Assembly: GCA_000403495.2 (NCBI GenBank)
Contig: KE159799.1
Coordinates: 660,782 to 724,781 of the forward strand
Length of the DNA: 64,000 bases
DNA from: Lachnospiraceae bacterium 10-1
GTDB lineage: Bacteria > Bacillota > Clostridia > Lachnospirales > Lachnospiraceae
Direction: 5' to 3'
Part shown: piece by piece, positions 1 to 64,000 of the stretch
Layout: each line of letters begins with the position of its first letter
How positions within the stretch are numbered: position 1 is the first letter of the stretch
Notes under the pieces: generated by a model
Told to the model about the DNA's origin: nothing
Database searches by the model: none
The model's input: only the letters and a program-made list of their open reading frames with translations
Position numbers and translations under genes: made by a program

Positions 1-22
1 ACTATATCTTAAAACAGAAGAC

Positions 23-66
23 AAAACCGCTGTAACATCCATAAATACTGGTCTACAGCGGTTTTT
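23..66. terminator. Hairpin terminator at the left edge
   Basis: A perfect 12-bp stem (AAAACCGCTGTA and its complement) encloses a 19-nt loop and is followed on the + strand by a T run and preceded by A-rich sequence, so it could stop transcription in either direction. Whatever it serves to the left lies outside the window. Confidence 0.75.
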
Positions 67-138
67 ATACTTAACAAACTGTCAAAGACGGGATTATAGC
101 ATTTTATTCCCAAAATAAAAACCTCAATCCCTACAAAA

Positions 139-164
139 AGGCGGTTTAAATTAATAAACCGCCT
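139..164 (-). terminator. Hairpin downstream of the sugar ABC operon
   Basis: A 10-bp stem (AGGCGGTTTA and complement, loop AATTAA) lies 150 nt past the last permease gene. On the minus strand it is followed by a U-rich stretch (CTTTTTGTAG), as in a rho-independent terminator. A second hairpin at 210-238 (stem GTGGCGGAA) lies between it and the gene. Confidence 0.65.
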
Positions 165-209
165 GAACAAATATCTTTTTTAATATATCCCTGCCCTTTT
201 GGTTGCCAT

Positions 210-238
210 GTGGCGGAACAAAACAAGAATTCCGCCAC
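210..238 (-). terminator. Second 3' hairpin of the sugar ABC operon
   Basis: A 9-bp stem (GTGGCGGAA/TTCCGCCAC) with an 11-nt loop in the 3' flank of the permease gene. It has no clear U tract on the minus strand, so it may protect the mRNA 3' end rather than terminate. Confidence 0.45.
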
Positions 239-313
239 TGCAACGGGAGTACAGGTATTGTCTAATTGGAATGCTCCAAATTAAACCTGAGTAAATTGGT
301 TCTGTATGCTTTC

Positions 314-1162
314 TTAACCCTTTACTGCTCCGGCCACCACACCTTCAATGATGTATTTCTGGCAGGATAAGTAGAAGATAATAATCGGTATAATGGAAAG
401 CACCAGCATTGCCATAAGTGCACCCATGTCTTTATTTCCATTAGAGCCAACCAGCATCTGCACTACCACAGGAATTGTCTTATACTTAGTGCTGATACCA
501 ATTACCAGATAAGGAAGAAGGAAGTCATTCCAAATCCACATTGCTTCCAAAATTGCTACGGTAATCGCTGTAGGCTTAAGAATGGGGAACACCACCTTAA
601 AGTAGTTCTGCAGGGGAGTACAGCCATCAATCATGGCTGCCTCTTCAATGTCGATAGGCACCGATTTGATAAACCCTGCAAACATAAATACTGCCTGACC
701 GGCACCAAATCCAAGATAAAGCACACACATACCAACCGGATTTTTCAGATGGAATGTATCAGCCAGGGAGGACATGGTAAACATTACCATCTGGAAGGGC
801 ACGATCATGGAAAAAACAAACATATAGTAAAGGCCCTGAGTAAGCCTGCCTTTTACTCTTGTAATATAGTAGGCTGTCATGGATGTAAATAATATAATCA
901 GTACTACTGATAAAATCGTAATAAAGAAAGACCAGCCAATTGCAGATAAAAGTCCTGTTTTAATCAAACCATTTACATAGTTTGTAATTCCTGAAAATGT
1001 TTCTGATGTAGGTAAGGAAAAAGGATCTTTACTGATAAAGAATTTTCCTTTAAAGGAGTTATTTAATATGAAAAATAACGGATATAATACAGCAAGTGCA
1101 ACTACAACAAGTATTAAGGCTATAATACCGTTTGTGGTTTTGGTTTGTTTATTTTGTATCAT
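314..1162 (-). CDS. Carbohydrate ABC transporter permease, MalG type
   Basis: An inner-membrane permease of the CUT1 sugar importer family (282 aa, the usual MalG length). Six hydrophobic segments are visible, and the cytoplasmic coupling loop reads EEAAMIDGCTPLQNYFKVVFP, the EAA motif that docks the ATPase. Its start codon shares one base with the stop of the MalF-type gene upstream (TAATG), so the two are translationally coupled. No ATPase gene is present here; clostridial CUT1 systems often borrow a shared MsmK-type ATPase encoded elsewhere (established knowledge). The substrate cannot be read from sequence. Confidence 0.93.
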   Translation of the reverse strand: MIQNKQTKTTNGIIALILVVVALAVLYPLFFILNNSFKGKFFISKDPFSLPTSETFSGITNYVNGLIKTGLLSAIGWSFFITILSVVLIILFTSMTAYYITRVKGRLTQGLYYMFVFSMIVPFQMVMFTMSSLADTFHLKNPVGMCVLYLGFGAGQAVFMFAGFIKSVPIDIEEAAMIDGCTPLQNYFKVVFPILKPTAITVAILEAMWIWNDFLLPYLVIGISTKYKTIPVVVQMLVGSNGNKDMGALMAMLVLSIIPIIIFYLSCQKYIIEGVVAGAVKG

Positions 1163-2007
1163 TATTGTTCCACCTCCCTACTTCTGGTTGCAGTAAGCTG
1201 AATAAGTGCAACAGCTGCAACAATGATAAAGAATACAACAGCTTTCGCCTGACCAACTCCTTCATAACCTGTCTTTCCGTAGAAAGTATCGTAAATATTC
1301 AGCGCAAGCATCTGAGTTTTATTCATAGGCGCACCATTTGTCAGGGCCTTATTCTGATCGAACAGCTTAAAGCTGTTTGACAAGGTAAGGAACATACAAA
1401 TTGTAATGGAAGACATTACCATTGGAAGCTTTACCTTAATCAGTGTCTGCCATGAAGTTGCTCCGTCAATCTTGGCTGCTTCTATCAATTCAGTGGGTAC
1501 ATTCTGAAGTCCTGCTATGTAAATAATCATCATATACCCCATCATTTGCCAATTCATTAAGATAACCAATCCCCAAAAACCATATTTGGCATTGGAAACG
1601 ATCGTTGTTTCAAATTGATATAAGATCGCATTGATCATCTGCTGCCATGTATAACCAAGAACAATACCGCCGATTAAGTTTGGCATAAAGAATACTGTTC
1701 TGAAAATGTTAGTTCCTTTGATCTTTCTGGTCAAAGCCAGGGCCAGCGTAAACGCCAGCAGATTAATGGAAATAACTGCTATAATTGTAAATCCTACTGT
1801 AAAAAGCAAGGCACTGGTAAATCCCTGATTCTCCGAAAATGCCAGCTTATAGTTTTCAAGTCCTACCCATTTTGCATTTTTTACGGTGGTAAAATTACAA
1901 AATGAGAGATACAATCCCTGTGCAAAAGGGATGATAAATGCAAATGCAAATGCAATAATAGTTGGAACTGTAAAAATAACAAAATATCTTTTTAATGTTT
2001 TCTCCAT
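1162..2007 (-). CDS. Carbohydrate ABC transporter permease, MalF type
   Basis: The partner permease of the CUT1 importer (281 aa). It has six predicted membrane segments and the EAA loop ELIEAAKIDGATSWQTLIKV in the second half. It is preceded by GAGGGAG as ribosome site and follows the binding protein gene by about 135 nt. That gap holds a strong hairpin (2068-2113), which probably lowers permease expression relative to the binding protein. At 281 residues it lacks the large extra periplasmic loop of E. coli MalF, as is normal for Firmicutes. Confidence 0.93.
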   Translation of the reverse strand: MEKTLKRYFVIFTVPTIIAFAFAFIIPFAQGLYLSFCNFTTVKNAKWVGLENYKLAFSENQGFTSALLFTVGFTIIAVISINLLAFTLALALTRKIKGTNIFRTVFFMPNLIGGIVLGYTWQQMINAILYQFETTIVSNAKYGFWGLVILMNWQMMGYMMIIYIAGLQNVPTELIEAAKIDGATSWQTLIKVKLPMVMSSITICMFLTLSNSFKLFDQNKALTNGAPMNKTQMLALNIYDTFYGKTGYEGVGQAKAVVFFIIVAAVALIQLTATRSREVEQ

Positions 2008-2067
2008 ACCTGCAACTCCCTCTTAAAACATCAAATGCCAGATTTCACCGGACATCCTTAAGTTATA

Positions 2068-2113
2068 AAGGGCGTTCCAATAAAAGCAATTATTCACTTA
2101 TTGGAACACCCTT
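2068..2113 (-). terminator. Intercistronic hairpin between binding protein and permeases
   Basis: A stem of about 14-16 bp with one mismatch (GGGCGTTCCAATAA paired with TTATTGGAACACCC) lies just downstream of the binding protein gene. Such hairpins in sugar ABC operons commonly act as partial terminators or 3'-end stabilisers, giving an excess of binding protein over permeases; that role is inferred here. Confidence 0.7.
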
Positions 2114-2142
2114 CTTTAACAATCTTAAAATTCAATTAACAA

Positions 2143-3558
2143 TTATTGTGCTGTTGCGGCCTTTTCTTCAGCCCATCTTGTAACTACAGTGTTAGCAACA
2201 TCTTCCCATGTCATATTGCCATTGCAGTACTCAAGCAATGCTGCACCAAAGTCATCCTTGAAATCCTGGCTGGGGAAGATTGTGAAGTTCCAGCTTACTG
2301 CTGTCTTTCCACCTTCCATATATGCATACATTTCCTTAACAAGAGGATCCTGAGGCTTCTCGTCATCACCAAATGTTGAGAAAGGAGCTGCGTTTCCTAA
2401 AGAATTAACCATGTAATCCTTACCTGCATCAGAGGAAATCATCCAGTTTACAAAGTCAAGAGTAGCTTTCTGGTTTGCTTCAGATGTCTGACTGTTTACA
2501 CACCAGAAATTTTCTGTACCTGTACATAATCCCTGGTTTTCTTCACCTTGGACACCAACATAGATAGGCATAAACTTAACGTTTTCTTCTGTCACAACAT
2601 TTCCTTCAACACCTGAGATCTGTCCCCATCCCCAGTTACCATTCTGAACCATTGCACACTGTCCAAGTGCAAATTCAGCCATAGAATCGGTTATAGACTT
2701 GCTTCCTAATAAAGTAGGAGCACATGTGGAATTGTTAATATACAGATCAAAAATGTTCTTGAAGTTTTCACCATATGTGAATTCAAGCTCAGCAACATCA
2801 CTTGCACCCTTGTCCTTAAGTTCATAGTATACAGGGATGTTTGCAAGATGTGTCTGCCATCTCCAGTCTTCACCGGGAAGTAAAGAAGTGGAAGCAAATA
2901 CACCGTCAATACCAAGGTCATCTTTCTTAGCCTGCATATCTTCAACAACTGCCTTTAATGTATCAAAGCTGTTAATTTCATCTACGCTCTTTGCTACTGC
3001 ACCATCCATTGCAAAATATGCCTGCATGATTGCATCATTGTAAATAATACCATAAGCTTCAACTGTGTAAGGAACACCATAAACACCGCCATCTGCTGCA
3101 ATAGCAAGGCTCTTGTCTGATAAATTGTTGTAAAGATCTGTGTTTGACAAATCCATGCAGTAATCTTTCCATGCATTAAATCCAATAGGTCCGTTAATCT
3201 GGAATAATGTAGGTGCATCAGAACCTGCAATTTCAGATTTTAATACTTCTTCATAAGTTCCGCTTGCTGCTGTAACAACTTTTACAGGTACTCCTGTCTC
3301 TGCTGTATAAGCTGCTGCGATCTCCTGCCACTGTGCATCAACTTCAGGCTTGAAGTTAAGATAGTATACAGAACCGCCTTCTGCGCTTGCTTCTGTGGTA
3401 TCAGCTGTTTCTTCTGTAGCTGTCTCTGTCTCAGTTTCAGTTTCTGTCTGTGTTTCAGCTTCTGCAGCAGGTGCTTCAGCTTCTTTGCTTCCGCAGCCGA
3501 ACAACATGCTGGAAACCATTGTTGCACAAAGTAATGCACTAATTACTTTCTTTTTCAT
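2143..3558 (-). CDS. Sugar-binding lipoprotein of the ABC importer
   Basis: An extracellular solute-binding protein (family 1, 471 aa) that captures the sugar for the two permeases. It carries a type II signal peptide: MKKK, a hydrophobic core and the lipobox LFGC with the lipidated Cys at residue 22. This is followed by an acidic Ala/Thr/Glu-rich linker (about residues 28-62) in which Thr-Glu is repeated, then the bilobal binding fold with the conserved region SITDSMAEFALGQCAMVQNG. The ribosome site is AGAGGAAAGG 4 nt before ATG. It is the first gene of the operon; the operator-like repeats at 3628-3675 sit in its promoter region. The substrate is unknown. Confidence 0.93.
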   Translation of the reverse strand: MKKKVISALLCATMVSSMLFGCGSKEAEAPAAEAETQTETETETETATEETADTTEASAEGGSVYYLNFKPEVDAQWQEIAAAYTAETGVPVKVVTAASGTYEEVLKSEIAGSDAPTLFQINGPIGFNAWKDYCMDLSNTDLYNNLSDKSLAIAADGGVYGVPYTVEAYGIIYNDAIMQAYFAMDGAVAKSVDEINSFDTLKAVVEDMQAKKDDLGIDGVFASTSLLPGEDWRWQTHLANIPVYYELKDKGASDVAELEFTYGENFKNIFDLYINNSTCAPTLLGSKSITDSMAEFALGQCAMVQNGNWGWGQISGVEGNVVTEENVKFMPIYVGVQGEENQGLCTGTENFWCVNSQTSEANQKATLDFVNWMISSDAGKDYMVNSLGNAAPFSTFGDDEKPQDPLVKEMYAYMEGGKTAVSWNFTIFPSQDFKDDFGAALLEYCNGNMTWEDVANTVVTRWAEEKAATAQ

Positions 3559-3627
3559 AATACCTTTCCTCTCCTTTTTTTGGTTAATATGATTGTTTGA
3601 AAACTTCCAACATTAATATCAATTCCA

Positions 3628-3675
3628 GTAACGTTTCCGTTACCGTTATCGGTATCGTTGTCGGTAACGTTTCCG
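3628..3675 (-). promoter_or_regulatory. Operator-like repeat array upstream of the sugar ABC operon
   Basis: Two direct copies of GTAACGTTTCCG (3628-3639 and 3664-3675), 36 bp apart, enclose further half-sites: CCGTTACCG (3637-3645) and CGGTAACG (3662-3669) are inverted, and ATCGGTATCG lies between. AACG/CGTT-centred half-sites are typical of LacI-family regulators. No lacI gene is in the window, so the regulator is inferred to be encoded elsewhere. Confidence 0.55.
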
Positions 3676-3691
3676 ATTACATTAATAATGT

Positions 3692-3723
3692 AACACCTAC
3701 TGCAAAATAATGCAATAGGTGTT
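3692..3723 (-). terminator. Hairpin between DegV gene and sugar operon
   Basis: A 13-bp stem with one mismatch (AACACCTACTGCA with TGCAATAGGTGTT, loop AAATAA) lies 3' of the DegV gene. No clear U tract follows on the minus strand, so termination is likely but not certain. Confidence 0.45.
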
Positions 3724-3789
3724 GACAACTTTCAGCACTTTCGCAAATTTTTGCTACTTTCTTTTGTACATTTTGTATATTAAATCCGC

Positions 3790-4677
3790 TTATTCTGTTC
3801 TCTCATTCCCCCAAAAGAACAATGCTACCGTTCCCGGACCGGTATGGCTTCCAATCGTAGTGCCCACATAGTAAATTTCCACTTTACCATTTAACCTGGG
3901 AAAACGTGCTTCAATTAAATCTGCCACTGCTCTCGCGTCCTCATAACAGTGGGAATGACTAATATAGCATTTTCCTGAATAATCCAGGCCATCCTGCGCA
4001 TATTCTTCCATTTTATTTGCAATTGCCTGAATCACTTTTTTCTTTGTCCTGATCTTAAATCTTGGTATCAGTCTTCCTAAATTATCTATATTAAGAAGCG
4101 GGCACAGTTCCAGAACTGATCCAACAAATCCGGCAGTTTTTGAAATACGCCCGCCTTTCACGTAAAAGCTTAAGTCAGTGGAAAAAAACCAATGATGGAG
4201 TTTTAATTTATTTTCCTGCACCCATTCGTATACTTCCTCTATGCCCATTCCCTGATCTCTTAAATCCGCCAGCTTATCCATAAGAAGGCCATAGCCTGAT
4301 GAAGCGCCAAGTGAATCTACAATATAAATCTTTCTGTCAGGAAACTTATCCTCTAATTCCGTTTTTGCAATATTAGCTGAATTCAGTACCCCGGATATCC
4401 CTGAAGATAAAGTCAGATGAAGAATATCCTTCCCTTCTTTCAAAAAGGGAGTAAAATACTCTACGAATTCTTCCGCATTAATCTGTGAAGTCCTTGTTTC
4501 AGCCCCATTTGCCATAGCATCATAAAAATCGGGAAAGGCAATAGATCTTCCAAGATTATCCTCATATTCCTTTCCATCCAGCTCAAAGTGAAAACAGATA
4601 TAATGAATATCCCTTTTATCAAAATGCTCCTGTGTCAGATCCGCTGTGGAACAGCAGCTTAAAATATAATTACTCAT
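3790..4677 (-). CDS. DegV family fatty-acid-binding protein
   Basis: A cytoplasmic DegV-family protein (295 aa from this start). Members bind a fatty acid and some (FakB) present it to the kinase FakA for phosphorylation. Recognisable regions are CCSTADLT at the N-terminus (the family usually has D-S/T-x-x-L), the TSQIN motif near residue 77, LTLSSGISG near 103, and VDSLGASSGYG near 135. I chose ATG at 4677 because AAGGATGGAG sits 4 nt upstream; the longer frame would need a TTG at 4716 with no clear ribosome site. It lies 49 nt after carB and could be part of that transcript. The ligand is inferred only from the family. Confidence 0.88.
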   Translation of the reverse strand: MSNYILSCCSTADLTQEHFDKRDIHYICFHFELDGKEYEDNLGRSIAFPDFYDAMANGAETRTSQINAEEFVEYFTPFLKEGKDILHLTLSSGISGVLNSANIAKTELEDKFPDRKIYIVDSLGASSGYGLLMDKLADLRDQGMGIEEVYEWVQENKLKLHHWFFSTDLSFYVKGGRISKTAGFVGSVLELCPLLNIDNLGRLIPRFKIRTKKKVIQAIANKMEEYAQDGLDYSGKCYISHSHCYEDARAVADLIEARFPRLNGKVEIYYVGTTIGSHTGPGTVALFFWGNERTE

Positions 4678-4726
4678 TTCTCCATCCTTTCTTATATTGA
4701 ATCTTTCTTTTACCAATTCTTTATGT

Positions 4727-7700
4727 TTATCCTTTATTTGTCACAGGATTATTGACCTGTGCCACATCAATTAATGTAAATTGGTCATTTGCATTTTCCA
4801 GGCTGGTTACCAGTGCTTTTGCAGTGTCCATTGCGGTAATGCAGTTTACACCAGTTTCAATAGCAGTCCTTCTGATCAGGAATCCGTCCCTTGATTTGTC
4901 TCTTCCCTGGGTAGGGGTATCAATGACCAGATCAATCCTGTGCCCTAAAATCAAATCCATAACTGTAGGTGACTCCTGGGAAATCTTATTTACTTTACGT
5001 GCTTTGACTCCTGCTTCATTTAACACCGCTGCTGTACTTCTGGTAGCATAAATTGTATAACCCAGCTTTTCAAATCTGCGTCCAATCTCAACAGCTTCCC
5101 CTTTATCCGCATCTTTCACCGTAATAATCACCTGCTTATGCCTGGGCAGATCAATACCTGCCCCTAAAAATGCCTTGTATAGCGCCTCATTAAAGGTCTT
5201 TGCAATCCCCAGACATTCTCCGGTGGATTTCATTTCAGGCCCAAGGCTGATTTCAGCTCCTCTGATCTTTTCAAATGAAAATACCGGCATTTTAATGGCA
5301 AAATAGTCAGCTTCAGGTTGAAGCCCAGGCTTATAGCCAAGCTCTTTGATACTCTTTCCAATAATTACCTCAGCAGCCAAATCCACAATAGGAATTCCTG
5401 TTACCTTGCTGATATAAGGTACTGTACGGGAAGAACGAGGATTCACTTCAATCACATATACCTCTTCGTCGATGGCAATAAACTGAATGTTAATCAATCC
5501 CTTTACATGCAAAGCTTTGGCAAGCCTTCCTGTATAATCCGTAATTTTTTCCTTTACCGCATCTGAAATGGTAGGCGCCGGATAAACGGAAATACTGTCT
5601 CCGGAATGAACGCCGGTTCTCTCAATATGCTCCATGATGCCCGGTATTAAAATATCCGTCCCGTCACAAACTGCATCCACTTCAATTTCTTTTCCCTGCA
5701 GATATTTATCTACAAGAATAGGATGGTCCTGTGCAATCCGATTGATAATATCCATAAATTCTTCTATTTCTTCATCAGAAATAGCTATCTGCATTCCCTG
5801 ACCGCCAAGCACATAAGAAGGCCTCACCAAAACCGGATAACCTAAACGGTTTGCCACCTCCTTAGCCTGTTCTGCGGTATAAACAGTGCCTCCTGCTGCT
5901 CTTGGAATCTGGGTTTCTTCCAGAATTTTATCAAACAACTCCCTATCTTCTGCCGCATCCACGTCCTCAGCCTTTGTACCAAGAATAGGCACACCCATCT
6001 TCATCAGGCTTTCTGTCAGCTTAATAGCAGTCTGCCCTCCGAACTGTACCACCGCTCCGTCCGGTTTTTCCAAATCAACAATGCTTTCCACATCTTCCGG
6101 AGTCAAAGGCTCAAAATACAATTTATCCGCAATATCAAAGTCCGTACTTACTGTTTCCGGATTGTTATTAATAATAATGGTTTCATAACCTGCTTTTGAA
6201 AAAGCCCATGTAGCATGAACGGAACAGTAATCAAATTCGATTCCCTGACCGATTCGGATAGGGCCGGAGCCAAGCACCAGCACCTTTTTGGGAGGATTGG
6301 TTTCCACCGCTTCATTTTCGCAGCCATACACAGAATAGTAATAAGGAGTGCTGGCTTCAAATTCTGCAGCACATGTATCCACCATTTTGTAGGCTGCCAC
6401 TATTCCATTCTCATAGCGCAGTTTCTTAATCTCTTCTTCTGCCATATCTGTTAGTCTGGCAATCACATTATCAGGAAATTCAATCCTCTTTGCTTCTTTT
6501 AATAATGGAATGGTAAGCGGTCCTTTCCTAAGCGCCTGCTCCATCTCCACCAAAATGGCGATTTTATCGATAAACCAATGATCAATCATAGTGATTTCAT
6601 GAATGGTTCCATAGTCAATTCCCTTACGTATCGCTTCCGCAATCACATAAATCCGCTGATCATCCACCACCTTTAGTCTTTCCATTAAATCCTCTGCTGA
6701 AAGATCTGAAAAGTCACAACTGAGTAAACAGTCCACATGCTGCTCTAAAGAACGAATCGCCTTCATAAGGGCGCCTTCAAAATTGCCGCAGATGCTCATT
6801 ACCTCTCCAGTCGCCTTCATCTGGGTGGTAAGGGTTCTTTTGGCAGTGATAAACTTATCGAAAGGAAGCCTTGGAAGCTTTACCACACAGTAATCCAATG
6901 TGGGTTCAAAGCTGGCATATGTCTTGCCTGTAATGGCGTTTTTGATTTCATCTAAGGTATAGCCCAGCGCAATCTTAGCCGCCACCTTTGCAATTGGATA
7001 GCCGGTAGCCTTACTTGCCAGCGCAGAAGACCGGCTCACCCTGGGATTTACCTCAATCACACAGTACTCAAAGCTGGTGGGGTGAAGGGCAAACTGCACA
7101 TTACACCCGCCGGTGATCTGAAGCTCATTGATAATATTAAGGGCTGCCGATCTCAGCATCTGATACTCTTTATCCCCCAAAGTCTGGGAAGGGGCAACCA
7201 CAATACTGTCACCGGTATGCACGCCTACCGGATCAATATTTTCCATATTACAAACAGTAATGCAGTTGCCTGCACTATCCCGCATTACTTCATACTCAAT
7301 TTCCTTCCAGCCTGCAATACAGCGTTCCACCAAAACCTGCCCCACTCTGGAAAGCCGGAGGCCATTTTCCAAAATACTTTCAAGCTCCTCCTGATTGTGG
7401 GCAATTCCACCACCGGAGCCTCCTAATGTATAAGCCGGGCGAAGCACCACCGGATAGCCGATGGTATTCGTAAATGCAACACCATTCTCCACAGTTTCTA
7501 CCACTGTAGACGCTGCGCAGGGCTCCCCTATCTTTTCCATAGTATCCTTAAATTCCTGCCTGTCCTCCGCCTTTTTAATAGTTGCAGCAGTGGTTCCCAA
7601 AAGCTTTACATGATGAGAAGCTAAGAAACCGGATTCCTCAAGCTCCATGCCAAGATTTAAGCCTGCCTGTCCGCCCAGCGTAGGCAGAATGCTGTCAGGC

Positions 7701-7945
7701 TTTTCTTTCTCAATAATCTGTTCTAAAACCTTTGCTGTTAAAGGCTCAATATACACTTTATCCGCAATGTTTTTATCTGTCATAATGGTGGCAGGATTTG
7801 AATTTACCAAAATCACCTCCACGCCCTCTTCCTTCAAAGAGCGGCATGCCTGTGTCCCTGCGTAGTCAAATTCCGCAGCCTGTCCGATTACGATAGGGCC
7901 GGAGCCAATCACCATGACTCTCTTTACATTTGGATTCTTAGGCAT
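4727..7945 (-). CDS. carB: Carbamoyl phosphate synthase large subunit
   Basis: Makes carbamoyl phosphate from bicarbonate, ammonia and two ATP, feeding pyrimidine and arginine synthesis. The 1072-aa length matches the family. It has the duplicated architecture: two halves each beginning with a glycine-rich motif (VMVIGSGPIVIGQAAEFDYAG and VLVLGSGPIRIGQGIEFDYC), each with an ATP-grasp core ending in EVNPR (VIEVNPRVSRSSA, VIEVNPRSSRT). A C-terminal MGS-like allosteric domain spans about residues 935-1072. Its start overlaps the carA stop by 8 nt, the usual carAB coupling. Confidence 0.97.
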   Translation of the reverse strand: MPKNPNVKRVMVIGSGPIVIGQAAEFDYAGTQACRSLKEEGVEVILVNSNPATIMTDKNIADKVYIEPLTAKVLEQIIEKEKPDSILPTLGGQAGLNLGMELEESGFLASHHVKLLGTTAATIKKAEDRQEFKDTMEKIGEPCAASTVVETVENGVAFTNTIGYPVVLRPAYTLGGSGGGIAHNQEELESILENGLRLSRVGQVLVERCIAGWKEIEYEVMRDSAGNCITVCNMENIDPVGVHTGDSIVVAPSQTLGDKEYQMLRSAALNIINELQITGGCNVQFALHPTSFEYCVIEVNPRVSRSSALASKATGYPIAKVAAKIALGYTLDEIKNAITGKTYASFEPTLDYCVVKLPRLPFDKFITAKRTLTTQMKATGEVMSICGNFEGALMKAIRSLEQHVDCLLSCDFSDLSAEDLMERLKVVDDQRIYVIAEAIRKGIDYGTIHEITMIDHWFIDKIAILVEMEQALRKGPLTIPLLKEAKRIEFPDNVIARLTDMAEEEIKKLRYENGIVAAYKMVDTCAAEFEASTPYYYSVYGCENEAVETNPPKKVLVLGSGPIRIGQGIEFDYCSVHATWAFSKAGYETIIINNNPETVSTDFDIADKLYFEPLTPEDVESIVDLEKPDGAVVQFGGQTAIKLTESLMKMGVPILGTKAEDVDAAEDRELFDKILEETQIPRAAGGTVYTAEQAKEVANRLGYPVLVRPSYVLGGQGMQIAISDEEIEEFMDIINRIAQDHPILVDKYLQGKEIEVDAVCDGTDILIPGIMEHIERTGVHSGDSISVYPAPTISDAVKEKITDYTGRLAKALHVKGLINIQFIAIDEEVYVIEVNPRSSRTVPYISKVTGIPIVDLAAEVIIGKSIKELGYKPGLQPEADYFAIKMPVFSFEKIRGAEISLGPEMKSTGECLGIAKTFNEALYKAFLGAGIDLPRHKQVIITVKDADKGEAVEIGRRFEKLGYTIYATRSTAAVLNEAGVKARKVNKISQESPTVMDLILGHRIDLVIDTPTQGRDKSRDGFLIRRTAIETGVNCITAMDTAKALVTSLENANDQFTLIDVAQVNNPVTNKG

Positions 7946-9020
7946 TTTTTCCCACCTCCATCATCTTGATAAATCTGTCAAACAAATAACCGGAGTCCTG
8001 GGGGCCGGGACATGCCTCCGGATGATACTGTACCGTAAATATATTTTTTCCGGTGTAGGAAAGTCCCTCGTTGGTACCATCATTTACATTAATAAATGCC
8101 GGAACTGCAATCTTCGGGTCCAGCTTGTCCATATCTACCACATAACCATGATTCTGGGAGGAAATATAAACCCTTCCGGTTTCAAGATCCTTCACCGGAT
8201 GGTTGCCTCCCCGGTGTCCGTACTTCATTTTGTAAGTATCCGCACCAGTTGCCAGCGCCATAAGCTGGTGCCCTAAGCAGATGGCAAAAATGGGAATATC
8301 CGTATTGTACAGCTTCTTAATTTCTGCAATAATGCCGACACATTCTTTGGGATCGCCGGGGCCATTGCTTAACATAATCCCATCAGGCCCATCAGCAATC
8401 ATCTCCTCTGCTTTGGTGAACGCCGGATATACCGTTATGTCACATCCCCGCCGCGCCAAAGATAACGCAATGTTATTTTTAGCTCCCAGGTCAAGCAGCG
8501 CAACCTTTTTTCCAGACCCGCCCTTTATTTCATATTTGGAAGGACAGGTTACTTTTTCCACCACATTTCCAGTGGTATATTTTTTTAATTCAGGAAGGAT
8601 TTCATCAAGATCAAATTTTTCATTTGTAGTGATCATACCATTCATGGTACCTTTTTCACGAAGAATTTTCGTAAGTGCGCGGGTGTCAATTCCTGCAATG
8701 CCCGGAATCCCCTGCTCTTCAAGAAATGTCTGAATTGTGATATCTTTTCGGAAATTGCTGGCTATGCGGGAAAGCTCTCTTACGATAAATCCATCCGGCC
8801 ATGCCTGCCTCGATTCCGCATCTAACCTGCACACGCCATAGTTTCCAATAAGCGGATACGTCATACATACTGCCTGTCCTGCATAGGACGGATCCGTAAG
8901 TACCTCCAGGTAACCGCTCATGGAAGTGTTAAATACAATTTCACTGATAATTTCTTTATTGGCCCCGATATGCGCCCCGGTAAATATGGTGCCGTCTTCC
9001 AGAATTAAAAATGCTTTCAT
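7938..9020 (-). CDS. carA: Carbamoyl phosphate synthase small subunit
   Basis: The glutamine amidotransferase subunit that hydrolyses glutamine and passes ammonia to CarB. It is 360 aa from the start MKAFLILEDG. The N-terminal domain carries NTSMSGYLEVLTDPSYAGQ; the class I amidotransferase domain has the catalytic Cys in FAICLGHQLMALATG and the His/Glu pair in VQYHPEACPG. A longer frame begins at 9095, but the promoter -10 box at 9064-9069 lies inside that extension, so the ATG at 9020 is right. The leader is only about 37 nt, too short for a PyrR-type attenuator. Confidence 0.96.
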   Translation of the reverse strand: MKAFLILEDGTIFTGAHIGANKEIISEIVFNTSMSGYLEVLTDPSYAGQAVCMTYPLIGNYGVCRLDAESRQAWPDGFIVRELSRIASNFRKDITIQTFLEEQGIPGIAGIDTRALTKILREKGTMNGMITTNEKFDLDEILPELKKYTTGNVVEKVTCPSKYEIKGGSGKKVALLDLGAKNNIALSLARRGCDITVYPAFTKAEEMIADGPDGIMLSNGPGDPKECVGIIAEIKKLYNTDIPIFAICLGHQLMALATGADTYKMKYGHRGGNHPVKDLETGRVYISSQNHGYVVDMDKLDPKIAVPAFINVNDGTNEGLSYTGKNIFTVQYHPEACPGPQDSGYLFDRFIKMMEVGKNA

Positions 9021-9063
9021 GTAGTCCCTGCTCCCTTTCTTATGTATTTTTCCAAATCGTTTC

Positions 9064-9092
9064 ATTATAGCACAAGAAAGTTCTCTCTTCAA
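9064..9092 (-). promoter_or_regulatory. Promoter of carAB
   Basis: On the minus strand, TTGAAG (9087-9092) is separated by exactly 17 bp from a perfect TATAAT (9064-9069), about 44 nt upstream of the chosen carA start. This is a good housekeeping sigma promoter and fixes the carA start. Confidence 0.8.
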
Positions 9093-9214
9093 CAAAAAAC
9101 TCTTATCACACTTTTACTCAAAAATTTTTTATCTAAAATGCACAACATCTTTCCTCTTTATAAATCCCTTCTTTCCTGCTAAGATGTATTATGAAAATTT
9201 TGAAAGGAGTTGCC

Positions 9215-10640
9215 ATGCGTGCAAAATTACTTCTGAAAAACAGCTTTGTCATATTATTTTCCACACTGTTCTGCTATTTGGCCGATTTCCTGTGCCGGAC
9301 AGTTCTTGTACATACATTATCTATGGAATATGTAGGCGTAACAGGGCTTTTTTCCAATATCTTATCCGTACTTTCCTTATCTGAACTTGGATTTGGAACT
9401 GTTTTAGTCTACAGTATGTACGTTCCTTTCGCACAAAATGATGAAGAAAAGCTGCTTGCACTTACAAACTTTTATAAAAAAGCCTATCTGACCGTTTCTT
9501 TGCTGATCGGCTCAATCGGCCTTCTTCTTACTCCTTTTTTACCATACATAATCAATGATAGTCCCGACATCCCCAAATTATCGGTTTATTATCTGCTTTA
9601 CCTTGGAAATACGGTACTTTCCTATTCTTTTGTATACCGCCAGTCTCTGTTTGCCGCAGATCAAAAGCTGTACATTACAAAATTATATTCCAGTCTGCTT
9701 CGCACAATCAGGACCGTCCTGCAGATCATAATTTTGGTAACTACTCATGACTTTTTCTTGTATCTGGCAGTCATGCTGCCCTTTACGCTCTTTACCAACC
9801 TGTTTTTATCATGGAAGGCAAAAAAAGCATATCCATTCTTAAATTCAGACCATCATCCCACCCTTGAAAAGGAGGAACGAAAGACCATCTTTAAGAATGT
9901 ATATGCCATGTTTAATCATCATGTGGGAGCTACTGTGCTGAGTTCCACAGATAATCTTCTGATCAGTTTTTTTCTTGGACTTAAGGCGGTTTCCCGCAAT
10001 GACAGCTATGCCCTGATTCAGATGCTTCTCCGTTCCATCTTCGGCACATTGTTTAATTCTTTAAATGCAAGCGTGGGCAATTACCATGCCACCAAGACAG
10101 AAGAAGAAACCCACACCCTGTTTGAAGCCCTTCACTTTGCAGGCTTCTGGTTTTATACTTTTTGCACTGCCAGTTTTTTCCTGCTGGTAAATCCATTTAT
10201 CACACTGGTCTGGGGTGAGAAATTTCTTTTTTCCATTCCTGTCGTTCTTTTGATATCAGTTAATTTCTATATCTATGGAATCCGCCAGATTTCCATTACT
10301 TTTAAAGAGGCTTTAGGGCTTCTTTATCAGGACAGGTACTTTTATCAGTATGGTTTCCACTTCCCTGTGGGTGGAGCCTTATGTTCTGTTGCATTATGGT
10401 TTTCACCGCTCCACCAAAGGCTTTTGGCTTAAAAATATAAAATATCTTTTGACAGGTATTCTTGCCATCGGCTTAACCTGGCTGTGCGCAGCCCCCTTTG
10501 AGCTGCCTCTGATTGCTACTATGGGAGTGCGTATTCTTTTATGCCTGATCATTCCCAATGTGGTATTCTTACTGTTTTCCTTTAAAAGTCCGGAATTTCA
10601 TTTGATGGCGAATATGTTAAAGTCCACATTAAAGCGATAG
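9215..10640 (+). pseudogene. Oligosaccharide flippase (Wzx/MATE-like), internally deleted
   Basis: A polytopic membrane protein of the polysaccharide flippase superfamily, broken. The first frame (start 9215 after GAAAGGAG) runs with many membrane helices to KEALGLLYQDRY near 10340 and then reads nonsense to a stop at 10432. The second frame from about 10350 supplies the family C-terminus, LWVEPYVLLHYGFHRSTKGF and following helices. In related proteins roughly 30-40 residues lie between these two blocks (recalled from family knowledge), so about 100 nt appear deleted with a shift of frame. No polysaccharide genes flank it. The 3' end lies 2 nt from the convergent DUF885 gene. Confidence 0.75.
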
Positions 10641-10642
10641 AT

Positions 10643-12415
10643 TTACTGCTCCTTCATCCACTCTTCCATGTAATTTTCAATGATATAAAATGGTGCCGGT
10701 CCTGTTTCCAATAAAAATTTATGGAATTCTTTTGTATCAAAATGCCTGCCCAGTTCTTTCCGGGCCATATCCCTTAGTTCAACAAATTGCAGATAGCCTA
10801 CAAAATAGCTTAAGTAATTGGCCGGTTCCTCTACCAGAGCATTAAATACATCATCTACAACATCCTCACCCTCAATTCCAAATTCCGCCAGATAGTCCGC
10901 CAAATCATCTCTGTCCCATCCGTCATAATGGACGCCCATATCCGCATAAGCATAAAGTCCTAATGAAAGTGCGGTATTGGTGGATGCCACGTCCGCCAGT
11001 CCCTCACTCATTCCCATATAATCATAGGAATATTCAAACTCCACATAAGTTGCCCATCCTTCTGAGTAGCCATTATAAGACATAAGGCTGCGTATCAGGG
11101 GCATATCGCCGGAATTGGTGTAGGCGTTCTGATACAAATGTCCCGGATATCCTTCATGGGCAAGGGTGGAATATAAATTCGTATCTTCCGTGTTTTTCTG
11201 AGCGTTAATGTAAATAAGATTATTCTGCAAATCATCAATAGGCGTGGTCAGATAAAATGCCGGGCTCATATGTTCTTCCATAGAAGGATGCACATATTTA
11301 ATGGTGTAATCAACAGCCGGGGGCTTGGGAAAATCTTCTTCAATCTTGTCTTTTAAGTCCTCCACGATTTCTTTCGGATCTCTCATCTCATACTCATAAT
11401 CCACAAAATCATAGTAAATCATGGGATCTTTCATGATCACATCCTGTATCAATCTCATACGGTCATTCATAAAAGAATCTACTTTTCTCTGTAATCTCTT
11501 GACGGACTCGTCAGAACCTGTTTTCACACGGACTAAATATTCATAATATTCCCTGCCATCCTCATAATAGCACAGCCCCAGTTCATTGGTTCCGGTTCCT
11601 TTCAAGCTGGTAAGACCGTCAATCAGGGTTTGATATCCCTCTACCACCTGGGTTGTTATAATTTCATAATTTTCCTGAATGTATTCTTCCTTCTTTTCTT
11701 TGGTAAGTCCTTCAAACTCTTCAATCTTGTCCTCAAAAATTTCCAGCATATAATTTTCTTCAGGATCGGCAATGAATTCCTCACACTGGGCAATTACTTC
11801 GTCAGCCACATAGTCCGCCATAAAAAGCCCGGCTTCCGATTTCTTTTCTTCAAATACAATAACTTCTTCATACATTTCATCGATCTGTGAAATCAGTTCC
11901 AAATAATCCTGAATATCCTTTTCCGTGCGGAAGGTATATTCTGCAAGGATAACCGGAAGCTGTGCCTGATATCCGCTGATCACGCCAAGCCACTCATCAT
12001 AATAGGTCAAATCTGTAACGGAAAGTGATAGCTCTATCGAATCTAAAAGAATATCATAGGTAAGCCGCTGTTCATCTGTAAGCTTTTCGCGGTCAAACTT
12101 AAGAAGTTCTTTCCTCATCGCCTCAAGCTCCTTGTAAGACTCATCCTCATCATCTGTAGAATAATCGCCCAGCGTCACTTCATAATCCGTAATTCCATAA
12201 TCTTCCGGACGGGCCAATGTATAGTGAAGGTTGATGGTATTCCCCACCACATCTTCCATAAACAAGTTATCTATATACGCCTCAAACCGTTCCGAATCTG
12301 ATGCCTTGTTTCCGATTAAAAGTATCGCTCCTACCGCGCACAATATCATAATGCAAACCAGGCCTGCGATCAGGGCTATAACCTTGACATTTGATTTTTT
12401 TGTTTCGTTTTCCAT
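10643..12415 (-). CDS. DUF885 family membrane-anchored metallopeptidase-like protein
   Basis: A 590-aa protein with one N-terminal membrane anchor (about residues 11-34) and an outward-facing DUF885 domain. DUF885 proteins are M32/M3-like putative zinc peptidases; the signature HEGYPGH is present near residue 415 (TLAHEGYPGHLYQNAYT), giving the expected HExxH-like zinc site, with a downstream conserved GWATYVE. The N-terminal half is helical and acidic. The ribosome site is AGGAGG plus AAGGA before ATG. The substrate is unknown; a peptide is likely. It appears to be transcribed alone. Confidence 0.88.
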   Translation of the reverse strand: MENETKKSNVKVIALIAGLVCIMILCAVGAILLIGNKASDSERFEAYIDNLFMEDVVGNTINLHYTLARPEDYGITDYEVTLGDYSTDDEDESYKELEAMRKELLKFDREKLTDEQRLTYDILLDSIELSLSVTDLTYYDEWLGVISGYQAQLPVILAEYTFRTEKDIQDYLELISQIDEMYEEVIVFEEKKSEAGLFMADYVADEVIAQCEEFIADPEENYMLEIFEDKIEEFEGLTKEKKEEYIQENYEIITTQVVEGYQTLIDGLTSLKGTGTNELGLCYYEDGREYYEYLVRVKTGSDESVKRLQRKVDSFMNDRMRLIQDVIMKDPMIYYDFVDYEYEMRDPKEIVEDLKDKIEEDFPKPPAVDYTIKYVHPSMEEHMSPAFYLTTPIDDLQNNLIYINAQKNTEDTNLYSTLAHEGYPGHLYQNAYTNSGDMPLIRSLMSYNGYSEGWATYVEFEYSYDYMGMSEGLADVASTNTALSLGLYAYADMGVHYDGWDRDDLADYLAEFGIEGEDVVDDVFNALVEEPANYLSYFVGYLQFVELRDMARKELGRHFDTKEFHKFLLETGPAPFYIIENYMEEWMKEQ

Positions 12416-12479
12416 TCCTTAAGAATCCTCCTGTCCCACATTTTCCCTTTTACTGCTGTAAATCTCATTAAGTACTATG

Positions 12480-12749
12480 TTAGCATAGCTGTCCTGCAGT
12501 TTCCAATAGAAAATCTGATAAGTGCAGGATTTTTATTCCGTTAATATTTCCTGATGCAAGTTCATCCAGCGTGACAATATATTGGGGATAATGATCTTTG
12601 ATCTCAGGCATGGCAGCTGCCGCTTTGGGGTTAAACCCCATAACACAATACTTAAGCGAAGCATCAAATTCATAATCTTGCAGCAAGAATATTGCAAACA
12701 AAAAATCACAGTTCATGATAATACGGACATATATCTTCATATTGCCCAT
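12480..12749 (-). CDS. Small ORF, probable gene remnant
   Basis: 89 codons in a frame that overlaps the 3' end of the GNAT gene by 44 nt. The last two thirds look protein-like (ASLKYCVMGFNPKAAAAMPE and later TLDELASGNINGIKILHLSD), whereas the first 20 or so codons are just antisense-like hydrophobic reading. No convincing ribosome site precedes the possible ATGs. I do not recognise the family. The likeliest reading is the C-terminal fragment of a decayed gene. Confidence 0.35.
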   Translation of the reverse strand: MGNMKIYVRIIMNCDFLFAIFLLQDYEFDASLKYCVMGFNPKAAAAMPEIKDHYPQYIVTLDELASGNINGIKILHLSDFLLETAGQLC

Positions 12750-13197
12750 CTTTCGTACGAAATCCCCTAGGGATCGTCCCTAAGGGCACGAATCCAAGCC
12801 TTTTATAAAGATGCCTTGCATGAATATTAGAAGCTACTACAGCGTTAAACTGAAGTATACCAAAACCATGCTTTTTTCCCTGTATCAGACAATCAGTCAC
12901 CAGTTTTTCACCAATATGCAGTCCTCTGTACCTTTTGTCAACCGCATAGCTGGCATTGCAAATATGGCCGCACCGTCCCACATTGTTAGGATGCAGTATG
13001 TAGCATCCACAGATCGTTCCATCTTCCGTATTAATGGCAACAGCATTATATGTCTGCTCCGCAAAAAAAAGTTTTCCTGTTTCATAAGTCAACAGTTCTT
13101 CCTGTGGAAAGGCAATCCCATCCTCTACAATTTCATTCCATATCCGGATCATTTCGGGCAGATCCTTTTCCTTATAAGCCCGCACTATAATGTTCAT
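12706..13197 (-). CDS. GNAT family N-acetyltransferase
   Basis: Transfers an acetyl group from acetyl-CoA to an unknown amine substrate. It is 163 aa from MNIIVRAYKEKD, the usual GNAT size. The acetyl-CoA loop is visible as VDKRYRGLHIGEKL (R/Q-x-x-G-x-G/A type) near residue 90, followed by the strand ILQFNAVVASN and helix HARHLYKRLGF typical of the fold's end. AAGGAAGG precedes this ATG; an alternative start 8 codons upstream (13221) also has an AGGATAAAGG site. Confidence 0.85.
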   Translation of the reverse strand: MNIIVRAYKEKDLPEMIRIWNEIVEDGIAFPQEELLTYETGKLFFAEQTYNAVAINTEDGTICGCYILHPNNVGRCGHICNASYAVDKRYRGLHIGEKLVTDCLIQGKKHGFGILQFNAVVASNIHARHLYKRLGFVPLGTIPRGFRTKDGQYEDICPYYHEL

Positions 13198-13254
13198 AGC
13201 ATTCCGTACCTTCCTTTTCATCCTTTATCCTACATATATCTTTTTATCACTCCA

Positions 13255-13816
13255 AATATGAACCTCTATATATGTTCAGGATCATATTTCCCATCATTAT
13301 TCCAATCCTATGGATACCCGTATTTCGCTATAATCCCTAATATTTCATCATATGTATAAAGTTTTTTACGATATTCTTTACCATCATTTACTTTTGGGCT
13401 GAAAGTCGGGTGGGAATCTCCATATGTGAAAAAATAGTACTTTTATCAAATTTATCTATATCAATTTTAATGAATACACTGTTTTCAAACCAAGAAGCCA
13501 GCCAAGGACTGTGTTCAACCACCATGTAATGCGGCGATTGTCTTTGAATATTGCCACCTTTTTTCATAAACTCACATCTTAGGATATCTTCATAATGATG
13601 CCTTAATTCCATATATCCAGTTGTTCCTTTGGCACATTGGGTATCGGGCTTTTTTGAAGCAATATCCTTTAATATTTTTCTCGCTTCTTCAATAGAAACA
13701 TCTGATATATTTTGGAATGGCCTCATAGAAGCGTCATAAAAGTGGTATAAATATATTTTTAATTTTCTCCAAATCAGGCATAGAATCATTTTATCACATA
13801 TTGTGGCAAAAAACAC
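13255..13816 (-). pseudogene. Decayed conserved hypothetical gene
   Basis: The first frame (13388-13816) encodes a recognisable conserved protein of unknown function: YHFYDASMRPFQNISDVSIE, then HYMVVEHSPWLASWFENSVF. It then leaves the family at about 13427. The adjacent frame continues the same family (FTYGDSHPTFSPKVNDGKEY, then LYTYDEILGIIAKYGYP) down to a TAG in place of a Gln or similar codon, after which DWNNDGKYDPEHI is still readable. So there is one lost nucleotide in a run of T and at least two in-frame stops. Function of the intact family is unknown. Confidence 0.7.
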
Positions 13817-13899
13817 TTCACAGTATTTTTACTTATCTGTTGTACCTGATGCTTTTCCATTTTCTGTTAATGATTCTGTAACCGTTCATGTACACTTTC

Positions 13900-14351
13900 T
13901 TATTTCAATTCCTGTGCATTTTCTCCATAAACTTTTTCCTGCTTGTCAACTTTGCCCTGATACTCGACATAAACCTCTTTAGAGGAATCATAGGCTTTAT
14001 AGAAATCATGCACTGTATAAAATCCATATCGTTTTGTAATTCCCGATAATCCGATTTTCAAGAGGTCTATTTCCTCATTCTTGCGGTCAATCCTGCTTTG
14101 CATGGCTGGATATACTTGAAATATTGTTACTTTTAAAAATACTAATAGAAATGGACATTCCGACACATCATCTTCGTAGTGTAACCAAAGTGTTGAATAC
14201 CGTATAATACAAATAAATCTATGGAAAGTTATAGTAAACGACGTTAATTCTTTCTGTTTGACGTTGTGAAAAAGAGCATAGAGTAGCAAGCTTGTCATTT
14301 GGCTTCTGAAAAGTTGAAAACCAATCATCAAGAGGTAGTGTAAAATACTTT
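13900..14351 (-). pseudogene. Mobilisation relaxase-like 3' remnant
   Basis: The distal part (about 13900-14110) reads NEEIDLLKIGLSGITKRYGF, then TVHDFYKAYDSSKEVYVEYQ and a basic/acidic tail. This resembles the C-terminal coiled region of MobA/MobQ-type relaxases of clostridial mobilisable elements (from memory, not a search). The upstream portion of the frame up to the ISL3 end shows no relaxase signature. No relaxase catalytic Tyr or HxH motif remains. Treated as a fragment of a mobilisable element. Confidence 0.45.
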
Positions 14352-14374
14352 GGCTCTTTGTCAAGTTAGTTGAA

Positions 14375-15466
14375 TTAACACAATACTTTTAAACGAAGAA
14401 GATCAAATTTACATCTGCCATACATCTGTCTTTTTATTACTTTTATCTTATTATTATGCCCTTCGGCAGGGCCATTACTGTAATCGTATTTTATTGCGTT
14501 TTTAACAGCTTCCAGATCCGACCGAATCAGTTTCAGGAAGCTGTTAATTTCTGTGATTTGGAGGATTTCTGCTCTTTTTATCCAGCTGTCCAGTTCGGTT
14601 TCATCTTTCCCTGACAGGAGAATTTTAAAATCAGACACAAGTTTTAGTACCTGTTCCAATTCTGTTTGTCCTTTCAGGTAATATTCTATCTCTCTCCGCT
14701 TTTGTCCGTCTGGGATTTCTTCAAGTGGTACATATAACAGCCTTTTTATGTCACTTCTTTTTAAATAATGAACCCGATGTTTCGTTTCCCAGCGGATTCC
14801 TTTCATTTTACTGTTATACAAGGAAATCTGGCCTGTATATCCTTCTTCTTTGATCTGGTTGAATATTTCCGTATACCCATATCCGCTTAAAAGTAGTTCT
14901 TTGATTCTTGGTATGTATGGATCCAGTTTGCATGGTCTGGAATCAATGGGAGGTTTTGTCATACTCAGATATCTTATAACTGTAGGACGGGCTATCTGAA
15001 GTGTTTTTGCTATTTCCGTATTATTTTTACCAGCTCTTTTTAACCTCTGGGCTTCTTTAATTACCTCCCATTTTCTCAAACCCGTTTCTATTTTCCTGCG
15101 TTCACGTATATTTAATACTTCTTTTTCCGATATCGGAGCAGGTGACAGATCTGCGATCCTAACCTTGTCTTTCATCCTGCGTTTCAGATATTCCAGTATA
15201 TCTTCCGTTAAATTTTTTAATATATGGAATCTGTCCACAATCTGTTTCGCGTTTGGCAGGGCTTCACTTATGGCAGCTTTATAAGTCCTTGAAAAATCTC
15301 TTGTAACTGTTTCTACATTCTTAAACTTTCTAAGGATTTCCACCACTTCCGGCTGTTGTCTGGAAGAAACCACTTCCAGCCTTTTTCTGGTATCATTGTC
15401 AACCAGGATAGAAAAATATAGTTTTCGTTTGCAATGCGAAAAATCATCTATGGATATATTTTTCAC
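14375..15466 (-). CDS. ISL3 transposase, catalytic part (orfB)
   Basis: Encodes the DDE catalytic and C-terminal regions: ISIDDF and ILVDNDTRKRLEVV near the start, IVDRFHILKNLTEDI, an inserted HTH-like segment (GKNNTEIAKTLQIARPTVIR), and the ISL3 hallmark NGPAEGHNNKIKVIKRQMYG near the C-terminus. It has no sensible start of its own; the sequence before KNISIDD continues in this frame as VPVINYEV directly from the end of orfA. The natural product is therefore an orfA-orfB fusion made by a -1 frame change at the A8 tract (see 15490-15496). Confidence 0.88.
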   Translation of the reverse strand: MKNISIDDFSHCKRKLYFSILVDNDTRKRLEVVSSRQQPEVVEILRKFKNVETVTRDFSRTYKAAISEALPNAKQIVDRFHILKNLTEDILEYLKRRMKDKVRIADLSPAPISEKEVLNIRERRKIETGLRKWEVIKEAQRLKRAGKNNTEIAKTLQIARPTVIRYLSMTKPPIDSRPCKLDPYIPRIKELLLSGYGYTEIFNQIKEEGYTGQISLYNSKMKGIRWETKHRVHYLKRSDIKRLLYVPLEEIPDGQKRREIEYYLKGQTELEQVLKLVSDFKILLSGKDETELDSWIKRAEILQITEINSFLKLIRSDLEAVKNAIKYDYSNGPAEGHNNKIKVIKRQMYGRCKFDLLRLKVLC

Positions 15467-15966
15467 CTCATAATTGATGACAGGGACTGCTTTTTTTTAA
15501 TAATTCTCAGAATCGTATTATTAGAGACAGATACGTGGCTGCCAGAAATCTGTTTTTCCGCATCTAAAGAGCTGCTTTTCATACCTATTTGATAGATATA
15601 ATCATCCAGCCGATTTGTTCTTAATGAATTCTTGTCCGCAAAGGGGATTGGATAAGCGAACGTCTTATGGGAGCATTTTTCATTTGTACAAAAAAACTTG
15701 GGTACGGTAATAATTAATTTTACCTGGTAATTCTGTATTGGAAGATCGGAAATAGTTCTGGTATATTTACTATGAACCGAATGACTTTCCGTGCCGCAAT
15801 ATTTACATTTGACTATCATACAATCAATATCACAATATAAATATAGTGTTTTGTCAGATTTTTCTATTTTTCGTATAACTAAATTTGTATCCAGTTCTTT
15901 TAATAGTTCATTTAATTCCATATCATTCACCCATTTTATGATAACATAATAAAACAGGTTATTCAA
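15463..15966 (-). CDS. ISL3 transposase, N-terminal zinc-finger part (orfA)
   Basis: Encodes the N-terminal zinc-binding domain typical of ISL3 transposases: CKYCGTESHSVHSKYTRTIS, then FCTNEKCSHKTFAYPIPF, and the HTH segment leading to ILRIIKKK. It stops shortly after the A8 tract. The likely start is MELNELLKELDTN (an internal ATG at about residue 16), since the first codons lie in the terminal repeat. It shares 4 nt with the orfB frame. Confidence 0.85.
   Translation of the reverse strand: MNNLFYYVIIKWVNDMELNELLKELDTNLVIRKIEKSDKTLYLYCDIDCMIVKCKYCGTESHSVHSKYTRTISDLPIQNYQVKLIITVPKFFCTNEKCSHKTFAYPIPFADKNSLRTNRLDDYIYQIGMKSSSLDAEKQISGSHVSVSNNTILRIIKKKQSLSSIMR
15490..15496 (-). promoter_or_regulatory. 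Putative -1 frameshift site A-AAA-AAG in ISL3 transposase
   Basis: On the minus strand an A8G tract (A at 15491-15498) is read in the orfA frame as AAA AAA AAG, giving the heptamer A-AAA-AAG, the slippery sequence of E. coli dnaX. A -1 slip enters exactly the orfB frame. It may be programmed ribosomal frameshifting, transcriptional slippage, or a 1-nt deletion that inactivated this copy. Confidence 0.6.
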
Positions 15967-16223
15967 CTAACTTGACAAAGAGCCAATACTTTGTGTCTTT
16001 GGAAAAAACACCTCTTTTTTATAAGAATCTAGATATATAATAGATGTTCATAAAAGTAAATTTGTTACACAATTTTCTGATTTATGGGAAAATAGTATAA
16101 TCAAGATAAGAAAAAGTTGATAGAATGTAAATATGCATGAAAAATTGTATGAAATAAAATCTATATCATATCAAATCAGAATGATAGATGAAAGTGATTT
16201 GTGTAGTTTATTGTTGGTGAAAA

Positions 16224-16667
16224 ATGATGTTTCTGTACACAATGAAAGATTTCAACAACAGAAAAATGAGGAAGCTGTTTATTTGGGAAATGTTTAAGGA
16301 TGGAAAATATGATGTGTATTTGTCAACTGTTACATTAAGGGAAATAGAGAAATGTTCGGAGCCCAAAAAGACACAGCTTATTGACTGCCTGAATGAGATA
16401 CCGTTTACAACACTAGATATTACAGAAGATGTCACGAAGGTCGCAAAAAAGATTATTGAAATAGGAATACTGACACAAAAGAGCTTTGATGATTGCCAAC
16501 ATATAGGAGTGTCGATTATAAATGAATGCGACTGTATCATTTCATGGAATTTTAAACATATTGTAAACGTAAAGACAATCCGGGGCGTAAGAGCAATTAC
16601 AAACTTGGAAGGATATAAGATGATAGAGATATGGAATCCTTCTGTATTATTGGAAAGCGAGGGATAA
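16224..16667 (+). CDS. PIN-domain toxin-like RNase, N-terminus degraded
   Basis: PIN-domain proteins are Mg-dependent RNases, often toxins. Two of the acidic sites are visible: LREIEKC (second acidic residue) and SFDDCQHIGVSI (third), followed by CDCIISWNFKHIVNVKTIRG and AITNLEGYKMIEIWNP, a pattern I recognise from clostridial PIN proteins. The first strand with the essential Asp (usually xxxDTSV) is missing in this frame. The frame open from 16133 reads DVSVHNERFQQQ and then stops near 16290; a 2-nt deletion around 16278 would explain both halves. Probably an inactive toxin, partnered with the gene 2 nt downstream. Confidence 0.65.
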   Translation: MMFLYTMKDFNNRKMRKLFIWEMFKDGKYDVYLSTVTLREIEKCSEPKKTQLIDCLNEIPFTTLDITEDVTKVAKKIIEIGILTQKSFDDCQHIGVSIINECDCIISWNFKHIVNVKTIRGVRAITNLEGYKMIEIWNPSVLLESEG

Positions 16668-16669
16668 TT

Positions 16670-16852
16670 ATGATTACGAAACCGAATATCAGTCCTGATT
16701 TTACAATTGAAGATATTCATAAAATCAGGGAATACCATTATGAACTGACAAAAGATATGACAACGCAGGAAAAAATCAATTTTTATAATGAAGGTGGTAG
16801 AGTTTTTTTGGCGGAGATGGAAAAGAGAAAGCTACAGAAAGCACAAGTTTAA
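16670..16852 (+). CDS. Small antitoxin-like partner of the PIN protein
   Basis: A 60-aa acidic/basic helical protein beginning MITKPNISPDFTIEDIHKIR, with YHYELTKDMTTQEKINFYNE following. It starts 2 nt after the PIN stop, preceded by GAGGGAT. I recall proteins of this type encoded next to PIN genes of the same kind, with the toxin gene first, the reverse of the usual order. Antitoxin function is inferred from position and size only. Confidence 0.65.
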   Translation: MITKPNISPDFTIEDIHKIREYHYELTKDMTTQEKINFYNEGGRVFLAEMEKRKLQKAQV

Positions 16853-16861
16853 AAGTAATAT

Positions 16862-16898
16862 AAAAGGAACCCCCATCATTTTCAAGGTTTCCTTTTTT
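16862..16898 (+). terminator. Terminator of the PIN toxin-antitoxin locus
   Basis: A stem AAAGGAACC paired with GGTTTCCTTT (one bulged T) followed on the + strand by a run of T, starting 10 nt after the antitoxin stop. Confidence 0.6.
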
Positions 16899-16900
16899 AC

Positions 16901-16921
16901 TGCGGAAGATGGGACTTGAAC
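16901..16921. repeat. Distal attachment-site copy of the tRNA-Leu 3' end
   Basis: A 21-bp exact direct copy (TGCGGAAGATGGGACTTGAA plus C) of the tRNA-Leu 3' end at 19206-19226. Together the two mark the borders of an element of about 2.3 kb integrated at the tRNA. Just inside, GTGTAACCA occurs twice (16981-16989 and 16993-17001), possible integrase arm sites, and a perfect 12-bp inverted repeat lies at 17019-17050. Confidence 0.8.
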
Positions 16922-17085
16922 GAATTTCCCTACACCGCAAACCCTCATAGAAAGGAGCTTTCCGCACATCAGCTAATCGAGTGTAACCAAAAGTGTAACC
17001 AACTTGCAAATTGTTGCAGAGGTTGTTAGACATTTTTTTCTAACAACCTCTTGTTTATGCTTTTATCCAACAAATTAAAATTTAT

Positions 17086-17547
17086 TTATAGCTTTCTAAT
17101 TGGAAAAAACATATAATTCTTCCCTGTCTGTGGACAAGTAAAATCATGGACTGCTCCTACTAATGGAATAGCATTATCTTCCAGATATTTTATTGCCTCT
17201 GAAAAGGTAGAATCATTTTCACATTTTATATAAATATATTCATAGCCAGGAATAATCCATTTTGTCCAACCGTTGGGGGCTTCTGCATCCTCTCTGCATT
17301 CTACCCCAGCAAGATAGAGTCCTTTGTTAAAATCTTCCCACGGATTGAATGAGTGCGAAAAATCAGACATAGCACCCCAAATACCGCTGATATTTCCATT
17401 CTCATCTTTCTTAGCCAAATGTTGAACTTCTCCAAAGTGAGAATTTGCATCACCCCATAATCTTTGAATAAAACCCTCTCCGTCTAAAGTTGAACCCACT
17501 TTTCCTATCACAACAAAAGACTCCTTTACACACCTTTCAGCTTTCAT
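17086..17547 (-). CDS. GyrI-like effector-binding domain protein
   Basis: A stand-alone GyrI-like/AraC effector-binding domain (153 aa), a small-molecule-binding fold without a DNA-binding part. Matching features are KESFVVIGKVGSTLDGEGFI at the start, IWGAMSDFSHSFNPW in the middle, ECREDAEAPNGWTKWIIPGY and the closing FPIRKL. I chose the ATG at 17547 because GGGAGGAAAAT lies directly upstream. It is carried inside the tRNA-Leu integrated remnant, so it is likely cargo. No regulator is adjacent and the ligand is unknown. Confidence 0.8.
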   Translation of the reverse strand: MKAERCVKESFVVIGKVGSTLDGEGFIQRLWGDANSHFGEVQHLAKKDENGNISGIWGAMSDFSHSFNPWEDFNKGLYLAGVECREDAEAPNGWTKWIIPGYEYIYIKCENDSTFSEAIKYLEDNAIPLVGAVHDFTCPQTGKNYMFFPIRKL

Positions 17548-17884
17548 ATTTTCCTCCCACAAATCCCGTTTGTCAACTTAACTATATCATATTTTTATAT
17601 GGAATCATACATTTTTTGAATGATATTTCTATTCTCCATTTAGAATATAATATATCATCAAGATATAAAGGACAGTTACATATTTGTGACTGCAATAGAA
17701 AGGGTAAATTGATAAACAGGGAAGTCTGGTTTATGAATTGCCAATCCATTTTATTTCTTCATTGAATAAAGTGTTATACAAGGCAATTCAGATTGTATTA
17801 CACCCATAAAGAGGCAGGCTGCTCCTTTGCAGGACGATCTGTTTTTGTAATGGGTGGTATGGGTATTATACAGAAAGGGGGAAA

Positions 17885-18342
17885 ATGGCAAGAAGAAATT
17901 TAAAATATCAGTTTTTGCAAGCAATTAACTTCGAATCAATTTAATTCTTTATTCTCGAAATTGGAAAAGTGTGTTAATGCAAAATATCACTGTAATGTTA
18001 CATATCATTGTGATGTGATTCCTACAAGCTGCAAAAATGGTGGTGGAAAAATAAGAAATGTTATGTTATCGCAAAATGACTTTAAAATACTTATAAAGAG
18101 TACAAGTAACCAAAATCTGAAAAAAGCACTTACCCTATCTTATCATTTCGGGTTAAGAGCTGCTGAATGTGCAAAGCTGAAATTTGAAGATATCAAAAGT
18201 AACGGTATTTCCATTATAGACAGCAAAGGGAAAAAAAGCCGCTTCATTCTAGCGGAAACAGAAAAGCAAAAACAGATTTTAGAGCAGATAAAAGAAAGAA
18301 AGCAAGGAAGAATCTTCCATATTCAGCATGTGTTGGAAAAAA
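17885..18342 (+). pseudogene. Tyrosine integrase remnant A (internally deleted)
   Basis: The start ATGGCAAGAAGAAAT after AGAAAGGGGG gives MARRNLKYQFLQAI, the beginning of a familiar clostridial site-specific integrase, but the frame stops after about 20 codons. A second frame from about 17961 resumes much later in the protein: MLSQNDFKILIKSTSNQNLK, then LSYHFGLRAAECAKLKFEDI with the first catalytic Arg, then IDSKGKKSRFILAETEK. The central part and the C-terminal HxxR...Tyr box are missing. It runs without a stop into integrase remnant B, so an artificial fusion frame results. Confidence 0.7.
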
Positions 18343-19174
18343 ATGAAATTATGAAGAATAAAGAAATTTCAGAACAACACGAACAATTCTGTAAGATATG
18401 GCATGCAACAGACGGACGGTATAAAACAAAACTGCCCGATAAAAGTAAGTCAAATGGTAAAAAGATGATTGCCAAAAAATGCAGAGAGGACCTTGAAAAG
18501 TGCATAATTAAATATTACAAAGGTAGGCAAGAACAGAAAGCGAATCCCAGAACCATGAAAGCCTTATATCCAGAGTGGCTAAAATATAAGGCGGTCGATA
18601 CCTCAAAGGCAAATGCAACCAAACTACAGTGGGTATGGAATACTTATTATGCTGATTCAGAAATTGTGAACATGGACATATCAAGCATAGATGTAATCAT
18701 TATTAAAGAATGGTTTCTTAAAGTGATTAAAAAGTATGAACTTTCCAGTAGGAAGTGTAAGGAAATGAAATCTGTGGCAAATATGCTGTTGGATTATGCG
18801 GTAGAAAAACGATTAGTTTCTACTAATGTATCAAGGTGTGTTCATGGAATATCCAGTAAAAAGTTTACTGAACCACTTAAAAAGAAGTAACAGAGTAAGT
18901 ATATATTGATGATGAAGCGAAATTGTTTATTGAAGAAGCAGCGCGACACTACAAAAAAACTCATAATGTTGCTCGTTTAGCGATTTGCCTGAACTTCTCA
19001 CTTGCTTTAAGAGTTGGTGAACTCGTTGCTTTACGGACAAATGATTTTACGGATTCCTCTGTAAAAATAGACAGACAGGAAGTAAAAACCTATTATGTTG
19101 ATGAAAATAATATTTGTCATAGGAATGGGTATGAAATTTCTAGCCATACAAAAACAAAAATGGGGAAACCTTAG
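18343..19174 (+). pseudogene. Tyrosine integrase remnant B (Tn916-type, truncated and shifted)
   Basis: Contains an AP2-like arm-binding segment (TDGRYKTKLPDKSKSNGKKM), the SAM-like core domain (NMLLDYAVEKRLVSTNVSRC), then a frame change at about 18890 where a few nucleotides are rearranged. The second frame continues DDEAKLFIEEAARHYKKTHN and SLALRVGELVALRTNDFTD (first catalytic Arg) and ends at ISSHTKTKMGKP. The catalytic HxxR and Tyr nucleophile are absent, so it is inactive. It abuts the tRNA-Leu attachment site, the standard place for the integrase of a tRNA-targeting element. Confidence 0.75.
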
Positions 19175-19190
19175 TAAAATCAAGGTTTCC
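19162..19190. terminator. Hairpin between integrase remnant and tRNA-Leu
   Basis: A perfect 10-bp stem GGGAAACCTT / AAGGTTTCCC. It lies just past the tRNA 3' end on the minus strand and just past the integrase remnant on the + strand, so it may terminate either. Confidence 0.6.
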
Positions 19191-19205
19191 CACACCTTTA
19201 GCCAA

Positions 19206-19290
19206 TGCGGAAGATGGGACTTGAACCCACACGAGCGCATTGCTCACAAGATCCTTAGTCTTGCTCGTCTGCCAGTTCCGACACTTCCGC
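19206..19290 (-). tRNA. tRNA-Leu, anticodon AAG
   Basis: A full cloverleaf on the minus strand: acceptor GCGGAAG/CTTCCGC, a D arm with GGAACTGGCAGAC typical of tRNA-Leu, anticodon stem CAAGA/TCTTG with loop CTAAGGA (anticodon AAG), a long variable arm GAGC-AATGC-GCTC of class II tRNAs, and a T arm with TTCAAGT. The discriminator is A (19206); CCA is not encoded. Its last 21 nt double as the attachment site of the integrated element to its left. Confidence 0.93.
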
Positions 19291-19350
19291 TTGACTCACG
19301 TCACGAATGATATAATACCATCTAATAAGCAATAAGTCAATACCTTATTT

Positions 19351-20271
19351 CTACTTTTTTCTTCTCTCATTGGCTGCTTTTTTCAGTTCTTCCAATGCCT
19401 CCTCAAAACGCCTGGAGTACATAGTAGGATTCCCCTTGATCAAAGCTCTCTGATAAAAATCCTTTAATCGCTTAAACTGAAGGCGGTGTTCCTTTTCCAC
19501 TATATATCTGCTGCGCAATTCGGTAATTTCCTCTCGTACGTCCTCCATAAACTCAGAAGGATTGATTTTAATGCGTTCCTTAAAGGCTCCAAATCTTTCT
19601 TCTATGCTTTCCATCAAATCATCTATGCGCATACTGTTTTCCAGCTTTCGCATCTCTCGTTCATCATTGGCAACAGCAATAATTACATCCAGCCTCTTTT
19701 GAATACGCTCCATTTCCTGCTTTGCCTTTTCCAGGCCAACCAGAATATCCCGCAAATCCATTGCCGCCTTGAAAGAAAGGGTAAAATCAATAATAATGTA
19801 CACGGTTACAATCACTGTCACAACGTTTATCGTCATAGCAGGAATGAAAGAAATAATTTTTTCCACCACTTTATGTAAAAATTCTGTCATAAAGATGGTC
19901 AAAAAGCCCCATGCTATTGTGGAAGACAGGCAGATATGCCCTTTGTAATTAAATTTCTGGTTGGAGTAATCCCAATACCTTACTTTAAATAACGCTTCCA
20001 TAGCAACACCGGTCACCAGTTCCAGCACTGTAGCGCCAATGCAGCCTGCTATATAGGTTAGAAATATATTGTCCTGAAAAGGCATGGAAACTACCAGCAT
20101 CATAATTGCCCCGCTTCCATAAATAGGAAGAAAAGGCCCTCTCATAAATCCTCTGTTTACAAATTTTTTACTTCTTAAAGAAACATAGGCAGACTCAAAA
20201 ATCCAGCCAAAAAAGCAATAAAAGTAAAAGAAGAACAGCCACTTAATTATTGAATAGTGATACATTTCCAA
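19351..20271 (-). CDS. CmpB-type membrane protein (putative ABC-transporter type IV domain)
   Basis: A 306-aa protein with four or five membrane segments in the first 170 residues and a cytoplasmic coiled-coil tail (KAKQEMERIQKRLDVIIAVA onward). The N-terminal part fits the 'putative ABC-transporter type IV' family (PF06541, from memory): FFGWIFESAYVSLRSKKFVN, then RGFMRGPFLPIYGSGA and the HICLSSTIAWG region. Its transport role is unproven. It lies 19 nt after a CobW-type gene, so it may belong to the metal-related operon starting at 22402. Confidence 0.8.
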   Translation of the reverse strand: MEMYHYSIIKWLFFFYFYCFFGWIFESAYVSLRSKKFVNRGFMRGPFLPIYGSGAIMMLVVSMPFQDNIFLTYIAGCIGATVLELVTGVAMEALFKVRYWDYSNQKFNYKGHICLSSTIAWGFLTIFMTEFLHKVVEKIISFIPAMTINVVTVIVTVYIIIDFTLSFKAAMDLRDILVGLEKAKQEMERIQKRLDVIIAVANDEREMRKLENSMRIDDLMESIEERFGAFKERIKINPSEFMEDVREEITELRSRYIVEKEHRLQFKRLKDFYQRALIKGNPTMYSRRFEEALEELKKAANERRKK

Positions 20272-20290
20272 CTCCCTTTCTCATCCTTTG

Positions 20291-21220
20291 TCACATAAAA
20301 CTGATAATTTCCTCTTTGGGCGCTTTCGTCTGTTCCACGCTGACTGCCTTTAAAACCGGCCCCTCTCCGCCATAATCTGCAAAAAATTCCTTTACCACCT
20401 TAGCAGTCACCTTTACCCACTGCTTATCCCTTAATTTATCACTTTTTTCATATTCACATGCAAATCCCAAAAATGCCATATCGTCCGCACAGCAGGTCAT
20501 TGCCATACGTCCCGGCACAAAGTAGTCCCTGGGAAAATCTTTAGGTTTTAAAACCATTGCTGTAAACTGCACGTTTTTTCCTTCATACCGCTCCGGATTG
20601 TCCAGGCTGTCAAGGTACCAGATGCCGTATCCTTCATCATCCAATGCAATGATGGGAGCATTTAAATCATAGGGAAGATCCTCTTCAAAAATCTGGTTGA
20701 CTTCTCCTTCCGAATCTTCAAAAATAATCTCCGCCTGCTGATTAATCGCCTTTACATTTCTCTTATAAACGCTCAAATCCTCCACATCATCGCAACGGTT
20801 AAATATAATCATTTCCGATTTACGAAGCATTTCTGCAAGCAATGATCTCATATTTGTAAAGTACATGGGAAATGTGGACGCATCAATCGTTGTAATCTGC
20901 TGTTCTATGGTCCAGTGGAAAGGAAGCTTCATATTTTTAAAATTCCACATCCCATTGTATTCGATGATAATGCGCTCTGGCTTATACTTCTTTTCAAGCT
21001 CAATCAAATGGGAAGCATTAAACGCCTCTTCCTCATCAATCACTTCCATGTCCGTACGACTGCGTTTCAAAAGCACTTCATCATACTCGTTTTCCCCTTC
21101 TTCACAAACAATAAGAAGCGTTCTGCCCTTGAATTGAAAATAAGGCTGTCCCAGTGTATAGCAAATAAACTCTGTCTTGCCGCTTTCCAAAAAACCATTA
21201 ATCACATAGACCGGCTTCAT
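20291..21220 (-). CDS. CobW-type GTPase with C-terminal YcgQ/DUF1980-like domain
   Basis: A 309-aa fusion. Residues 1 to about 190 are a G3E/CobW GTPase: P-loop GFLESGKTEF, and IIIEYNGMW and IIFNRCD in place of the usual switch and NKxD motifs. The canonical CxCC metal motif of COG0523 is not present (VCEEGENEYDE stands there). The remaining third (YEGKNVQFTAMVLKP, then FVPGRMAMTCCADDMAFLGF) resembles the TIGR03943/DUF1980 domain of YcgQ, including the adjacent Cys pair. Both families are linked to zinc handling. It lies 24 nt downstream of the His-rich CobW gene, likely in one operon. The fusion is inferred from motif memory. Confidence 0.75.
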   Translation of the reverse strand: MKPVYVINGFLESGKTEFICYTLGQPYFQFKGRTLLIVCEEGENEYDEVLLKRSRTDMEVIDEEEAFNASHLIELEKKYKPERIIIEYNGMWNFKNMKLPFHWTIEQQITTIDASTFPMYFTNMRSLLAEMLRKSEMIIFNRCDDVEDLSVYKRNVKAINQQAEIIFEDSEGEVNQIFEEDLPYDLNAPIIALDDEGYGIWYLDSLDNPERYEGKNVQFTAMVLKPKDFPRDYFVPGRMAMTCCADDMAFLGFACEYEKSDKLRDKQWVKVTAKVVKEFFADYGGEGPVLKAVSVEQTKAPKEEIISFM

Positions 21221-21244
21221 TTTAATAACTATGCTCCTTTTCTT

Positions 21245-22402
21245 CTATTTTTCAAACAGCTTGGCCAAATTATCTTCTTTAAGCTTCGAGCCAATTACGC
21301 AGAACTTTCCTGTTACATCAGCCTTTCCTTCGCGCACATTGCTTTCTCCGGGCACATAGTCAAAATATACCCATCCGCCTTCTGTTCCCGGTACCATGCC
21401 CTTAGCACGAAGTACGAATCCATACTCCCCTTCCTTTTCAAGTTCTTCCAGAATATGTTCAATATCCGCTTTTCCATATGCTGCAGGTGTTTCCATTCCC
21501 CAGCTTGTAAACACTTCATCTGCATGATGATGACTGTGGTCATGTTCGTGATCGTGGCATCCACAAGTACAATTCTCCCCATGCTCATGATGGTGCTCAT
21601 GGCAATGTTCTTCATCATGATGATGCCCGTGACAATTCTCTTCATCATGATGATGCCCGTGGCAATGCGCTTCATCATGGTGATGTCCGTGGCAATACGC
21701 TTCATCATGGTGATGTCCGTGGCAATGTTCCCCGTCATGATGATGATGGTGTTCTTCCTCACTTCTATGAGCCTTCAATTCTGCCATCATTTCCGCTTCC
21801 AGGTCTTTAGCCCCTTCAATTGTTGCCAAAATATCCTTACCGTCTAAATCCTCCCAGGGTGTGGTAATAATTGTTGCCTTCTCATTGTGCTCTCTGATAA
21901 GTCCAATACATTGATTCAGCTTCTCTTCGGAAATATTTCCCGTACGGCTTAAAACAATAGTGCCTGCATGTGCAATCTGGTTGATAAAGAACTCACCGAA
22001 ATTCTTAATATACATTTTACATTTTGACGCATCCACCACTGCAACCGCACTGTTTAATGTCACTTCTTTTGTATCAATCACATCCTGTACCGCTTTCATC
22101 ACATCAGAAAGCTTGCCTACGCCTGAAGGTTCGATTAAAATTCTCTCCGGCTCATAGGTATGCATTACTTCCTTTAAAGAAGTTCCGAAATCACCTACCA
22201 GAGAGCAGCAGATACAGCCTGAATTCATTTCCTTAATCTCAATTCCTGCTTCTTTTAAAAATCCTCCGTCAATCCCGATCTCTCCAAACTCATTTTCGAT
22301 CAGTACTACCTTCGTATCGCTTAATGCTTCTGCCAAAAGCTTCTTAATTAATGTGGTCTTGCCTGCACCTAAAAATCCGGATACAATATCAATCTTTGTC
22401 AT
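21245..22402 (-). CDS. CobW/COG0523 metallochaperone GTPase with His/Cys-rich metal-binding insert
   Basis: A 385-aa G3E-family GTPase thought to insert or store zinc or a similar metal. It shows the P-loop GFLGAGKTT (residues 9-17), the metal-binding motif SGCICCSL (GCxCC type) near residue 65, and the DASK guanine-recognition region. Between about residues 215 and 295 is a His-rich insert built on CHGHHHDEx units, encoded by 30-bp tandem repeats and followed by a CTCGCHDH stretch. The C-terminal CobW domain follows (RAKGMVPGTEGGWVYFDYVP). It is the first gene of a probable three-gene operon with its own promoter (22466-22494). I could not find a convincing Zur box. Confidence 0.92.
   Translation of the reverse strand: MTKIDIVSGFLGAGKTTLIKKLLAEALSDTKVVLIENEFGEIGIDGGFLKEAGIEIKEMNSGCICCSLVGDFGTSLKEVMHTYEPERILIEPSGVGKLSDVMKAVQDVIDTKEVTLNSAVAVVDASKCKMYIKNFGEFFINQIAHAGTIVLSRTGNISEEKLNQCIGLIREHNEKATIITTPWEDLDGKDILATIEGAKDLEAEMMAELKAHRSEEEHHHHHDGEHCHGHHHDEAYCHGHHHDEAHCHGHHHDEENCHGHHHDEEHCHEHHHEHGENCTCGCHDHEHDHSHHHADEVFTSWGMETPAAYGKADIEHILEELEKEGEYGFVLRAKGMVPGTEGGWVYFDYVPGESNVREGKADVTGKFCVIGSKLKEDNLAKLFEK
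21601..21740 (-). repeat. 30-bp in-frame tandem repeat encoding the His-rich insert
   Basis: Units begin at 21601, 21631, 21661, 21691 and 21721 with period exactly 30 bp (ten codons). Each encodes a CHGHHHDExx variant; neighbouring units differ by only a few bases. Copy number could change by slippage, altering metal capacity of the chaperone without breaking the frame. Confidence 0.88.
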
Positions 22403-22425
22403 TTAAATACCTTCTTTCTAATTTT

Positions 22426-22442
22426 CCGCGCACTATGCGCGG
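22426..22442 (-). promoter_or_regulatory. GC-rich leader hairpin before the CobW operon
   Basis: A perfect 7-bp stem CCGCGCA/TGCGCGG with a 3-nt loop lies between the transcription start expected near 22458 and the ATG. No U tract follows, so it is more likely an mRNA stability or repressor element than a terminator. Confidence 0.45.
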
Positions 22443-22465
22443 ATTGCTTATGCTGCTAACGTACT

Positions 22466-22494
22466 ATTATAATAATTTAGCAAATATAAGTCAA
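22466..22494 (-). promoter_or_regulatory. Strong promoter of the CobW operon
   Basis: On the minus strand TTGACT (22489-22494) and a perfect TATAAT (22466-22471) are 17 bp apart. The -35 box overlaps the stop codon of the ArsC/Spx-like gene upstream. Confidence 0.85.
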
Positions 22495-22844
22495 ATATGC
22501 TCTTTCCAGTCTGCCTCCTTAAATCCAGGACACACATAATCCTCTGTGACAAGCAGCGGACGCTTCACCAGCATACCATCTGTGGCAAGCAGCTTTAATT
22601 GTTCTTCCTCGGACATAGAGCCAAGTTTGTCTTTAAGCTGCAGCTCCTTGTACAAGTTTCCGCTGGTATTAAAAAAACGTTTCAATGGAAGCCCGCTCTT
22701 TTGATGCCATTTTCTCAATTCTTCTACAGTAGGATTCTCCTCCTTAATGGGACGCTCCTCATATTCAATTTTATTTTCCTCCAGCCATTTCAATGCCTTC
22801 TGACAAGTACTGCACTTTCTGTATACAATCACTAAAGGTTTCAT
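22491..22844 (-). CDS. ArsC/Spx family thioredoxin-fold protein
   Basis: A 117-aa protein of the ArsC/Spx/MgsR fold, acting either as a reductase-like enzyme or as an RNA polymerase-binding redox regulator. The N-terminal CxxC motif is present (YRKCSTCQKALKWLEEN), followed by the family's ERPIKEENPTVEEL and later RPLLVTEDYVCPGFKEADW. The equivalent of the ArsC catalytic Arg sits in KRPLLV. ATG at 22844 was chosen; an ATG 12 nt upstream directly abuts AGGAGG and is less suitable. Spx proper is about 130 aa, so a YusI/MgsR-like role is as likely. Confidence 0.85.
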   Translation of the reverse strand: MKPLVIVYRKCSTCQKALKWLEENKIEYEERPIKEENPTVEELRKWHQKSGLPLKRFFNTSGNLYKELQLKDKLGSMSEEEQLKLLATDGMLVKRPLLVTEDYVCPGFKEADWKEHI

Positions 22845-22992
22845 CTTTACAGCCATCCTCCTTCACTTCAAAGTATTCTGCGCTAAATTGGTTTCTTCTA
22901 TAACAAAATATTCTCTCTATGACAGTTAATTATAACAAACTTTTTCCTTTACTTGAAGGGATAATTCGGAAAAATTTTTATAAAAAGGTAAA

Positions 22993-23019
22993 AGACGTTC
23001 TTTTAGGAAAAGAACGCCT
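22993..23019. repeat. Left target duplication of the IS1182-type element (hairpin)
   Basis: A 27-bp copy of a stem-loop (stem CGTTCTTTT/AAAAGAACG, loop AGG) identical to 24675-24701 and immediately outside the insertion sequence. Confidence 0.88.
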
Positions 23020-24539
23020 CAGACTGTAGACAAAGCGGCTCTGGTGCGTGTGCACCAGAGCCATTTTTCTTTTATGAAGTAAATTGCGTCTAAAACAGAA
23101 ATTCTGAAAAAATCTCTTGTCTCCAGAAGTCCTCTTTTCGCCTTGATCTTTGCCAGCTTTTTCAGATTCATGCATGCGTATGTAAGTCCGACTTTCATTT
23201 CCATCCGGGCTTTTCCATACATCTGTGTATACCGGAACCCATGATTCTCCTTTGCGGTCCCAAAGATTCTTTCTATGGTCTCTTTTCTGAGTGCATATAA
23301 ATCCTTCATTCCAAGTGTCTGGCGGATATCTTCACACATCTCCATGTATGGTTCCCAGATATGACGTGTCACAACCTTGATATGCTCCCTGCTTTCCGTA
23401 CACTGTGAAAGATACGGGCATTCTGAACAGGATGCTCCGCAGCTTTTATACTCCCTGTATCCGTCCCTGTTTGTTGTGCAGTATGTCAGCACTTTATTGT
23501 TGGGGCAGATATAACAATCATAATACTCATCATATACATATTCATATTTCTTGAAAAATCCCTCCTTGGTCATTGGTCTTTTGTAAGGCAGGAGAGGCTT
23601 GATCCCGTCATCTGTCAAAAGCTTTGCGATCGCCGGAGTTTTATAGCCTGCATCTGCAACCAGTGTTTCTATGCCGATGCCATTTATCTTGTCATACAGT
23701 CCTTTAAAAGTTCTGCTGTCATGCAGATTCCCGGGGTTAATTGTATAACCAAGAATCCAGCCGTTCTTATCACAGGCAGTTTCTATTGCGTAGGCAAATA
23801 CATTCTTGTGTTCCCCTTTGCGGAACCATCCGCTTTCGGGATCCGTAGTGCTGCAGTTTATTGTTTTGGTATCTTTGGGAAGGTCATCCGTGAATTCTCC
23901 AGGATCACCTCCAGCCGATGGCGTGCTGTCGTTATCATCATCGCCCTTATCATTCTTTTCTTTCAGAGGCTTCTTCCCATGGGCTTCCCTGTCTTCGGTG
24001 ATTTCCTTTTTTAACAGTTCCTCATAAAACAGAGCTTCTTCGTGGGCAATGCGCTTGTGCATCTTTTTGTTGTTGGCTCTTGCTTTTACATGAGTGGCAT
24101 CCACGAAAACCTCGGCAGGATCAACAAGTTTAAACTTATAACATTCCATCAGGATGTGGGAAAATATCTGTTCAAAAAGGTCAGTATCCTTAAAGCGTCT
24201 GGTGTAGTTTTTCCCGAAGGTAGAAAAATGAGGCACCTTATCCATCATATCCAAACCGAGAAACCATCGGCAGGCAACATTTACCTCGATTTCTCTGCAA
24301 GTCTGCCGCATGCTCTTAATTCCATAGAGATACTGGATGAAAGGAATCTTAATCAGCATGACAGGATCCATGCTTGGGCGTCCGTTGTCGTGCGAGTATT
24401 TGTCAATTACAAGATCATAAATGAAGTTCCAGTTAATTGCCTTGTCTATAATCCTCAGAAGATGATCCTGTGGAACCATGTCATCCATACAAAGGAACTG
24501 AATCTGTTCTCTCTTTTTGTCTGCATTCTGCGTCATCAT
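23019..24539 (-). CDS. IS1182 family transposase
   Basis: A 506-aa DDE transposase. Features include the N-terminal DUF772-type region (RPSMDPVMLIKIPFIQYLYG), the first Asp in VFVDATHVKARANN, the second in LVADAGYKTPAIA, a Cys-rich segment (CGASCSECPYLSQCT), and the C-terminal ERIFGTAKENHGFRYTQMYG with the catalytic Glu. The reading frame appears intact. The coding sequence ends inside the terminal repeat, and the third base of its TGA stop is supplied by the target DNA at 23019. Confidence 0.93.
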   Translation of the reverse strand: MMTQNADKKREQIQFLCMDDMVPQDHLLRIIDKAINWNFIYDLVIDKYSHDNGRPSMDPVMLIKIPFIQYLYGIKSMRQTCREIEVNVACRWFLGLDMMDKVPHFSTFGKNYTRRFKDTDLFEQIFSHILMECYKFKLVDPAEVFVDATHVKARANNKKMHKRIAHEEALFYEELLKKEITEDREAHGKKPLKEKNDKGDDDNDSTPSAGGDPGEFTDDLPKDTKTINCSTTDPESGWFRKGEHKNVFAYAIETACDKNGWILGYTINPGNLHDSRTFKGLYDKINGIGIETLVADAGYKTPAIAKLLTDDGIKPLLPYKRPMTKEGFFKKYEYVYDEYYDCYICPNNKVLTYCTTNRDGYREYKSCGASCSECPYLSQCTESREHIKVVTRHIWEPYMEMCEDIRQTLGMKDLYALRKETIERIFGTAKENHGFRYTQMYGKARMEMKVGLTYACMNLKKLAKIKAKRGLLETRDFFRISVLDAIYFIKEKWLWCTRTRAALSTV

Positions 24540-24674
24540 AAGTAGAAATACCTGCCTTGATTTGATACTTCTATTATATCAGAAAAGCCCCTTAAAAGCC
24601 GCAATAATACTCAATTTTCGGCTTTTATCATAGAAAAATCCCGCACAAAAGTGCGGGACTTTGTCTACAGTCTG
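23020..24674 (-). mobile_element. IS1182 family insertion sequence (1655 bp)
   Basis: Perfect 16-bp terminal inverted repeats CAGACTGTAGACAAAG (23020-23035) and its complement (24659-24674). The element carries one transposase and two hairpins guarding its ends (GGCTCTGGTGC/GCACCAGAGCC near 23037-23062 and CCCGCAC/GTGCGGG near 24640). It is flanked by 27-bp direct repeats of a stem-loop, in keeping with the long variable target duplications and hairpin preference known for IS1182 relatives. Confidence 0.92.
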
Positions 24675-24701
24675 AGACGTTCTTTTAGGAAAAGAACGCC
24701 T
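24675..24701. repeat. Right target duplication of the IS1182-type element (hairpin)
   Basis: An exact 27-bp direct repeat of 22993-23019. It lies 23 nt past the stop of the Fpg-like gene, so before insertion this stem-loop was probably that gene's 3'-end hairpin. Confidence 0.88.
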
Positions 24702-24724
24702 CTACATATCCAAATTCTCTTTTA

Positions 24725-25546
24725 TTACTCCTGACAATAAGGGCAAAAATAGATTGTCCCTCCTAAATAACTTGCTTTCTGTATCAGATTACCGCAGTAA
24801 GGACAGGGACCGCCCACTGTCTTTTTGCTAAGAAGTGTCTGATAGCCTCCCGGATTGTCAAATAAATCCTTTTCCGTATTCCTTCCTCCTGCTGCCAGCA
24901 TTTTGGAAAGAATTCCCTTTATAGCCTCATACATTCGCCTCCAGTCCTGCTCCATAAGAGTATTCAGCTTTCGCTTAGGATGCAGCCCAGCTTCCAGCAA
25001 AATATCCTGAAGCACACCATTTCCCAGTCCCGGAATCCGCTGTTTGGTTGCCAGAAATTCTTTCACAGAATTTTTACCGGAAACCTCCTCTCTCAGTTCC
25101 TTAAAATATTCATAGTCGAAATCCCCGGTCACCGGAAGCGGTTTCTCTTTCCCTACAAGATAATAAAAATTGTCATAAACTTCAGGATCAATCAAAAACA
25201 TAGAACCGTACATTGCGACAGTACAAATCAGGGAACTTCCATCTTCTAAAGTCAGCCTTGTCTGATACCGCTCCGGCAACTTCCGCCCCGGCTCATAATA
25301 ACGGATATTTGTTCCATCCCCTATTACAAAGTTCTTTTCCTCCAACTCTATTTCTATCATGCTTCCAATTCCTGCTGCCATGCCGATCCTTTTTCCCTTC
25401 ATCTGGTTTGCATAACCGGCAGGGTCTTCATGGTAAAATGCAAAGGAATGCTGGGTGTGCCCGGCTTCTGCCTCTATAATCTTCTTTCCCTTTACCGTAT
25501 CATTTAACTGTTTTGCAATTGTTATAGATTCAGGTATCTCTATCAT
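24725..25546 (-). CDS. Fpg/Nei family DNA glycosylase-like protein lacking Pro2
   Basis: A 273-aa member of the formamidopyrimidine-DNA glycosylase/endonuclease VIII superfamily. The H2TH region is visible (KEFLATKQRIPGLGNGVLQD, ILLEAGLHPKRKLNTL) and the C-terminal zinc finger has the spacing CPYC...CPYC. The N-terminus reads MIEIPES instead of the canonical MPELPEV: Glu3 and Glu6 are kept but the catalytic Pro2 is Ile. Lesion excision by the usual imine mechanism should fail, so it may bind DNA, act as a monofunctional hydrolase, or do something else. I know similar N-termini from Lachnospiraceae, so this is not a point error. Confidence 0.85.
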   Translation of the reverse strand: MIEIPESITIAKQLNDTVKGKKIIEAEAGHTQHSFAFYHEDPAGYANQMKGKRIGMAAGIGSMIEIELEEKNFVIGDGTNIRYYEPGRKLPERYQTRLTLEDGSSLICTVAMYGSMFLIDPEVYDNFYYLVGKEKPLPVTGDFDYEYFKELREEVSGKNSVKEFLATKQRIPGLGNGVLQDILLEAGLHPKRKLNTLMEQDWRRMYEAIKGILSKMLAAGGRNTEKDLFDNPGGYQTLLSKKTVGGPCPYCGNLIQKASYLGGTIYFCPYCQE

Positions 25547-25556
25547 CAGAAAACTC

Positions 25557-25835
25557 CTACTTTTCTTTCCATCTTAAAAGCGTGGAAAAATATGTCATTA
25601 ATCCCTCTTTTGCTTCTTCCACTGTTTTACTGCGCCCACCTTCTACTTCAAAGGGCGCACAAAAATCTGCCATTTCCTCCATTGTACAGTTTTGTGCAAA
25701 TTCTCCATCTTTATAACAATAGCAGCAATAAGTATCATTTTTACTGCCATCTGCATTTGTTCCAAACTGATCTTCCTTCATGGGCATTCCACAGCTCTGA
25801 CATATTTTCATATCTTTCATTTCCATCATATCCAT
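25557..25835 (-). CDS. Small zinc-ribbon protein
   Basis: A 92-aa protein with the 'putative zinc ribbon' pattern CQSCGMPM near residue 12 and YCCYCYKDGEFAQNCTMEEM near 36, fitting zf-ribbon_2 (PF12674). The C-terminal half (FEVEGGRSKTVEEAKEGLMT) is helical. AGAGGA lies 7 nt before ATG. It is 10 nt upstream of the Fpg-like gene and probably co-transcribed. Its role is unknown. Confidence 0.85.
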   Translation of the reverse strand: MDMMEMKDMKICQSCGMPMKEDQFGTNADGSKNDTYCCYCYKDGEFAQNCTMEEMADFCAPFEVEGGRSKTVEEAKEGLMTYFSTLLRWKEK

Positions 25836-25927
25836 TTTATTATCCTCTTTCTTTTATTTTTGTTTTTAAAGAGAGCAACCGCGGTTATTTGAATCTGCCT
25901 TCTTCTTATAGGATAACTATAACAGAC

Positions 25928-25955
25928 ATAATATGACATCAGCGTGTCATATTAT
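25928..25955. promoter_or_regulatory. Perfect palindrome upstream of the zinc-ribbon gene
   Basis: An 11-bp inverted repeat ATAATATGACA / TGTCATATTAT with a 6-nt centre in the 148-bp gap between the WYL regulator gene and the zinc-ribbon gene. It could be the regulator's operator or a hairpin at the end of the WYL transcript. No U tract follows on the minus strand. Confidence 0.4.
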
Positions 25956-25983
25956 TAAAAGGAAAATAGAATTATCGAAAAAA

Positions 25984-26937
25984 TTATTCCTGTTCATATC
26001 TAAGCCGCATCTGATTAAGCCTCCTTATAACCTCCTCTTTTACATCATCCGGCCCTAAAACCTTTATTGAAATTCCAAAGGAAAATATCAGCCCATAAAC
26101 CCATTCGTCCACAAGAAAACAGGCCTGTACAAGAAAATCTCCGTTTTCCAACACTGTAATCTCTTCTTCCTCAAAGCGGTCATAAATACGGTATGCCTCA
26201 CTTTGATCAATCAAAAAGGTGCACTTGGTTAAAGAAACGTCCTTTTGCAGGCTGTCCTGCCCAGTTTCCTTGCAGCCTTCCCCATCTTTCTCTTTACAAA
26301 ACTCCTCTTTGTGAAGTGCTTCTTTATGTTTTTGCGGCGGAAAAGTATCTTCCTCCATTGCCACCCGTTTCATCCGCAAAAGCTTAAACAAACGCATCGC
26401 CTGCCTTTCCAGGCAGTATGCACTTAAATACCATGTGTATTCTTTAAAAAACAGTTGAACCGGTTCTGCCATACGACGGTTCATAGCTCCGTTTTGCCCA
26501 TAATAATCAAAGGAAAGAACCCTGTGGGACAGGATTGCCTCTTTGATGGTTTCAAACATCTCCTGCCTTCTCCCACTCCAATCCGAAAAGTCAATTGACA
26601 CCCAGTTTAGCGACTCGGTCTCAAAAAAATCCGCTAATTTTAAAGTAATTTCTTTTTCCTTAAAAGCTCCTGTTTCCTGAAAACCTGTAAGGGCTGTTAA
26701 AATCTGGTTCTGTTCCTCTTTCGTCACCAGCATCTTATTGAGTACAAACTGACTCATCAGGCTGATACCGCCATTTTTTCCTTTTTTCGCATATACCGGA
26801 ATGCCCGCCATGCTCAAATTTTCCACATCCCGGTAAATCGTCCGGACGGAAACCTCAAACCGCTCTGCAAGCTCTTTTGCGGTCACTGTTTCTTTACTCA
26901 TTAATATGTAAATAATGCTTAACAATCGATTTAACAT
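25984..26937 (-). CDS. WYL-domain transcriptional regulator
   Basis: A 317-aa DeoR/YafY-like regulator. An N-terminal HTH (ELAERFEVSVRTIYRDVENL, about residues 22-41) is followed by a WYL ligand-binding domain (SFDYYGQNGAMNRRMAEPVQ, then YTWYLSAYCLERQAMRLFKL) and a C-terminal WCX-like region. An acidic Lys/Glu-rich insertion sits near residues 205-235. Its start overlaps the 3' end of the OGG-like gene by 7 nt, so it is translationally coupled to a repair gene. Confidence 0.92.
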   Translation of the reverse strand: MLNRLLSIIYILMSKETVTAKELAERFEVSVRTIYRDVENLSMAGIPVYAKKGKNGGISLMSQFVLNKMLVTKEEQNQILTALTGFQETGAFKEKEITLKLADFFETESLNWVSIDFSDWSGRRQEMFETIKEAILSHRVLSFDYYGQNGAMNRRMAEPVQLFFKEYTWYLSAYCLERQAMRLFKLLRMKRVAMEEDTFPPQKHKEALHKEEFCKEKDGEGCKETGQDSLQKDVSLTKCTFLIDQSEAYRIYDRFEEEEITVLENGDFLVQACFLVDEWVYGLIFSFGISIKVLGPDDVKEEVIRRLNQMRLRYEQE

Positions 26938-27761
26938 ACCTGATTACCCTTTTTTAAATCAAAATAAAAAATATACTGCTGCAGGGTTCCCGCATATCCG
27001 GCGTACCTCTCAAAAGGAAATCCGCCTGCATACTGCTCCTTTAGCACCTTTTGTATATGAGTGTCCACCGGAAAAGCCTCCGTTTTATGGAGGGCGAACA
27101 GGCAGATGCAGTTGGCTACCTTTTCTCCCACTCCGGTTAACTTGCAAAGTTCATTCATCGCCGCTTTATAATCCATCTGCTTTATGGCTTCAAGATCAAC
27201 TTCCCCAAAAGCCACACTCCCTGACGTTTTATGGATATATTTACTCCGGTAGCCCAGATTACAAGCATACAGTTCCTCTATAGAAGCTTTTGCAAGCGCC
27301 TCCGGTGTTGGAAATAAATAATATTTCCTTCCATCCTTCAGCCTTTTTTCTTCTCCATATTTTTCACATAAATTTTCAATACACTTTTTAATCCGAACTA
27401 TATTATTTTGCTGCGACACAATAAAACTAATGATCATCTCCCACAAATCCTGACGCAGAATCCGTATACCGCTGCCATAAGAAGCAGCTTTTACAAGGTA
27501 ATCATCCTTTGGATCAATCATATTAATAATTTTTCCATAATCCTCTTCCAAATCAAAATATTTTCTCCATATGCCCTCAAATTCCTCCAAAGTACAGTCA
27601 AAGAAAAGCTGATTTTCCCTTTGCTCTATTTCCAGATACCGACCTAAAGCCGTTAATACATATTTCTCACCTTTTCCTTCCAGTCTTTGCATACGGAAGC
27701 ACTGACCGGATTCACAGATCTGTCTGATTGAAAAATTATCTTTTGTTATGTTAACCATCAT
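26931..27761 (-). CDS. 8-oxoguanine DNA glycosylase (OGG1/AlkA-like)
   Basis: A 276-aa HhH-GPD glycosylase that should excise 8-oxoguanine. It has the N-terminal OGG domain (CESGQCFRMQRLEGKGEKYV), SFIVSQQNNIVRIKKCIENL typical of the OGG/AlkA core, and the helix-hairpin-helix LCKLTGVGEKVANCICLFAL. The catalytic Asp is in AFPVDTHIQKVL; the Lys of the bifunctional glycosylases sits in GEKVAN. It forms a two-gene unit with the WYL regulator, and with the Fpg-like gene and endonuclease IV gives a local base-excision repair group. Confidence 0.92.
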   Translation of the reverse strand: MMVNITKDNFSIRQICESGQCFRMQRLEGKGEKYVLTALGRYLEIEQRENQLFFDCTLEEFEGIWRKYFDLEEDYGKIINMIDPKDDYLVKAASYGSGIRILRQDLWEMIISFIVSQQNNIVRIKKCIENLCEKYGEEKRLKDGRKYYLFPTPEALAKASIEELYACNLGYRSKYIHKTSGSVAFGEVDLEAIKQMDYKAAMNELCKLTGVGEKVANCICLFALHKTEAFPVDTHIQKVLKEQYAGGFPFERYAGYAGTLQQYIFYFDLKKGNQVC

Positions 27762-27798
27762 TCACCTTCCTGTCCTGTTTATCCTTTTGAAACCAAAA

Positions 27799-29142
27799 TC
27801 AGTGAGATTGAAAGATACTATATCCACTGATTCTGCGAATACAGATGATCCCCACCAGATCTGCCAAAATCCACCCAATTGGAATTGCCCACCAGATCCC
27901 CAGAACACCGATTTCATGTATGGGAGAAAGGAGATAAGCAAGAAGCACCCGCGTCCCAAGAGATATTACTGTAAGCACCAGCGACATTTCCGGTCTCTCC
28001 ACACCTCTGTAAAATCCATATAAAAGAAACAAAAGACCGATTCCGCAGTAAAAAGCTCCTTCTATTCTTAAATATTCCGCTCCTGTTTGTATAATCCCGG
28101 TTTCCCCTGCATCCACAAATATTTTCATAAGTACCGGAGCCAATACAAAAATTCCGGCAGATATAATCAGACAAAATGCCATAGACACTGCTGCTGCTTT
28201 CCTCATTCCCTGTCCAACTCTGTCCCTTTTTTCCGCCCCATGATTCTGTGAAATAAAAAGGGAAAATGCATTTCCAAACTCCTGAGCCGGCATGTAGGCA
28301 AAGGAATCTATTTTCACTGCCGCTGCAAAAGCCGCCATAACTAAAGCCCCGAAGCTGTTGACCAACCCCTGTATCATTAAAATGCCGAAATTCATTACCG
28401 ACTGCTGTACACAGGCTGCCATAGAATGGCGTACCACTTCCTGCATTGCTCCTTTATCAATGAAAAACTCCGTTTTTTTCGGGCGAAGTTCTGTTTCTTT
28501 GCACCATGCATAAATTCCAATTCCCACACCGGACAATGCCTGGGCAATAACCGTTGCCAGTGCCGCTCCTTTCACTCCCATTTGAAAGCTGACCACAAAC
28601 AGCACATCAAGAACAATGTTAAGTACTGCCGCTGCCCCTAAAAAATATAATGGAATCAGTGAATTCCCCAAAGCTCTCATAAAATACGCAAAATAATTAT
28701 ATAGAAAGACAAAGCCGATTCCCCAGAAAATGATCCATATGTAATCCCTCATCAATTGGTAAACCTCTGTGGGAACCTGCAGAATTCTGAGAATGCCATC
28801 AAGAAACACAAAAACCAGTATATTTACAAAAACCGTCACTGCCGCTATAAACAAAAAAGACGCTGCCATCCTCTTCTTCATCTGCAAAATATCTTTTTTT
28901 CCAAAATATACGGAAAAAACCGCACCGCTTCCCATGCAAAGGCCGATAATAATAGAAGTTAAAAAGGTCATTAATGTATAGGCACTCCCCACTGCTGCCA
29001 GTGCATCAGGGCCAAGGCATCGTCCCACAATCAGAGTATCTGCTATGTTGTAGCACTGTTGAAGCAAATTTCCTACGATCATAGGCCCTGCAAAAAGCAG
29101 CATGGTTTTCGTTATATTTCCCTGTGTCAAATCCTTTTTCAT
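27799..29142 (-). CDS. MATE family efflux transporter
   Basis: A 447-aa antiporter with 12 predicted membrane helices, expected to expel cationic compounds using Na+ or H+. The MATE signature is seen at the N-terminus (KTMLLFAGPMIVGNLLQQCY, then VGRCLGPDALAAVGSAYTL) and its half-repeat near residue 240 (VRHSMAACVQQSVMNFGILM). It ends near the start of the OGG gene (37 nt) and runs in the same direction. The substrate is unknown. Confidence 0.93.
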   Translation of the reverse strand: MKKDLTQGNITKTMLLFAGPMIVGNLLQQCYNIADTLIVGRCLGPDALAAVGSAYTLMTFLTSIIIGLCMGSGAVFSVYFGKKDILQMKKRMAASFLFIAAVTVFVNILVFVFLDGILRILQVPTEVYQLMRDYIWIIFWGIGFVFLYNYFAYFMRALGNSLIPLYFLGAAAVLNIVLDVLFVVSFQMGVKGAALATVIAQALSGVGIGIYAWCKETELRPKKTEFFIDKGAMQEVVRHSMAACVQQSVMNFGILMIQGLVNSFGALVMAAFAAAVKIDSFAYMPAQEFGNAFSLFISQNHGAEKRDRVGQGMRKAAAVSMAFCLIISAGIFVLAPVLMKIFVDAGETGIIQTGAEYLRIEGAFYCGIGLLFLLYGFYRGVERPEMSLVLTVISLGTRVLLAYLLSPIHEIGVLGIWWAIPIGWILADLVGIICIRRISGYSIFQSH

Positions 29143-29218
29143 ATCATTCGTTATTTTATCTCCAAAACGTCTTTATATCAAAATCATATGTTTTAGTCAA
29201 CAAATCATTTTGCAATAT

Positions 29219-30055
29219 TTATTTTAAATTTAATTTTTCTTTAATCACCAGGATTTCTTTTTTATGCCCTTCATCATCAAAGGGCGTTTCCAGGTAAACA
29301 GGCAATCCTGCAAGGGCAGGATGCTTTAACACATTAATAAGCGCTTCCATACCAATCTCTCCATCACCAATTGGTGCATGACGGTCCTTATGAGCGCCAA
29401 AAGGCATCATACTGTCATTTAAATGAATTGCCCTTAAAAGGTCAAGCCCCAATATCCGGTCAAACTCCTTTATAACACCTTCCAAATCATTTACAATATC
29501 ATATCCTGCGGAAAACACATGGCAGGTATCCAGGCAGATGCCAATTTTTTCAGGATGTTTTACTCCATCATGGATTGCTTTAAGCTCTTTAAAATTTACC
29601 CCTATTTCCGTGCCTTTTCCGGACATCGTCTCTAAAAGCACCATAATTCTTTCCTGTCCGGTTATTGCCTGATCCAGACCAGCAATAATATTTTGAATCC
29701 CCGCATCAACACCAATTCCGGTATGGCTTCCCGGATGAAAAACAATGTTTTCAATTCCAAGGGCATCCATTCTGGCAACGTCCTCCCGAATCACCATACA
29801 GGCAAATTCATAGGTCTGCTCCCTGGCACTGGCTAAATTCATGGTATAAGGTGCATGGGCCAGCACAGGACCAAAATGATATTCCTTTCGGATGCTTTGA
29901 AAGTTTTCTACTTCCCTTGCTTCATAATTTCTATAACCTGATCCCCGGGGATTGCGGCTGAAAATCTGCATGGTGTTGGCACCCATTTTCCCTGCATTTT
30001 CAGCCGCCTTTGCGATTCCCTCTGCAATAGACATATGACTTCCTATCGTTAACAT
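29219..30055 (-). CDS. nfo: Endonuclease IV
   Basis: AP endonuclease (278 aa) that cuts 5' of abasic sites. The three-zinc TIM-barrel signatures are all present: [73 protein letters not shown] and YLETPF. The start overlaps the 3' end of the beta-galactosidase gene by 7 nt. Confidence 0.96.
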
Positions 30056-32061
30056 AATTCATTCTCCTCAACAATGGCAAGATTCCACGGAGATAGCACA
30101 ATACTGTCTCCCTTTTTCACCCTGGTTCCTGTCAGCAGATCAGTTCCTTCCTGAAAATCATGGCTGACCTTTTGTTCCTTTTCAGAATAATTAAAATAAT
30201 ACCATACCATTTTTCCCAAATCATTCTTTCCCTTGCGGATAATAACCGGTTTCTTTTCACAGCTCATCCCTGCGTCTGTCAATGCCCTGTCAAAAATTTT
30301 AGACAAGGCCTGTTCATCTGTCATACAGCCAATATAGTAAGCCTTTCCTTTTCCATAGCTGTTTCTCGTTACAGCACTGTAGCCTTTCCAGTTATAATGT
30401 TCATAGTAAGCCAGCGTATCCGCCCCATCAGGAATCAAAAGCTCCATAAATACCTTTGCTTCTTTAGTCTCACCGTTTAGCAGTTCTCCTGAAAGCATAA
30501 CATTTTTCGGGAATGTGAACTGATGGTACTTAATTCCAAAGCAATTATGCAATATATGAGGCTGAATCTCATGGCTGATCTTTACATTTTCATTTGCAAA
30601 AGCAGTTTTGAAGGTTGCCGCCAGCACGCCTCCCTCCTGCACATACTTTTCCAGCCGGATAAGCAGCTCATCAGGCGCCGCATAAAGAGCCGGCACCACA
30701 ATCATTTTATACTTGCTTAAATTTTCCGACTCCGGCCAGATAAAATCGCATTCCACGTTCATTTTATATAAAGTATCATACATCCACCGCACCACATCAT
30801 TGTACGAAACTTGACCATTATCTGCTGCCATTGCATCAATGCCAAACCATTTAAGAGCAGTTAATGCTTCATTGCTGATCAGCACTGCCACATCATTTTG
30901 TTTTTTCAAATTAACCAGATGGCTTCCGATTTCTTTAAACTCTTTTCCAATCCTGCATGCTTCCAGATAGGTTTCATTTTCCTGAAAATCATGACTTAAA
31001 AGCCCTTTCCAATAGCTTTCCACCGCATTGTGAATGGAATGCCAATGCCAGTACATCACACTGTTTGCTCCGGAAGCAATATGACTGTATGCCTGCAGAC
31101 GGAGCTGTCCCTTATAAGGCGTCCATCCCGGAAATCCCTGTGCCTGTGTCTCTAAAATCAGATAATTGCTTTGTTTTAAGGATCGGATCAGGTCTCCCCC
31201 GAAAGCAATTTCTATCCCCGTAAGCTGATCCTGAGTGGGATGATAAATATCCGCTCCCGCTATGGTAAGACACTTTGCGCTCTGATACTGGTTAATATCC
31301 GGCTGAACTCCCCAGGAATACCCTTTCCATGCAAAATCCAAATTGTGGGTGATAAACTGATCTTCTTTGCGGTATTCATTTACAATTCCCGCCTGCCAGC
31401 TTAAAAATTCTTCAACCAGCGTTCTCTGAAATTTTTCAAATTCCGCTCCCAGGCTTCCGTTAATTGTTCCCCTTACATCAGGAAAATCCTCCCATGCATC
31501 AATACGATTGCTCCAATAATCCAACCCAAACTCCGCATTCATTGCATTTAAATCATCATGAAATTTCCTGCGAAGATATTTTACAAACCTTTCCTGTACA
31601 TTTTTTCCGGCAGTTCCATAATATTTCGTTTCATTATCCAGTTGATAGCCAATCACACACTTTTTATCCGCCACACGCTTCATCAGCTCTCTGATGATCC
31701 TCTCCGCATAATAAAGATAAGCAGGATTCGTTATATCCATAATCTGTCGTGCACCATAGATTCCCTGCCCCTTTATCGTAGCAGCTAATACATCCGGGTA
31801 CGATTTTACCATCCAGGCGGGAATTGCATAGGTAGGCGTTCCTATAATCACCCCGATCCCTGCCTTCTCCATTTTACAAAGAACTCTCTCCACATGAGAA
31901 AAGTCAAACACACCCTCCTGGGGTTCACAAGTACTCCAAGTGGATTCTGCAATACGAACCGTATTAATTCCTGCTTTTTTCATTAAAGCAATATCCTCAT
32001 CCAGCCTCTCGCAGGGCATGTATTCATCATAATAAGCGGCTCCAAAAAGAAGTTTTTCCAT
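30049..32061 (-). CDS. Beta-galactosidase, glycoside hydrolase family 42
   Basis: A 670-aa cytoplasmic GH42 enzyme that releases galactose from beta-galactosides. Family features are [20 protein letters not shown] at the N-terminus, the acid/base Glu in [14 protein letters not shown], the nucleophile Glu in [12 protein letters not shown], the trimerisation domain ([20 protein letters not shown] region) and a C-terminal beta domain. There is no signal peptide. GGAGG lies 9 nt before ATG and a clear promoter sits at 32106-32134. It shares its transcript with nfo by overlap. Confidence 0.93.
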
Positions 32062-32105
32062 TTTAATCTGCCTCCAAATATTTTTCTGATAACAACACTG
32101 CTTCT

Positions 32106-32134
32106 ATTATAAGATGAGATTCTTACTTTTACAA
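32106..32134 (-). promoter_or_regulatory. Promoter of the beta-galactosidase-nfo unit
   Basis: TTGTAA (32129-32134) and TATAAT (32106-32111) on the minus strand are 17 bp apart, about 45 nt upstream of the start codon. Confidence 0.7.
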
Positions 32135-32141
32135 TTGTCAA

Positions 32142-32188
32142 AAACGTAACAGCACTTAGGGAACTTTCCACTAAGTGCTGTTACGTTT
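32142..32188. terminator. Strong 18-bp terminator hairpin
   Basis: A perfect 18-bp stem (AAACGTAACAGCACTTAG and complement) with an 11-nt loop. It follows the ferritin-like gene on the minus strand, ends in a short U stretch there, and lies directly upstream of the beta-galactosidase promoter. Confidence 0.85.
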
Positions 32189-32199
32189 ATTTAAGCAAA

Positions 32200-32751
32200 T
32201 TATATTTCATTCAGCAATGCCTGCAGAATCATAATATGATACTCTTCATCCATAATAATTCTGTCTAATACCGCATTTATACATTCATCTTTTATCATTC
32301 TCATATGCGCTCTGTATTGGTTGATTGCCGCTGTCTCGGCCTCTATATCCGCCCGCAGCATATTCTCCAGTTTATCCGGTATATCCAGGCAGGAGGGCGT
32401 CCACATTTTCTGTCGTCCACTCTGCTGAACTGCCACAAAGCTCACATCTCCTCCAAGTAAAAAAATCAGTTGGCCAAGCTTCTGCAAATGAATCATTTCC
32501 GCCATCGCTATTCCCAAAATCGATTTTGCTATGGGACATTTGGCACAGGATAATCTGTTTTCATTATTAATATACTGGGTAATTGCCGACATCTCAGATG
32601 TGGTTCCGCAGTAATCATTGCTAAGCAGATTAGCGTACATTTGATTTTGCGCTTTTACTTTTGTTTCAGGGTAGGGGTAATCCACCATGATTGGTTTTAC
32701 ATTGTCAAATCCGCAGGTATTAGACATAGAATCTACTGCGCTTTCCATCAC
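32200..32751 (-). CDS. Ferritin-like diiron-domain protein
   Basis: A 183-aa four-helix protein of the ferritin/rubrerythrin superfamily. The paired metal motifs are visible: Glu in TTSEMSAITQY, ExxH in MAEMIHLQKLG, Glu in ADIEAETAAINQYRAH and ExxH in DEEYHIMILQ. The role could be peroxide scavenging or a manganese-catalase-like/spore-coat function. Its ATG overlaps the stop of the upstream Cys-rich gene by 4 nt (ATGA), so the pair is made together. Confidence 0.85.
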   Translation of the reverse strand: MMESAVDSMSNTCGFDNVKPIMVDYPYPETKVKAQNQMYANLLSNDYCGTTSEMSAITQYINNENRLSCAKCPIAKSILGIAMAEMIHLQKLGQLIFLLGGDVSFVAVQQSGRQKMWTPSCLDIPDKLENMLRADIEAETAAINQYRAHMRMIKDECINAVLDRIIMDEEYHIMILQALLNEI

Positions 32752-33128
32752 ATTCCCATATCACTGCAGCCACAGTTTACAGCATAATCACAGTCCACAG
32801 AGGCTTTACCCACTTCCGCCCTTGCACCAAAGATAACAGGTACTTCAACCCGCAGTTTCTGGCTGATAGTAAATTTACACACGTCATTTGATTTTCCCGC
32901 ACAACTGTCACAGCCGGATGATATAATTGCTTTCCCCAGGCACTGGGTTTTTGCATTGCCTGCTTCCCCAAAGGTTTTGATCGTCACAGGAATACATACA
33001 TTAACATCCTGATAGCCAACTGCCGAACAGCCCACTCTGTCCATATCTTTTTTTGCCGCTCTATCCATTTCTTCATACATAATTTCACCCATTCCAAGTC
33101 CCATACCCATTTCCATTTCGTTATCCAC
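32748..33128 (-). CDS. Cys-rich uncharacterised protein paired with ferritin-like protein
   Basis: 126 aa from a GTG start chosen because AAAGGAG lies 6 nt upstream; the longer frame from ATG 33203 has no ribosome site. The N-terminus is a Met/Gly/Glu-rich stretch (EMEMGMGLGMGEIM). The rest has eight or so Cys, with VNVCIPVTIKTFGEAGNAKT, SSGCDSCAG and FTISQKLRVEVPVIFGARAE. This last pattern recalls the SPOCS/DUF3794-like beta domains of spore-envelope proteins, but I cannot assign it firmly. A spore-surface or metal-related role would suit its ferritin-like partner. Confidence 0.7.
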   Translation of the reverse strand: MDNEMEMGMGLGMGEIMYEEMDRAAKKDMDRVGCSAVGYQDVNVCIPVTIKTFGEAGNAKTQCLGKAIISSGCDSCAGKSNDVCKFTISQKLRVEVPVIFGARAEVGKASVDCDYAVNCGCSDMGM

Positions 33129-33358
33129 GCTGCTCTCCTTTCTAACTTCCGTCTTTTCAGTCAATCTTAAAAACATAATGGAATTCTTCATATTTGATCT
33201 CATTTACAGTATATGAAGCTGACTTGAAATTGTGCTATTTTATTTTCCGCCCTTTGGAAAACTTCAGAACATCATTATTCAGCAATAGCCTTGTATCTCA
33301 TCTTCTTACATGCTATACTGATTTTTAATATAAGGCACTTGGAAAGGAGGGAAAATGC

Positions 33359-33637
33359 ATGTATTTTAAAAAGCTGCTTGCTGGCGTCGCAACCGCCGCA
33401 CTGGTATCATTTGTTTTTGTTTTACCGGTTTCGGCACATGGGCACCATGGACATTACGGCCAGGCTGCATCACAAACCGACTATCCAGTCTGCACCTTTG
33501 AAGGGTGTACGGAAGAAGGGCGTCATGAACATGATGGATGCTACTACTGTGGCTATGACCACGCAGATGGTTATTGTGACGGTTCCTGCGTTACAGTTCC
33601 ACGAAGAGGACATGGCAGACATCATTGTTATCGCTGA
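33359..33637 (+). CDS. Secreted small His/Cys-rich protein
   Basis: A 92-aa secreted protein: signal peptide (KKLLAGVATAALVSFVFVLP, cleavage likely after VSA), then HGHHGHYG, then a compact Cys/His domain (YPVCTFEGCTEEGRHEHDGC, YYCGYDHADGYCDGSC) and a basic tail. AAAGGAGG lies 8 nt before the chosen ATG; an ATG 4 nt earlier opens only a 4-codon frame. The Cys/His pattern suggests metal binding outside the cell. Transcribed alone, away from the ferritin-like pair. Family not recognised. Confidence 0.85.
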   Translation: MYFKKLLAGVATAALVSFVFVLPVSAHGHHGHYGQAASQTDYPVCTFEGCTEEGRHEHDGCYYCGYDHADGYCDGSCVTVPRRGHGRHHCYR

Positions 33638-33665
33638 TTTTTCTAACATCTTACACTAAAAATAA

Positions 33666-33695
33666 TGTTCCCTGTCCGGTTTCCGGCAGGGAACA
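33666..33695. terminator. Bidirectional terminator
   Basis: A stem TGTTCCCTG/CAGGGAACA with an inner CCGG pairing, between convergent genes: the secreted His/Cys-rich gene (+) and the MutS-like gene (-). T/A-rich flanks are present on both sides. Confidence 0.75.
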
Positions 33696-33723
33696 ATTTA
33701 TTCATGGCAATATGTGTATTAGT

Positions 33724-35430
33724 CTAACCAGGCTGCAAAGTGCTTAATTTATTTTCTGAAACCAGCATTTCATAAGTTACGCCATATTTCCTTGCAATGT
33801 CATTGGCATAAGACATTCCCTCCGGCGGTGCTGCTTCAATTTTAAAGGAGCGGCTGCCTCCTTCTGATTTTACAATAAGGGAAACTGCTTTTTCTTCCCT
33901 GTCAGAACAATTTATTTCTTCTATGTCATATGCAAGCTTATGCATATGTGTATTGTAAATCGTACGGACTCCTTTTGTGAGAATTGCTTTTACAGAATCC
34001 TTCGCTATAAAGTATCCTTCTTCAAAAGAAGTTGTGGAAAAAGTTTCGTTGAGCAGTAAAAGACTGTTTTGGGTACAACAGGAATAAATTTCCCGAAACC
34101 GCTTACATTCTTCCCCCAAACGTCCCAGATCCATTGTTTTATCCTCGTCTGCCGGAAAATGAGTATAAATACAATCAACCGGATGAAAGGAAAAGGAATC
34201 TCCCGGAATATAAATACCGCCCTGAGCAAGCACAAACAAAAGTCCAACCGCCTGTGTTATGGTTGTTTTTCCTCCCCGGTTTGCACCTGTCAAAATATAT
34301 ACAAGATGCTGAACGTCAAAATCCAAATCATTGGCAACAATTGTTCCCTGTTCCTTTAAAACCACTGATGCCAGCTTCAGATTATAAATTCCTTTTGCAC
34401 GCATCATTCGTTCTTTTGCCGCCTCTAAAGCCAGAGAACCTTTACAAAAATGCATTCCATTCCGGCTCAGTTTTTCTATGTACTCTGCAAACCGGACATA
34501 ATAAATAAATTCCGGCATTAAATCAGTAATATCCGTAATTGTTACAGATACATATTTGTTTAACATATTTCTCAATTTCTTCACAACAAGAGACAGCATC
34601 TGATCAGTAATACGATTCATATACCTTGGTATATCTTCCATCATGTCTCCCTCAGGAACAGATGCTATACCTCTTCGTGAAAAAATATCCTGCTTTTTAA
34701 AACCATTTGAGGCAAAAGGATGGTATTTATAATCCTCTTCCCAGTCTGTGCCGGATTTAATATGATCTTTCATTGCAATTCTTTCACAGAAATTTCCAAG
34801 AATATTCGACCTTGTAAAATATTTATTATTGATGGAAATAAGTCCGATCCCATCTGCTTCAAACCGTTCATTTAAATTGATTCCCACCGTAACGCTCTTT
34901 AAATCGGAAGCAGCCGCTTTTAAAGCCTTAATATCCTTCTGTAATTCGCTAAATCCATTATCCTGATAAAGTGCGCCCACGTACTCTTTTAAATTAAGCA
35001 GTCCTTCCGAGTGAATGTCCGCACCTGAAAGGCTGCTATAAATGGCCTCCACACAATGAATATAATCCTTCAGCTCATCCATACGGTGCATCAAGTCCCA
35101 AACACTTGCAGAATCTTCATATTTTTTGTTAATACTTCCATAATCCCGTAAAAAATTGATTTTATCCAGAATTTTCAACATTTCATCACGCATAATCTGA
35201 TTATTACAGATATCTGAAAAAATATCGCTCCGGTACCGGGTTACCTCAGGATCATCCGTCATTTTAGAAAGAATGGATAAAAACAAAGCCTGTTCTGCCT
35301 TTTTATCTGTTATCTGCTCACAAATAAAAGGCAGACCAAGATCATGAATCGTAACATCAGACAGTTTCTTATAATCAGGATCGCACTCTGGCGGACACAA
35401 CAGGCTGATTGCCTCATTCTTCTTATTCAT
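33724..35430 (-). CDS. MutS-like DNA repair ATPase (MutS C-terminal core only)
   Basis: A 568-aa protein with the MutS clamp/lever helices and ATPase domain but no mismatch-recognition domain I. The P-loop is TGANRGGKTTITQAVG (near residue 385), Walker B/signature region is SLLLLNETFSTTSFEEG and the switch His is in IYNTHMHKLAYDI. It resembles the stand-alone MutS-like ATPases of Firmicutes (MutS family III or YshD/MutS2-type core without the Smr nuclease). AAAGGAG lies 8 nt before this ATG; a longer frame begins at 35484. It follows the MarR gene by 16 nt at the distal end of the fatty acid operon. Its substrate is unknown. Confidence 0.82.
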   Translation of the reverse strand: MNKKNEAISLLCPPECDPDYKKLSDVTIHDLGLPFICEQITDKKAEQALFLSILSKMTDDPEVTRYRSDIFSDICNNQIMRDEMLKILDKINFLRDYGSINKKYEDSASVWDLMHRMDELKDYIHCVEAIYSSLSGADIHSEGLLNLKEYVGALYQDNGFSELQKDIKALKAAASDLKSVTVGINLNERFEADGIGLISINNKYFTRSNILGNFCERIAMKDHIKSGTDWEEDYKYHPFASNGFKKQDIFSRRGIASVPEGDMMEDIPRYMNRITDQMLSLVVKKLRNMLNKYVSVTITDITDLMPEFIYYVRFAEYIEKLSRNGMHFCKGSLALEAAKERMMRAKGIYNLKLASVVLKEQGTIVANDLDFDVQHLVYILTGANRGGKTTITQAVGLLFVLAQGGIYIPGDSFSFHPVDCIYTHFPADEDKTMDLGRLGEECKRFREIYSCCTQNSLLLLNETFSTTSFEEGYFIAKDSVKAILTKGVRTIYNTHMHKLAYDIEEINCSDREEKAVSLIVKSEGGSRSFKIEAAPPEGMSYANDIARKYGVTYEMLVSENKLSTLQPG

Positions 35431-35446
35431 GATGGTTTCTCCTTTG

Positions 35447-35929
35447 TCAAAGTTTTTCACTCTGATTGCTTTTCCCGTCGGCAATTACATTTTTCCTGTG
35501 CTCAGAAAAATAGTCTGCTAATCCGCCTAACGATTCAAGAAGAATTCTGGTTTCCCGTTCATCAAACTGAGCCATTGCCGCTTTCACCATTTCCTTATGA
35601 AAATTCTGATGATGCACATCAGCCCTGATTCCCTTTTCTGTCAGGGAAAGCAGTACCAGCCTTTTGTCCTCATCACTTCGCTCCCGTAGTACATATTGAT
35701 TTCTTGTAAGTCTGTCAATGGATTTTGTCAGGGTTCCCATTGTAACGGAAAGCTTTTTGGCGATTACGGAACTTGGTTTAGGATCCCCCTTCCCGATTGC
35801 CTCAATTACATGCATATCATTGATGGTAATATCTTTAAATTCCCCTTTAATCAGCGCTTCTTCCTCAATATTCATAATGTCTCTGAACAATTTAACCAGC
35901 AATGTATTTAATACCTTATCAAGCTCCAT
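35447..35929 (-). CDS. MarR family regulator, FabT-like
   Basis: A 160-aa winged-helix MarR protein: recognition region PSSVIAKKLSVTMGTLTKSI (about 52-71) and wing VLRERSDEDKRLVLLSLTEKG. In Firmicutes a MarR protein encoded in the fab locus (FabT) represses it when bound to acyl-ACP. Location inside the fab operon and the three palindromes at the operon's start make this the likely autoregulator. FabT usually precedes fabH; here it follows it. Confidence 0.85.
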   Translation of the reverse strand: MELDKVLNTLLVKLFRDIMNIEEEALIKGEFKDITINDMHVIEAIGKGDPKPSSVIAKKLSVTMGTLTKSIDRLTRNQYVLRERSDEDKRLVLLSLTEKGIRADVHHQNFHKEMVKAAMAQFDERETRILLESLGGLADYFSEHRKNVIADGKSNQSEKL

Positions 35930-35947
35930 GTTAATACCTCTGCTTTT

Positions 35948-36910
35948 CTACCATGTGAGAACTGCCGCTCCCCAGGTAAGTCCTGCCCCAAATCCTGCCA
36001 GCACAATAAGATCTCCTCTTTCAAGTTTTCCTTCCTGATTCATAAAATCCAACAAAATTGGAACACTTCCTGCTGAAATATTACCACATTCCTGAAGATT
36101 TGTGGGAAATTTTTCAGCAGGCTGATTTAATTTTTTTGCAACTGCTTCAATGATACGAATATTTGCCTGATGAAGGAGAAAATATTTTACCTGGTCAGCA
36201 GATACTCCTGCCTTATCCATTGCCTGCATAATAGCTGCCGGCACTGTCTTAACAGCAAATTTATAGACCTCCTGCCCGTTCATTTTCGTATAGTCTGTTT
36301 TAAAACCATTATCTACATAAGGATTATTCACTGCTCTGTTATGGCAGGTAAGGGCGCTGCCCCTTACACCGTCTGAACCCTGTACCAGGGCCAAAATTCC
36401 CTCATCACTGCTTTTTACTATGGCTGCTCCTGCACCGTCGCCAAATAATACGCAGGTGCTTCTGTCCTTCCAGTCCATCATTTTGGAAAGCGTTTCTGCT
36501 CCCACCACCAATGCGGTCTTAATCCTGCCGGATTTTATATATGCATCTACAATCGATAAGCCAAATAAAAAGCCGGCACATGCGGCATTGATATCAAATG
36601 CAGTTGCATTTTTTGCTCCAAGAGCGCTTTGTATCTGGCAGGCTGTGGAAGGAAAGCACATATCTCCTGACACTGTTCCTACAATAATCAAATCAAGTTC
36701 TTCTGCTTTCACCCCTGCATTTTTCATGGCATGTTTAGCTGCCTCTACCGCCATAGAAGTAGTGGTTTCCGTAACTGCAATATGCCTTTTCTCTATACCG
36801 GTGCGGCTTTTTATCCACTCATCTGTTGTATCCACCAGGGTTTCCAGCTCCTGGTTGGCAACCGCCTTTTCCGGAAGAGAGCTTCCCGTTCCTATTATCC
36901 TTGCCAGCAT
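35948..36910 (-). CDS. fabH: 3-oxoacyl-ACP synthase III
   Basis: Starts fatty acid synthesis by condensing an acyl-CoA primer with malonyl-ACP. It is 320 aa with the catalytic triad intact: Cys111 in DINAACAGFLFG, His in FLLHQANIRIIEA and Asn in ECGNISAGSVP. Lies 41 nt after accDA. Confidence 0.96.
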   Translation of the reverse strand: MLARIIGTGSSLPEKAVANQELETLVDTTDEWIKSRTGIEKRHIAVTETTTSMAVEAAKHAMKNAGVKAEELDLIIVGTVSGDMCFPSTACQIQSALGAKNATAFDINAACAGFLFGLSIVDAYIKSGRIKTALVVGAETLSKMMDWKDRSTCVLFGDGAGAAIVKSSDEGILALVQGSDGVRGSALTCHNRAVNNPYVDNGFKTDYTKMNGQEVYKFAVKTVPAAIMQAMDKAGVSADQVKYFLLHQANIRIIEAVAKKLNQPAEKFPTNLQECGNISAGSVPILLDFMNQEGKLERGDLIVLAGFGAGLTWGAAVLTW

Positions 36911-36951
36911 GACAATTCCTCCTCAAATTCTTTTTATTAAACACATTTTAC

Positions 36952-38664
36952 CTAATATTTCCGGAATCGCTCATATCTGTCCCGGGCAATTGACTCACCA
37001 TCCATATTATCAAATCTTCTTAAAAATGAAACCATATTCTCCTTCATAAAACCGGCAATATCTTCTGTGGTAGACGCATCTGCACTTCCGTATTCAGGAA
37101 CAATAGTTTCAATTACTGAAAGACGCTTTAAGTCCTCCGCAGTGACTCCCATCACCTCTGCCGCTTCCTTTGCTCTTTTCCCATCTTTCCACAAAATTGA
37201 AGCAAAGCCTTCCGGTGAAAGGATTGAATAAGTGGAATATTCAAGCATCCAGACTTCATTGCCCACTGCAAGCCCCAATGCGCCGCCGCTTCCCCCTTCC
37301 CCGATTACGATAGAAAGAACCGGCACTTTAAGTGCGGACATTTCAAAAAGATTTCTGGCAATGGCTTCTCCCTGTCCTTTTTCTTCCGCTTCCATTCCCG
37401 GATAAGCGCCGGAAGTATTAATAAAACAGATAACAGGACGATGGAATTTTTCCGCCTGCTTCATCAGCCGCAGCGCCTTGCGGTAACCTTCCGGTGACGC
37501 CATTCCATAATTCCTCATGGCACATTCACTCACACTATTTCCCTTTTGAATACCAATCACCGTAACAGGCTGGCCATACAGCCATGCAATTCCTCCCACA
37601 ACAGCTTTGTCATCACCGCTGCTGCGGTCTCCATGAAATTCAATGAAATGATCAAAAATAATATTAATATATGTAAGGGCAGAAGGCCTGTTTATGCTTC
37701 TTGCTTCCCTTACTTTTTCCCAGGCTGTTTTTAAAGAAGCTTTTGCCTGTTTTTCCCTGCTTACCTCCGTAGGCGCAAACTTTTTGATCTCCTCCGTAAA
37801 TCCACTGTAATTTTTATTGTTCATGGAAATCCTGTGGGAATGCAGAATCTGGAATAAAACCTGCTTTAATTCATCTCTTTCCACCACCCTGTCCACAAAA
37901 CCATGTTCCATCTGAAACTCTGCACGTTGAAAGCCTTTGGGAAGTTTCTGTCCAATAGTCTGTTCGATTACCCTTGGGCCTGCAAATCCAATCAGGGCCT
38001 CAGGCTCCGCTAAAATAATGTCTCCCAGCATGGCAAAACTGGCTGTCACGCCTCCGGTGGTAGGATCCGTCAATACACTTACATACAAAAGCCCTGCGTC
38101 GGAATGCCTCTTAAGGGCAGCCGCAGTCTTTGCCATCTGCATCAGCGAAATAATTCCCTCCTGCATTCTTGCGCCTCCGGAACAGCAAAAGAAGATAACC
38201 GGAAGTTTTTCCCGGGTTGCACGCTCAACTGCAAGAGCAATTTTTTCTCCCACCGCATGCCCCATACTTCCCATAAGGAATCTGGCATCACAAATGCCAA
38301 GACAGACCTTTTCTCCACAGATTTCCCCCATGCCTACGGTAATGCTTTCATGAAGGCCCGTTTTTTCCTTCACATCTGAAAGTTTTTCCTCATATTCCGG
38401 AAAATTTAACGGATTTGTACTTTCCACATCCTCAAACCAGGGCGTGAATGTGCTTTTGTCACAAACCATATGGATTCTGTTTTTTGTCCTGACACGAAAA
38501 TAACTTCCACAAGCTGTGCAAATGTAATGATTGACAACCACATCCGCCTTATTTAATTCCCTTCCGCAAGCTGTACAAACAACTTTTGATTTATCTGATG
38601 TTTTTTCGTTTTTACCGATACCTTTTATACGTATGTATTTGTCTTTACGAAATAATTTTGACAT
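36952..38664 (-). CDS. accDA: Acetyl-CoA carboxylase carboxyltransferase, fused beta-alpha subunits
   Basis: Transfers CO2 from carboxybiotin to acetyl-CoA to make malonyl-CoA. One 570-aa chain joins AccD (about 1-285, zinc ribbon Cys30, Cys33, Cys49 and Cys52, then [20 protein letters not shown]) to AccA (about 295-570, [20 protein letters not shown] and the [20 protein letters not shown] core). In most Firmicutes these are two genes. GGAGG-CAGGAG precedes this ATG; the frame extends 15 codons further without support. The biotin carrier (accB) and biotin carboxylase (accC), usually between fabF and accD, are not in this operon. Confidence 0.95.
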
Positions 38665-38709
38665 CTCCTGCCTCCAAAATATCCTTCCCCTTTTTGCTGT
38701 AATCTTCAT

Positions 38710-39138
38710 TTATGAAAGTGCAAAAGTCAGCTCTGCCTGTACCACTGTTTTTCCTTCTACCGTTGCAGTCGCCCTGCCTATGCCGATGGGGCCTTTGCTT
38801 TTAATAATTTCTGTTTCCAAAAGCAAAACATCCCCCGGCACCACCTTTTTCTTAAACTTTGCCCCGTTTATGGCTGCAAAATAAGCTGTTTTTCCTTTGT
38901 TTTTTTCCAGACTTAAGATGGCTACCGCTCCTGCCTGGGCAAGCGCTTCTATGATAAGCACACCAGGCATCACCGGCTCTGTTGGAAAATGCCCTTGAAA
39001 AAAAGGTTCATTGTAGGATACACATTTCTTCGCCACAGCCTTAATCCCCGGCGTAAGTTCTTCAATGGTATCCAGCAGCATAAAAGGCTGTCTGTGGGGT
39101 ATAATCTCCATAATTTCCTTTGCTGATAATAATGACAT
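38710..39138 (-). CDS. fabZ: 3-hydroxyacyl-ACP dehydratase
   Basis: Removes water from 3-hydroxyacyl-ACP. It is 142 aa from MSLLSAKEIMEIIPHRQPFM. The hot-dog active-site His and Glu are in FFQGHFPTEPVMPGVLIIEA. The ATG at 39138 has GGAGG 5 nt upstream; the longer frame (39150) would overlap fabF. Confidence 0.96.
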   Translation of the reverse strand: MSLLSAKEIMEIIPHRQPFMLLDTIEELTPGIKAVAKKCVSYNEPFFQGHFPTEPVMPGVLIIEALAQAGAVAILSLEKNKGKTAYFAAINGAKFKKKVVPGDVLLLETEIIKSKGPIGIGRATATVEGKTVVQAELTFALS

Positions 39139-39139
39139 A

Positions 39140-40375
39140 TTAACCTCCATATCTGCCGATTAAAATACTTGCATTATGTCCGCCAAATCCCAGAGAATTG
39201 CTCAGTGCATAAGGAATTTCCTCCTTATACGCCTCCTTGCAGTAATCCAAATCAATCTCCTCATCCGGCGTCTCATAACCCACCGTTTTATGAATAAAAC
39301 CATCTTCCATTTCCTTTACGCAGGTTATGAACTCCACTGCACCTGCCGCTCCCAAAAGATGGCCTATCATGGATTTGGTAGAATTAATATGTATCTTCCC
39401 GGCATGTTCCCCAAAAGCTGCTTTAATTGCTCTTGTTTCAAAAAGATCATTGTGATGGGTAGCTGTTCCATGTGCATTAATGTAAGTAATATCCTCCGGC
39501 AAAATGCCTCCATCTTCTATTGCTGCCAGCATTGCCTTTGCTGCTCCCATACCGTCTTCTGCGGGAGAAGTGATATGATAGGCATCACTGGTACAGCCAT
39601 AGCCAAGCACTTCTGCGTAAATGTGGGCCCCTCTTTTCTTTGCATGTTCCAGCTCTTCCAAAATAACAACACCTGCTCCTTCTCCCATTACAAAACCGCT
39701 CCTGTTTTTATCAAAAGGAAGAGAACATTTGTCAGGATCATCCACGCTTGTAAGTGCAGTTAACGCACAAAATCCTGCTACTCCCAAAGGGGTAATGGAG
39801 CTTTCCGCTCCCCCTGCTGCCATCACATCCGCTTCTCCATAGGAAATGCTGCGGAATGCTTCTCCAATGGAATGGGCTCCTGTGGCACATGCTGTAACCA
39901 CATTGATACTTTTTCCTTTCAGCCCAAACTGGATTGACACATTTCCTGCTGCCATATTGGAAATCATAAGAGGTACCATAAGAGGACTGATTTTGGACGG
40001 TCCCTTGCTTATCAGCCTGTCATATTCTCTTTCCATAGCCTGAAGACTTCCAATTCCTGAACCCACGGCACAGCCTACCCTGTAAGGATCTTCCTTTTCC
40101 ATATCAATACCCGAATCTGAAAATGCCTCCCGGGCAGCAGCCACTGCATACTGGCTGAAAAGCTCCATACGTTTTGCCGCTTTAAAATCCATATATTCTT
40201 TCGCCTCAAAGCCTTTCACTTCGGCTGCAACATGGCACTTATATCCGGTGCTGTCAAATTTAGTAATAGGGCCAAAACCATGTTTTTCTTCTTTTACCGA
40301 GTTAAAAAAATCCTTTACATTAAGTCCTATGGGAGTAATTGCTCCCATTCCGGTTACTACTACACGTCTGCTCAT
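39140..40375 (-). CDS. fabF: 3-oxoacyl-ACP synthase II
   Basis: The elongating condensing enzyme, 411 aa. Catalytic Cys in VVTACATGAHSIGEA (near 163), His in YINAHGTATHHND and His in KSMIGHLLGAAGAVE complete the C-H-H triad. The start has the usual RRVVVTGMGAITPIGLNV. Lies 15 nt after fabG. Confidence 0.97.
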   Translation of the reverse strand: MSRRVVVTGMGAITPIGLNVKDFFNSVKEEKHGFGPITKFDSTGYKCHVAAEVKGFEAKEYMDFKAAKRMELFSQYAVAAAREAFSDSGIDMEKEDPYRVGCAVGSGIGSLQAMEREYDRLISKGPSKISPLMVPLMISNMAAGNVSIQFGLKGKSINVVTACATGAHSIGEAFRSISYGEADVMAAGGAESSITPLGVAGFCALTALTSVDDPDKCSLPFDKNRSGFVMGEGAGVVILEELEHAKKRGAHIYAEVLGYGCTSDAYHITSPAEDGMGAAKAMLAAIEDGGILPEDITYINAHGTATHHNDLFETRAIKAAFGEHAGKIHINSTKSMIGHLLGAAGAVEFITCVKEMEDGFIHKTVGYETPDEEIDLDYCKEAYKEEIPYALSNSLGFGGHNASILIGRYGG

Positions 40376-40390
40376 TTAGCTCACCTCCTG

Positions 40391-41131
40391 TTATACTGCC
40401 ATTCCGCCATCAACGGAAATTACCTGACCGGTAATATAATCTGCCGCCTCTGATGCCAGAAATGCAACTACGTCTGCCACTTCTTTTGCAGTCCCCGTTC
40501 TCTTTAAAAGAATCTGTTCCTTTAGGTTTTTCTTTACGTTCTCCGAAAGATCTTTTGTCATTTCGGTTTCAATAAATCCGGGGGCCACTGCATTTACCGT
40601 AATCCCCCTGCTTCCTAATTCTCTTGCTGCACTTTTGGTAAGGCCAATGATGCCTGCCTTGGACGCACAGTAATTTGCCTGCCCTGGATTCCCCATCAGT
40701 CCTGTGACAGATGAAATATTAATGATCTTTCCGCTTTTTTGCTTTAATAACTGTCTTGACAAATGGCGTATGGTATTAAAGCTTCCCTTAAGGTTTACAT
40801 CAATTACACTGTCAAAATCCTGCTCACTCATTTTCATCAGCAGATTATCTTTTGTAATGCCTGCGTTATTTACCAGAATATCAATATGTCCGTACTCTTT
40901 TACCAGCTCACCGATCATTTCTCCGCAAGCTGCAAAATCTGCAACATTACATCTATAAGAAACCGCATCTCCCCCTGATTTTCGGATTTCTTCCACAGTT
41001 TCCTGTGCTTTTTCTTCAGAACCATTGTAATTGACCACCACAAAAGCTCCTTCTTTCGCAAGAGTAATGGCAATTTCCCTTCCAATCCCTCTTCCTGCAC
41101 CGGTTACCAGCGCTACTTTTCCCTTAAGCAT
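40391..41131 (-). CDS. fabG: 3-oxoacyl-ACP reductase
   Basis: NADPH-dependent short-chain reductase, 246 aa. Cofactor motif [17 protein letters not shown] in [18 protein letters not shown], and the Ser-Tyr-Lys catalytic set in [19 protein letters not shown] plus ASKAG. ATG at 41131 is used because GGAGG lies 9 nt upstream; it overlaps the fabD stop by 8 nt. Confidence 0.97.
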
Positions 41132-42050
41132 TTGCAAATACCTCCAGACATTTTGCAAGATCCTCATACTTATCAATATTAAGAACCAGAACTTCTTTGT
41201 TTATCTTTTTTACAAAGCTGCTAAGTGTTTTTCCCGGGCCAATTTCCACAAAGGTATCAACACCTTCCGCCAGCATTTTCTCCACAGACTGCTGCCATTT
41301 AACCGGAGAGGAAATCTGTTTTTCCAACAGTTCTCTCACATTTTCAGGCGAAGTCACATAATCTGCTGTGAGATTTGCCACATAGGGAACAGAAAACTCA
41401 TTCATCTGCACCTTTTCCAGATCTTTCTTAAGCCTTTCCCCTGCTCCAATCAGCATTTGTGAATGAAAAGGGCCGCTGACATTTAATGGAATAACACGTT
41501 TTGCCCCTTTTTCCTTTAAAACATCTCCTGCTCTTTTTACCGCATCTGCTTCCCCTGTAATAACAATCTGTCCCGGACAGTTATAGTTTGCAATTGAGAC
41601 AGTTCCGAGCGTGCTTTGGCATACTTCCTCTATTATGCCGCCGGAAAGTCCCATTACCGCTGACATAGCGCCGCCCTCCGGCACTGCTTCCTGCATGTAA
41701 ACGCCCCTTCTTCTGACAACTGCAAATGCCTCCTGTGCACGCATGGCGCCACATGCCACAATTGCTCCATATTCACCCAGACTTAAGCCGGCAGCTACGT
41801 CCGGGTGAATCCCCTTTTCTTCCAGTACTTTTAAAATTGCAACTTCCACCGTCAGCATGGCAATCTGTGTATATTCGGTGATGGAAAGTTTGTCATTTTC
41901 CGTAAAACAAATTGCCGGAAGATCCAGCCCTGTTACGCTGCCTGCCATATCAAAAATCTCTCTGGCAGTTTCCTCCTTTTCATAAAACTCCTTGCCCATT
42001 CCTATGTACTGTGCTCCCTGTCCCGGGAACATAAATGCTGTCTTTCCCAT
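41124..42050 (-). CDS. fabD: Malonyl-CoA:ACP transacylase
   Basis: Moves the malonyl group from CoA to ACP. It is 308 aa with the nucleophile elbow [16 protein letters not shown] (GxSxG type, Ser near 90) and His in [12 protein letters not shown]. The N-terminal [16 protein letters not shown] is standard. Confidence 0.96.
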
Positions 42051-42066
42051 ATCGCTTTACCTTTCT

Positions 42067-42999
42067 CTACTCCTTTCGCCCCAAAAGAGCCTCCGCCTCC
42101 TGCATGATTTCCTCAATCATTTCCTTACAGGTCTGCTCCCTTTTTACCAGTCCTGCAATCTGTCCTGCCATCAAAGTTCCGTTTACCACATCTCCATCCA
42201 TAACAGCTCTGCGCAGGGAGCCAAGGGTTAATTGCTCCAGCTCTTCAAGCCCTGCTCCTTCCTTTTCCAAACGAAGATATTCTCTGCTCATCTGATTTCT
42301 GATCTGGCGGACCGGATGACCTGTACTCCTTCCGGTCACTTCCGAATCAATATCCTTTGCCTTAACAATCTTTTCTTTATAGTTTTTATGTACAATGGAT
42401 TCTTTCGCAACCACAAATCTGGTTCCCATCTGCACTGCTTCAGCTCCCAGCATAAATGCTGCGGCAAAACCTCTGCCATCCCCTATGCCGCCTGCTGCAA
42501 TTACCGGAATCTGCACTGCATCTGCCACCTGTGGAACCAGACACATGGTAGTTGCAGAACCGATATGTCCTCCTGACTCGGTTCCTTCCGCCACCACTGC
42601 ATCCGCACCGCATCTTTCCATCATCTTTGCCATAGCCACACTGGCAACCACAGGTATCACTTTTACACCTGCTTCCTTAAAATCCTTTATAAATTTTGCC
42701 GGGTTTCCAGCACCGGTAGTTACCACTTTAACGCCTTCTTCCAAAACTACCCTTGCAACCTCCGGTGCATTGGGGTTCATCAGCATTATATTGACGCCTA
42801 TAGGCTTATCCGTCAGTTTTTTTGCCTTCCTGATCTCTTCCCTTACCACCTCAGCCGGTGCACTGGCCGCCCCGATAATCCCAAGACCGCCTGCTTCTGA
42901 AACAGCCGCTGCAAGATGATGTTCCGCCACCCATGCCATGCCGCCTTGTATGATGGGATACTCAATTTCCAAAAGTTTAGTTATTCTGGTCTGCATCAT
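42067..42999 (-). CDS. fabK: Enoyl-ACP reductase II (FMN-dependent)
   Basis: Completes each elongation round using the flavoprotein FabK rather than FabI, as in streptococci and many Clostridia. It is 310 aa of the 2-nitropropane dioxygenase-like fold: PIIQGGMAWVAEHHLAAAVS, EGTESGGHIG and VIAAGGIGDGRGFAAAFMLG with the FMN phosphate loop. The ATG directly follows the acpP stop; a second ATG is the next codon. Confidence 0.95.
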   Translation of the reverse strand: MMQTRITKLLEIEYPIIQGGMAWVAEHHLAAAVSEAGGLGIIGAASAPAEVVREEIRKAKKLTDKPIGVNIMLMNPNAPEVARVVLEEGVKVVTTGAGNPAKFIKDFKEAGVKVIPVVASVAMAKMMERCGADAVVAEGTESGGHIGSATTMCLVPQVADAVQIPVIAAGGIGDGRGFAAAFMLGAEAVQMGTRFVVAKESIVHKNYKEKIVKAKDIDSEVTGRSTGHPVRQIRNQMSREYLRLEKEGAGLEELEQLTLGSLRRAVMDGDVVNGTLMAGQIAGLVKREQTCKEMIEEIMQEAEALLGRKE

Positions 43000-43233
43000 T
43001 CAGCCTTCTGCTCCTTTATCTTTTAAATATTCAACTACTTCGCCTACCGTAGTGAGCTGTTCAAGATCTTCAGAAGGAATTTCAACATCATATTCTTCCT
43101 CCAATGCCATTACAAGCTCAAACAAATCAAGGGAATCCACATCAAGATCTTCCTTAAATGAGGTTTCCATCCTGATTTCCGCATTTTCCAGATTTAACTG
43201 TTCTTTAATGATTTCCACTACTTTTTCAAACAT
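43000..43233 (-). CDS. acpP: Acyl carrier protein
   Basis: A 77-aa acidic carrier protein with the phosphopantetheine Ser34 in [18 protein letters not shown]. First gene of the operon, preceded by AAGGAGAAG and a promoter covered by three FabT-like palindromes. Confidence 0.96.
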
Positions 43234-43295
43234 ATTCTTCTCCTTCTTCTTCTTTTTCTTTCCGCAGACAATGCATCAACTGGCTGCGGTATATT

Positions 43296-43324
43296 ATTTT
43301 ATGTACAAACACTTTGACCATCAA
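43296..43324 (-). promoter_or_regulatory. Promoter of the fatty acid operon
   Basis: On the minus strand TTGATG (43319-43324) and TAAAAT (43296-43301) are 17 bp apart, about 65 nt upstream of acpP. The -35 box is part of the first FabT-like palindrome, so repressor binding would block polymerase. Confidence 0.65.
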
Positions 43325-43357
43325 ATATTTTGATAATCAAATTATTTGACGGTCAAA
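43313..43357. promoter_or_regulatory. Triple FabT-like operator
   Basis: Three palindromes of the form TTTGA-N3-TCAAA lie at 43313-43325, 43329-43341 and 43345-43357, with centres exactly 16 bp apart. TTTGA/TCAAA palindromes are the known binding site type of FabT. The regulator is probably the MarR protein at 35447-35929. Confidence 0.85.
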
Positions 43358-43411
43358 GTATATAGCAACTGTAAAAAAATGTCAATCCTTTTCTTTTAAA
43401 TTTTAGAAGAC

Positions 43412-44794
43412 TTAAATCGTTTCCGTAAATATTTTATCAAAAATTTTTTTCAGCATATCCTTTGATTCATTTTCACTTTCCCGATAAGCAAAGGGAACCT
43501 TCAGTATTTCAAGAGGAATGCATTTTGAAGCCTCCAGCCCGTCCAAATGGATGTCATACCTTACTTCCAATGTCTCTATATCTTCATTTTTATGGAGCGG
43601 ATAGATAAGATATAGTTTCTTTGCACCACGCTTTACTGCATATATGGCCATCTGCTTCATGTCATTATCGCTGATTTTTAATTTACGATTTTCCCTCACC
43701 TTTTGAAATCGTTCTATTTCTTTATATTTTGTGTCAAGCACAACAATAAAATCATCAAACTCCACCAGAATATCTTCTTTTAGTGAAAAAACATTTCCCA
43801 AAACCTCGCCATCTACAACAAGCTCTGCAAGATACTGCCCCCTTGCCTGGGTTCTTACCTTTGCTCTCCCCGCCAGCATTTCTTTTATAAATCCGCCAAT
43901 AAATCCTTCAAACAATATTTCCGCCGGAAAGAGGAAACAAAAGGTTTCCGTCATGCCGATTTTATTTGAACTTATTTTATTTAAAAGAAACATCTTGCTC
44001 ATGCTGAGAATAATCCTGTAATTTCCATGAAGGGCGCTTAAATGAACCTGATCGCAATCATATGGCTTACAATTTTCGTTTGCCACATCCCCTAAAACCA
44101 CCAGAATATTTCTGATTATTTTCTTGTTCGCAGCCTGATTTGTAATATTTAAGAGAAAAAGGCAGGTACACTTGATAATTCTGTTTAATGCATTGTCAAA
44201 TACAAAACTGGAATAGGTATAATTCAGCTTATCTGCCTGTCCCCGGGGATACTTACGCAATGAATAATCCTTAAAATCAATGCGCCCTTTCACAAATGAT
44301 CCTGTTTCCACAACATCTTCATACTGATGATACCGCAGTCTGCTGATTGCTGCCTTCACATAATGCACATAAATCGTTATAAACAGCTCCATTAAATTTT
44401 CCGCCTCAGACAGTTCTCCCTTCATAAAAACAAAAGGAAAATTTAATTTGTCACAATAGCCAAGCCAGTATATCAAATTGTTAATAAGGTCTTCTGTTTT
44501 TAAATTATCTGTATCAAAATCATCCTCATCTTCTTTAAAAATCTTTGGAAATATGTTTAATTGTTCCCCTCTGAATGTTATGGTTCCAATGTAATTCTGC
44601 AACTTTACCGCATCTTTTTTATCGAAATCTATAAACTGCTGCCTGCTGGTAATGTGTCCATCGGTGTAAAAAATTGACCTCTGCTGCCAGTTTTCCTGCA
44701 AAAAGCTTTCCAGTTCCTCCATCGCCCCTTCTTCCTGCCAGGACTCGGGCAGCTTATTTAATTTTATTTTTGAAAATTCAAATCCATTTATCAT
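43412..44794 (-). CDS. McrC-like nuclease subunit of an McrBC-type restriction system
   Basis: The 460-aa nuclease partner of McrB. The N-terminal half is the McrC/5-methylcytosine restriction domain (YIGTITFRGEQLNIFPKIFK). The PD-(D/E)XK site is in the last third: LKEDILVEFDDFIVVLDTKY followed by K, then MKQMAIYAVKRGAKKLYLIYP. Cleaves modified DNA when driven by the McrB GTPase. Its ATG overlaps the mcrB stop by one base. Confidence 0.88.
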   Translation of the reverse strand: MINGFEFSKIKLNKLPESWQEEGAMEELESFLQENWQQRSIFYTDGHITSRQQFIDFDKKDAVKLQNYIGTITFRGEQLNIFPKIFKEDEDDFDTDNLKTEDLINNLIYWLGYCDKLNFPFVFMKGELSEAENLMELFITIYVHYVKAAISRLRYHQYEDVVETGSFVKGRIDFKDYSLRKYPRGQADKLNYTYSSFVFDNALNRIIKCTCLFLLNITNQAANKKIIRNILVVLGDVANENCKPYDCDQVHLSALHGNYRIILSMSKMFLLNKISSNKIGMTETFCFLFPAEILFEGFIGGFIKEMLAGRAKVRTQARGQYLAELVVDGEVLGNVFSLKEDILVEFDDFIVVLDTKYKEIERFQKVRENRKLKISDNDMKQMAIYAVKRGAKKLYLIYPLHKNEDIETLEVRYDIHLDGLEASKCIPLEILKVPFAYRESENESKDMLKKIFDKIFTETI

Positions 44795-45852
44795 TAATTA
44801 TCCTTTATCTTAATACAGACTCTTCCCAGCACCCTATTGTCAATTTCAAATCTCGTACCGTCAATGCATTCCAATGCTTTTTTGACTTTTGCCTCGTCAT
44901 CATAAAAATACTCATATAATAACGGAATAATATTTCTATTCATTATTTTCCCAAGCTGGGATATGTTTTTTCCAATAAAATAAGAATGGCCAATCAATAA
45001 GTCCGTGCTCCGCAACTCTTTCCTTAAATATTTATTTAAGTTTACCAACACGTTCCTTAACTCACTATCTTTAACCATTTCCGGATTCGGTGCCATTTCC
45101 ACAAAATCAAATCTCCGCCTGAGCGCTGCATCAATAAGCGAAATTGATTTGTCCGCAGAATTCATTGTGCCAATAATGTACAAATTGTTTGGAACTGCAA
45201 GCTTATCCCCAAAGGGCAGGGTTGCAGACATTTGGTTAAGCTCACCCCACCTTTTATCCTCTTCCACCAATGTTATGAGTTCTCCAAAAATCTTTGATAT
45301 ATTTCCACGGTTAATTTCATCTATAATAATTACGTAATTATTACTCTCATCCAGCATTGCCTTATCAGCTATTTTCTTAAAAATGCCATCTGCTATCTTA
45401 AAACTGACCTTCTCTCCAGCAGGCTCCGGCCTTATACCCTGTACAAATTCTTCATATCCATAGCTCTGGTGGAATGTGGTAAATACCACCTGTTCTTTTT
45501 TTATGTATTGCTCATATTGCTTTATTTTTTCTCTTCTTTCTTCGTCGCTAATCTGATTCTTTTCTATTTCTCTGTTTTCAATGATTGCAAGCGCATACTC
45601 TACTGTTGAATGTGTTTTCCCTGTTCCCGGCGCCCCATAAATAATCTGATTGAGAGGATGGATTTTCTGAACACGGGGGCTTCTTTCTATAAGCATGTTA
45701 TCTTCCGCCTCCCCTTCGTTTATGGAAACATCATCCAATGAATCTTCCCCCGCATTCACTACCACTTCATTATGGATATTTCTCTGCTCCATAATTTTCC
45801 TGAGCCTTTCATCAATTTCTTTATTTATTTTATTGCCTGCCTCATTTGCCAT
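44794..45852 (-). CDS. McrB-like AAA+ GTPase
   Basis: The motor of the McrBC-type system, 352 aa. Walker A is IIYGAPGTGKTHSTVEYA (near 74), Walker B is YVIIIDEINRGNISKIFGEL, and the McrB-specific guanine-recognition motif appears as IIGTMNSADKSISLIDAALR. The N-terminal modified-base-binding domain of E. coli McrB is missing; the first 60 residues are low-complexity acidic. Target recognition may reside in the upstream HTH protein, whose stop overlaps this start. Confidence 0.9.
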   Translation of the reverse strand: MANEAGNKINKEIDERLRKIMEQRNIHNEVVVNAGEDSLDDVSINEGEAEDNMLIERSPRVQKIHPLNQIIYGAPGTGKTHSTVEYALAIIENREIEKNQISDEERREKIKQYEQYIKKEQVVFTTFHQSYGYEEFVQGIRPEPAGEKVSFKIADGIFKKIADKAMLDESNNYVIIIDEINRGNISKIFGELITLVEEDKRWGELNQMSATLPFGDKLAVPNNLYIIGTMNSADKSISLIDAALRRRFDFVEMAPNPEMVKDSELRNVLVNLNKYLRKELRSTDLLIGHSYFIGKNISQLGKIMNRNIIPLLYEYFYDDEAKVKKALECIDGTRFEIDNRVLGRVCIKIKDN

Positions 45853-46609
45853 TAAAAGCTCTCCTCTTTTGTTATTTCATCTATGATTTCCTGTGCGTCC
45901 TTATTTAAAGTTATCCTTATGCTCTCTTTGCTTCCCCTCACGCAGACAAAACCTGCATATTCAAAATTTCCAAGTACATAAGAATGTGAAAGCATATTTT
46001 CAATAACATCACCTGACTTGAATTTAAGCGCGCCTGAGCGATAGGCTGTGATCAGTTTATCAAGCTCTGCTTCTTCCTTTGCATTATCATCACTGCAAAT
46101 AACTGTATTTAACAGGTACCACTCCCAATAGTTTAATTGCCCGTACTTTTTTAATGCTTTTAATGTTGCCCGCAGCGGATGAAGAACCTTACCATTACCT
46201 TTATAGGAATAATCCACAAGTATTTGCTGATAATATAATCTATAAATAGATTTGATTTCTTTCATCAATTCTGCATTGCCTGCTGTCTGATTTTCCCGCA
46301 TCAGTTTTTCCGTTTCAAGAAGTTCAACCAAAGTACGCCCATTTTCCGTATATATTTCTTTTGCATTTGGAACTTTATTTGCGTTTAAGGCGCTTTTTTT
46401 AATATTCCAAACTCCTCCATCATACGTTTGATAGTACGCACCTGCCCTGTGGCAATTCCCAGCCTGCTTGAAATATCCTTTTGCAGTGCAGGCCAGTTTT
46501 TCCCTGCTGCCTGTTTTTCATCATTTAAAACTGCCATTATATCCAGCATTTGCTCATGGAGTTTATCCGATATTTTTCTTCCTTCATATTTCCATCCGCT
46601 TAAATTCAT
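45852..46609 (-). CDS. HTH accessory protein of the McrBC locus, split by a -1 frame change
   Basis: The first part (46385-46609, start after GGGAGG) encodes an HTH-like segment, WPALQKDISSRLGIATGQVR and TIKRMMEEFGILKK, then stops at APtaa. In the -1 frame the protein continues NANKVPNAKEIYTENGRTLV and ELLETEKLMRENQTAG, running to 45852 as about 160 more residues (KKYGQLNYWEWYLLNTVICS). The switch point is an A7 tract (46394-46400) read A-AAA-AAA. Joined, the product is about 252 aa. I recall a single intact gene of this kind upstream of mcrB in other Firmicutes. Either the gene is off through one lost A, or slippage makes the full protein. Confidence 0.75.
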
Positions 46610-46723
46610 TGGGTGCCTCCCGTGAAATACCTGTTTTACTTTACGATATATTCTTTTGCCTGTAAAACCATTATACCACGGTCATGCATAATTACCAGTC
46701 AAAAACCGGAAGCATCTTCTCTT

Positions 46724-47779
46724 TCAGGAGCTGCTGCAATTTATAATATTATGCAGTCTGCTATCCACAGCAAACTTCTTTTTTCTTGGATCCCCCTCTG
46801 CACGATAAATGACTAAACTCTTTAAATCAAATATGGAGCTCCAAACCGTTTCAAAATCCGGCTCATTATCATATTGACACATAAATCCATAATCTCCCCT
46901 TAAAAGCAGCCTGGTTGTTTCCACATAATCCTCTTTAATACGGTTTGAAGAAAAACTATCCATAACCACCTCATAACGCTTATGAGAATCATAATCATTT
47001 CCATCTGCATCATCATACGGTTTCATTTCCTCAGATATAAAGCTATTAACTGCACAGACTATGCTTCCATTGGCAATAGTTTCTGCCTCACGGATCTTTT
47101 TAACAGAGGGGGTACATTCAACTACCGCCATTTTTCCTGTTTTATCTGCAAGCAAGATATTGCAGTTAGAAGCAATCGGCAGATCCATAAGCAGAGAAAT
47201 CGCCTGATATATACTATCTGCCTTTTCAAGCAGATACCGTACAATAAAGCAGGAATTAAATCCTGCCCGTATCTTTTTAAGATCAGTCATGACAAATGTC
47301 ATTGCAACAGCAAGTCCATATTCATTTAACCCCTCCTCTCCATTGATGAATGAAGATGTGGTAATGTTAAATCTGCTGCCATTTTCCGGGACATAAATTT
47401 CACTTTTGCTTCCATTACGCAAATAAGGCGGCAAATCATTATTCCTTCCATAAATGACTCTGCCGCCCTTTGAATACGCAAAGGCAGTACATCCCCGAAC
47501 CTCCACAGGGATATTCTCTTCCAGATTATACATACAGCAGCCCATACACAGCATCCATGAAACAAAATGCAGATAATCAATCCCCAGGGTATCGCTCACT
47601 CCTCTTACTTCCTCACATACTTCAGGGAAAAACTTTCTTAATATCACTTCACTTTGTTTTCCATGTTCAAGCTGAAAGTCATCCATCTGAAGCGGAAAAG
47701 ATATTTTCCCCCTGTTAAAAATCTTTCCACGTTTCACTCCCATCTCATAATGGCCGCCCTTTAATCTTAAATGATACAT
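46724..47779 (-). CDS. C45 family (penicillin acyltransferase-like) Ntn hydrolase
   Basis: A 351-aa member of the acyl-CoA:6-aminopenicillanic acid acyltransferase/C45 family, which self-cleaves to expose an N-terminal Cys. The probable nucleophile is the Cys in VEVRGCTAFAYSKGGRVIYG near residue 101, followed by GRNNDLPPYLR and the NITTSSFINGEEGLNEYGLA strand typical of Ntn hydrolases. Likely cleaves an amide (linear amide or choloyl-type substrate); which one is not readable. It has no signal peptide. Confidence 0.85.
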   Translation of the reverse strand: MYHLRLKGGHYEMGVKRGKIFNRGKISFPLQMDDFQLEHGKQSEVILRKFFPEVCEEVRGVSDTLGIDYLHFVSWMLCMGCCMYNLEENIPVEVRGCTAFAYSKGGRVIYGRNNDLPPYLRNGSKSEIYVPENGSRFNITTSSFINGEEGLNEYGLAVAMTFVMTDLKKIRAGFNSCFIVRYLLEKADSIYQAISLLMDLPIASNCNILLADKTGKMAVVECTPSVKKIREAETIANGSIVCAVNSFISEEMKPYDDADGNDYDSHKRYEVVMDSFSSNRIKEDYVETTRLLLRGDYGFMCQYDNEPDFETVWSSIFDLKSLVIYRAEGDPRKKKFAVDSRLHNIINCSSS

Positions 47780-47868
47780 TTCTTATCTGCCCTCCTGCTT
47801 ATCAGTTATAGTCCCGGCTTATATTCATACACCGGATAGCCGCACAAATAAGAATAGCATGTTTCAAT

Positions 47869-48193
47869 TTATATTTCCCGTCTTTTTTTGCTATCATTTG
47901 TCAGTATCTTTTCAGATACTTTTCCCATTCCCTCCAACCGCCTAAAAAGGCTCAAGCCTGGTGCAATTCCCAATAAATTTTGAGGCATCTGCTGGAGCAC
48001 ATATTTAAAGCACTGATAACCTCTGTCCTGCCAAATATTTGCTCCAATTATACTGAATTCAAAAGTATATCATTTTTTTGCTAATAAAATCCGGATGGAT
48101 ATCATTTTTCTTTAGATATCCACGCATCATTTCCCGCATTACTGCTTTTCGCAGAATTTCGTTTTTTCTTACCATCAATGATGGCAATGACAT
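47869..48193 (-). pseudogene. Broken small gene of unknown function
   Basis: TATGGAGG 8 nt before an ATG opens a 44-codon frame (MSLPSLMVRKNEILRKAVMR...), ending TACTTTTGA. Removing one T there continues smoothly into IGANIWQDRGYQCFKYVLQQ and MPQNLLGIAPGLSLFRRLEG to a stop at 47869. The joined protein would be about 107 aa. Family not recognised. The rest of the interval 47780-48268 shows nothing else. Confidence 0.4.
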
Positions 48194-48267
48194 AATTAAA
48201 ACCTCCATACTGCGTAATTTTATCTTACATCAGTTTGGAGGTTTGCCTTTCCTGCAAAAAACACTTT

Positions 48268-48653
48268 CTATCGCTCTTCTATTTCTTTTAGTGATATTCC
48301 CTTTTTATTCTTCCATGCATTCCTACCATTAATACTATACCCTACAACTATGGCGGCTGCAAGTGAAGGGCTCGTAAATGCCCAATCCTGAGTAAAAGTA
48401 AAGTTCTCATCAACAATACCTTTATCAAATAATACCTGTCGTTTATCGATAACAGACTTTGATAAGGATGTCGCTACATTATCAGCAATTTTAGAGCCTT
48501 TCAACACCGCCAAACCTTCTGAGATTGGCTTACCACTCGCTTTAATTCCAGAACGGTCTTGTATGTAAAGAATCTCTTTCTCATCACTTTTTCTCTTTAT
48601 AAACGGTTCTAAAATTTTATGTGAGTCTGTGAAAGTTTTTTGTTTTTAATTGT
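48268..48653 (-). pseudogene. DUF4357-domain C-terminal fragment
   Basis: An open frame without a plausible start (a stop lies just upstream at about 48655) encodes the end of a DUF4357 protein: RSGIKASGKPISEGLAVLKG, then FTSPSLAAAIVVGYSINGRN and AWKNKKGISLKEIEER. This domain normally closes larger proteins such as GIY-YIG or restriction-related enzymes. The N-terminal part is gone. Confidence 0.6.
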
Positions 48654-48756
48654 CTACTTGACGGGTAGCACACCATTTTATCACGTATATAACTTATCCT
48701 TTTATCAGCTATCCAAATACACAATTTATACCAAACAATTATGATACATTGTAAAA

Positions 48757-48783
48757 ACCCCCAATTCTTTTAAATTTGGGGGT
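48757..48783 (-). terminator. Terminator of the ParE/antitoxin locus
   Basis: ACCCCCAA paired with TTGGGGGT, followed on the minus strand by a U run (GGGGGTTTTTAC), 22 nt past the toxin stop. Confidence 0.8.
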
Positions 48784-48804
48784 ATCATTCAAATTACTGT
48801 AAAT

Positions 48805-49120
48805 TTATCTTTTGAGAATATTCTGCCAATCAGCTTTATTATACAAAACCCTGATTATGTATACTACGTCATTTTGCATATCATAATAATAAAAAATGTT
48901 GTAATTATCAAAGTATGCTATGCGTATCCCCATGCGCCCCAGTAATTCATCTCCTACTAAGGGATGTCCTTCTGGATATTCTTTCAGCTTACCCGCCGCA
49001 TCTAAAATGCCATCGGATATCCTCTGCGCCGCCTGCGGATTACAAAGATCTACAAAGATATAGTATTCTATGTCCAGCAGGTCCATACTCTGCAGGCTCA
49101 GTAAATACTACCCTAGCCAC
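48805..49120 (-). pseudogene. ParE/RelE family toxin with frameshifted N-terminus
   Basis: The GTG at 49120 begins VARVVFTEPAEY, the correct first strand of a ParE/RelE toxin, but an extra G after TAT (about 49085) shifts the frame. The remaining protein is in the other frame (48805-49086): DLLDIEYYIFVDLCNPQAAQ, then RMGIRIAYFDNYNIFYYYDM and VYIIRVLYNKADWQNIL, all family-typical. Restart at ATG 49086 would make a 93-aa protein lacking the first strand, so the toxin is probably inactive. It overlaps the antitoxin gene by 8 nt. Confidence 0.75.
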
Positions 49121-49277
49121 GTTCTTTTCTCCTCTTTTCCAGTTTTTCCCTTACTTCTTCAATTGTACTGGTTCTGCCTTCCTGCATTGCTTTATAGCCT
49201 TCACCAATTAATCTATATAATTCCAATTTTGCAGTATCCGACGTTTCTGCAGTTATTTGCGGCTTGGCTGCTAACAC
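49113..49277 (-). CDS. ParD/RelB-like antitoxin
   Basis: A short gene of 54 codons beginning with GTG (VLAAKPQITAETSDTAKLEL, then YRLIGEGYKAMQEGRTSTIE and EVREKLEKRRKERG). AAGGGTG lies 8 nt upstream. The helical, charged C-terminus is typical of antitoxins and it directly precedes and overlaps the ParE-like gene. A GTG three codons earlier (49286) is possible. Confidence 0.7.
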   Translation of the reverse strand: MLAAKPQITAETSDTAKLELYRLIGEGYKAMQEGRTSTIEEVREKLEKRRKERG

Positions 49278-49471
49278 ATTTATCACACCCTTTCTGATCA
49301 GTTACAGTATAACATATACCTTTATTCTCAACAACAAATTCCGAATATATTTTGCCCTCTATATTATATGCTATAAAATGCAATAACACTCATCCGATTA
49401 ATCATAAAAAAGGAAATTTTTACAAAGCATATTTTAATGCTTTTCTATCTAACCATCCTGTACTATAAACC

Positions 49472-49551
49472 GGGCAAAAACTGGTCGATTTTCGCTCCAA
49501 TTTTTGCCCAAGGCAAACAAGTTTGCCTTTAACCACCAACATCTTGTGGTT
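49472..49551. other. Three consecutive stem-loops in a gene-poor stretch
   Basis: The 442-bp stretch 49278-49719 has no convincing gene. It contains three hairpins in 80 bp: GGGCAAAAA/TTTTTGCCC (49472-49509), AAGGCAAA/TTTGCCTT (49510-49529) and AACCAC/GTGGTT (49531-49551). On the minus strand a short frame from the ATG near 49660 (MQYKIKVQGNIEVITKLQYH) recalls the N-terminus of serine recombinases and may be a remnant. Confidence 0.4.
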
Positions 49552-49719
49552 TTGACCGCCTATTTCTTCTCTTTTCCCATCCCAACTTGTTGAGGATGAT
49601 ACTGCAACTTTGTTATTACCTCTATATTCCCCTGAACTTTGATTTTATACTGCATAGCGAAAGTATGCAATAGGTGTTCAAAGTGGGGTAATGGTTTTAT
49701 CCCCATAAAAAGTGGTTGA

Positions 49720-50067
49720 CTAAATGTATTTTAAGATTTTTCTATATAAATCCCACAGCCTCGGTCCACAAAAACCACCCAAAGCACTCAACCCACGATG
49801 CTCATGAACATCTCTATCTTCAACCTCAAAGAGCCTATGGAAATCATCTCCCTCACCTACATAAACTGATTTGTCATAATTAAGAAAAGTAGACTTGCCA
49901 CTAAATTGGTCACCTGTGATATCTATAATAATATGTTTGTCTACCATCAGCCACGCATGAGATTGTCCGTTTCCATCCGGTTTACCCCAATATGTTCCAC
50001 AGACATAATCTGTTTTGATACCTTTATCCAATAAATACTGAGCTAACAAATCACTCGTATCTCCGCA
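49720..50067 (-). pseudogene. 3' part of a transglutaminase-like gene cut by an inversion
   Basis: Encodes CGDTSDLLAQYLLDKGIKTD, then GNGQSHAWLMVDKHIIIDIT and GDQFSGKSTFLNYDKSVYVG: a Cys-His-Asp order fitting a transglutaminase/cysteine-protease-like fold. The open frame extends 98 codons further upstream, but that part is not protein-like. The proper 5' part is on the opposite strand at 50276-50391. Both parts share TGCGG, in frame, at the breakpoints (50063-50067 and 50387-50391). Flipping the 319 bp between would restore one gene. Confidence 0.72.
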
Positions 50068-50275
50068 TGTTGAAACAGTCTGCCTTCTGTCGAGAAAAGC
50101 CCAATAAATCAAAGGATTTCGCCATTTTGGGAATAAAATAGATGTGTTTCTGTTTCCGTAGAGTGATGATATAACCGGATGTTTACCCCAGGGGATAGGC
50201 TTTGGAGAACGGGAAGTATACATTTTGGCGAAAGGATACATTTGGGCAAAAGTGGTTTTGTTAAAGGAGCGTATG

Positions 50276-50391
50276 ATGAAGGAAATTAAACAGTTCGCAA
50301 CCCAATTTCGAAGAGCGATTGATTTGGCTTTGGAAGCAGGGGAGTTTGATAATGACAGCATATATCGCAGATTTCCACGTGCTTGCTGCGG
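50276..50391 (+). pseudogene. 5' part of the transglutaminase-like gene, on the inverted segment
   Basis: AAAGGAG is followed by ATGATGAAGGAA, giving MKEIKQFATQFRRAIDLALE and AGEFDNDSIYRRFPRACCG, after which the frame runs into ESYFLY and a stop. RFPRxCCGDxxxLL is how intact relatives continue (from memory), matching the CGDTSDLL start of the minus-strand part. Confidence 0.7.
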
Positions 50392-50489
50392 TGAAAGTTA
50401 CTTCTTATACTAAATAGCGAAACCGTAGTCTTTTGCGAAAAAGTTCATGCCCCACTTAGGGGGATAGCGTTTACCCCAGCTAAAACCAC

Positions 50490-51608
50490 TTACTTCTTTG
50501 TATTATCAATTCTTATATCATTCAATGGTAATGATTTGAATAATTTCAGTACTTTTTTCGCTAAAGTCTCCAACTCCTCAATTTGCCTAAGTAACATATC
50601 AGCTTCATCTTTAGCTTCCTCCGCCAATTCAGCAAATACGTTACTTGCTGCACTCATAGCTTTATCTACATAATAATCTAATTTTTCATCATAAGCCTCA
50701 GCATAGCATTCACTAAGATATTCATCCACGAAATCTTGTTCATCAAACTTAGCCAAATCATAGACACTTCCCATAAAAAGCATCTCCATATTTTCAATCG
50801 TATGGCTTGCTTCTTCTATCACAGTATCCAAATTATCGATTCCCTTTTCATAGAACACACGCAAGTCAAATATTTTATTAACTCTTTTTAATAATTCCAG
50901 GTATTGATAACATATCTCCTTTGCCTTCTCTAAGTCTCTTGTATGTAAAACACTGCTTGTAGTATTATAATACCATTTTTCTATTCCCCTATGATCTGAG
51001 AGTAAATAAAACATCTGATAATACTCTTCATGCATTGCTCCAAACATTGCAATACTCTTTCGTATTGCCGTTTCTAAAAACAAAAGTTCTTCATCTGTCT
51101 TATATTCGCTAGAACTATCAATAATCCACGGAAACACTTCCTCTTGTAGAAATTCAATAAAATCAACATCTCTGCTTATAAAGCCCGACTCAAAATTGTC
51201 TGCACTTTCTTCAGAAAAGTTTGACGATCCTACATACGCAATATTATCAGTCATAATAATTTTTGCATGATTTGAAAAACAAAAATAAACCTCTGCTTTA
51301 TCCGCAATCTTTTGTGGAGACAACTTACTTTTATATAATGAAATGCTTCTTTTGGCCTTATCTGCATAGGTTTTTCCAAAATAGGATTCCCAACGTCCCG
51401 GAATATTTGATACAATACATATCTCTGTATCTTTTTCACAATCCTTCAACGCTTTTAATAAGACATTTTGGTCTTTTGAAATATTATACGTCAAAATATG
51501 TATCTGACTTGCATTTTTAAAGTCCTCGATAACAGCAGAATATGTCAGTTCATCTTTCGACATAATAAACTCTGCATCTTCAAGCCTCTTTGAAATTATC
51601 ATTAACAA
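50490..51608 (-). CDS. Single-HKD phospholipase D-like nuclease candidate
   Basis: A 372-aa protein with an N-terminal PLD-like domain: strand IHILTYNIS, then the HKD motif SNHAKIIMTDNIAYVGSSNF (His, Lys, Asn/Asp and GSSN present). There is only one HKD, so it would work as a dimer, like Nuc or BfiI nucleases. The C-terminal 170 residues are helical and acidic, ending in a coil (EEAKDEADMLLRQIEELETL). It is the last gene of a three-gene unit (25 nt after the 214-aa gene). A DNA- or RNA-cutting effector role is inferred; lipid hydrolysis is unlikely as no signal or membrane segment is present. Confidence 0.8.
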   Translation of the reverse strand: MLMIISKRLEDAEFIMSKDELTYSAVIEDFKNASQIHILTYNISKDQNVLLKALKDCEKDTEICIVSNIPGRWESYFGKTYADKAKRSISLYKSKLSPQKIADKAEVYFCFSNHAKIIMTDNIAYVGSSNFSEESADNFESGFISRDVDFIEFLQEEVFPWIIDSSSEYKTDEELLFLETAIRKSIAMFGAMHEEYYQMFYLLSDHRGIEKWYYNTTSSVLHTRDLEKAKEICYQYLELLKRVNKIFDLRVFYEKGIDNLDTVIEEASHTIENMEMLFMGSVYDLAKFDEQDFVDEYLSECYAEAYDEKLDYYVDKAMSAASNVFAELAEEAKDEADMLLRQIEELETLAKKVLKLFKSLPLNDIRIDNTKK

Positions 51609-51633
51609 TATACCTCGTATGCTACAATTTTAA

Positions 51634-52278
51634 TTATTTTCTTTTAGCAAAACTCTCAATTATTTCTCTATCTGTTCTTTCTTCTGTTGGATCATCAGAA
51701 AAGAAAAAACTCAAGTTTGTATCACTAAAATATCTTTTGTACAAATCTGGTCTTAATATTTCTGCCTTATTGCTATTTTCAACACTTCTTCCATTAGGCG
51801 TCCCATCTTCTTTTTTACCATTTCTTCTAACATCAAAACAATATATCGCATTAGGATTATTGCCCTCTGTTCTTCTTCCAATAAGTAGCCTCTCTTCTGA
51901 AGACTTCACAATCACCTTTTCTGATGGTATATAACGTGAAAATATAGCAGAAAAATCTTCAAACAAATCTCTATTGGCGTTACCTTTTTCAACACCGAAA
52001 AATTCACAGAATTCATACGCACTATCAAAATGTACATTATAAAAATCAATATATCCCTTAATTGATACATTTACATTTTCCTGCTTTATAAATTCAACCG
52101 TTGCCTTTGCATACTTTGAAGGTCTTTTTTCGTTTTCTCTATACAATTTTAAGATAACAATATAATTCTTATTTTTATATGGAAAGAAAAAAGAATCAAT
52201 AACCCATTTTTTTATTTCCATATCTTTTAACAATAATGGTAAATTTTTGAATCTTATCTCTTTTTTCAAGTCAGCCAT
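51634..52278 (-). CDS. Uncharacterised protein, DUF6037-like
   Basis: A 214-aa soluble protein: DMEIKKWVIDSFFFPYKNKN, YIVILKLYREN, a middle part ending PSEKVIVKSSEERLLIGRR, and NAIYCFDVRRNGKKEDGTPN with AEILRPDLYKRYFSDTNLSF. The pattern matches what I remember of DUF6037 but I cannot verify it. No catalytic motif is apparent. It is the middle gene of the three-gene unit, 75 nt after the nuclease-like gene. Confidence 0.7.
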   Translation of the reverse strand: MADLKKEIRFKNLPLLLKDMEIKKWVIDSFFFPYKNKNYIVILKLYRENEKRPSKYAKATVEFIKQENVNVSIKGYIDFYNVHFDSAYEFCEFFGVEKGNANRDLFEDFSAIFSRYIPSEKVIVKSSEERLLIGRRTEGNNPNAIYCFDVRRNGKKEDGTPNGRSVENSNKAEILRPDLYKRYFSDTNLSFFFSDDPTEERTDREIIESFAKRK

Positions 52279-52353
52279 CTAATCCTCCCTAATATCTATG
52301 TACAAGACAGAAGTTTTTAATATATGCTAAAAATATGTCAACCGAAATACATT

Positions 52354-53592
52354 TTACCTTTTTCTTGCTGATGCTGCCGCCTCTTTCCGTTCTTTATCGT
52401 TCAGTTGAAAAATCATATGAAATACTTTCATCCTATTACCGGTTTCAGGAACAATATGTTCGCTAGTAATCATTAAAGTATCCCTCTCCCCGATTCTTTG
52501 AATTCTGATTGGCTGAAAATCCCCTTTGATACTCTTCAACTTATTCTCTATTTCATCAAATCCTTTTTTTAGGGACATTTCTCTATTCATAGATAACGTA
52601 ATACCAAATTCGAAATTAGGGTTTAAATATCCCATCAACTGGTTATATTGATTTGTAAAGTTTTCGATATATTTATTCTCAAGCACTGCATAATCTGTAA
52701 CATGTCCGTCCTTCTCTGCGTATATATACAAATCTGTCTCACCCAATTTTTTAATGGCTCGCCCCATTGTAAATTCACGTGAAATGTGCAAATCATACTT
52801 ACTATTCAGACTTCCTGCAATAGCATCTTGGATATCTGCAGTAATTTCCACTTCATCTCGATTTTCAAAATGGACAATACGTTTCTGGAAACGTTTAATC
52901 ACAGATATCAATTCCATTACAATATTCTCGGACAATGAATTACACAAACCTCTATTTTTTTCGCTCTGCGTCTCCAAATATCTATCCCGCAAATCACATT
53001 CCATTAAATCAATGTAATCATCAAGATTATCATGTTGAAAGAACATTTCTAGCAACTTCGGATTTCTAAGATATAACATAACCATACTACTCAATTGTTC
53101 TGGTAAAAAATCATGATCTTGAAAACAAATATAATAGTATTCTTCAAAATACTGTATCAATTTTAAACTATTCTTTCCATCATCATTATTTAAATCTCTT
53201 TTAAGCTCATCGTCTATGGGATTTATTATTAAATCATCTTCATCATCTGTACAATCTTCCCACCAGCATAATATTGCATATAGCAAATATTCATATTTAG
53301 ACTTAATAAAATCCCTGATATTTTTTGAACAGATAATTTCATATAATTCATTGACGGCATTTCTACACTCTTGCGGTTTTCTCATAAGATAATCTCTTGG
53401 AAAAAATCCATCTAAATCAAACTCCGGATCTGTTTCAAGAATATCTATTAATACCCGTACTATATCCCGCAAATTACTATTAACGTACTTTGTTATCCGC
53501 ATCCCAAGACTTGATAAATTATCATAATCCACTATATCAATTTGAATCAAAATACTCATCCCTTCTTGACAAGAAAATCTTATTCCGTTCAT
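52354..53592 (-). CDS. PD-(D/E)XK nuclease-like protein of unknown family
   Basis: A 412-aa soluble protein, first gene of the three-gene unit. The N-terminal 230 residues are helical and acidic without known motif. The C-terminal part has EITADIQDAIAGSL, then LGETDLYIYAEK, AVLENKYIENFTNQYNQLMG and YLNPNFEFGITLSMNREMSL: an E...D...ExK...Q arrangement fitting the PD-(D/E)XK fold, as in restriction and anti-phage nucleases. The start is uncertain: ATG 53592 lacks a clear ribosome site and an internal ATG (residue 12) has AAGGG too close. Confidence 0.72.
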   Translation of the reverse strand: MNGIRFSCQEGMSILIQIDIVDYDNLSSLGMRITKYVNSNLRDIVRVLIDILETDPEFDLDGFFPRDYLMRKPQECRNAVNELYEIICSKNIRDFIKSKYEYLLYAILCWWEDCTDDEDDLIINPIDDELKRDLNNDDGKNSLKLIQYFEEYYYICFQDHDFLPEQLSSMVMLYLRNPKLLEMFFQHDNLDDYIDLMECDLRDRYLETQSEKNRGLCNSLSENIVMELISVIKRFQKRIVHFENRDEVEITADIQDAIAGSLNSKYDLHISREFTMGRAIKKLGETDLYIYAEKDGHVTDYAVLENKYIENFTNQYNQLMGYLNPNFEFGITLSMNREMSLKKGFDEIENKLKSIKGDFQPIRIQRIGERDTLMITSEHIVPETGNRMKVFHMIFQLNDKERKEAAASARKR

Positions 53593-53640
53593 TATATTTT
53601 ACCACATCAATCTACATTTTACTATCTGGAAAAAGTGCAA

Positions 53641-53679
53641 GAAAAAAAGCCGATCAGGAATCGCAACTCCCAATCGACA
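53641..53679 (-). terminator. Terminator after the serine recombinase gene
   Basis: On the minus strand GTCGAT pairs with ATCGGC (one G-U) around an 18-nt loop and is followed by seven U residues, 8 nt past the recombinase stop. Confidence 0.6.
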
Positions 53680-53686
53680 TCTTTTC

Positions 53687-55105
53687 TTACTCCTCTTCAT
53701 TTTTACATTCAATCTCCGTTCCGTCCAGGAAGACCACCAACAATGTTCCATCTTCAAAAACCTTGATGTGGTCCAGTGTTTTCAGCATGAAGTCCGTATC
53801 CATCTCCGTCAAAGGCTTTGCCCCATCGGTATATTCTATGAACTTCTCCGCCCGATAACTTTCCAAGAGGTTCTCGCTCTGCAGCTGTTCCGTCCACTGC
53901 TCCATAAAGTCCTCTCGGTTCTCCACCAATGCGTTCCAAGCCATCAGATAAGCCTTTATCAGCGTTTCTTCCTCTACGTGGCGGTTGGCACATCCCATAA
54001 CTCCTTTGACCTTGTAGCGTTCACTGCATTGCCATACCTTACGGTCAACTCCCATACTGCTCCGCCAGCCTTTCCGTGCAAATACTTTATTACAGTCTCC
54101 GCAAATTATCTTGGATGCAAATGGATTGCTTTCCGGCCGGTGGGAATAGGAGTTTGTCCCATGCTCCTCCAGATACTTTTTCCTGCGTTTTATTTCAAGC
54201 TGTACACATTCCCATATCCGCTTTGAAATGATGGCATCGTGGTCATCCTCCACATAAAACATCTGAATTTCCCCTTTGTTCTGTGTACGTTTCTTGGTGA
54301 GGAAATCCACCGTATAACTTTTCTGCAGCAAGGCATCACCCTTGTATTTTTCATTCTCCAACATACTCATTAAGGTTGTGGACTGCCACTTCGTACCGCC
54401 ATCCCAATTTTTCACACCTTCCCGTTCAAAAATCCTCTTGATGTAATCGGTTGTTTTTCCGTCCATGAATTCCTGATACAGCCGAACCACAATCGGCTCC
54501 TGTGTCCTATTGATTACCAGCTTCCCCGTTTCATCCGTATCGTAGCCAAGAAAACGCTTTGTACTCATTTTGTGCTTCCCTGTCTCAAACCTTCTGCGGA
54601 TTCCCCATGTGCAGTTCTCTGAAATGGATCGGCTCTCGTCCTGTGCCAGTGAGGAAAGAATGGTAAGCAGCACTTCACCCTTTGCATCGAGAGTATTGAT
54701 ATTTTCCTTTTCAAAAATAATCCCTATCCCCAAATCTTTCAACTCTCGCACATAGTTCAAGCAATCCAGCGTATTTCTTGCAAATCTGGAAATGGACTTG
54801 GTAATAATCATGTCAATTTTCCCCGCCCTGGAATCAGCAATCATACGGTTGAATTCATCCCTCTTTTTGGTATTGGTTCCTGAAATACCTTCGTCTGCAT
54901 AAGTTCCTGCATATTCATAGAGTGGATTCTCACTGATGTAATTTGTGTAATAATTGACTTGATTCTCATAGCTTAATAACTGTTCTTCTTGGTCGGTTGA
55001 CACTCGGCAGTACGCTGCCATCTTCAATTTCTGCACTGACTGTGCTGTTCCTGATTCCGCAGTCGAAATCTGCTTTGCTGGTATAACAGTAATGCTTCTT
55101 GCCAT
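53687..55105 (-). CDS. Serine site-specific recombinase (large serine family)
   Basis: A 472-aa integrase/excisionase. Residues 28-170 form the resolvase catalytic domain: MAAYCRVSTDQEEQLLSYEN with the nucleophile Ser, and TKSISRFARNTLDCLNYVRE with the active-site Arg pair. The 'recombinase' DNA-binding domain (TTDYIKRIFEREGVKNWDGG) and a zinc-ribbon (CGDCNKVFARKGW ... WQC ... CANRHV) follow. AGGAGGT lies 9 nt before this ATG. Its 5' leader has two strong hairpins. It likely moves the island that includes the three-gene unit and/or the BlaR cluster; no att sites were identified. Confidence 0.93.
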   Translation of the reverse strand: MARSITVIPAKQISTAESGTAQSVQKLKMAAYCRVSTDQEEQLLSYENQVNYYTNYISENPLYEYAGTYADEGISGTNTKKRDEFNRMIADSRAGKIDMIITKSISRFARNTLDCLNYVRELKDLGIGIIFEKENINTLDAKGEVLLTILSSLAQDESRSISENCTWGIRRRFETGKHKMSTKRFLGYDTDETGKLVINRTQEPIVVRLYQEFMDGKTTDYIKRIFEREGVKNWDGGTKWQSTTLMSMLENEKYKGDALLQKSYTVDFLTKKRTQNKGEIQMFYVEDDHDAIISKRIWECVQLEIKRRKKYLEEHGTNSYSHRPESNPFASKIICGDCNKVFARKGWRSSMGVDRKVWQCSERYKVKGVMGCANRHVEEETLIKAYLMAWNALVENREDFMEQWTEQLQSENLLESYRAEKFIEYTDGAKPLTEMDTDFMLKTLDHIKVFEDGTLLVVFLDGTEIECKNEEE

Positions 55106-55131
55106 TTTTAACCACCTCCTATAGGAAACTC

Positions 55132-55161
55132 GTGTTACGGGGCTGAAAGCCCCGAAAACAC
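55132..55161 (-). promoter_or_regulatory. GC-rich leader hairpin of the recombinase gene
   Basis: GTGTT-ACGGGGCT / AGCCCCG-AAAACAC folds into a stem of about 12 bp with small internal mismatch, directly upstream of the ribosome site TATAGGAGG. It could limit translation or terminate transcription into the recombinase. Confidence 0.55.
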
Positions 55162-55170
55162 TGCGTTTGT

Positions 55171-55194
55171 AGTTCGAGGACATGTCCTCGAACT
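55171..55194. repeat. Perfect 24-bp palindrome upstream of the recombinase
   Basis: AGTTCGAGGACA followed directly by its complement TGTCCTCGAACT, with no loop. Candidate regulator-binding or recombination site; its position 66 nt before the recombinase start is suggestive but not proof. Confidence 0.7.
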
Positions 55195-55330
55195 AAGTTA
55201 CCTACTGTCGTATACCTGACCTCTAAGCGTCTGTAACTCCAGCTTTAATTGCCGGATTTCTTCCTCCAGCTTTTTGATCTTTTTATCTTTTGATTCAATA
55301 ACTGTATCCCTTGATTTCGCAACGGATGGG

Positions 55331-55453
55331 GTGAAAAAACAAAAACTGTTATTGATGCTACAGGAATGTGATGAGCAAGAGGCAGCCGAGATTCTTCCAG
55401 CAATTGAATATCTCTTAGCACTCATACATAAAAGAGGTAGTTCAAACGATTAA
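55331..55453 (+). CDS. Small helical ORF between recombinase and blaI
   Basis: 40 codons from GTG: KKQKLLLMLQECDEQEAAEI and LPAIEYLLALIHKRGSSND. The protein is strongly helical and resembles short ORFs that accompany serine recombinases in clostridial elements (memory only). A rho-independent terminator starts 2 nt after its stop, supporting transcription. No clear ribosome site precedes the GTG. On the other strand 55198-55320 encodes a coiled-coil tail (ESKDKKIKKLEEEIRQLKLE) without a start, so this interval may be a junction of two gene fragments. Confidence 0.4.
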   Translation: MKKQKLLLMLQECDEQEAAEILPAIEYLLALIHKRGSSND

Positions 55454-55454
55454 A

Positions 55455-55495
55455 GGAACCAGCTAATCCATTGTGATTCTGGTTCTTTTCTTTTT
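55455..55495 (+). terminator. Terminator after the small helical ORF
   Basis: GAACCAG / CTGGTTC stem with a 16-nt loop followed by TTTTCTTTTT on the + strand. Confidence 0.65.
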
Positions 55496-55507
55496 GTTGC
55501 CATCTTT

Positions 55508-55552
55508 AAATCTTACTCTTGTAATATTTCAATTATTACACAAGTAAGATTT
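55508..55552. promoter_or_regulatory. Two adjacent BlaI-type operators upstream of blaI
   Basis: AAATCTTACTCTTGTAATAT (55508-) and ATTATTACACAAGTAAGATT (to 55552) are inverted copies of one quasi-palindrome, consensus AATATTACAN3GTAAGATTT. The same motif recurs at the blaI promoter and upstream of the lipoprotein genes. Confidence 0.75.
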
Positions 55553-55576
55553 CAAGTCAATATGTTTTTTCTGAAA

Positions 55577-55605
55577 TTGACAACCACATAAATAACGTCT
55601 ATAAT
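55577..55605 (+). promoter_or_regulatory. Promoter of blaI-blaR1
   Basis: Perfect TTGACA (55577-55582) and TATAAT (55600-55605) with 17-bp spacing; the next operator copy begins 4 nt downstream, over the expected transcription start. Confidence 0.9.
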
Positions 55606-55608
55606 ATA

Positions 55609-55630
55609 TTTATTACAGCCGTAAGATTTA
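55609..55630 (+). promoter_or_regulatory. BlaI-type operator at the blaI transcription start
   Basis: TTTATTACAGCCGTAAGATT, matching the operators at 55508-55552, 59601-59616, 63484-63506 and 63547-63569. It overlaps the start site, so binding would block blaI-blaR1 transcription (autorepression inferred). Confidence 0.8.
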
Positions 55631-55644
55631 AGGAGGGATTTGAA

Positions 55645-56031
55645 ATGAGCGATTTACCACAGATTTCTGAAGCTGAATTTGAAGTTATGAAAATCGTATG
55701 GAAACATGCGCCGATCAGTACCAATGAAATAACAGATAAATTATTACAGACCACAAGCTGGAGTCCTAAGACGATACAGACTTTAATCAAACGTCTCGTA
55801 ACAAAAGGCGTTCTGACTTATGAAAAACAGAGCCGAGTGTTTGTTTATACCCCAGTCGTGAAAGAAAGCGAATACATCGGCCAGGAAAGCAACTCTTTTC
55901 TGGAACGATACTATGACGGGGATATCACTGCCATGCTGTCTGCCTATATAGAAAATGACAGACTGTCTGAAACAGAAATAGACACCCTACGTTCCCTTCT
56001 TTCCAAGAGGTCAAAAAAAGGAGGAAATTAA
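55645..56031 (+). CDS. blaI: BlaI/MecI/CopY family repressor
   Basis: A 128-aa winged-helix repressor. HTH: FEVMKIVWKHAPISTNEITD and WSPKTIQTLIKRLVTKGVLT, typical of BlaI/MecI, then the dimerisation helices. When the sensor BlaR1 detects a beta-lactam, BlaI is cleaved and its operators are freed (family knowledge). AAGGAGG precedes ATG. It is immediately followed by blaR1. The symbol is by family; the true inducer is unknown. Confidence 0.93.
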   Translation: MSDLPQISEAEFEVMKIVWKHAPISTNEITDKLLQTTSWSPKTIQTLIKRLVTKGVLTYEKQSRVFVYTPVVKESEYIGQESNSFLERYYDGDITAMLSAYIENDRLSETEIDTLRSLLSKRSKKGGN

Positions 56032-56032
56032 C

Positions 56033-57829
56033 GTGGCTAATTTTATGATACGCTTTTTAATATGCAATATATTTATCAGCGGTATCATCGGAATTCTTTT
56101 GATAGCCAAGCGGATATTCAAAAACAACCTGTCCAGCCGGATGCAGTATAATCTGTGGTTCCTTCTTCTTGGGTTGCTGACAGTTCCCTTTATACCGTTT
56201 CGTCTCATCGGATTTCCACAAATCTTCTCGTGGCTTGGCAGCTTAAGAAGCTCTCCTGCTTCTGGTACCGCAACCGCTATGGGAGAAGCTGTGGAAATTC
56301 ATCCGACCGGAAATACAGACTGGATGAATGATTTCGCACTTTCTGTAAATAGCGAGACACCATCCATTGCCGGATACATATTATTTGGGATATGGATTGT
56401 AGGCATTTTTGCAATGATCATATTAGTAATCAAATCCTCGCTCCGCCTACGCACTTTGAAGAAATCTGCACTTCCCCTCCAGAACCCGGAAGTACGCAGA
56501 CTATATCATCGATGTTTGGAGGAAATGGAAATTCACAGAAATATCCCTGTTTACAGCACCGCATTTTTGAAATCCCTGATTATTGTGGGACTTTTGAAAC
56601 CGTGTATTTATCTGCCGATTCATCTGATCTCTGATTACAACGAATCCGATATGCGGTACATGCTGTTACACGAACTGCAGCACTATAAGCACAAAGATGC
56701 TGTTGCCAGTTATCTGATGAACCTTGCCGGAGTGGTATATTGGTTCAATCCTCTTGTCTGGTATGCATTGAAAGAAATGCGTAATGACAGAGAGGTTGCC
56801 TGTGACACTTCCGTTTTGAAAATGCTTGAAGAGGATGCTTACGAAGATTATGGCAATACACTGATTAACTTTGCAGAGAAGGTTTCACTTACTCCTTTTC
56901 CGTTTGCTGCCGGCCTTGGTGGAAACATGGAGCAGATGAAACGGAGAATTATTAACATTGCCTCTTATGAGAAGCCGACATTTATAAAAAGAATAAAAGG
57001 TATGACTGCATTCATGTTGACTGCTGTCCTTCTACTTGGATTCGCACCTTTTATTTCTACATACGCAGCAGATGGAAGCCACTACCAATGGGATTCCTCT
57101 TCTGAGAATGTTACCTATGTAGACCTCTCCACATACTTCGGAGAATACGAAGGTAGCTTTGTTTTATATGATTTAGAAAATGATGCATGGAGCATACACG
57201 ACATGGAGCATTCCACCTTACGAGTTGCTCCAAACTCCACCTACAAGATATATGATGCCCTGTTCGGATTGGGAGAAGATATCATTACACCGGAAAATTC
57301 GTTTATTGCATGGAATGGCGAAACTTATCCATTTGAAGCATGGAATGCGGATCAGACCTTACAGTCTGCAATGAATTCCTCTGTGAATTGGTATTTTGAA
57401 TCTGTGGACGAACAGCTTGGAGCCGCTGACATTTCCAACTATATTCAGGAAATTGGATATGGAAACGAAAATATAAGTGGTTATTTCTCCACTTATTGGA
57501 TGGAATCTTCCTTGAAGATTTCCCCAATAGAGCAGGTCGAACTTCTAACCAAGCTACAAAATAACAGCTTCGGCTTCGCCCCTGAAAATATCAATGCAGT
57601 AAAAGATGCCATCTGCCTTTCCTCTTCCGATGCCGGAACATTCTACGGAAAGACCGGAACCGGACGTGTGGATGGTCAGGATGTGAACGGATGGTTTATC
57701 GGTTATATCGAAACTGCAGATAATACATACTTTTTTGCTACCAACATTGGTGCAGACAGCGATGCTACCGGAGGCAACGCAACCGAAATAACTATGTCTA
57801 TCTTGTCAGACATGAATATCTGGAAATAA
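56033..57829 (+). CDS. blaR1: BlaR1 family sensor-transducer (M56 peptidase plus penicilloyl-sensor domain)
   Basis: A 598-aa membrane sensor beginning with GTG after GGAGG. Four membrane helices surround a cytoplasmic zinc protease with HExxH in MLLHELQHYKHKDAVASYLM and the distal DREVACDTSVL. The extracellular domain (about 350-598) is class D beta-lactamase-like, with the acylated Ser in NSTYKIYDALF (SxxK), SVNWYF (SxN) and YGKTGTG (KTG). All three motifs are intact, so beta-lactam sensing is plausible. What it controls appears to be the adjacent lipoprotein operon instead of a beta-lactamase. Confidence 0.94.
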   Translation: MANFMIRFLICNIFISGIIGILLIAKRIFKNNLSSRMQYNLWFLLLGLLTVPFIPFRLIGFPQIFSWLGSLRSSPASGTATAMGEAVEIHPTGNTDWMNDFALSVNSETPSIAGYILFGIWIVGIFAMIILVIKSSLRLRTLKKSALPLQNPEVRRLYHRCLEEMEIHRNIPVYSTAFLKSLIIVGLLKPCIYLPIHLISDYNESDMRYMLLHELQHYKHKDAVASYLMNLAGVVYWFNPLVWYALKEMRNDREVACDTSVLKMLEEDAYEDYGNTLINFAEKVSLTPFPFAAGLGGNMEQMKRRIINIASYEKPTFIKRIKGMTAFMLTAVLLLGFAPFISTYAADGSHYQWDSSSENVTYVDLSTYFGEYEGSFVLYDLENDAWSIHDMEHSTLRVAPNSTYKIYDALFGLGEDIITPENSFIAWNGETYPFEAWNADQTLQSAMNSSVNWYFESVDEQLGAADISNYIQEIGYGNENISGYFSTYWMESSLKISPIEQVELLTKLQNNSFGFAPENINAVKDAICLSSSDAGTFYGKTGTGRVDGQDVNGWFIGYIETADNTYFFATNIGADSDATGGNATEITMSILSDMNIWK

Positions 57830-57831
57830 CA

Positions 57832-57876
57832 AAATCGGGTAAATGCCAACTACGAAATTGGCTTCTACCCGATTTC
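57832..57876. terminator. Bidirectional terminator between blaR1 and the lipoprotein operon
   Basis: AAATCGGGTA / TACCCGATTT outer stem with an inner GCCAA/TTGGC stem, between convergent genes, T-rich on the + side and A-rich before it. Confidence 0.82.
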
Positions 57877-57879
57877 ATT

Positions 57880-59127
57880 TTATTTTTCGCCTGTTACTTC
57901 ATAATACTTTTCATTTCCGGTTGCTGACCATGATGTTTTACCACTACTAACCACATCTTTTGTAGACACATTATAAGCAAATATATCAAGAATCTCTGCC
58001 TCTGAGATATGCCATGAACCATCTGCGTTTTTCTTACTTCTGTACAAAACATATAATTCACATTTTTCATTTTCCGAAAGTCTGTCATATGCAAGAAATT
58101 CTATTATTTCCTCATTCTCATTTAAGATAACTCTGGAATTTCCACTCGCACTATATGATATCATAAAATCACATCGTTCGTCTGCGAAGTATTGTTGGTA
58201 TATAGTACGATATCCATCATATATTTCATCTTTTTCAATCAATGTCACATAATCACATATCGCAGAAATAGAAATAGCATCCTCTTTCATATTTTTCATT
58301 AATTCATCTATTAAATCGTGCTGAATGATAAAACCCTTATTCTGTGAACTAAATATTCTAATGGTCTTCCGTGGTATCATTCCCTGTGGTCCTGCTCCTG
58401 TAACATAATTTACAATGACAATCACATCCTTTGCACCATCGCCATCTATATCTTGAAATCCAACTGCCTCTACGCTGTCAAACATACCTACACTATCATT
58501 CTCAGTACTATTGTTTTCAAAATAAGCTGGGAAATGGTACACAATTTGATTGTCCTTTGCCAGCACAAATGAGACATCTTCCCAAAGCGTATCATAAGTC
58601 GGCAGATAAGACACAAATCGTACCTCGCCCCAATCATTCAAATCTACCTCAAAGGATTGTTCGGTTATAACCCGGCTTTCATCTAATTTCTCTCCTGATG
58701 GATAGTCCACTTCAATATCTGCAATATCTGTCAATTGCTGTAATTCTTTCGTACCATCAAAATATAAAATGACTTGCTCATCAAATTGTTCTTCGCCTGA
58801 TAGGATCACTTCTACATAGTCCTCATACCATGTAACTTTCCAACAATTACTTGTGATGCTTCCACCGTCATTGTGCAATTCAAAATCTGTTTGAGATATC
58901 TTATCTTTGCCTTCCATAAGGACTAATCGTCCACTTGCTGAACCAAAAGGCCAGTCTGGTTCTCCGACTGCCTGAAGTGTCAATTCATATTTTCCATCTG
59001 GAGAAACAGATGTATCGCAAGTTGTCTTCTTGTAATTTACCGTATACGAAATGCAAAACCAAAATACTACAATCACTGCAAGAAGCGAACCCATAATACA
59101 TAGCATAATCTTCAAAAATTTCTTCAT
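57880..59127 (-). CDS. Membrane-anchored uncharacterised protein with an acidic calcium-like loop
   Basis: 415 aa from ATG 59127 (AAAGGAG 9 nt upstream; a longer frame to 59205 is unsupported). One N-terminal membrane segment (IMLCIMGSLLAVIVVFWFCI), then an outward beta-rich domain: CDTSVSPDGKYELTLQAVGE near the start and VGFQDIDGDGAKDVIVIVNY, a DxDxDG calcium-type loop, near residue 245. Family not recognised. Last gene of the BlaI-linked operon, 16 nt after the 146-aa gene. Confidence 0.75.
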   Translation of the reverse strand: MKKFLKIMLCIMGSLLAVIVVFWFCISYTVNYKKTTCDTSVSPDGKYELTLQAVGEPDWPFGSASGRLVLMEGKDKISQTDFELHNDGGSITSNCWKVTWYEDYVEVILSGEEQFDEQVILYFDGTKELQQLTDIADIEVDYPSGEKLDESRVITEQSFEVDLNDWGEVRFVSYLPTYDTLWEDVSFVLAKDNQIVYHFPAYFENNSTENDSVGMFDSVEAVGFQDIDGDGAKDVIVIVNYVTGAGPQGMIPRKTIRIFSSQNKGFIIQHDLIDELMKNMKEDAISISAICDYVTLIEKDEIYDGYRTIYQQYFADERCDFMISYSASGNSRVILNENEEIIEFLAYDRLSENEKCELYVLYRSKKNADGSWHISEAEILDIFAYNVSTKDVVSSGKTSWSATGNEKYYEVTGEK

Positions 59128-59143
59128 TGTTATAGCACTCCTT

Positions 59144-59584
59144 TTAATGTCCACGTATATCCAGTTCTTCCAATAGAGAATTTCCACTTCCCCAAGAATA
59201 TACAATGTAATAACCGCTGTCCTTTATTTCTTCCGAAAATTGTAGTGTCCCGTGATCAATCACCTCAATGTGCTGCCCTTCCTGAGTTTCCACCAAACAT
59301 TCCCATTCATTACTTCTGTAATCTGAATAGTAAGCATCCAATTCTTCCAAAGACAAATCACTTCGAATTAAAATTGCTCCGAAATACTGCATTCCATTTC
59401 CGTTACCCGTCAGCTTCCCAGCCTGTGACAATGACTCTATCAATTCTGCTTCCTCTGGCAGCGGGATTTCACATAATGCCCTTTCCACCTTATAGGCTGT
59501 ATAGTTATTTATAAGTGGAATTGAAATCACACCGCCTATCAATACGACTGCTGTCAATATTCCAACTAATTTTAATTTTTTCAT
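59144..59584 (-). CDS. Membrane-anchored small uncharacterised protein
   Basis: 146 aa with one N-terminal membrane segment (LVGILTAVVLIGGVISIPLI) and an extracytoplasmic domain (QYFGAILIRSDLSLEELDAY, YYSDYRSNEWECLVETQEG). AGGAGG lies 4 nt before ATG. A perfect TCTTAC-ATCT-GTAAGA palindrome sits 16 nt upstream, so this gene and the next may be separately controlled by BlaI. Function unknown. Confidence 0.78.
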   Translation of the reverse strand: MKKLKLVGILTAVVLIGGVISIPLINNYTAYKVERALCEIPLPEEAELIESLSQAGKLTGNGNGMQYFGAILIRSDLSLEELDAYYSDYRSNEWECLVETQEGQHIEVIDHGTLQFSEEIKDSGYYIVYSWGSGNSLLEELDIRGH

Positions 59585-59600
59585 GTGTCCTCCTTTCTTT

Positions 59601-59616
59601 TCTTACATCTGTAAGA
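59601..59616 (-). promoter_or_regulatory. BlaI-type operator before the 146-aa membrane protein gene
   Basis: Perfect inverted repeat TCTTACATCTGTAAGA in the 59-nt gap between the 421-aa lipoprotein gene and the 146-aa gene; same half-site (GTAAGA) as the blaI operators. Confidence 0.75.
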
Positions 59617-59643
59617 TTACCATAGAACACAACTATTATCAAA

Positions 59644-60909
59644 TCATTCTTTAATCCGGTATTGATAATCAGGTATATGCATAATTCCGTCATTTAGGAT
59701 TTCATTTCCCAAATACTGAAAACTTCCATCCTCTGCAAACCTTACCGTAAGTTCATGGGTTATGACCGCATCATCGCAAATGACCATATCACAAACCGCC
59801 TCAACTGTTAATGTGACTGTTCCATCTTCATTTTCTTTGATATCGACAACCTCTGGCAGAGAAGTTCCAAAGAAAGTAGGTGCGTAATTAAAACATCCAA
59901 GACGCACCCAATAATATGTCTGCTTTTCCTCATCAAATACTGCGTACTCTCGTATCTGCTCCGCTGTTATGGGAAGATACTCCATAATCAGATTTTCGAA
60001 TTCTTCTTTCGGAATGCCATTTGGATAATCTTCGGAATTGAACTTTTCTCCATATTTCATTCCATACAGATATTCAAACATTCCGTTATAATCCAACTCA
60101 CTCATATTTTCTGCATTCCAGTTGGAACACAAAAGGTTCTGTCCCTGATATCCAAGTCCCAGGACGAGGCGCTCAGACACCTCTCGCTGTTCCTCTGTCA
60201 TAGGCTTTACTCTGATCAGACAGCTTCCATCCATGATTTCACTGACTTCCGGTGGCTCCGGTACACATAATTCATAACAAAACCATCCCTTATCTGTATA
60301 TTTCCACTCTTTTAGTCTTGTATGGGAAATGTATGAAATTCCCGGCTTGTTGTCAGCATTCCAGATTCCTCTAGCACTTACAACATACATATCCGTTCCA
60401 TCAAAAATGAATTTCATTCTTCCCAGTCCGCCATCGTTATGGACTTCATAAATTACTACAGAACTACTTTTCCCTTCCATACATTCTTTCAGAAAACTGT
60501 CAACACTTTCATAATTCTCCATATTAGAATAGGTTATCATCGTTGTAACCGGGCATCCTGCGTCTGTTAGTTTCTTCTGCATTTCAAGAACCGTTTGATC
60601 ATCCAAAACAACATTAGATGCCATCCCTTTATCTGCTGATTCATAAATGTCAAAATAAAGTTCCATCAGCTTTTTACAGTCAGTCTCAGCTTCTTCCCTT
60701 TCCTGTACATCTACTGGAAGGTCATAACCCTTTTCCCATTGTTCTGCAGCCTCTTCCTCGGCACTTTTTGTTTCCTCCGTGGAAGATACTTCTTCCGTAT
60801 CTTCCACAAGAGATTCTCCCGCAACACTATCCTCTTTTCCACAAGCACACATGAAACACCCAATCAGAAATACCATGATCAGTAGAATGCTCTTTTTCCT
60901 TAATACCAT
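59644..60909 (-). CDS. Lipoprotein of a three-member paralogous family (DUF6070-like), copy 3
   Basis: 421 aa with a lipoprotein signal (lipobox MCAC, Cys23) and an acidic Ser/Glu-rich linker. The body shares blocks with the two genes upstream: IPKEEFENLIMEYLPITAEQ and EVVDIKENEDGTVTLTVEAV, then VRFAEDGSFQYLGNEIL. I believe the family is DUF6070, common in Lachnospiraceae, but cannot check. Fixed on the outer face of the membrane. It follows copy 2 by 4 nt; AAAGGA lies 7 nt before ATG. Confidence 0.8.
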   Translation of the reverse strand: MVLRKKSILLIMVFLIGCFMCACGKEDSVAGESLVEDTEEVSSTEETKSAEEEAAEQWEKGYDLPVDVQEREEAETDCKKLMELYFDIYESADKGMASNVVLDDQTVLEMQKKLTDAGCPVTTMITYSNMENYESVDSFLKECMEGKSSSVVIYEVHNDGGLGRMKFIFDGTDMYVVSARGIWNADNKPGISYISHTRLKEWKYTDKGWFCYELCVPEPPEVSEIMDGSCLIRVKPMTEEQREVSERLVLGLGYQGQNLLCSNWNAENMSELDYNGMFEYLYGMKYGEKFNSEDYPNGIPKEEFENLIMEYLPITAEQIREYAVFDEEKQTYYWVRLGCFNYAPTFFGTSLPEVVDIKENEDGTVTLTVEAVCDMVICDDAVITHELTVRFAEDGSFQYLGNEILNDGIMHIPDYQYRIKE

Positions 60910-60913
60910 AAAA

Positions 60914-62188
60914 TCATCCTTTCGTTCTTGCTATTGGCGGCAGTTCCAATTCAATTTGTTCTATAGAATTGGAAAGATACCTGAAAGTTCCGTCTTCAAA
61001 TGGCTGGACCACAACCGTATTCCGAAAAGCGAGATCAGAATTATAATCCGGCCATACTCCATCCACGATAAGTGTAATCGTTCCATCCGCATTTTTTGTA
61101 TAGTCAACCACTTCTCCAAAAGGCGGATATGGACTGGCATAAATCATTTCATATTCATAACTGTTGTGGTCTGCGTTGTATCTACAATGTTCTCTCAACT
61201 GCTCCACAGACACCGGGAAATAGGTAGTCATTATTTTTTCATACTCCTCTGCCGGAATTTCCCATCCCTGTGTCTTCAGATTTTCGCCTGTATAAATCCG
61301 ATAGATATCTTCATACATGCAAGGCATCAAAATATCCTCTACATTGCTACTGTTCCAGTTTGTGACAAGCACATTGTAATTCACATAGCTTAGTCCTGAT
61401 ATGTATTTCTCCGTCAGTTCCTGGCAGTCTTCTGGAAGCGGTTCTATTCTCCAATACTGTCTCAAACTTGCATGTGCAATCACATATTCATATGCGTAGA
61501 TAAAATACCCTTTTTCAGTAAGTTTAATTTCAGCCACATTACTTACCGAAGTTCCCTGTATTTCAGGCACTCCACCTTCCTTCCAACGAACACCTATATA
61601 ATAAGTCTGCAACTCACCTTTCCGGTAAATAAAAGTAACTGCTCCAATCAGTCCATCTCTATGCACTTCAAATACCGTAACCATCGAGTCCTGTCCATTC
61701 AAGTAATCTGCGTAAAACGCTTCAATTGCTTCATGATTTTGCATAGCATTATCTTCTTCAACACTTACCAAACCGCTTCTGCCCAATTGTTCCACCACGG
61801 CTTTCCTCTGCTCGTTGGTAAATTCGTTAATACCCGAAGAGTAGCTTGGTGCATCTACAATTACAATATCCTTATAGATTTCTCTGACCGATTCTGCTGC
61901 TGACAAAACCGTACTCTGCAACTGCTCCTTCTCCTCTTCTGAAAGGAGGTCATCGCTGGCTTGCGGAATGAACCAATATGCTGACTCTGTAGAAGTTTCC
62001 GCATTCTCGGCTTCTTCTGTTTCTGCTTCGCTATTTTCGATTTCTACAGGTGGCTCCCATACTTCTTCTGCCACCTTTTGCTTTTCTGTATGCTGTTTTC
62101 CCCAACAGAACACTCCTGCTATCACTAAAAACAACAGCAGCAAAATCGGAAGTCCACATCTTCTAAGCAGCCATTTCACATCTTCCAT
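60914..62188 (-). CDS. Membrane-anchored paralogue of the same family, copy 2
   Basis: 424 aa from ATG 62188 (GGAGG 6 nt upstream), whose A overlaps the TAA of copy 1 (TAATG). Anchor helix GLPILLLLFLVIAGVFCWG in place of a lipobox, an acidic linker, then the shared domain: IPAEEYEKIMTTYFPVSVEQ, EVVDYTKNADGTITLIVDGV and VVVQPFEDGTFRYLSNSIE. The frame extends 19 codons upstream to 62245 but without support. Function unknown. Confidence 0.82.
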   Translation of the reverse strand: MEDVKWLLRRCGLPILLLLFLVIAGVFCWGKQHTEKQKVAEEVWEPPVEIENSEAETEEAENAETSTESAYWFIPQASDDLLSEEEKEQLQSTVLSAAESVREIYKDIVIVDAPSYSSGINEFTNEQRKAVVEQLGRSGLVSVEEDNAMQNHEAIEAFYADYLNGQDSMVTVFEVHRDGLIGAVTFIYRKGELQTYYIGVRWKEGGVPEIQGTSVSNVAEIKLTEKGYFIYAYEYVIAHASLRQYWRIEPLPEDCQELTEKYISGLSYVNYNVLVTNWNSSNVEDILMPCMYEDIYRIYTGENLKTQGWEIPAEEYEKIMTTYFPVSVEQLREHCRYNADHNSYEYEMIYASPYPPFGEVVDYTKNADGTITLIVDGVWPDYNSDLAFRNTVVVQPFEDGTFRYLSNSIEQIELELPPIARTKG

Positions 62189-63423
62189 TATTCGCCTCCG
62201 TACAATTCTTCCCATTCTTCTAACGTCAACCGTGGCGTATGCCAAGTTTCTCTGTAGTTGTCTTCAGATGGTATAATTCGGTTAGATACATATTGTACTC
62301 CTCCGTCCTCTAACGGGCGGACCACAACCTCATGAGCATATACCTTGGAATCACCTGCATAAGGGAATACTACATTAGCTGTAAGTGTAATTGTCCCATC
62401 GCTGTTTTCTGTAAAACCGACTACCTCTGAATATGGATATTCCGGGTATTCTACTTCTTCGAAACCTCTCGGCTTATATTCATAAGTCGAATCCACCGAA
62501 TCATAGACTGTTTTGGATTGTAGCGTTTCGCTATCGATATTGAAATATTTCATAATAACACTTTCAAATTCCTCTTTTGGAATCTGATAAACTGCACTGA
62601 CTGATAAGTTGTCATCAGCAACATAAGGAACATACTGACCGTTTACTTTTGGATAGAGAATGTCATACATATCATAGAAATTCAAATCCCCGAAATCCTC
62701 CTCACTCCAATCCACAATGAACATATTATTCCGTTCAAAGCTGATTGGGTTGAGATATTTCCGACTCAACTCCCTATATGTTTCATCCAATGGCTGTACC
62801 CGTAATGCTGTATGCTCCTCTGCTCCACTCAATGTAAGAACATATAATTCTTCTGAAAACCAAACACCGGAAAACATCAGGTAACCTTCTTCTGTATAAT
62901 TCCAATACTCCGCTTGATAACTTCCAGTAACCTCCCTATGCATATCTCCGTTTTCGTACTTGTAATAGCTTCTGACCACATCTACATTTCCGTCTTTTGT
63001 GTGCAAATCGTATTTTACAAAACCACCCAAATAACTGATTTCAAGAATCGTTATTTCTGCTTCTTCCTGTGCATCCACCTTTTCGCAGAATTCCACTACC
63101 TTCTCTGGTTTCGTCATGTTAATTTGATTTCTGCTGTCAACAGCCGGATATCCATTTTCTCCAAGGCAATTTACAATACTGCGAATCGTTTCCAAATCAG
63201 CTATCTTATTTTGTTCTGCTGCTTCTTTATAAAGATCCACACAGATTTCTATAATTTCTTCCGCATTCTCCTGAGAATTTTCTGTTGCCTCCTGAACCTC
63301 AATGAAGAGATCATCAACCTGTATTTCTTCCGGTGGTGTATCATTGCACCCCGAAATAGTACAACTCAAAAGTATTTGTATCATGCATAGTCTCATTCCT
63401 ATGCCTCTCCTTTTTTCTTTCAT
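62188..63423 (-). CDS. Lipoprotein paralogue of the same family, copy 1
   Basis: 411 aa from ATG 63423 (GGAGG 5 nt upstream; the frame runs on to 63528 but would start inside the promoter region). Signal MRLCMIQILLSCTISGC with lipobox ISGC. The shared domain is IPKEEFESVIMKYFNIDSET, VVGFTENSDGTITLTANVVF and VVVRPLEDGGVQYVSNRI. First gene of the operon, with two BlaI-type operators and a promoter upstream. Confidence 0.82.
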   Translation of the reverse strand: MKEKRRGIGMRLCMIQILLSCTISGCNDTPPEEIQVDDLFIEVQEATENSQENAEEIIEICVDLYKEAAEQNKIADLETIRSIVNCLGENGYPAVDSRNQINMTKPEKVVEFCEKVDAQEEAEITILEISYLGGFVKYDLHTKDGNVDVVRSYYKYENGDMHREVTGSYQAEYWNYTEEGYLMFSGVWFSEELYVLTLSGAEEHTALRVQPLDETYRELSRKYLNPISFERNNMFIVDWSEEDFGDLNFYDMYDILYPKVNGQYVPYVADDNLSVSAVYQIPKEEFESVIMKYFNIDSETLQSKTVYDSVDSTYEYKPRGFEEVEYPEYPYSEVVGFTENSDGTITLTANVVFPYAGDSKVYAHEVVVRPLEDGGVQYVSNRIIPSEDNYRETWHTPRLTLEEWEELYGGE

Positions 63424-63483
63424 ATAGACCTCCACTCTTTTTTCTAATATGGTAATATCCTGATTTTCAATGTACAGCATTTT

Positions 63484-63506
63484 AATTATTACATCTATAA
63501 GATTTT
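63484..63506 (-). promoter_or_regulatory. BlaI-type operator, leader of the lipoprotein operon
   Basis: ATTATTACATCTATAAGATT, about 60 nt upstream of the first lipoprotein start and downstream of its promoter. One half-site deviates (ATAAGA for GTAAGA). Confidence 0.6.
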
Positions 63507-63546
63507 TGAACAAAAAAATCTTTTCCACAATACAATATACTCTCTT

Positions 63547-63577
63547 AAATATTACACCTGTAAGATTTATAAGTCAA
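63547..63577 (-). promoter_or_regulatory. Promoter of the lipoprotein operon with embedded BlaI-type operator
   Basis: TTGACT (63572-63577) and TAATAT (63549-63554) on the minus strand are 17 bp apart. The spacer is the operator AATATTACACCTGTAAGATT (63547-63569), so repressor and polymerase would compete directly. Confidence 0.8.
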
Positions 63578-63589
63578 GTTGTCTTTATA

Positions 63590-63652
63590 TAAAAAGGCTT
63601 CTGCCAGAAGGTATCATACATTTTCGCAAAAGTAATACCTTTTAGCAAAAGC
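63590..63652 (-). terminator. Terminator of the right-hand recombinase gene
   Basis: A long two-part stem (AGGCTT/AAGCCT outer, AGAAGGTAT/ATACCTTTT inner) ending in CCTTTTTATAT on the minus strand. Confidence 0.65.
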
Positions 63653-63769
63653 CTATTATTCAGCAAGGTTTCAAACCACCCCACTGTTACAATATTCAAA
63701 TGGTTCATTCAAAAGACCAGAAAACACACGTCCATTATCTTTCTTTATTATCCCACAAACCGCAGAAAA

Positions 63770-64000
63770 TCAAGGTTTCCTCGAAAGCAGACAAACAGTC
63801 TCAACGTGTCTATCTTTATCCAAACTCAAATCCATCTTACTATCAATGATTGGCAGCTTAAATCCTATAGATTTCAGCCATTGTCCGTTAGCCTGCTCTT
63901 CCTCGTACACCTGAATCTCATCTATCAGGGCAGAAAGCAGATTTCTTTTGTCCGCCTCTTCCATTACCGCATATAGTTTATCAAAATAGATCAACACTTT
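63770..64000 (-). CDS. Serine recombinase C-terminus (partial, runs off the window)
   Basis: The last 75 or so residues of a clostridial serine recombinase: FDKLYAVMEEADKRNLLSAL, IDEIQVYEEEQANGQWLKSI and the ending HVETVCLLSRK, a tail common to Tn-type recombinases. The catalytic domain lies beyond the right edge. It differs from the recombinase at 53687-55105, so two distinct elements meet here. Confidence 0.75.
   Translation of the reverse strand, partial: KVLIYFDKLYAVMEEADKRNLLSALIDEIQVYEEEQANGQWLKSIGFKLPIIDSKMDLSLDKDRHVETVCLLSRKP

Follow-up and report, generated by a model that had tools for sequence, protein, structure and literature searches.

Three adjacent genes, designated here A, B and C, raise the question of whether they constitute one defence machine or merely lie next to each other. 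The window, that is the whole analysed stretch of 64,000 nucleotides from Lachnospiraceae bacterium 10-1, carries them in an order that had been read in the first-pass annotation as one system with two nucleases. The favoured explanation, to which a probability of about 0.68 is given, is that the three are accessory genes without relation to one another, which arrived or are moving independently and now follow a large serine recombinase as cargo, lined up head to tail at a variable site of the chromosome; they would be parts of no conserved machine.

Open reading frame calling in the window recovered the three genes as initially described, all on the minus strand (Table 1) and separated by 75 and 25 nt, a spacing that fits one operon and counts against stacking. 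Judged by their sequences, they are genuine genes and not chance reading frames, since B matches PF19503, C matches PLDc_2 and A has three aligned homologues. All three frames are uninterrupted. Comparison with homologues placed the probable true start of A at TTG 53550 (398 aa) and that of C at ATG 51602. The three genes may be co-transcribed. The PADLOC scan gave the trio no system name, in agreement with the initial failure to match it to any named system.

Table 1. Coordinates of the features discussed, in positions of the window.
Feature	Position	Strand	Remarks
Gene C	50490..51608	-	372 aa as called
HKD region of C (H114-x-K116 ... G127 S128 x N130)	51213..51269	-	alignment
DNA block common to window and L030	51627..52319	-	693 bp, 94.8% identity
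Gene B	51634..52278	-	214 aa, DUF6037 family
Gene A	52354..53592	-	412 aa as called
Putative nuclease core of A	52627..52854	-	alignment of 4 sequences
A Q318-x3-Y322	52627-52641	-	putative nuclease core
A E305-x-K307	52672-52680	-	putative nuclease core
A G284-E285-x-D287		-	putative nuclease core
A E247	52852-52854	-	putative nuclease core
Terminator-like hairpin + T run	53649..53678	-	between recombinase and A
Large serine recombinase	53687..55183	-	directly upstream of A; Resolvase E 2e-34, Recombinase E 1e-14
Right junction	55319..55450	+	C-terminal remnant of XRE-like regulator gene (type by eye)

The protein A had no significant match in Pfam, PADLOC, NCBIfam or PHROGs, nor among the named PD-(D/E)XK family profiles, and its best PDB sequence match had an E-value of 0.021. 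Its three aligned homologues shared 51, 31 and 27% identity with the window protein, and the alignment of the four sequences showed an N-terminal region, conserved over about 210 residues, followed by a C-terminal PD-(D/E)XK/RecB-like motif with seven invariant positions (E247, K281, G284, E285, D287, E305 and Y322). The E...D...ExK...Q region reported previously at the C-terminal end was found complete, including the xxxY extension, in the window protein and two of the three homologues (L072 and L026), while the third (L025) kept E247, E285, D287, E305 and Y322 and missed K307 and Q318. The order E, GExD, ExK, QxxxY is that of the RecB-like PD-(D/E)XK nucleases, from which A differs by its own conserved N-terminal region and by the lack of a match to any named model. 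Most likely, A represents a PD-(D/E)XK nuclease of the RecB-like (QxxxY) type, in which the N-terminal part would be a recognition domain of its own. Shedu SduA is a defence protein of the same PD-(D/E)XK type, but A showed no profile similarity to it: there was no match to PF14082 (SduA_C), and hhalign against the Priestia koreensis SduA protein gave a probability of 0.2%, so that an assignment of A to Shedu was rejected.

The middle gene, already suspected to be DUF6037-like, is a clear member of this family, matching PF19503 over residues 9–210 of its 214 with an E-value of 6.6e-68 and 229.1 bits, far over the curated cut-off of 28.8. The family is already known but carries no assigned function, and its name was absent from the 5.39 million papers searched. 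B clustered with 11 sequences at 52–93% identity (L030–L040), the remaining sequences being 29–41% identical, and the hosts of the family included Clostridia, Bacilli, a Mycoplasmopsis, Actinobacillus and Shewanella isolates and a Capnocytophaga MAG. The AlphaFold2 model of B (mean pLDDT 92.8) predicted a fold without clear match among solved structures. The residues conserved in its C-terminal half (Y146, C147, R152, N153, R164, N168, K171, R176, S190 and D203) suggest that this half may bind a phosphate-bearing ligand. Two different DUF6037 copies (L058 and L060) had a TGA at one otherwise conserved tryptophan codon, corresponding to W25 in the window. In the Mycoplasmopsis locus (L007, positions 6558–6616) the final 59 bp of the DUF6037 gene were 86% DNA-identical to the end of the window gene, the proteins being just 36% identical; AT-rich codon use may explain this likeness.

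The gene B occurs as a single-gene DNA block. The block common to the window and an uncultured Clostridia contig (L030), where B comes after type I restriction-modification genes, consists of B, 41 bp of upstream and 7 bp of downstream sequence, and nothing more; its coding part gave dN 0.027 and dS 0.177. A further B unit of 985 bp was 97% identical at the DNA level between Suipraeoptans and S. pneumoniae.

The protein C matched PLDc_2 (E 2e-8, 34.6 bits at a cut-off of 27) over a single PLD stretch and carried the HxK...GSxN motif of the PLD superfamily, which upholds the original description of a protein with one HKD/PLD unit. In the alignment of eight members, the window protein included, N113, H114, K116, G127, S128 and N130 were invariant and the position of the D of the HKD motif was occupied by D, N or E; the long C-terminal tail ended with an (I/L)DNT-type sequence in six of the eight. 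One-HKD PLD enzymes are expected to pair with themselves to form a two-HKD active site. C itself, most likely a nuclease of this one-HKD PLD kind, would need such self-pairing, and its tail and conserved C-terminal end would serve as a control region. The HKD part of the C family gave weak matches to the profiles of DrmC of DISARM, with each DrmC model matched by at most five of the eight members (best E 7.8e-7; window C 4.3e-4). Membership in DISARM, where a DrmC-type PLD protein accompanies DrmA/DrmB and a methylase, was rejected: directly around C lie A, B, the recombinase and a transglutaminase-like gene that is rearranged, with no DISARM partners, and none of the nine other window proteins in the PADLOC scan, including both neighbours of C, had a DISARM match.

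Conserved co-occurrence of the three genes, the check which the first-pass annotation itself had named, was sought in 392 genomes of the order and 398 genomes of the phylum, with counts that include the own genome and some weak matches; the linkage of A and C was assessed in both genome sets and in plasmids, phages and viral contigs, all of them samples of the known diversity, and a scan of named genomes made for DUF6037 provided 34 loci. Within the order, A was present in 3 of 392 genomes and B in 6 (5 above the Pfam cut-off). C likewise occurred in 6, its matches comprising three weak ones (G342, G377 and G378, two of which looked cardiolipin synthase-like by eye) and a fragment (G362). The phylum set contained A in 3 of 398 genomes (one weak match, G423) and C in 5 (three weak). 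The own genome alone held more than one of the three genes, among the 392 order genomes and, for A and C, also among the 398 phylum genomes. At the level of loci, family-profile searches found no C homologue at any of the 42 B loci outside the window, and neither A nor B at the 13 other C loci; the full set of 43 B loci included several near-duplicates, and some contigs were short. An A-like fragment was present at 1 of the 42 outside B loci (L049), on the opposite strand, 4.7 kb off and covering part of the C-terminal domain only; apart from this locus and the window, neither B nor C occurred at the A loci. Close relatives offered no homologue of the exact A-B-C trio for a linkage test, a limit that counts against the stacking reading. 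A conserved three-gene A-B-C system was rejected for the sampled genomes and loci. Among these the homologues lie apart outside the own genome, with L049 as the sole partial exception, and B occurs as a single-gene block; the initial reading as a single two-nuclease system of three linked genes did not pass the refutation test set in the first-pass annotation, and no evidence speaks for a new multi-gene system.

Many of the homologues had defence-type neighbours of very different kinds. The B genes were accompanied by a RloA-like ATPase, RloB, DUF6414 and an HNH protein (L014), an AAA_13-like ATPase nearby as judged by eye (L013), an EEP nuclease overlapping by 4 bp (L012), SLFN_AlbA_2 (L007), a kinase-helicase (protein kinase-AAA_11/12, L033), GmrSD_C (L056), a guanylate-cyclase-like protein (L051), OLD-TOPRIM and UvrD proteins (L062, and L031 on the other strand), an Eco57I-type methylase (L041), a C5 methylase (L047) or a reverse transcriptase (L032). 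Others had neighbours that looked ordinary by eye (L034, L037, L040, L053/L054), and some plasmid B genes stood by themselves. One A homologue (G507) followed three recombinase-type genes, called by eye with the nearest confirmed by Pfam, and preceded OLD-TOPRIM and UvrD genes; another (G080) adjoined a recombinase, again called by eye, and genes without names, and a third (G044) had D12 and N4/N6 methylases upstream at a distance of a few kb. The Gabija-like OLD-TOPRIM and UvrD pairs at G507, L062 and L031 adjoin A as well as B, but A, B and C match none of these proteins. Homologues of C adjoined AbiE in Vescimonas, were present also on viral contigs, and in other cases had no evident partner. 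One C-family PLD gene (G105 contig 45, L020) began 14 nt after an AAA_13 ATPase gene, itself truncated where the contig begins, and was overlapped by an unnamed gene. On the Priestia koreensis plasmid NZ_CP061869.1 (L078, positions 4319–7905) RES-domain, C-family PLD and SduA (Shedu) genes were consecutive, with gaps of 38 and 18–27 nt, making a RES-PLD-Shedu operon possible; here the SduA_C protein is encoded directly downstream of the C homologue.

The surroundings of the trio in the window were consistent with a variable site. Pfam matches substantiated the serine recombinase beside the trio, whose gene starts about 135 bp from a junction at 55319. From this position rightwards two genomes of the same genus (G791 and G787) matched the window at 97–98%, and both comparisons broke there, each genome being different to the left. 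Position 55319 falls within a small XRE-like regulator gene, which was whole in G787, and only its C-terminal part was retained in the window and in G791; for the missing part, the own genome offered no good match (best 35% identity, with a query that lacked one residue close to its end). The terminator-like site between the recombinase and A is weak, as one was found against 0.8 expected by shuffling. The McrBC locus mentioned initially is real but lies at 43412–45852, 4–5 kb from C; a ParE-type toxin gene was present at 48805–49086, but its description as broken was unsupported, since it matched nearly the whole Pfam model. The transglutaminase-like gene beside the end of C (49720–50400; part matching phrog_26734, E 3.8e-9) was apparently split, by eye, with its halves on opposite strands, and no inverted repeats flanked it. 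Elsewhere in the window, DUF6070 proteins of 421, 443 and 446 aa were encoded by three genes in tandem (59644–63528), and a stretch of about 150 bp (49472–49622) had copies at 88–92% identity in the same genus, two in G792 and one in G787, possibly representing a small dispersed repeat.

Shared strand, short gaps and nuclease motifs in both outer proteins would also be expected of a lineage-specific three-component defence system, recently assembled from free-standing parts and co-transcribed, in which A and C would be the nuclease effectors and B would sense or regulate. The Priestia koreensis plasmid, where C stands beside a PD-(D/E)XK-type protein, indicates that such a pairing with PLD may recur. 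Nevertheless, no two intact members were adjacent in any other genome or locus searched, and B alone was common to unrelated loci at 95–97% DNA identity, which makes such an assembly quite improbable. It is also unlikely that the genes maintain or control a mobile element, by stabilising a plasmid or element, by excluding rivals or through a toxin-antitoxin-like pairing, instead of acting in phage defence. Lactobacillus plasmids on which B has AAA ATPase/DUF5388 genes on one side and replication initiator genes on the other, C after relaxase and AbiE genes in Vescimonas, and A and B genes adjoining recombinase-type genes (in the window and L072 by Pfam, in L049 by eye) point in this direction; however, B and C also adjoin restriction-modification and ATPase systems where no genes for element maintenance are obvious, and no conserved small partner of A, B or C was detected among ORFs of at least 70 aa.

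Decay is common in the DUF6037 family, as 6 of the 43 B loci were truncated or interrupted (L013, L038, L058, L060, L061 and L063), which would suit a cargo without present function. In the window, however, all three frames are intact, A and C retain their putative active-site motifs, and dN is low relative to dS for B against L030, leaving this explanation only a very slim chance. Independent stacking of unrelated cargo remains the preferred reading. Of the defence reading, the gene anatomy, the two nuclease motifs at the sequence level and the many defence-type neighbours stood, while the single three-gene system did not.

If the genes are stacked cargo, each would be its own module, and A, B and C would most likely work independently of one another, either against phages or plasmids or through damage to the infected cell. 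In A, the N-terminal region would recognise its target, after which nucleic acid would be cut; C would pair with itself into a two-HKD active site, and the conserved C-terminal half of B would act on a phosphate-bearing ligand. It is conceivable, if doubtful, that DUF6037 represents a novel type of anti-phage or anti-plasmid protein that functions on its own, has a fold new among solved structures and spreads between phyla as single-gene units of about 0.7–1 kb beside many different defence systems.

The adjacency of the three genes made it tempting to speak of a system, a reading that is corrected here. What the locus offers instead are A and C, unnamed families of known enzyme kinds and candidates for stand-alone nucleases, and DUF6037, singled out as a lone gene frequently adjoining defence genes.
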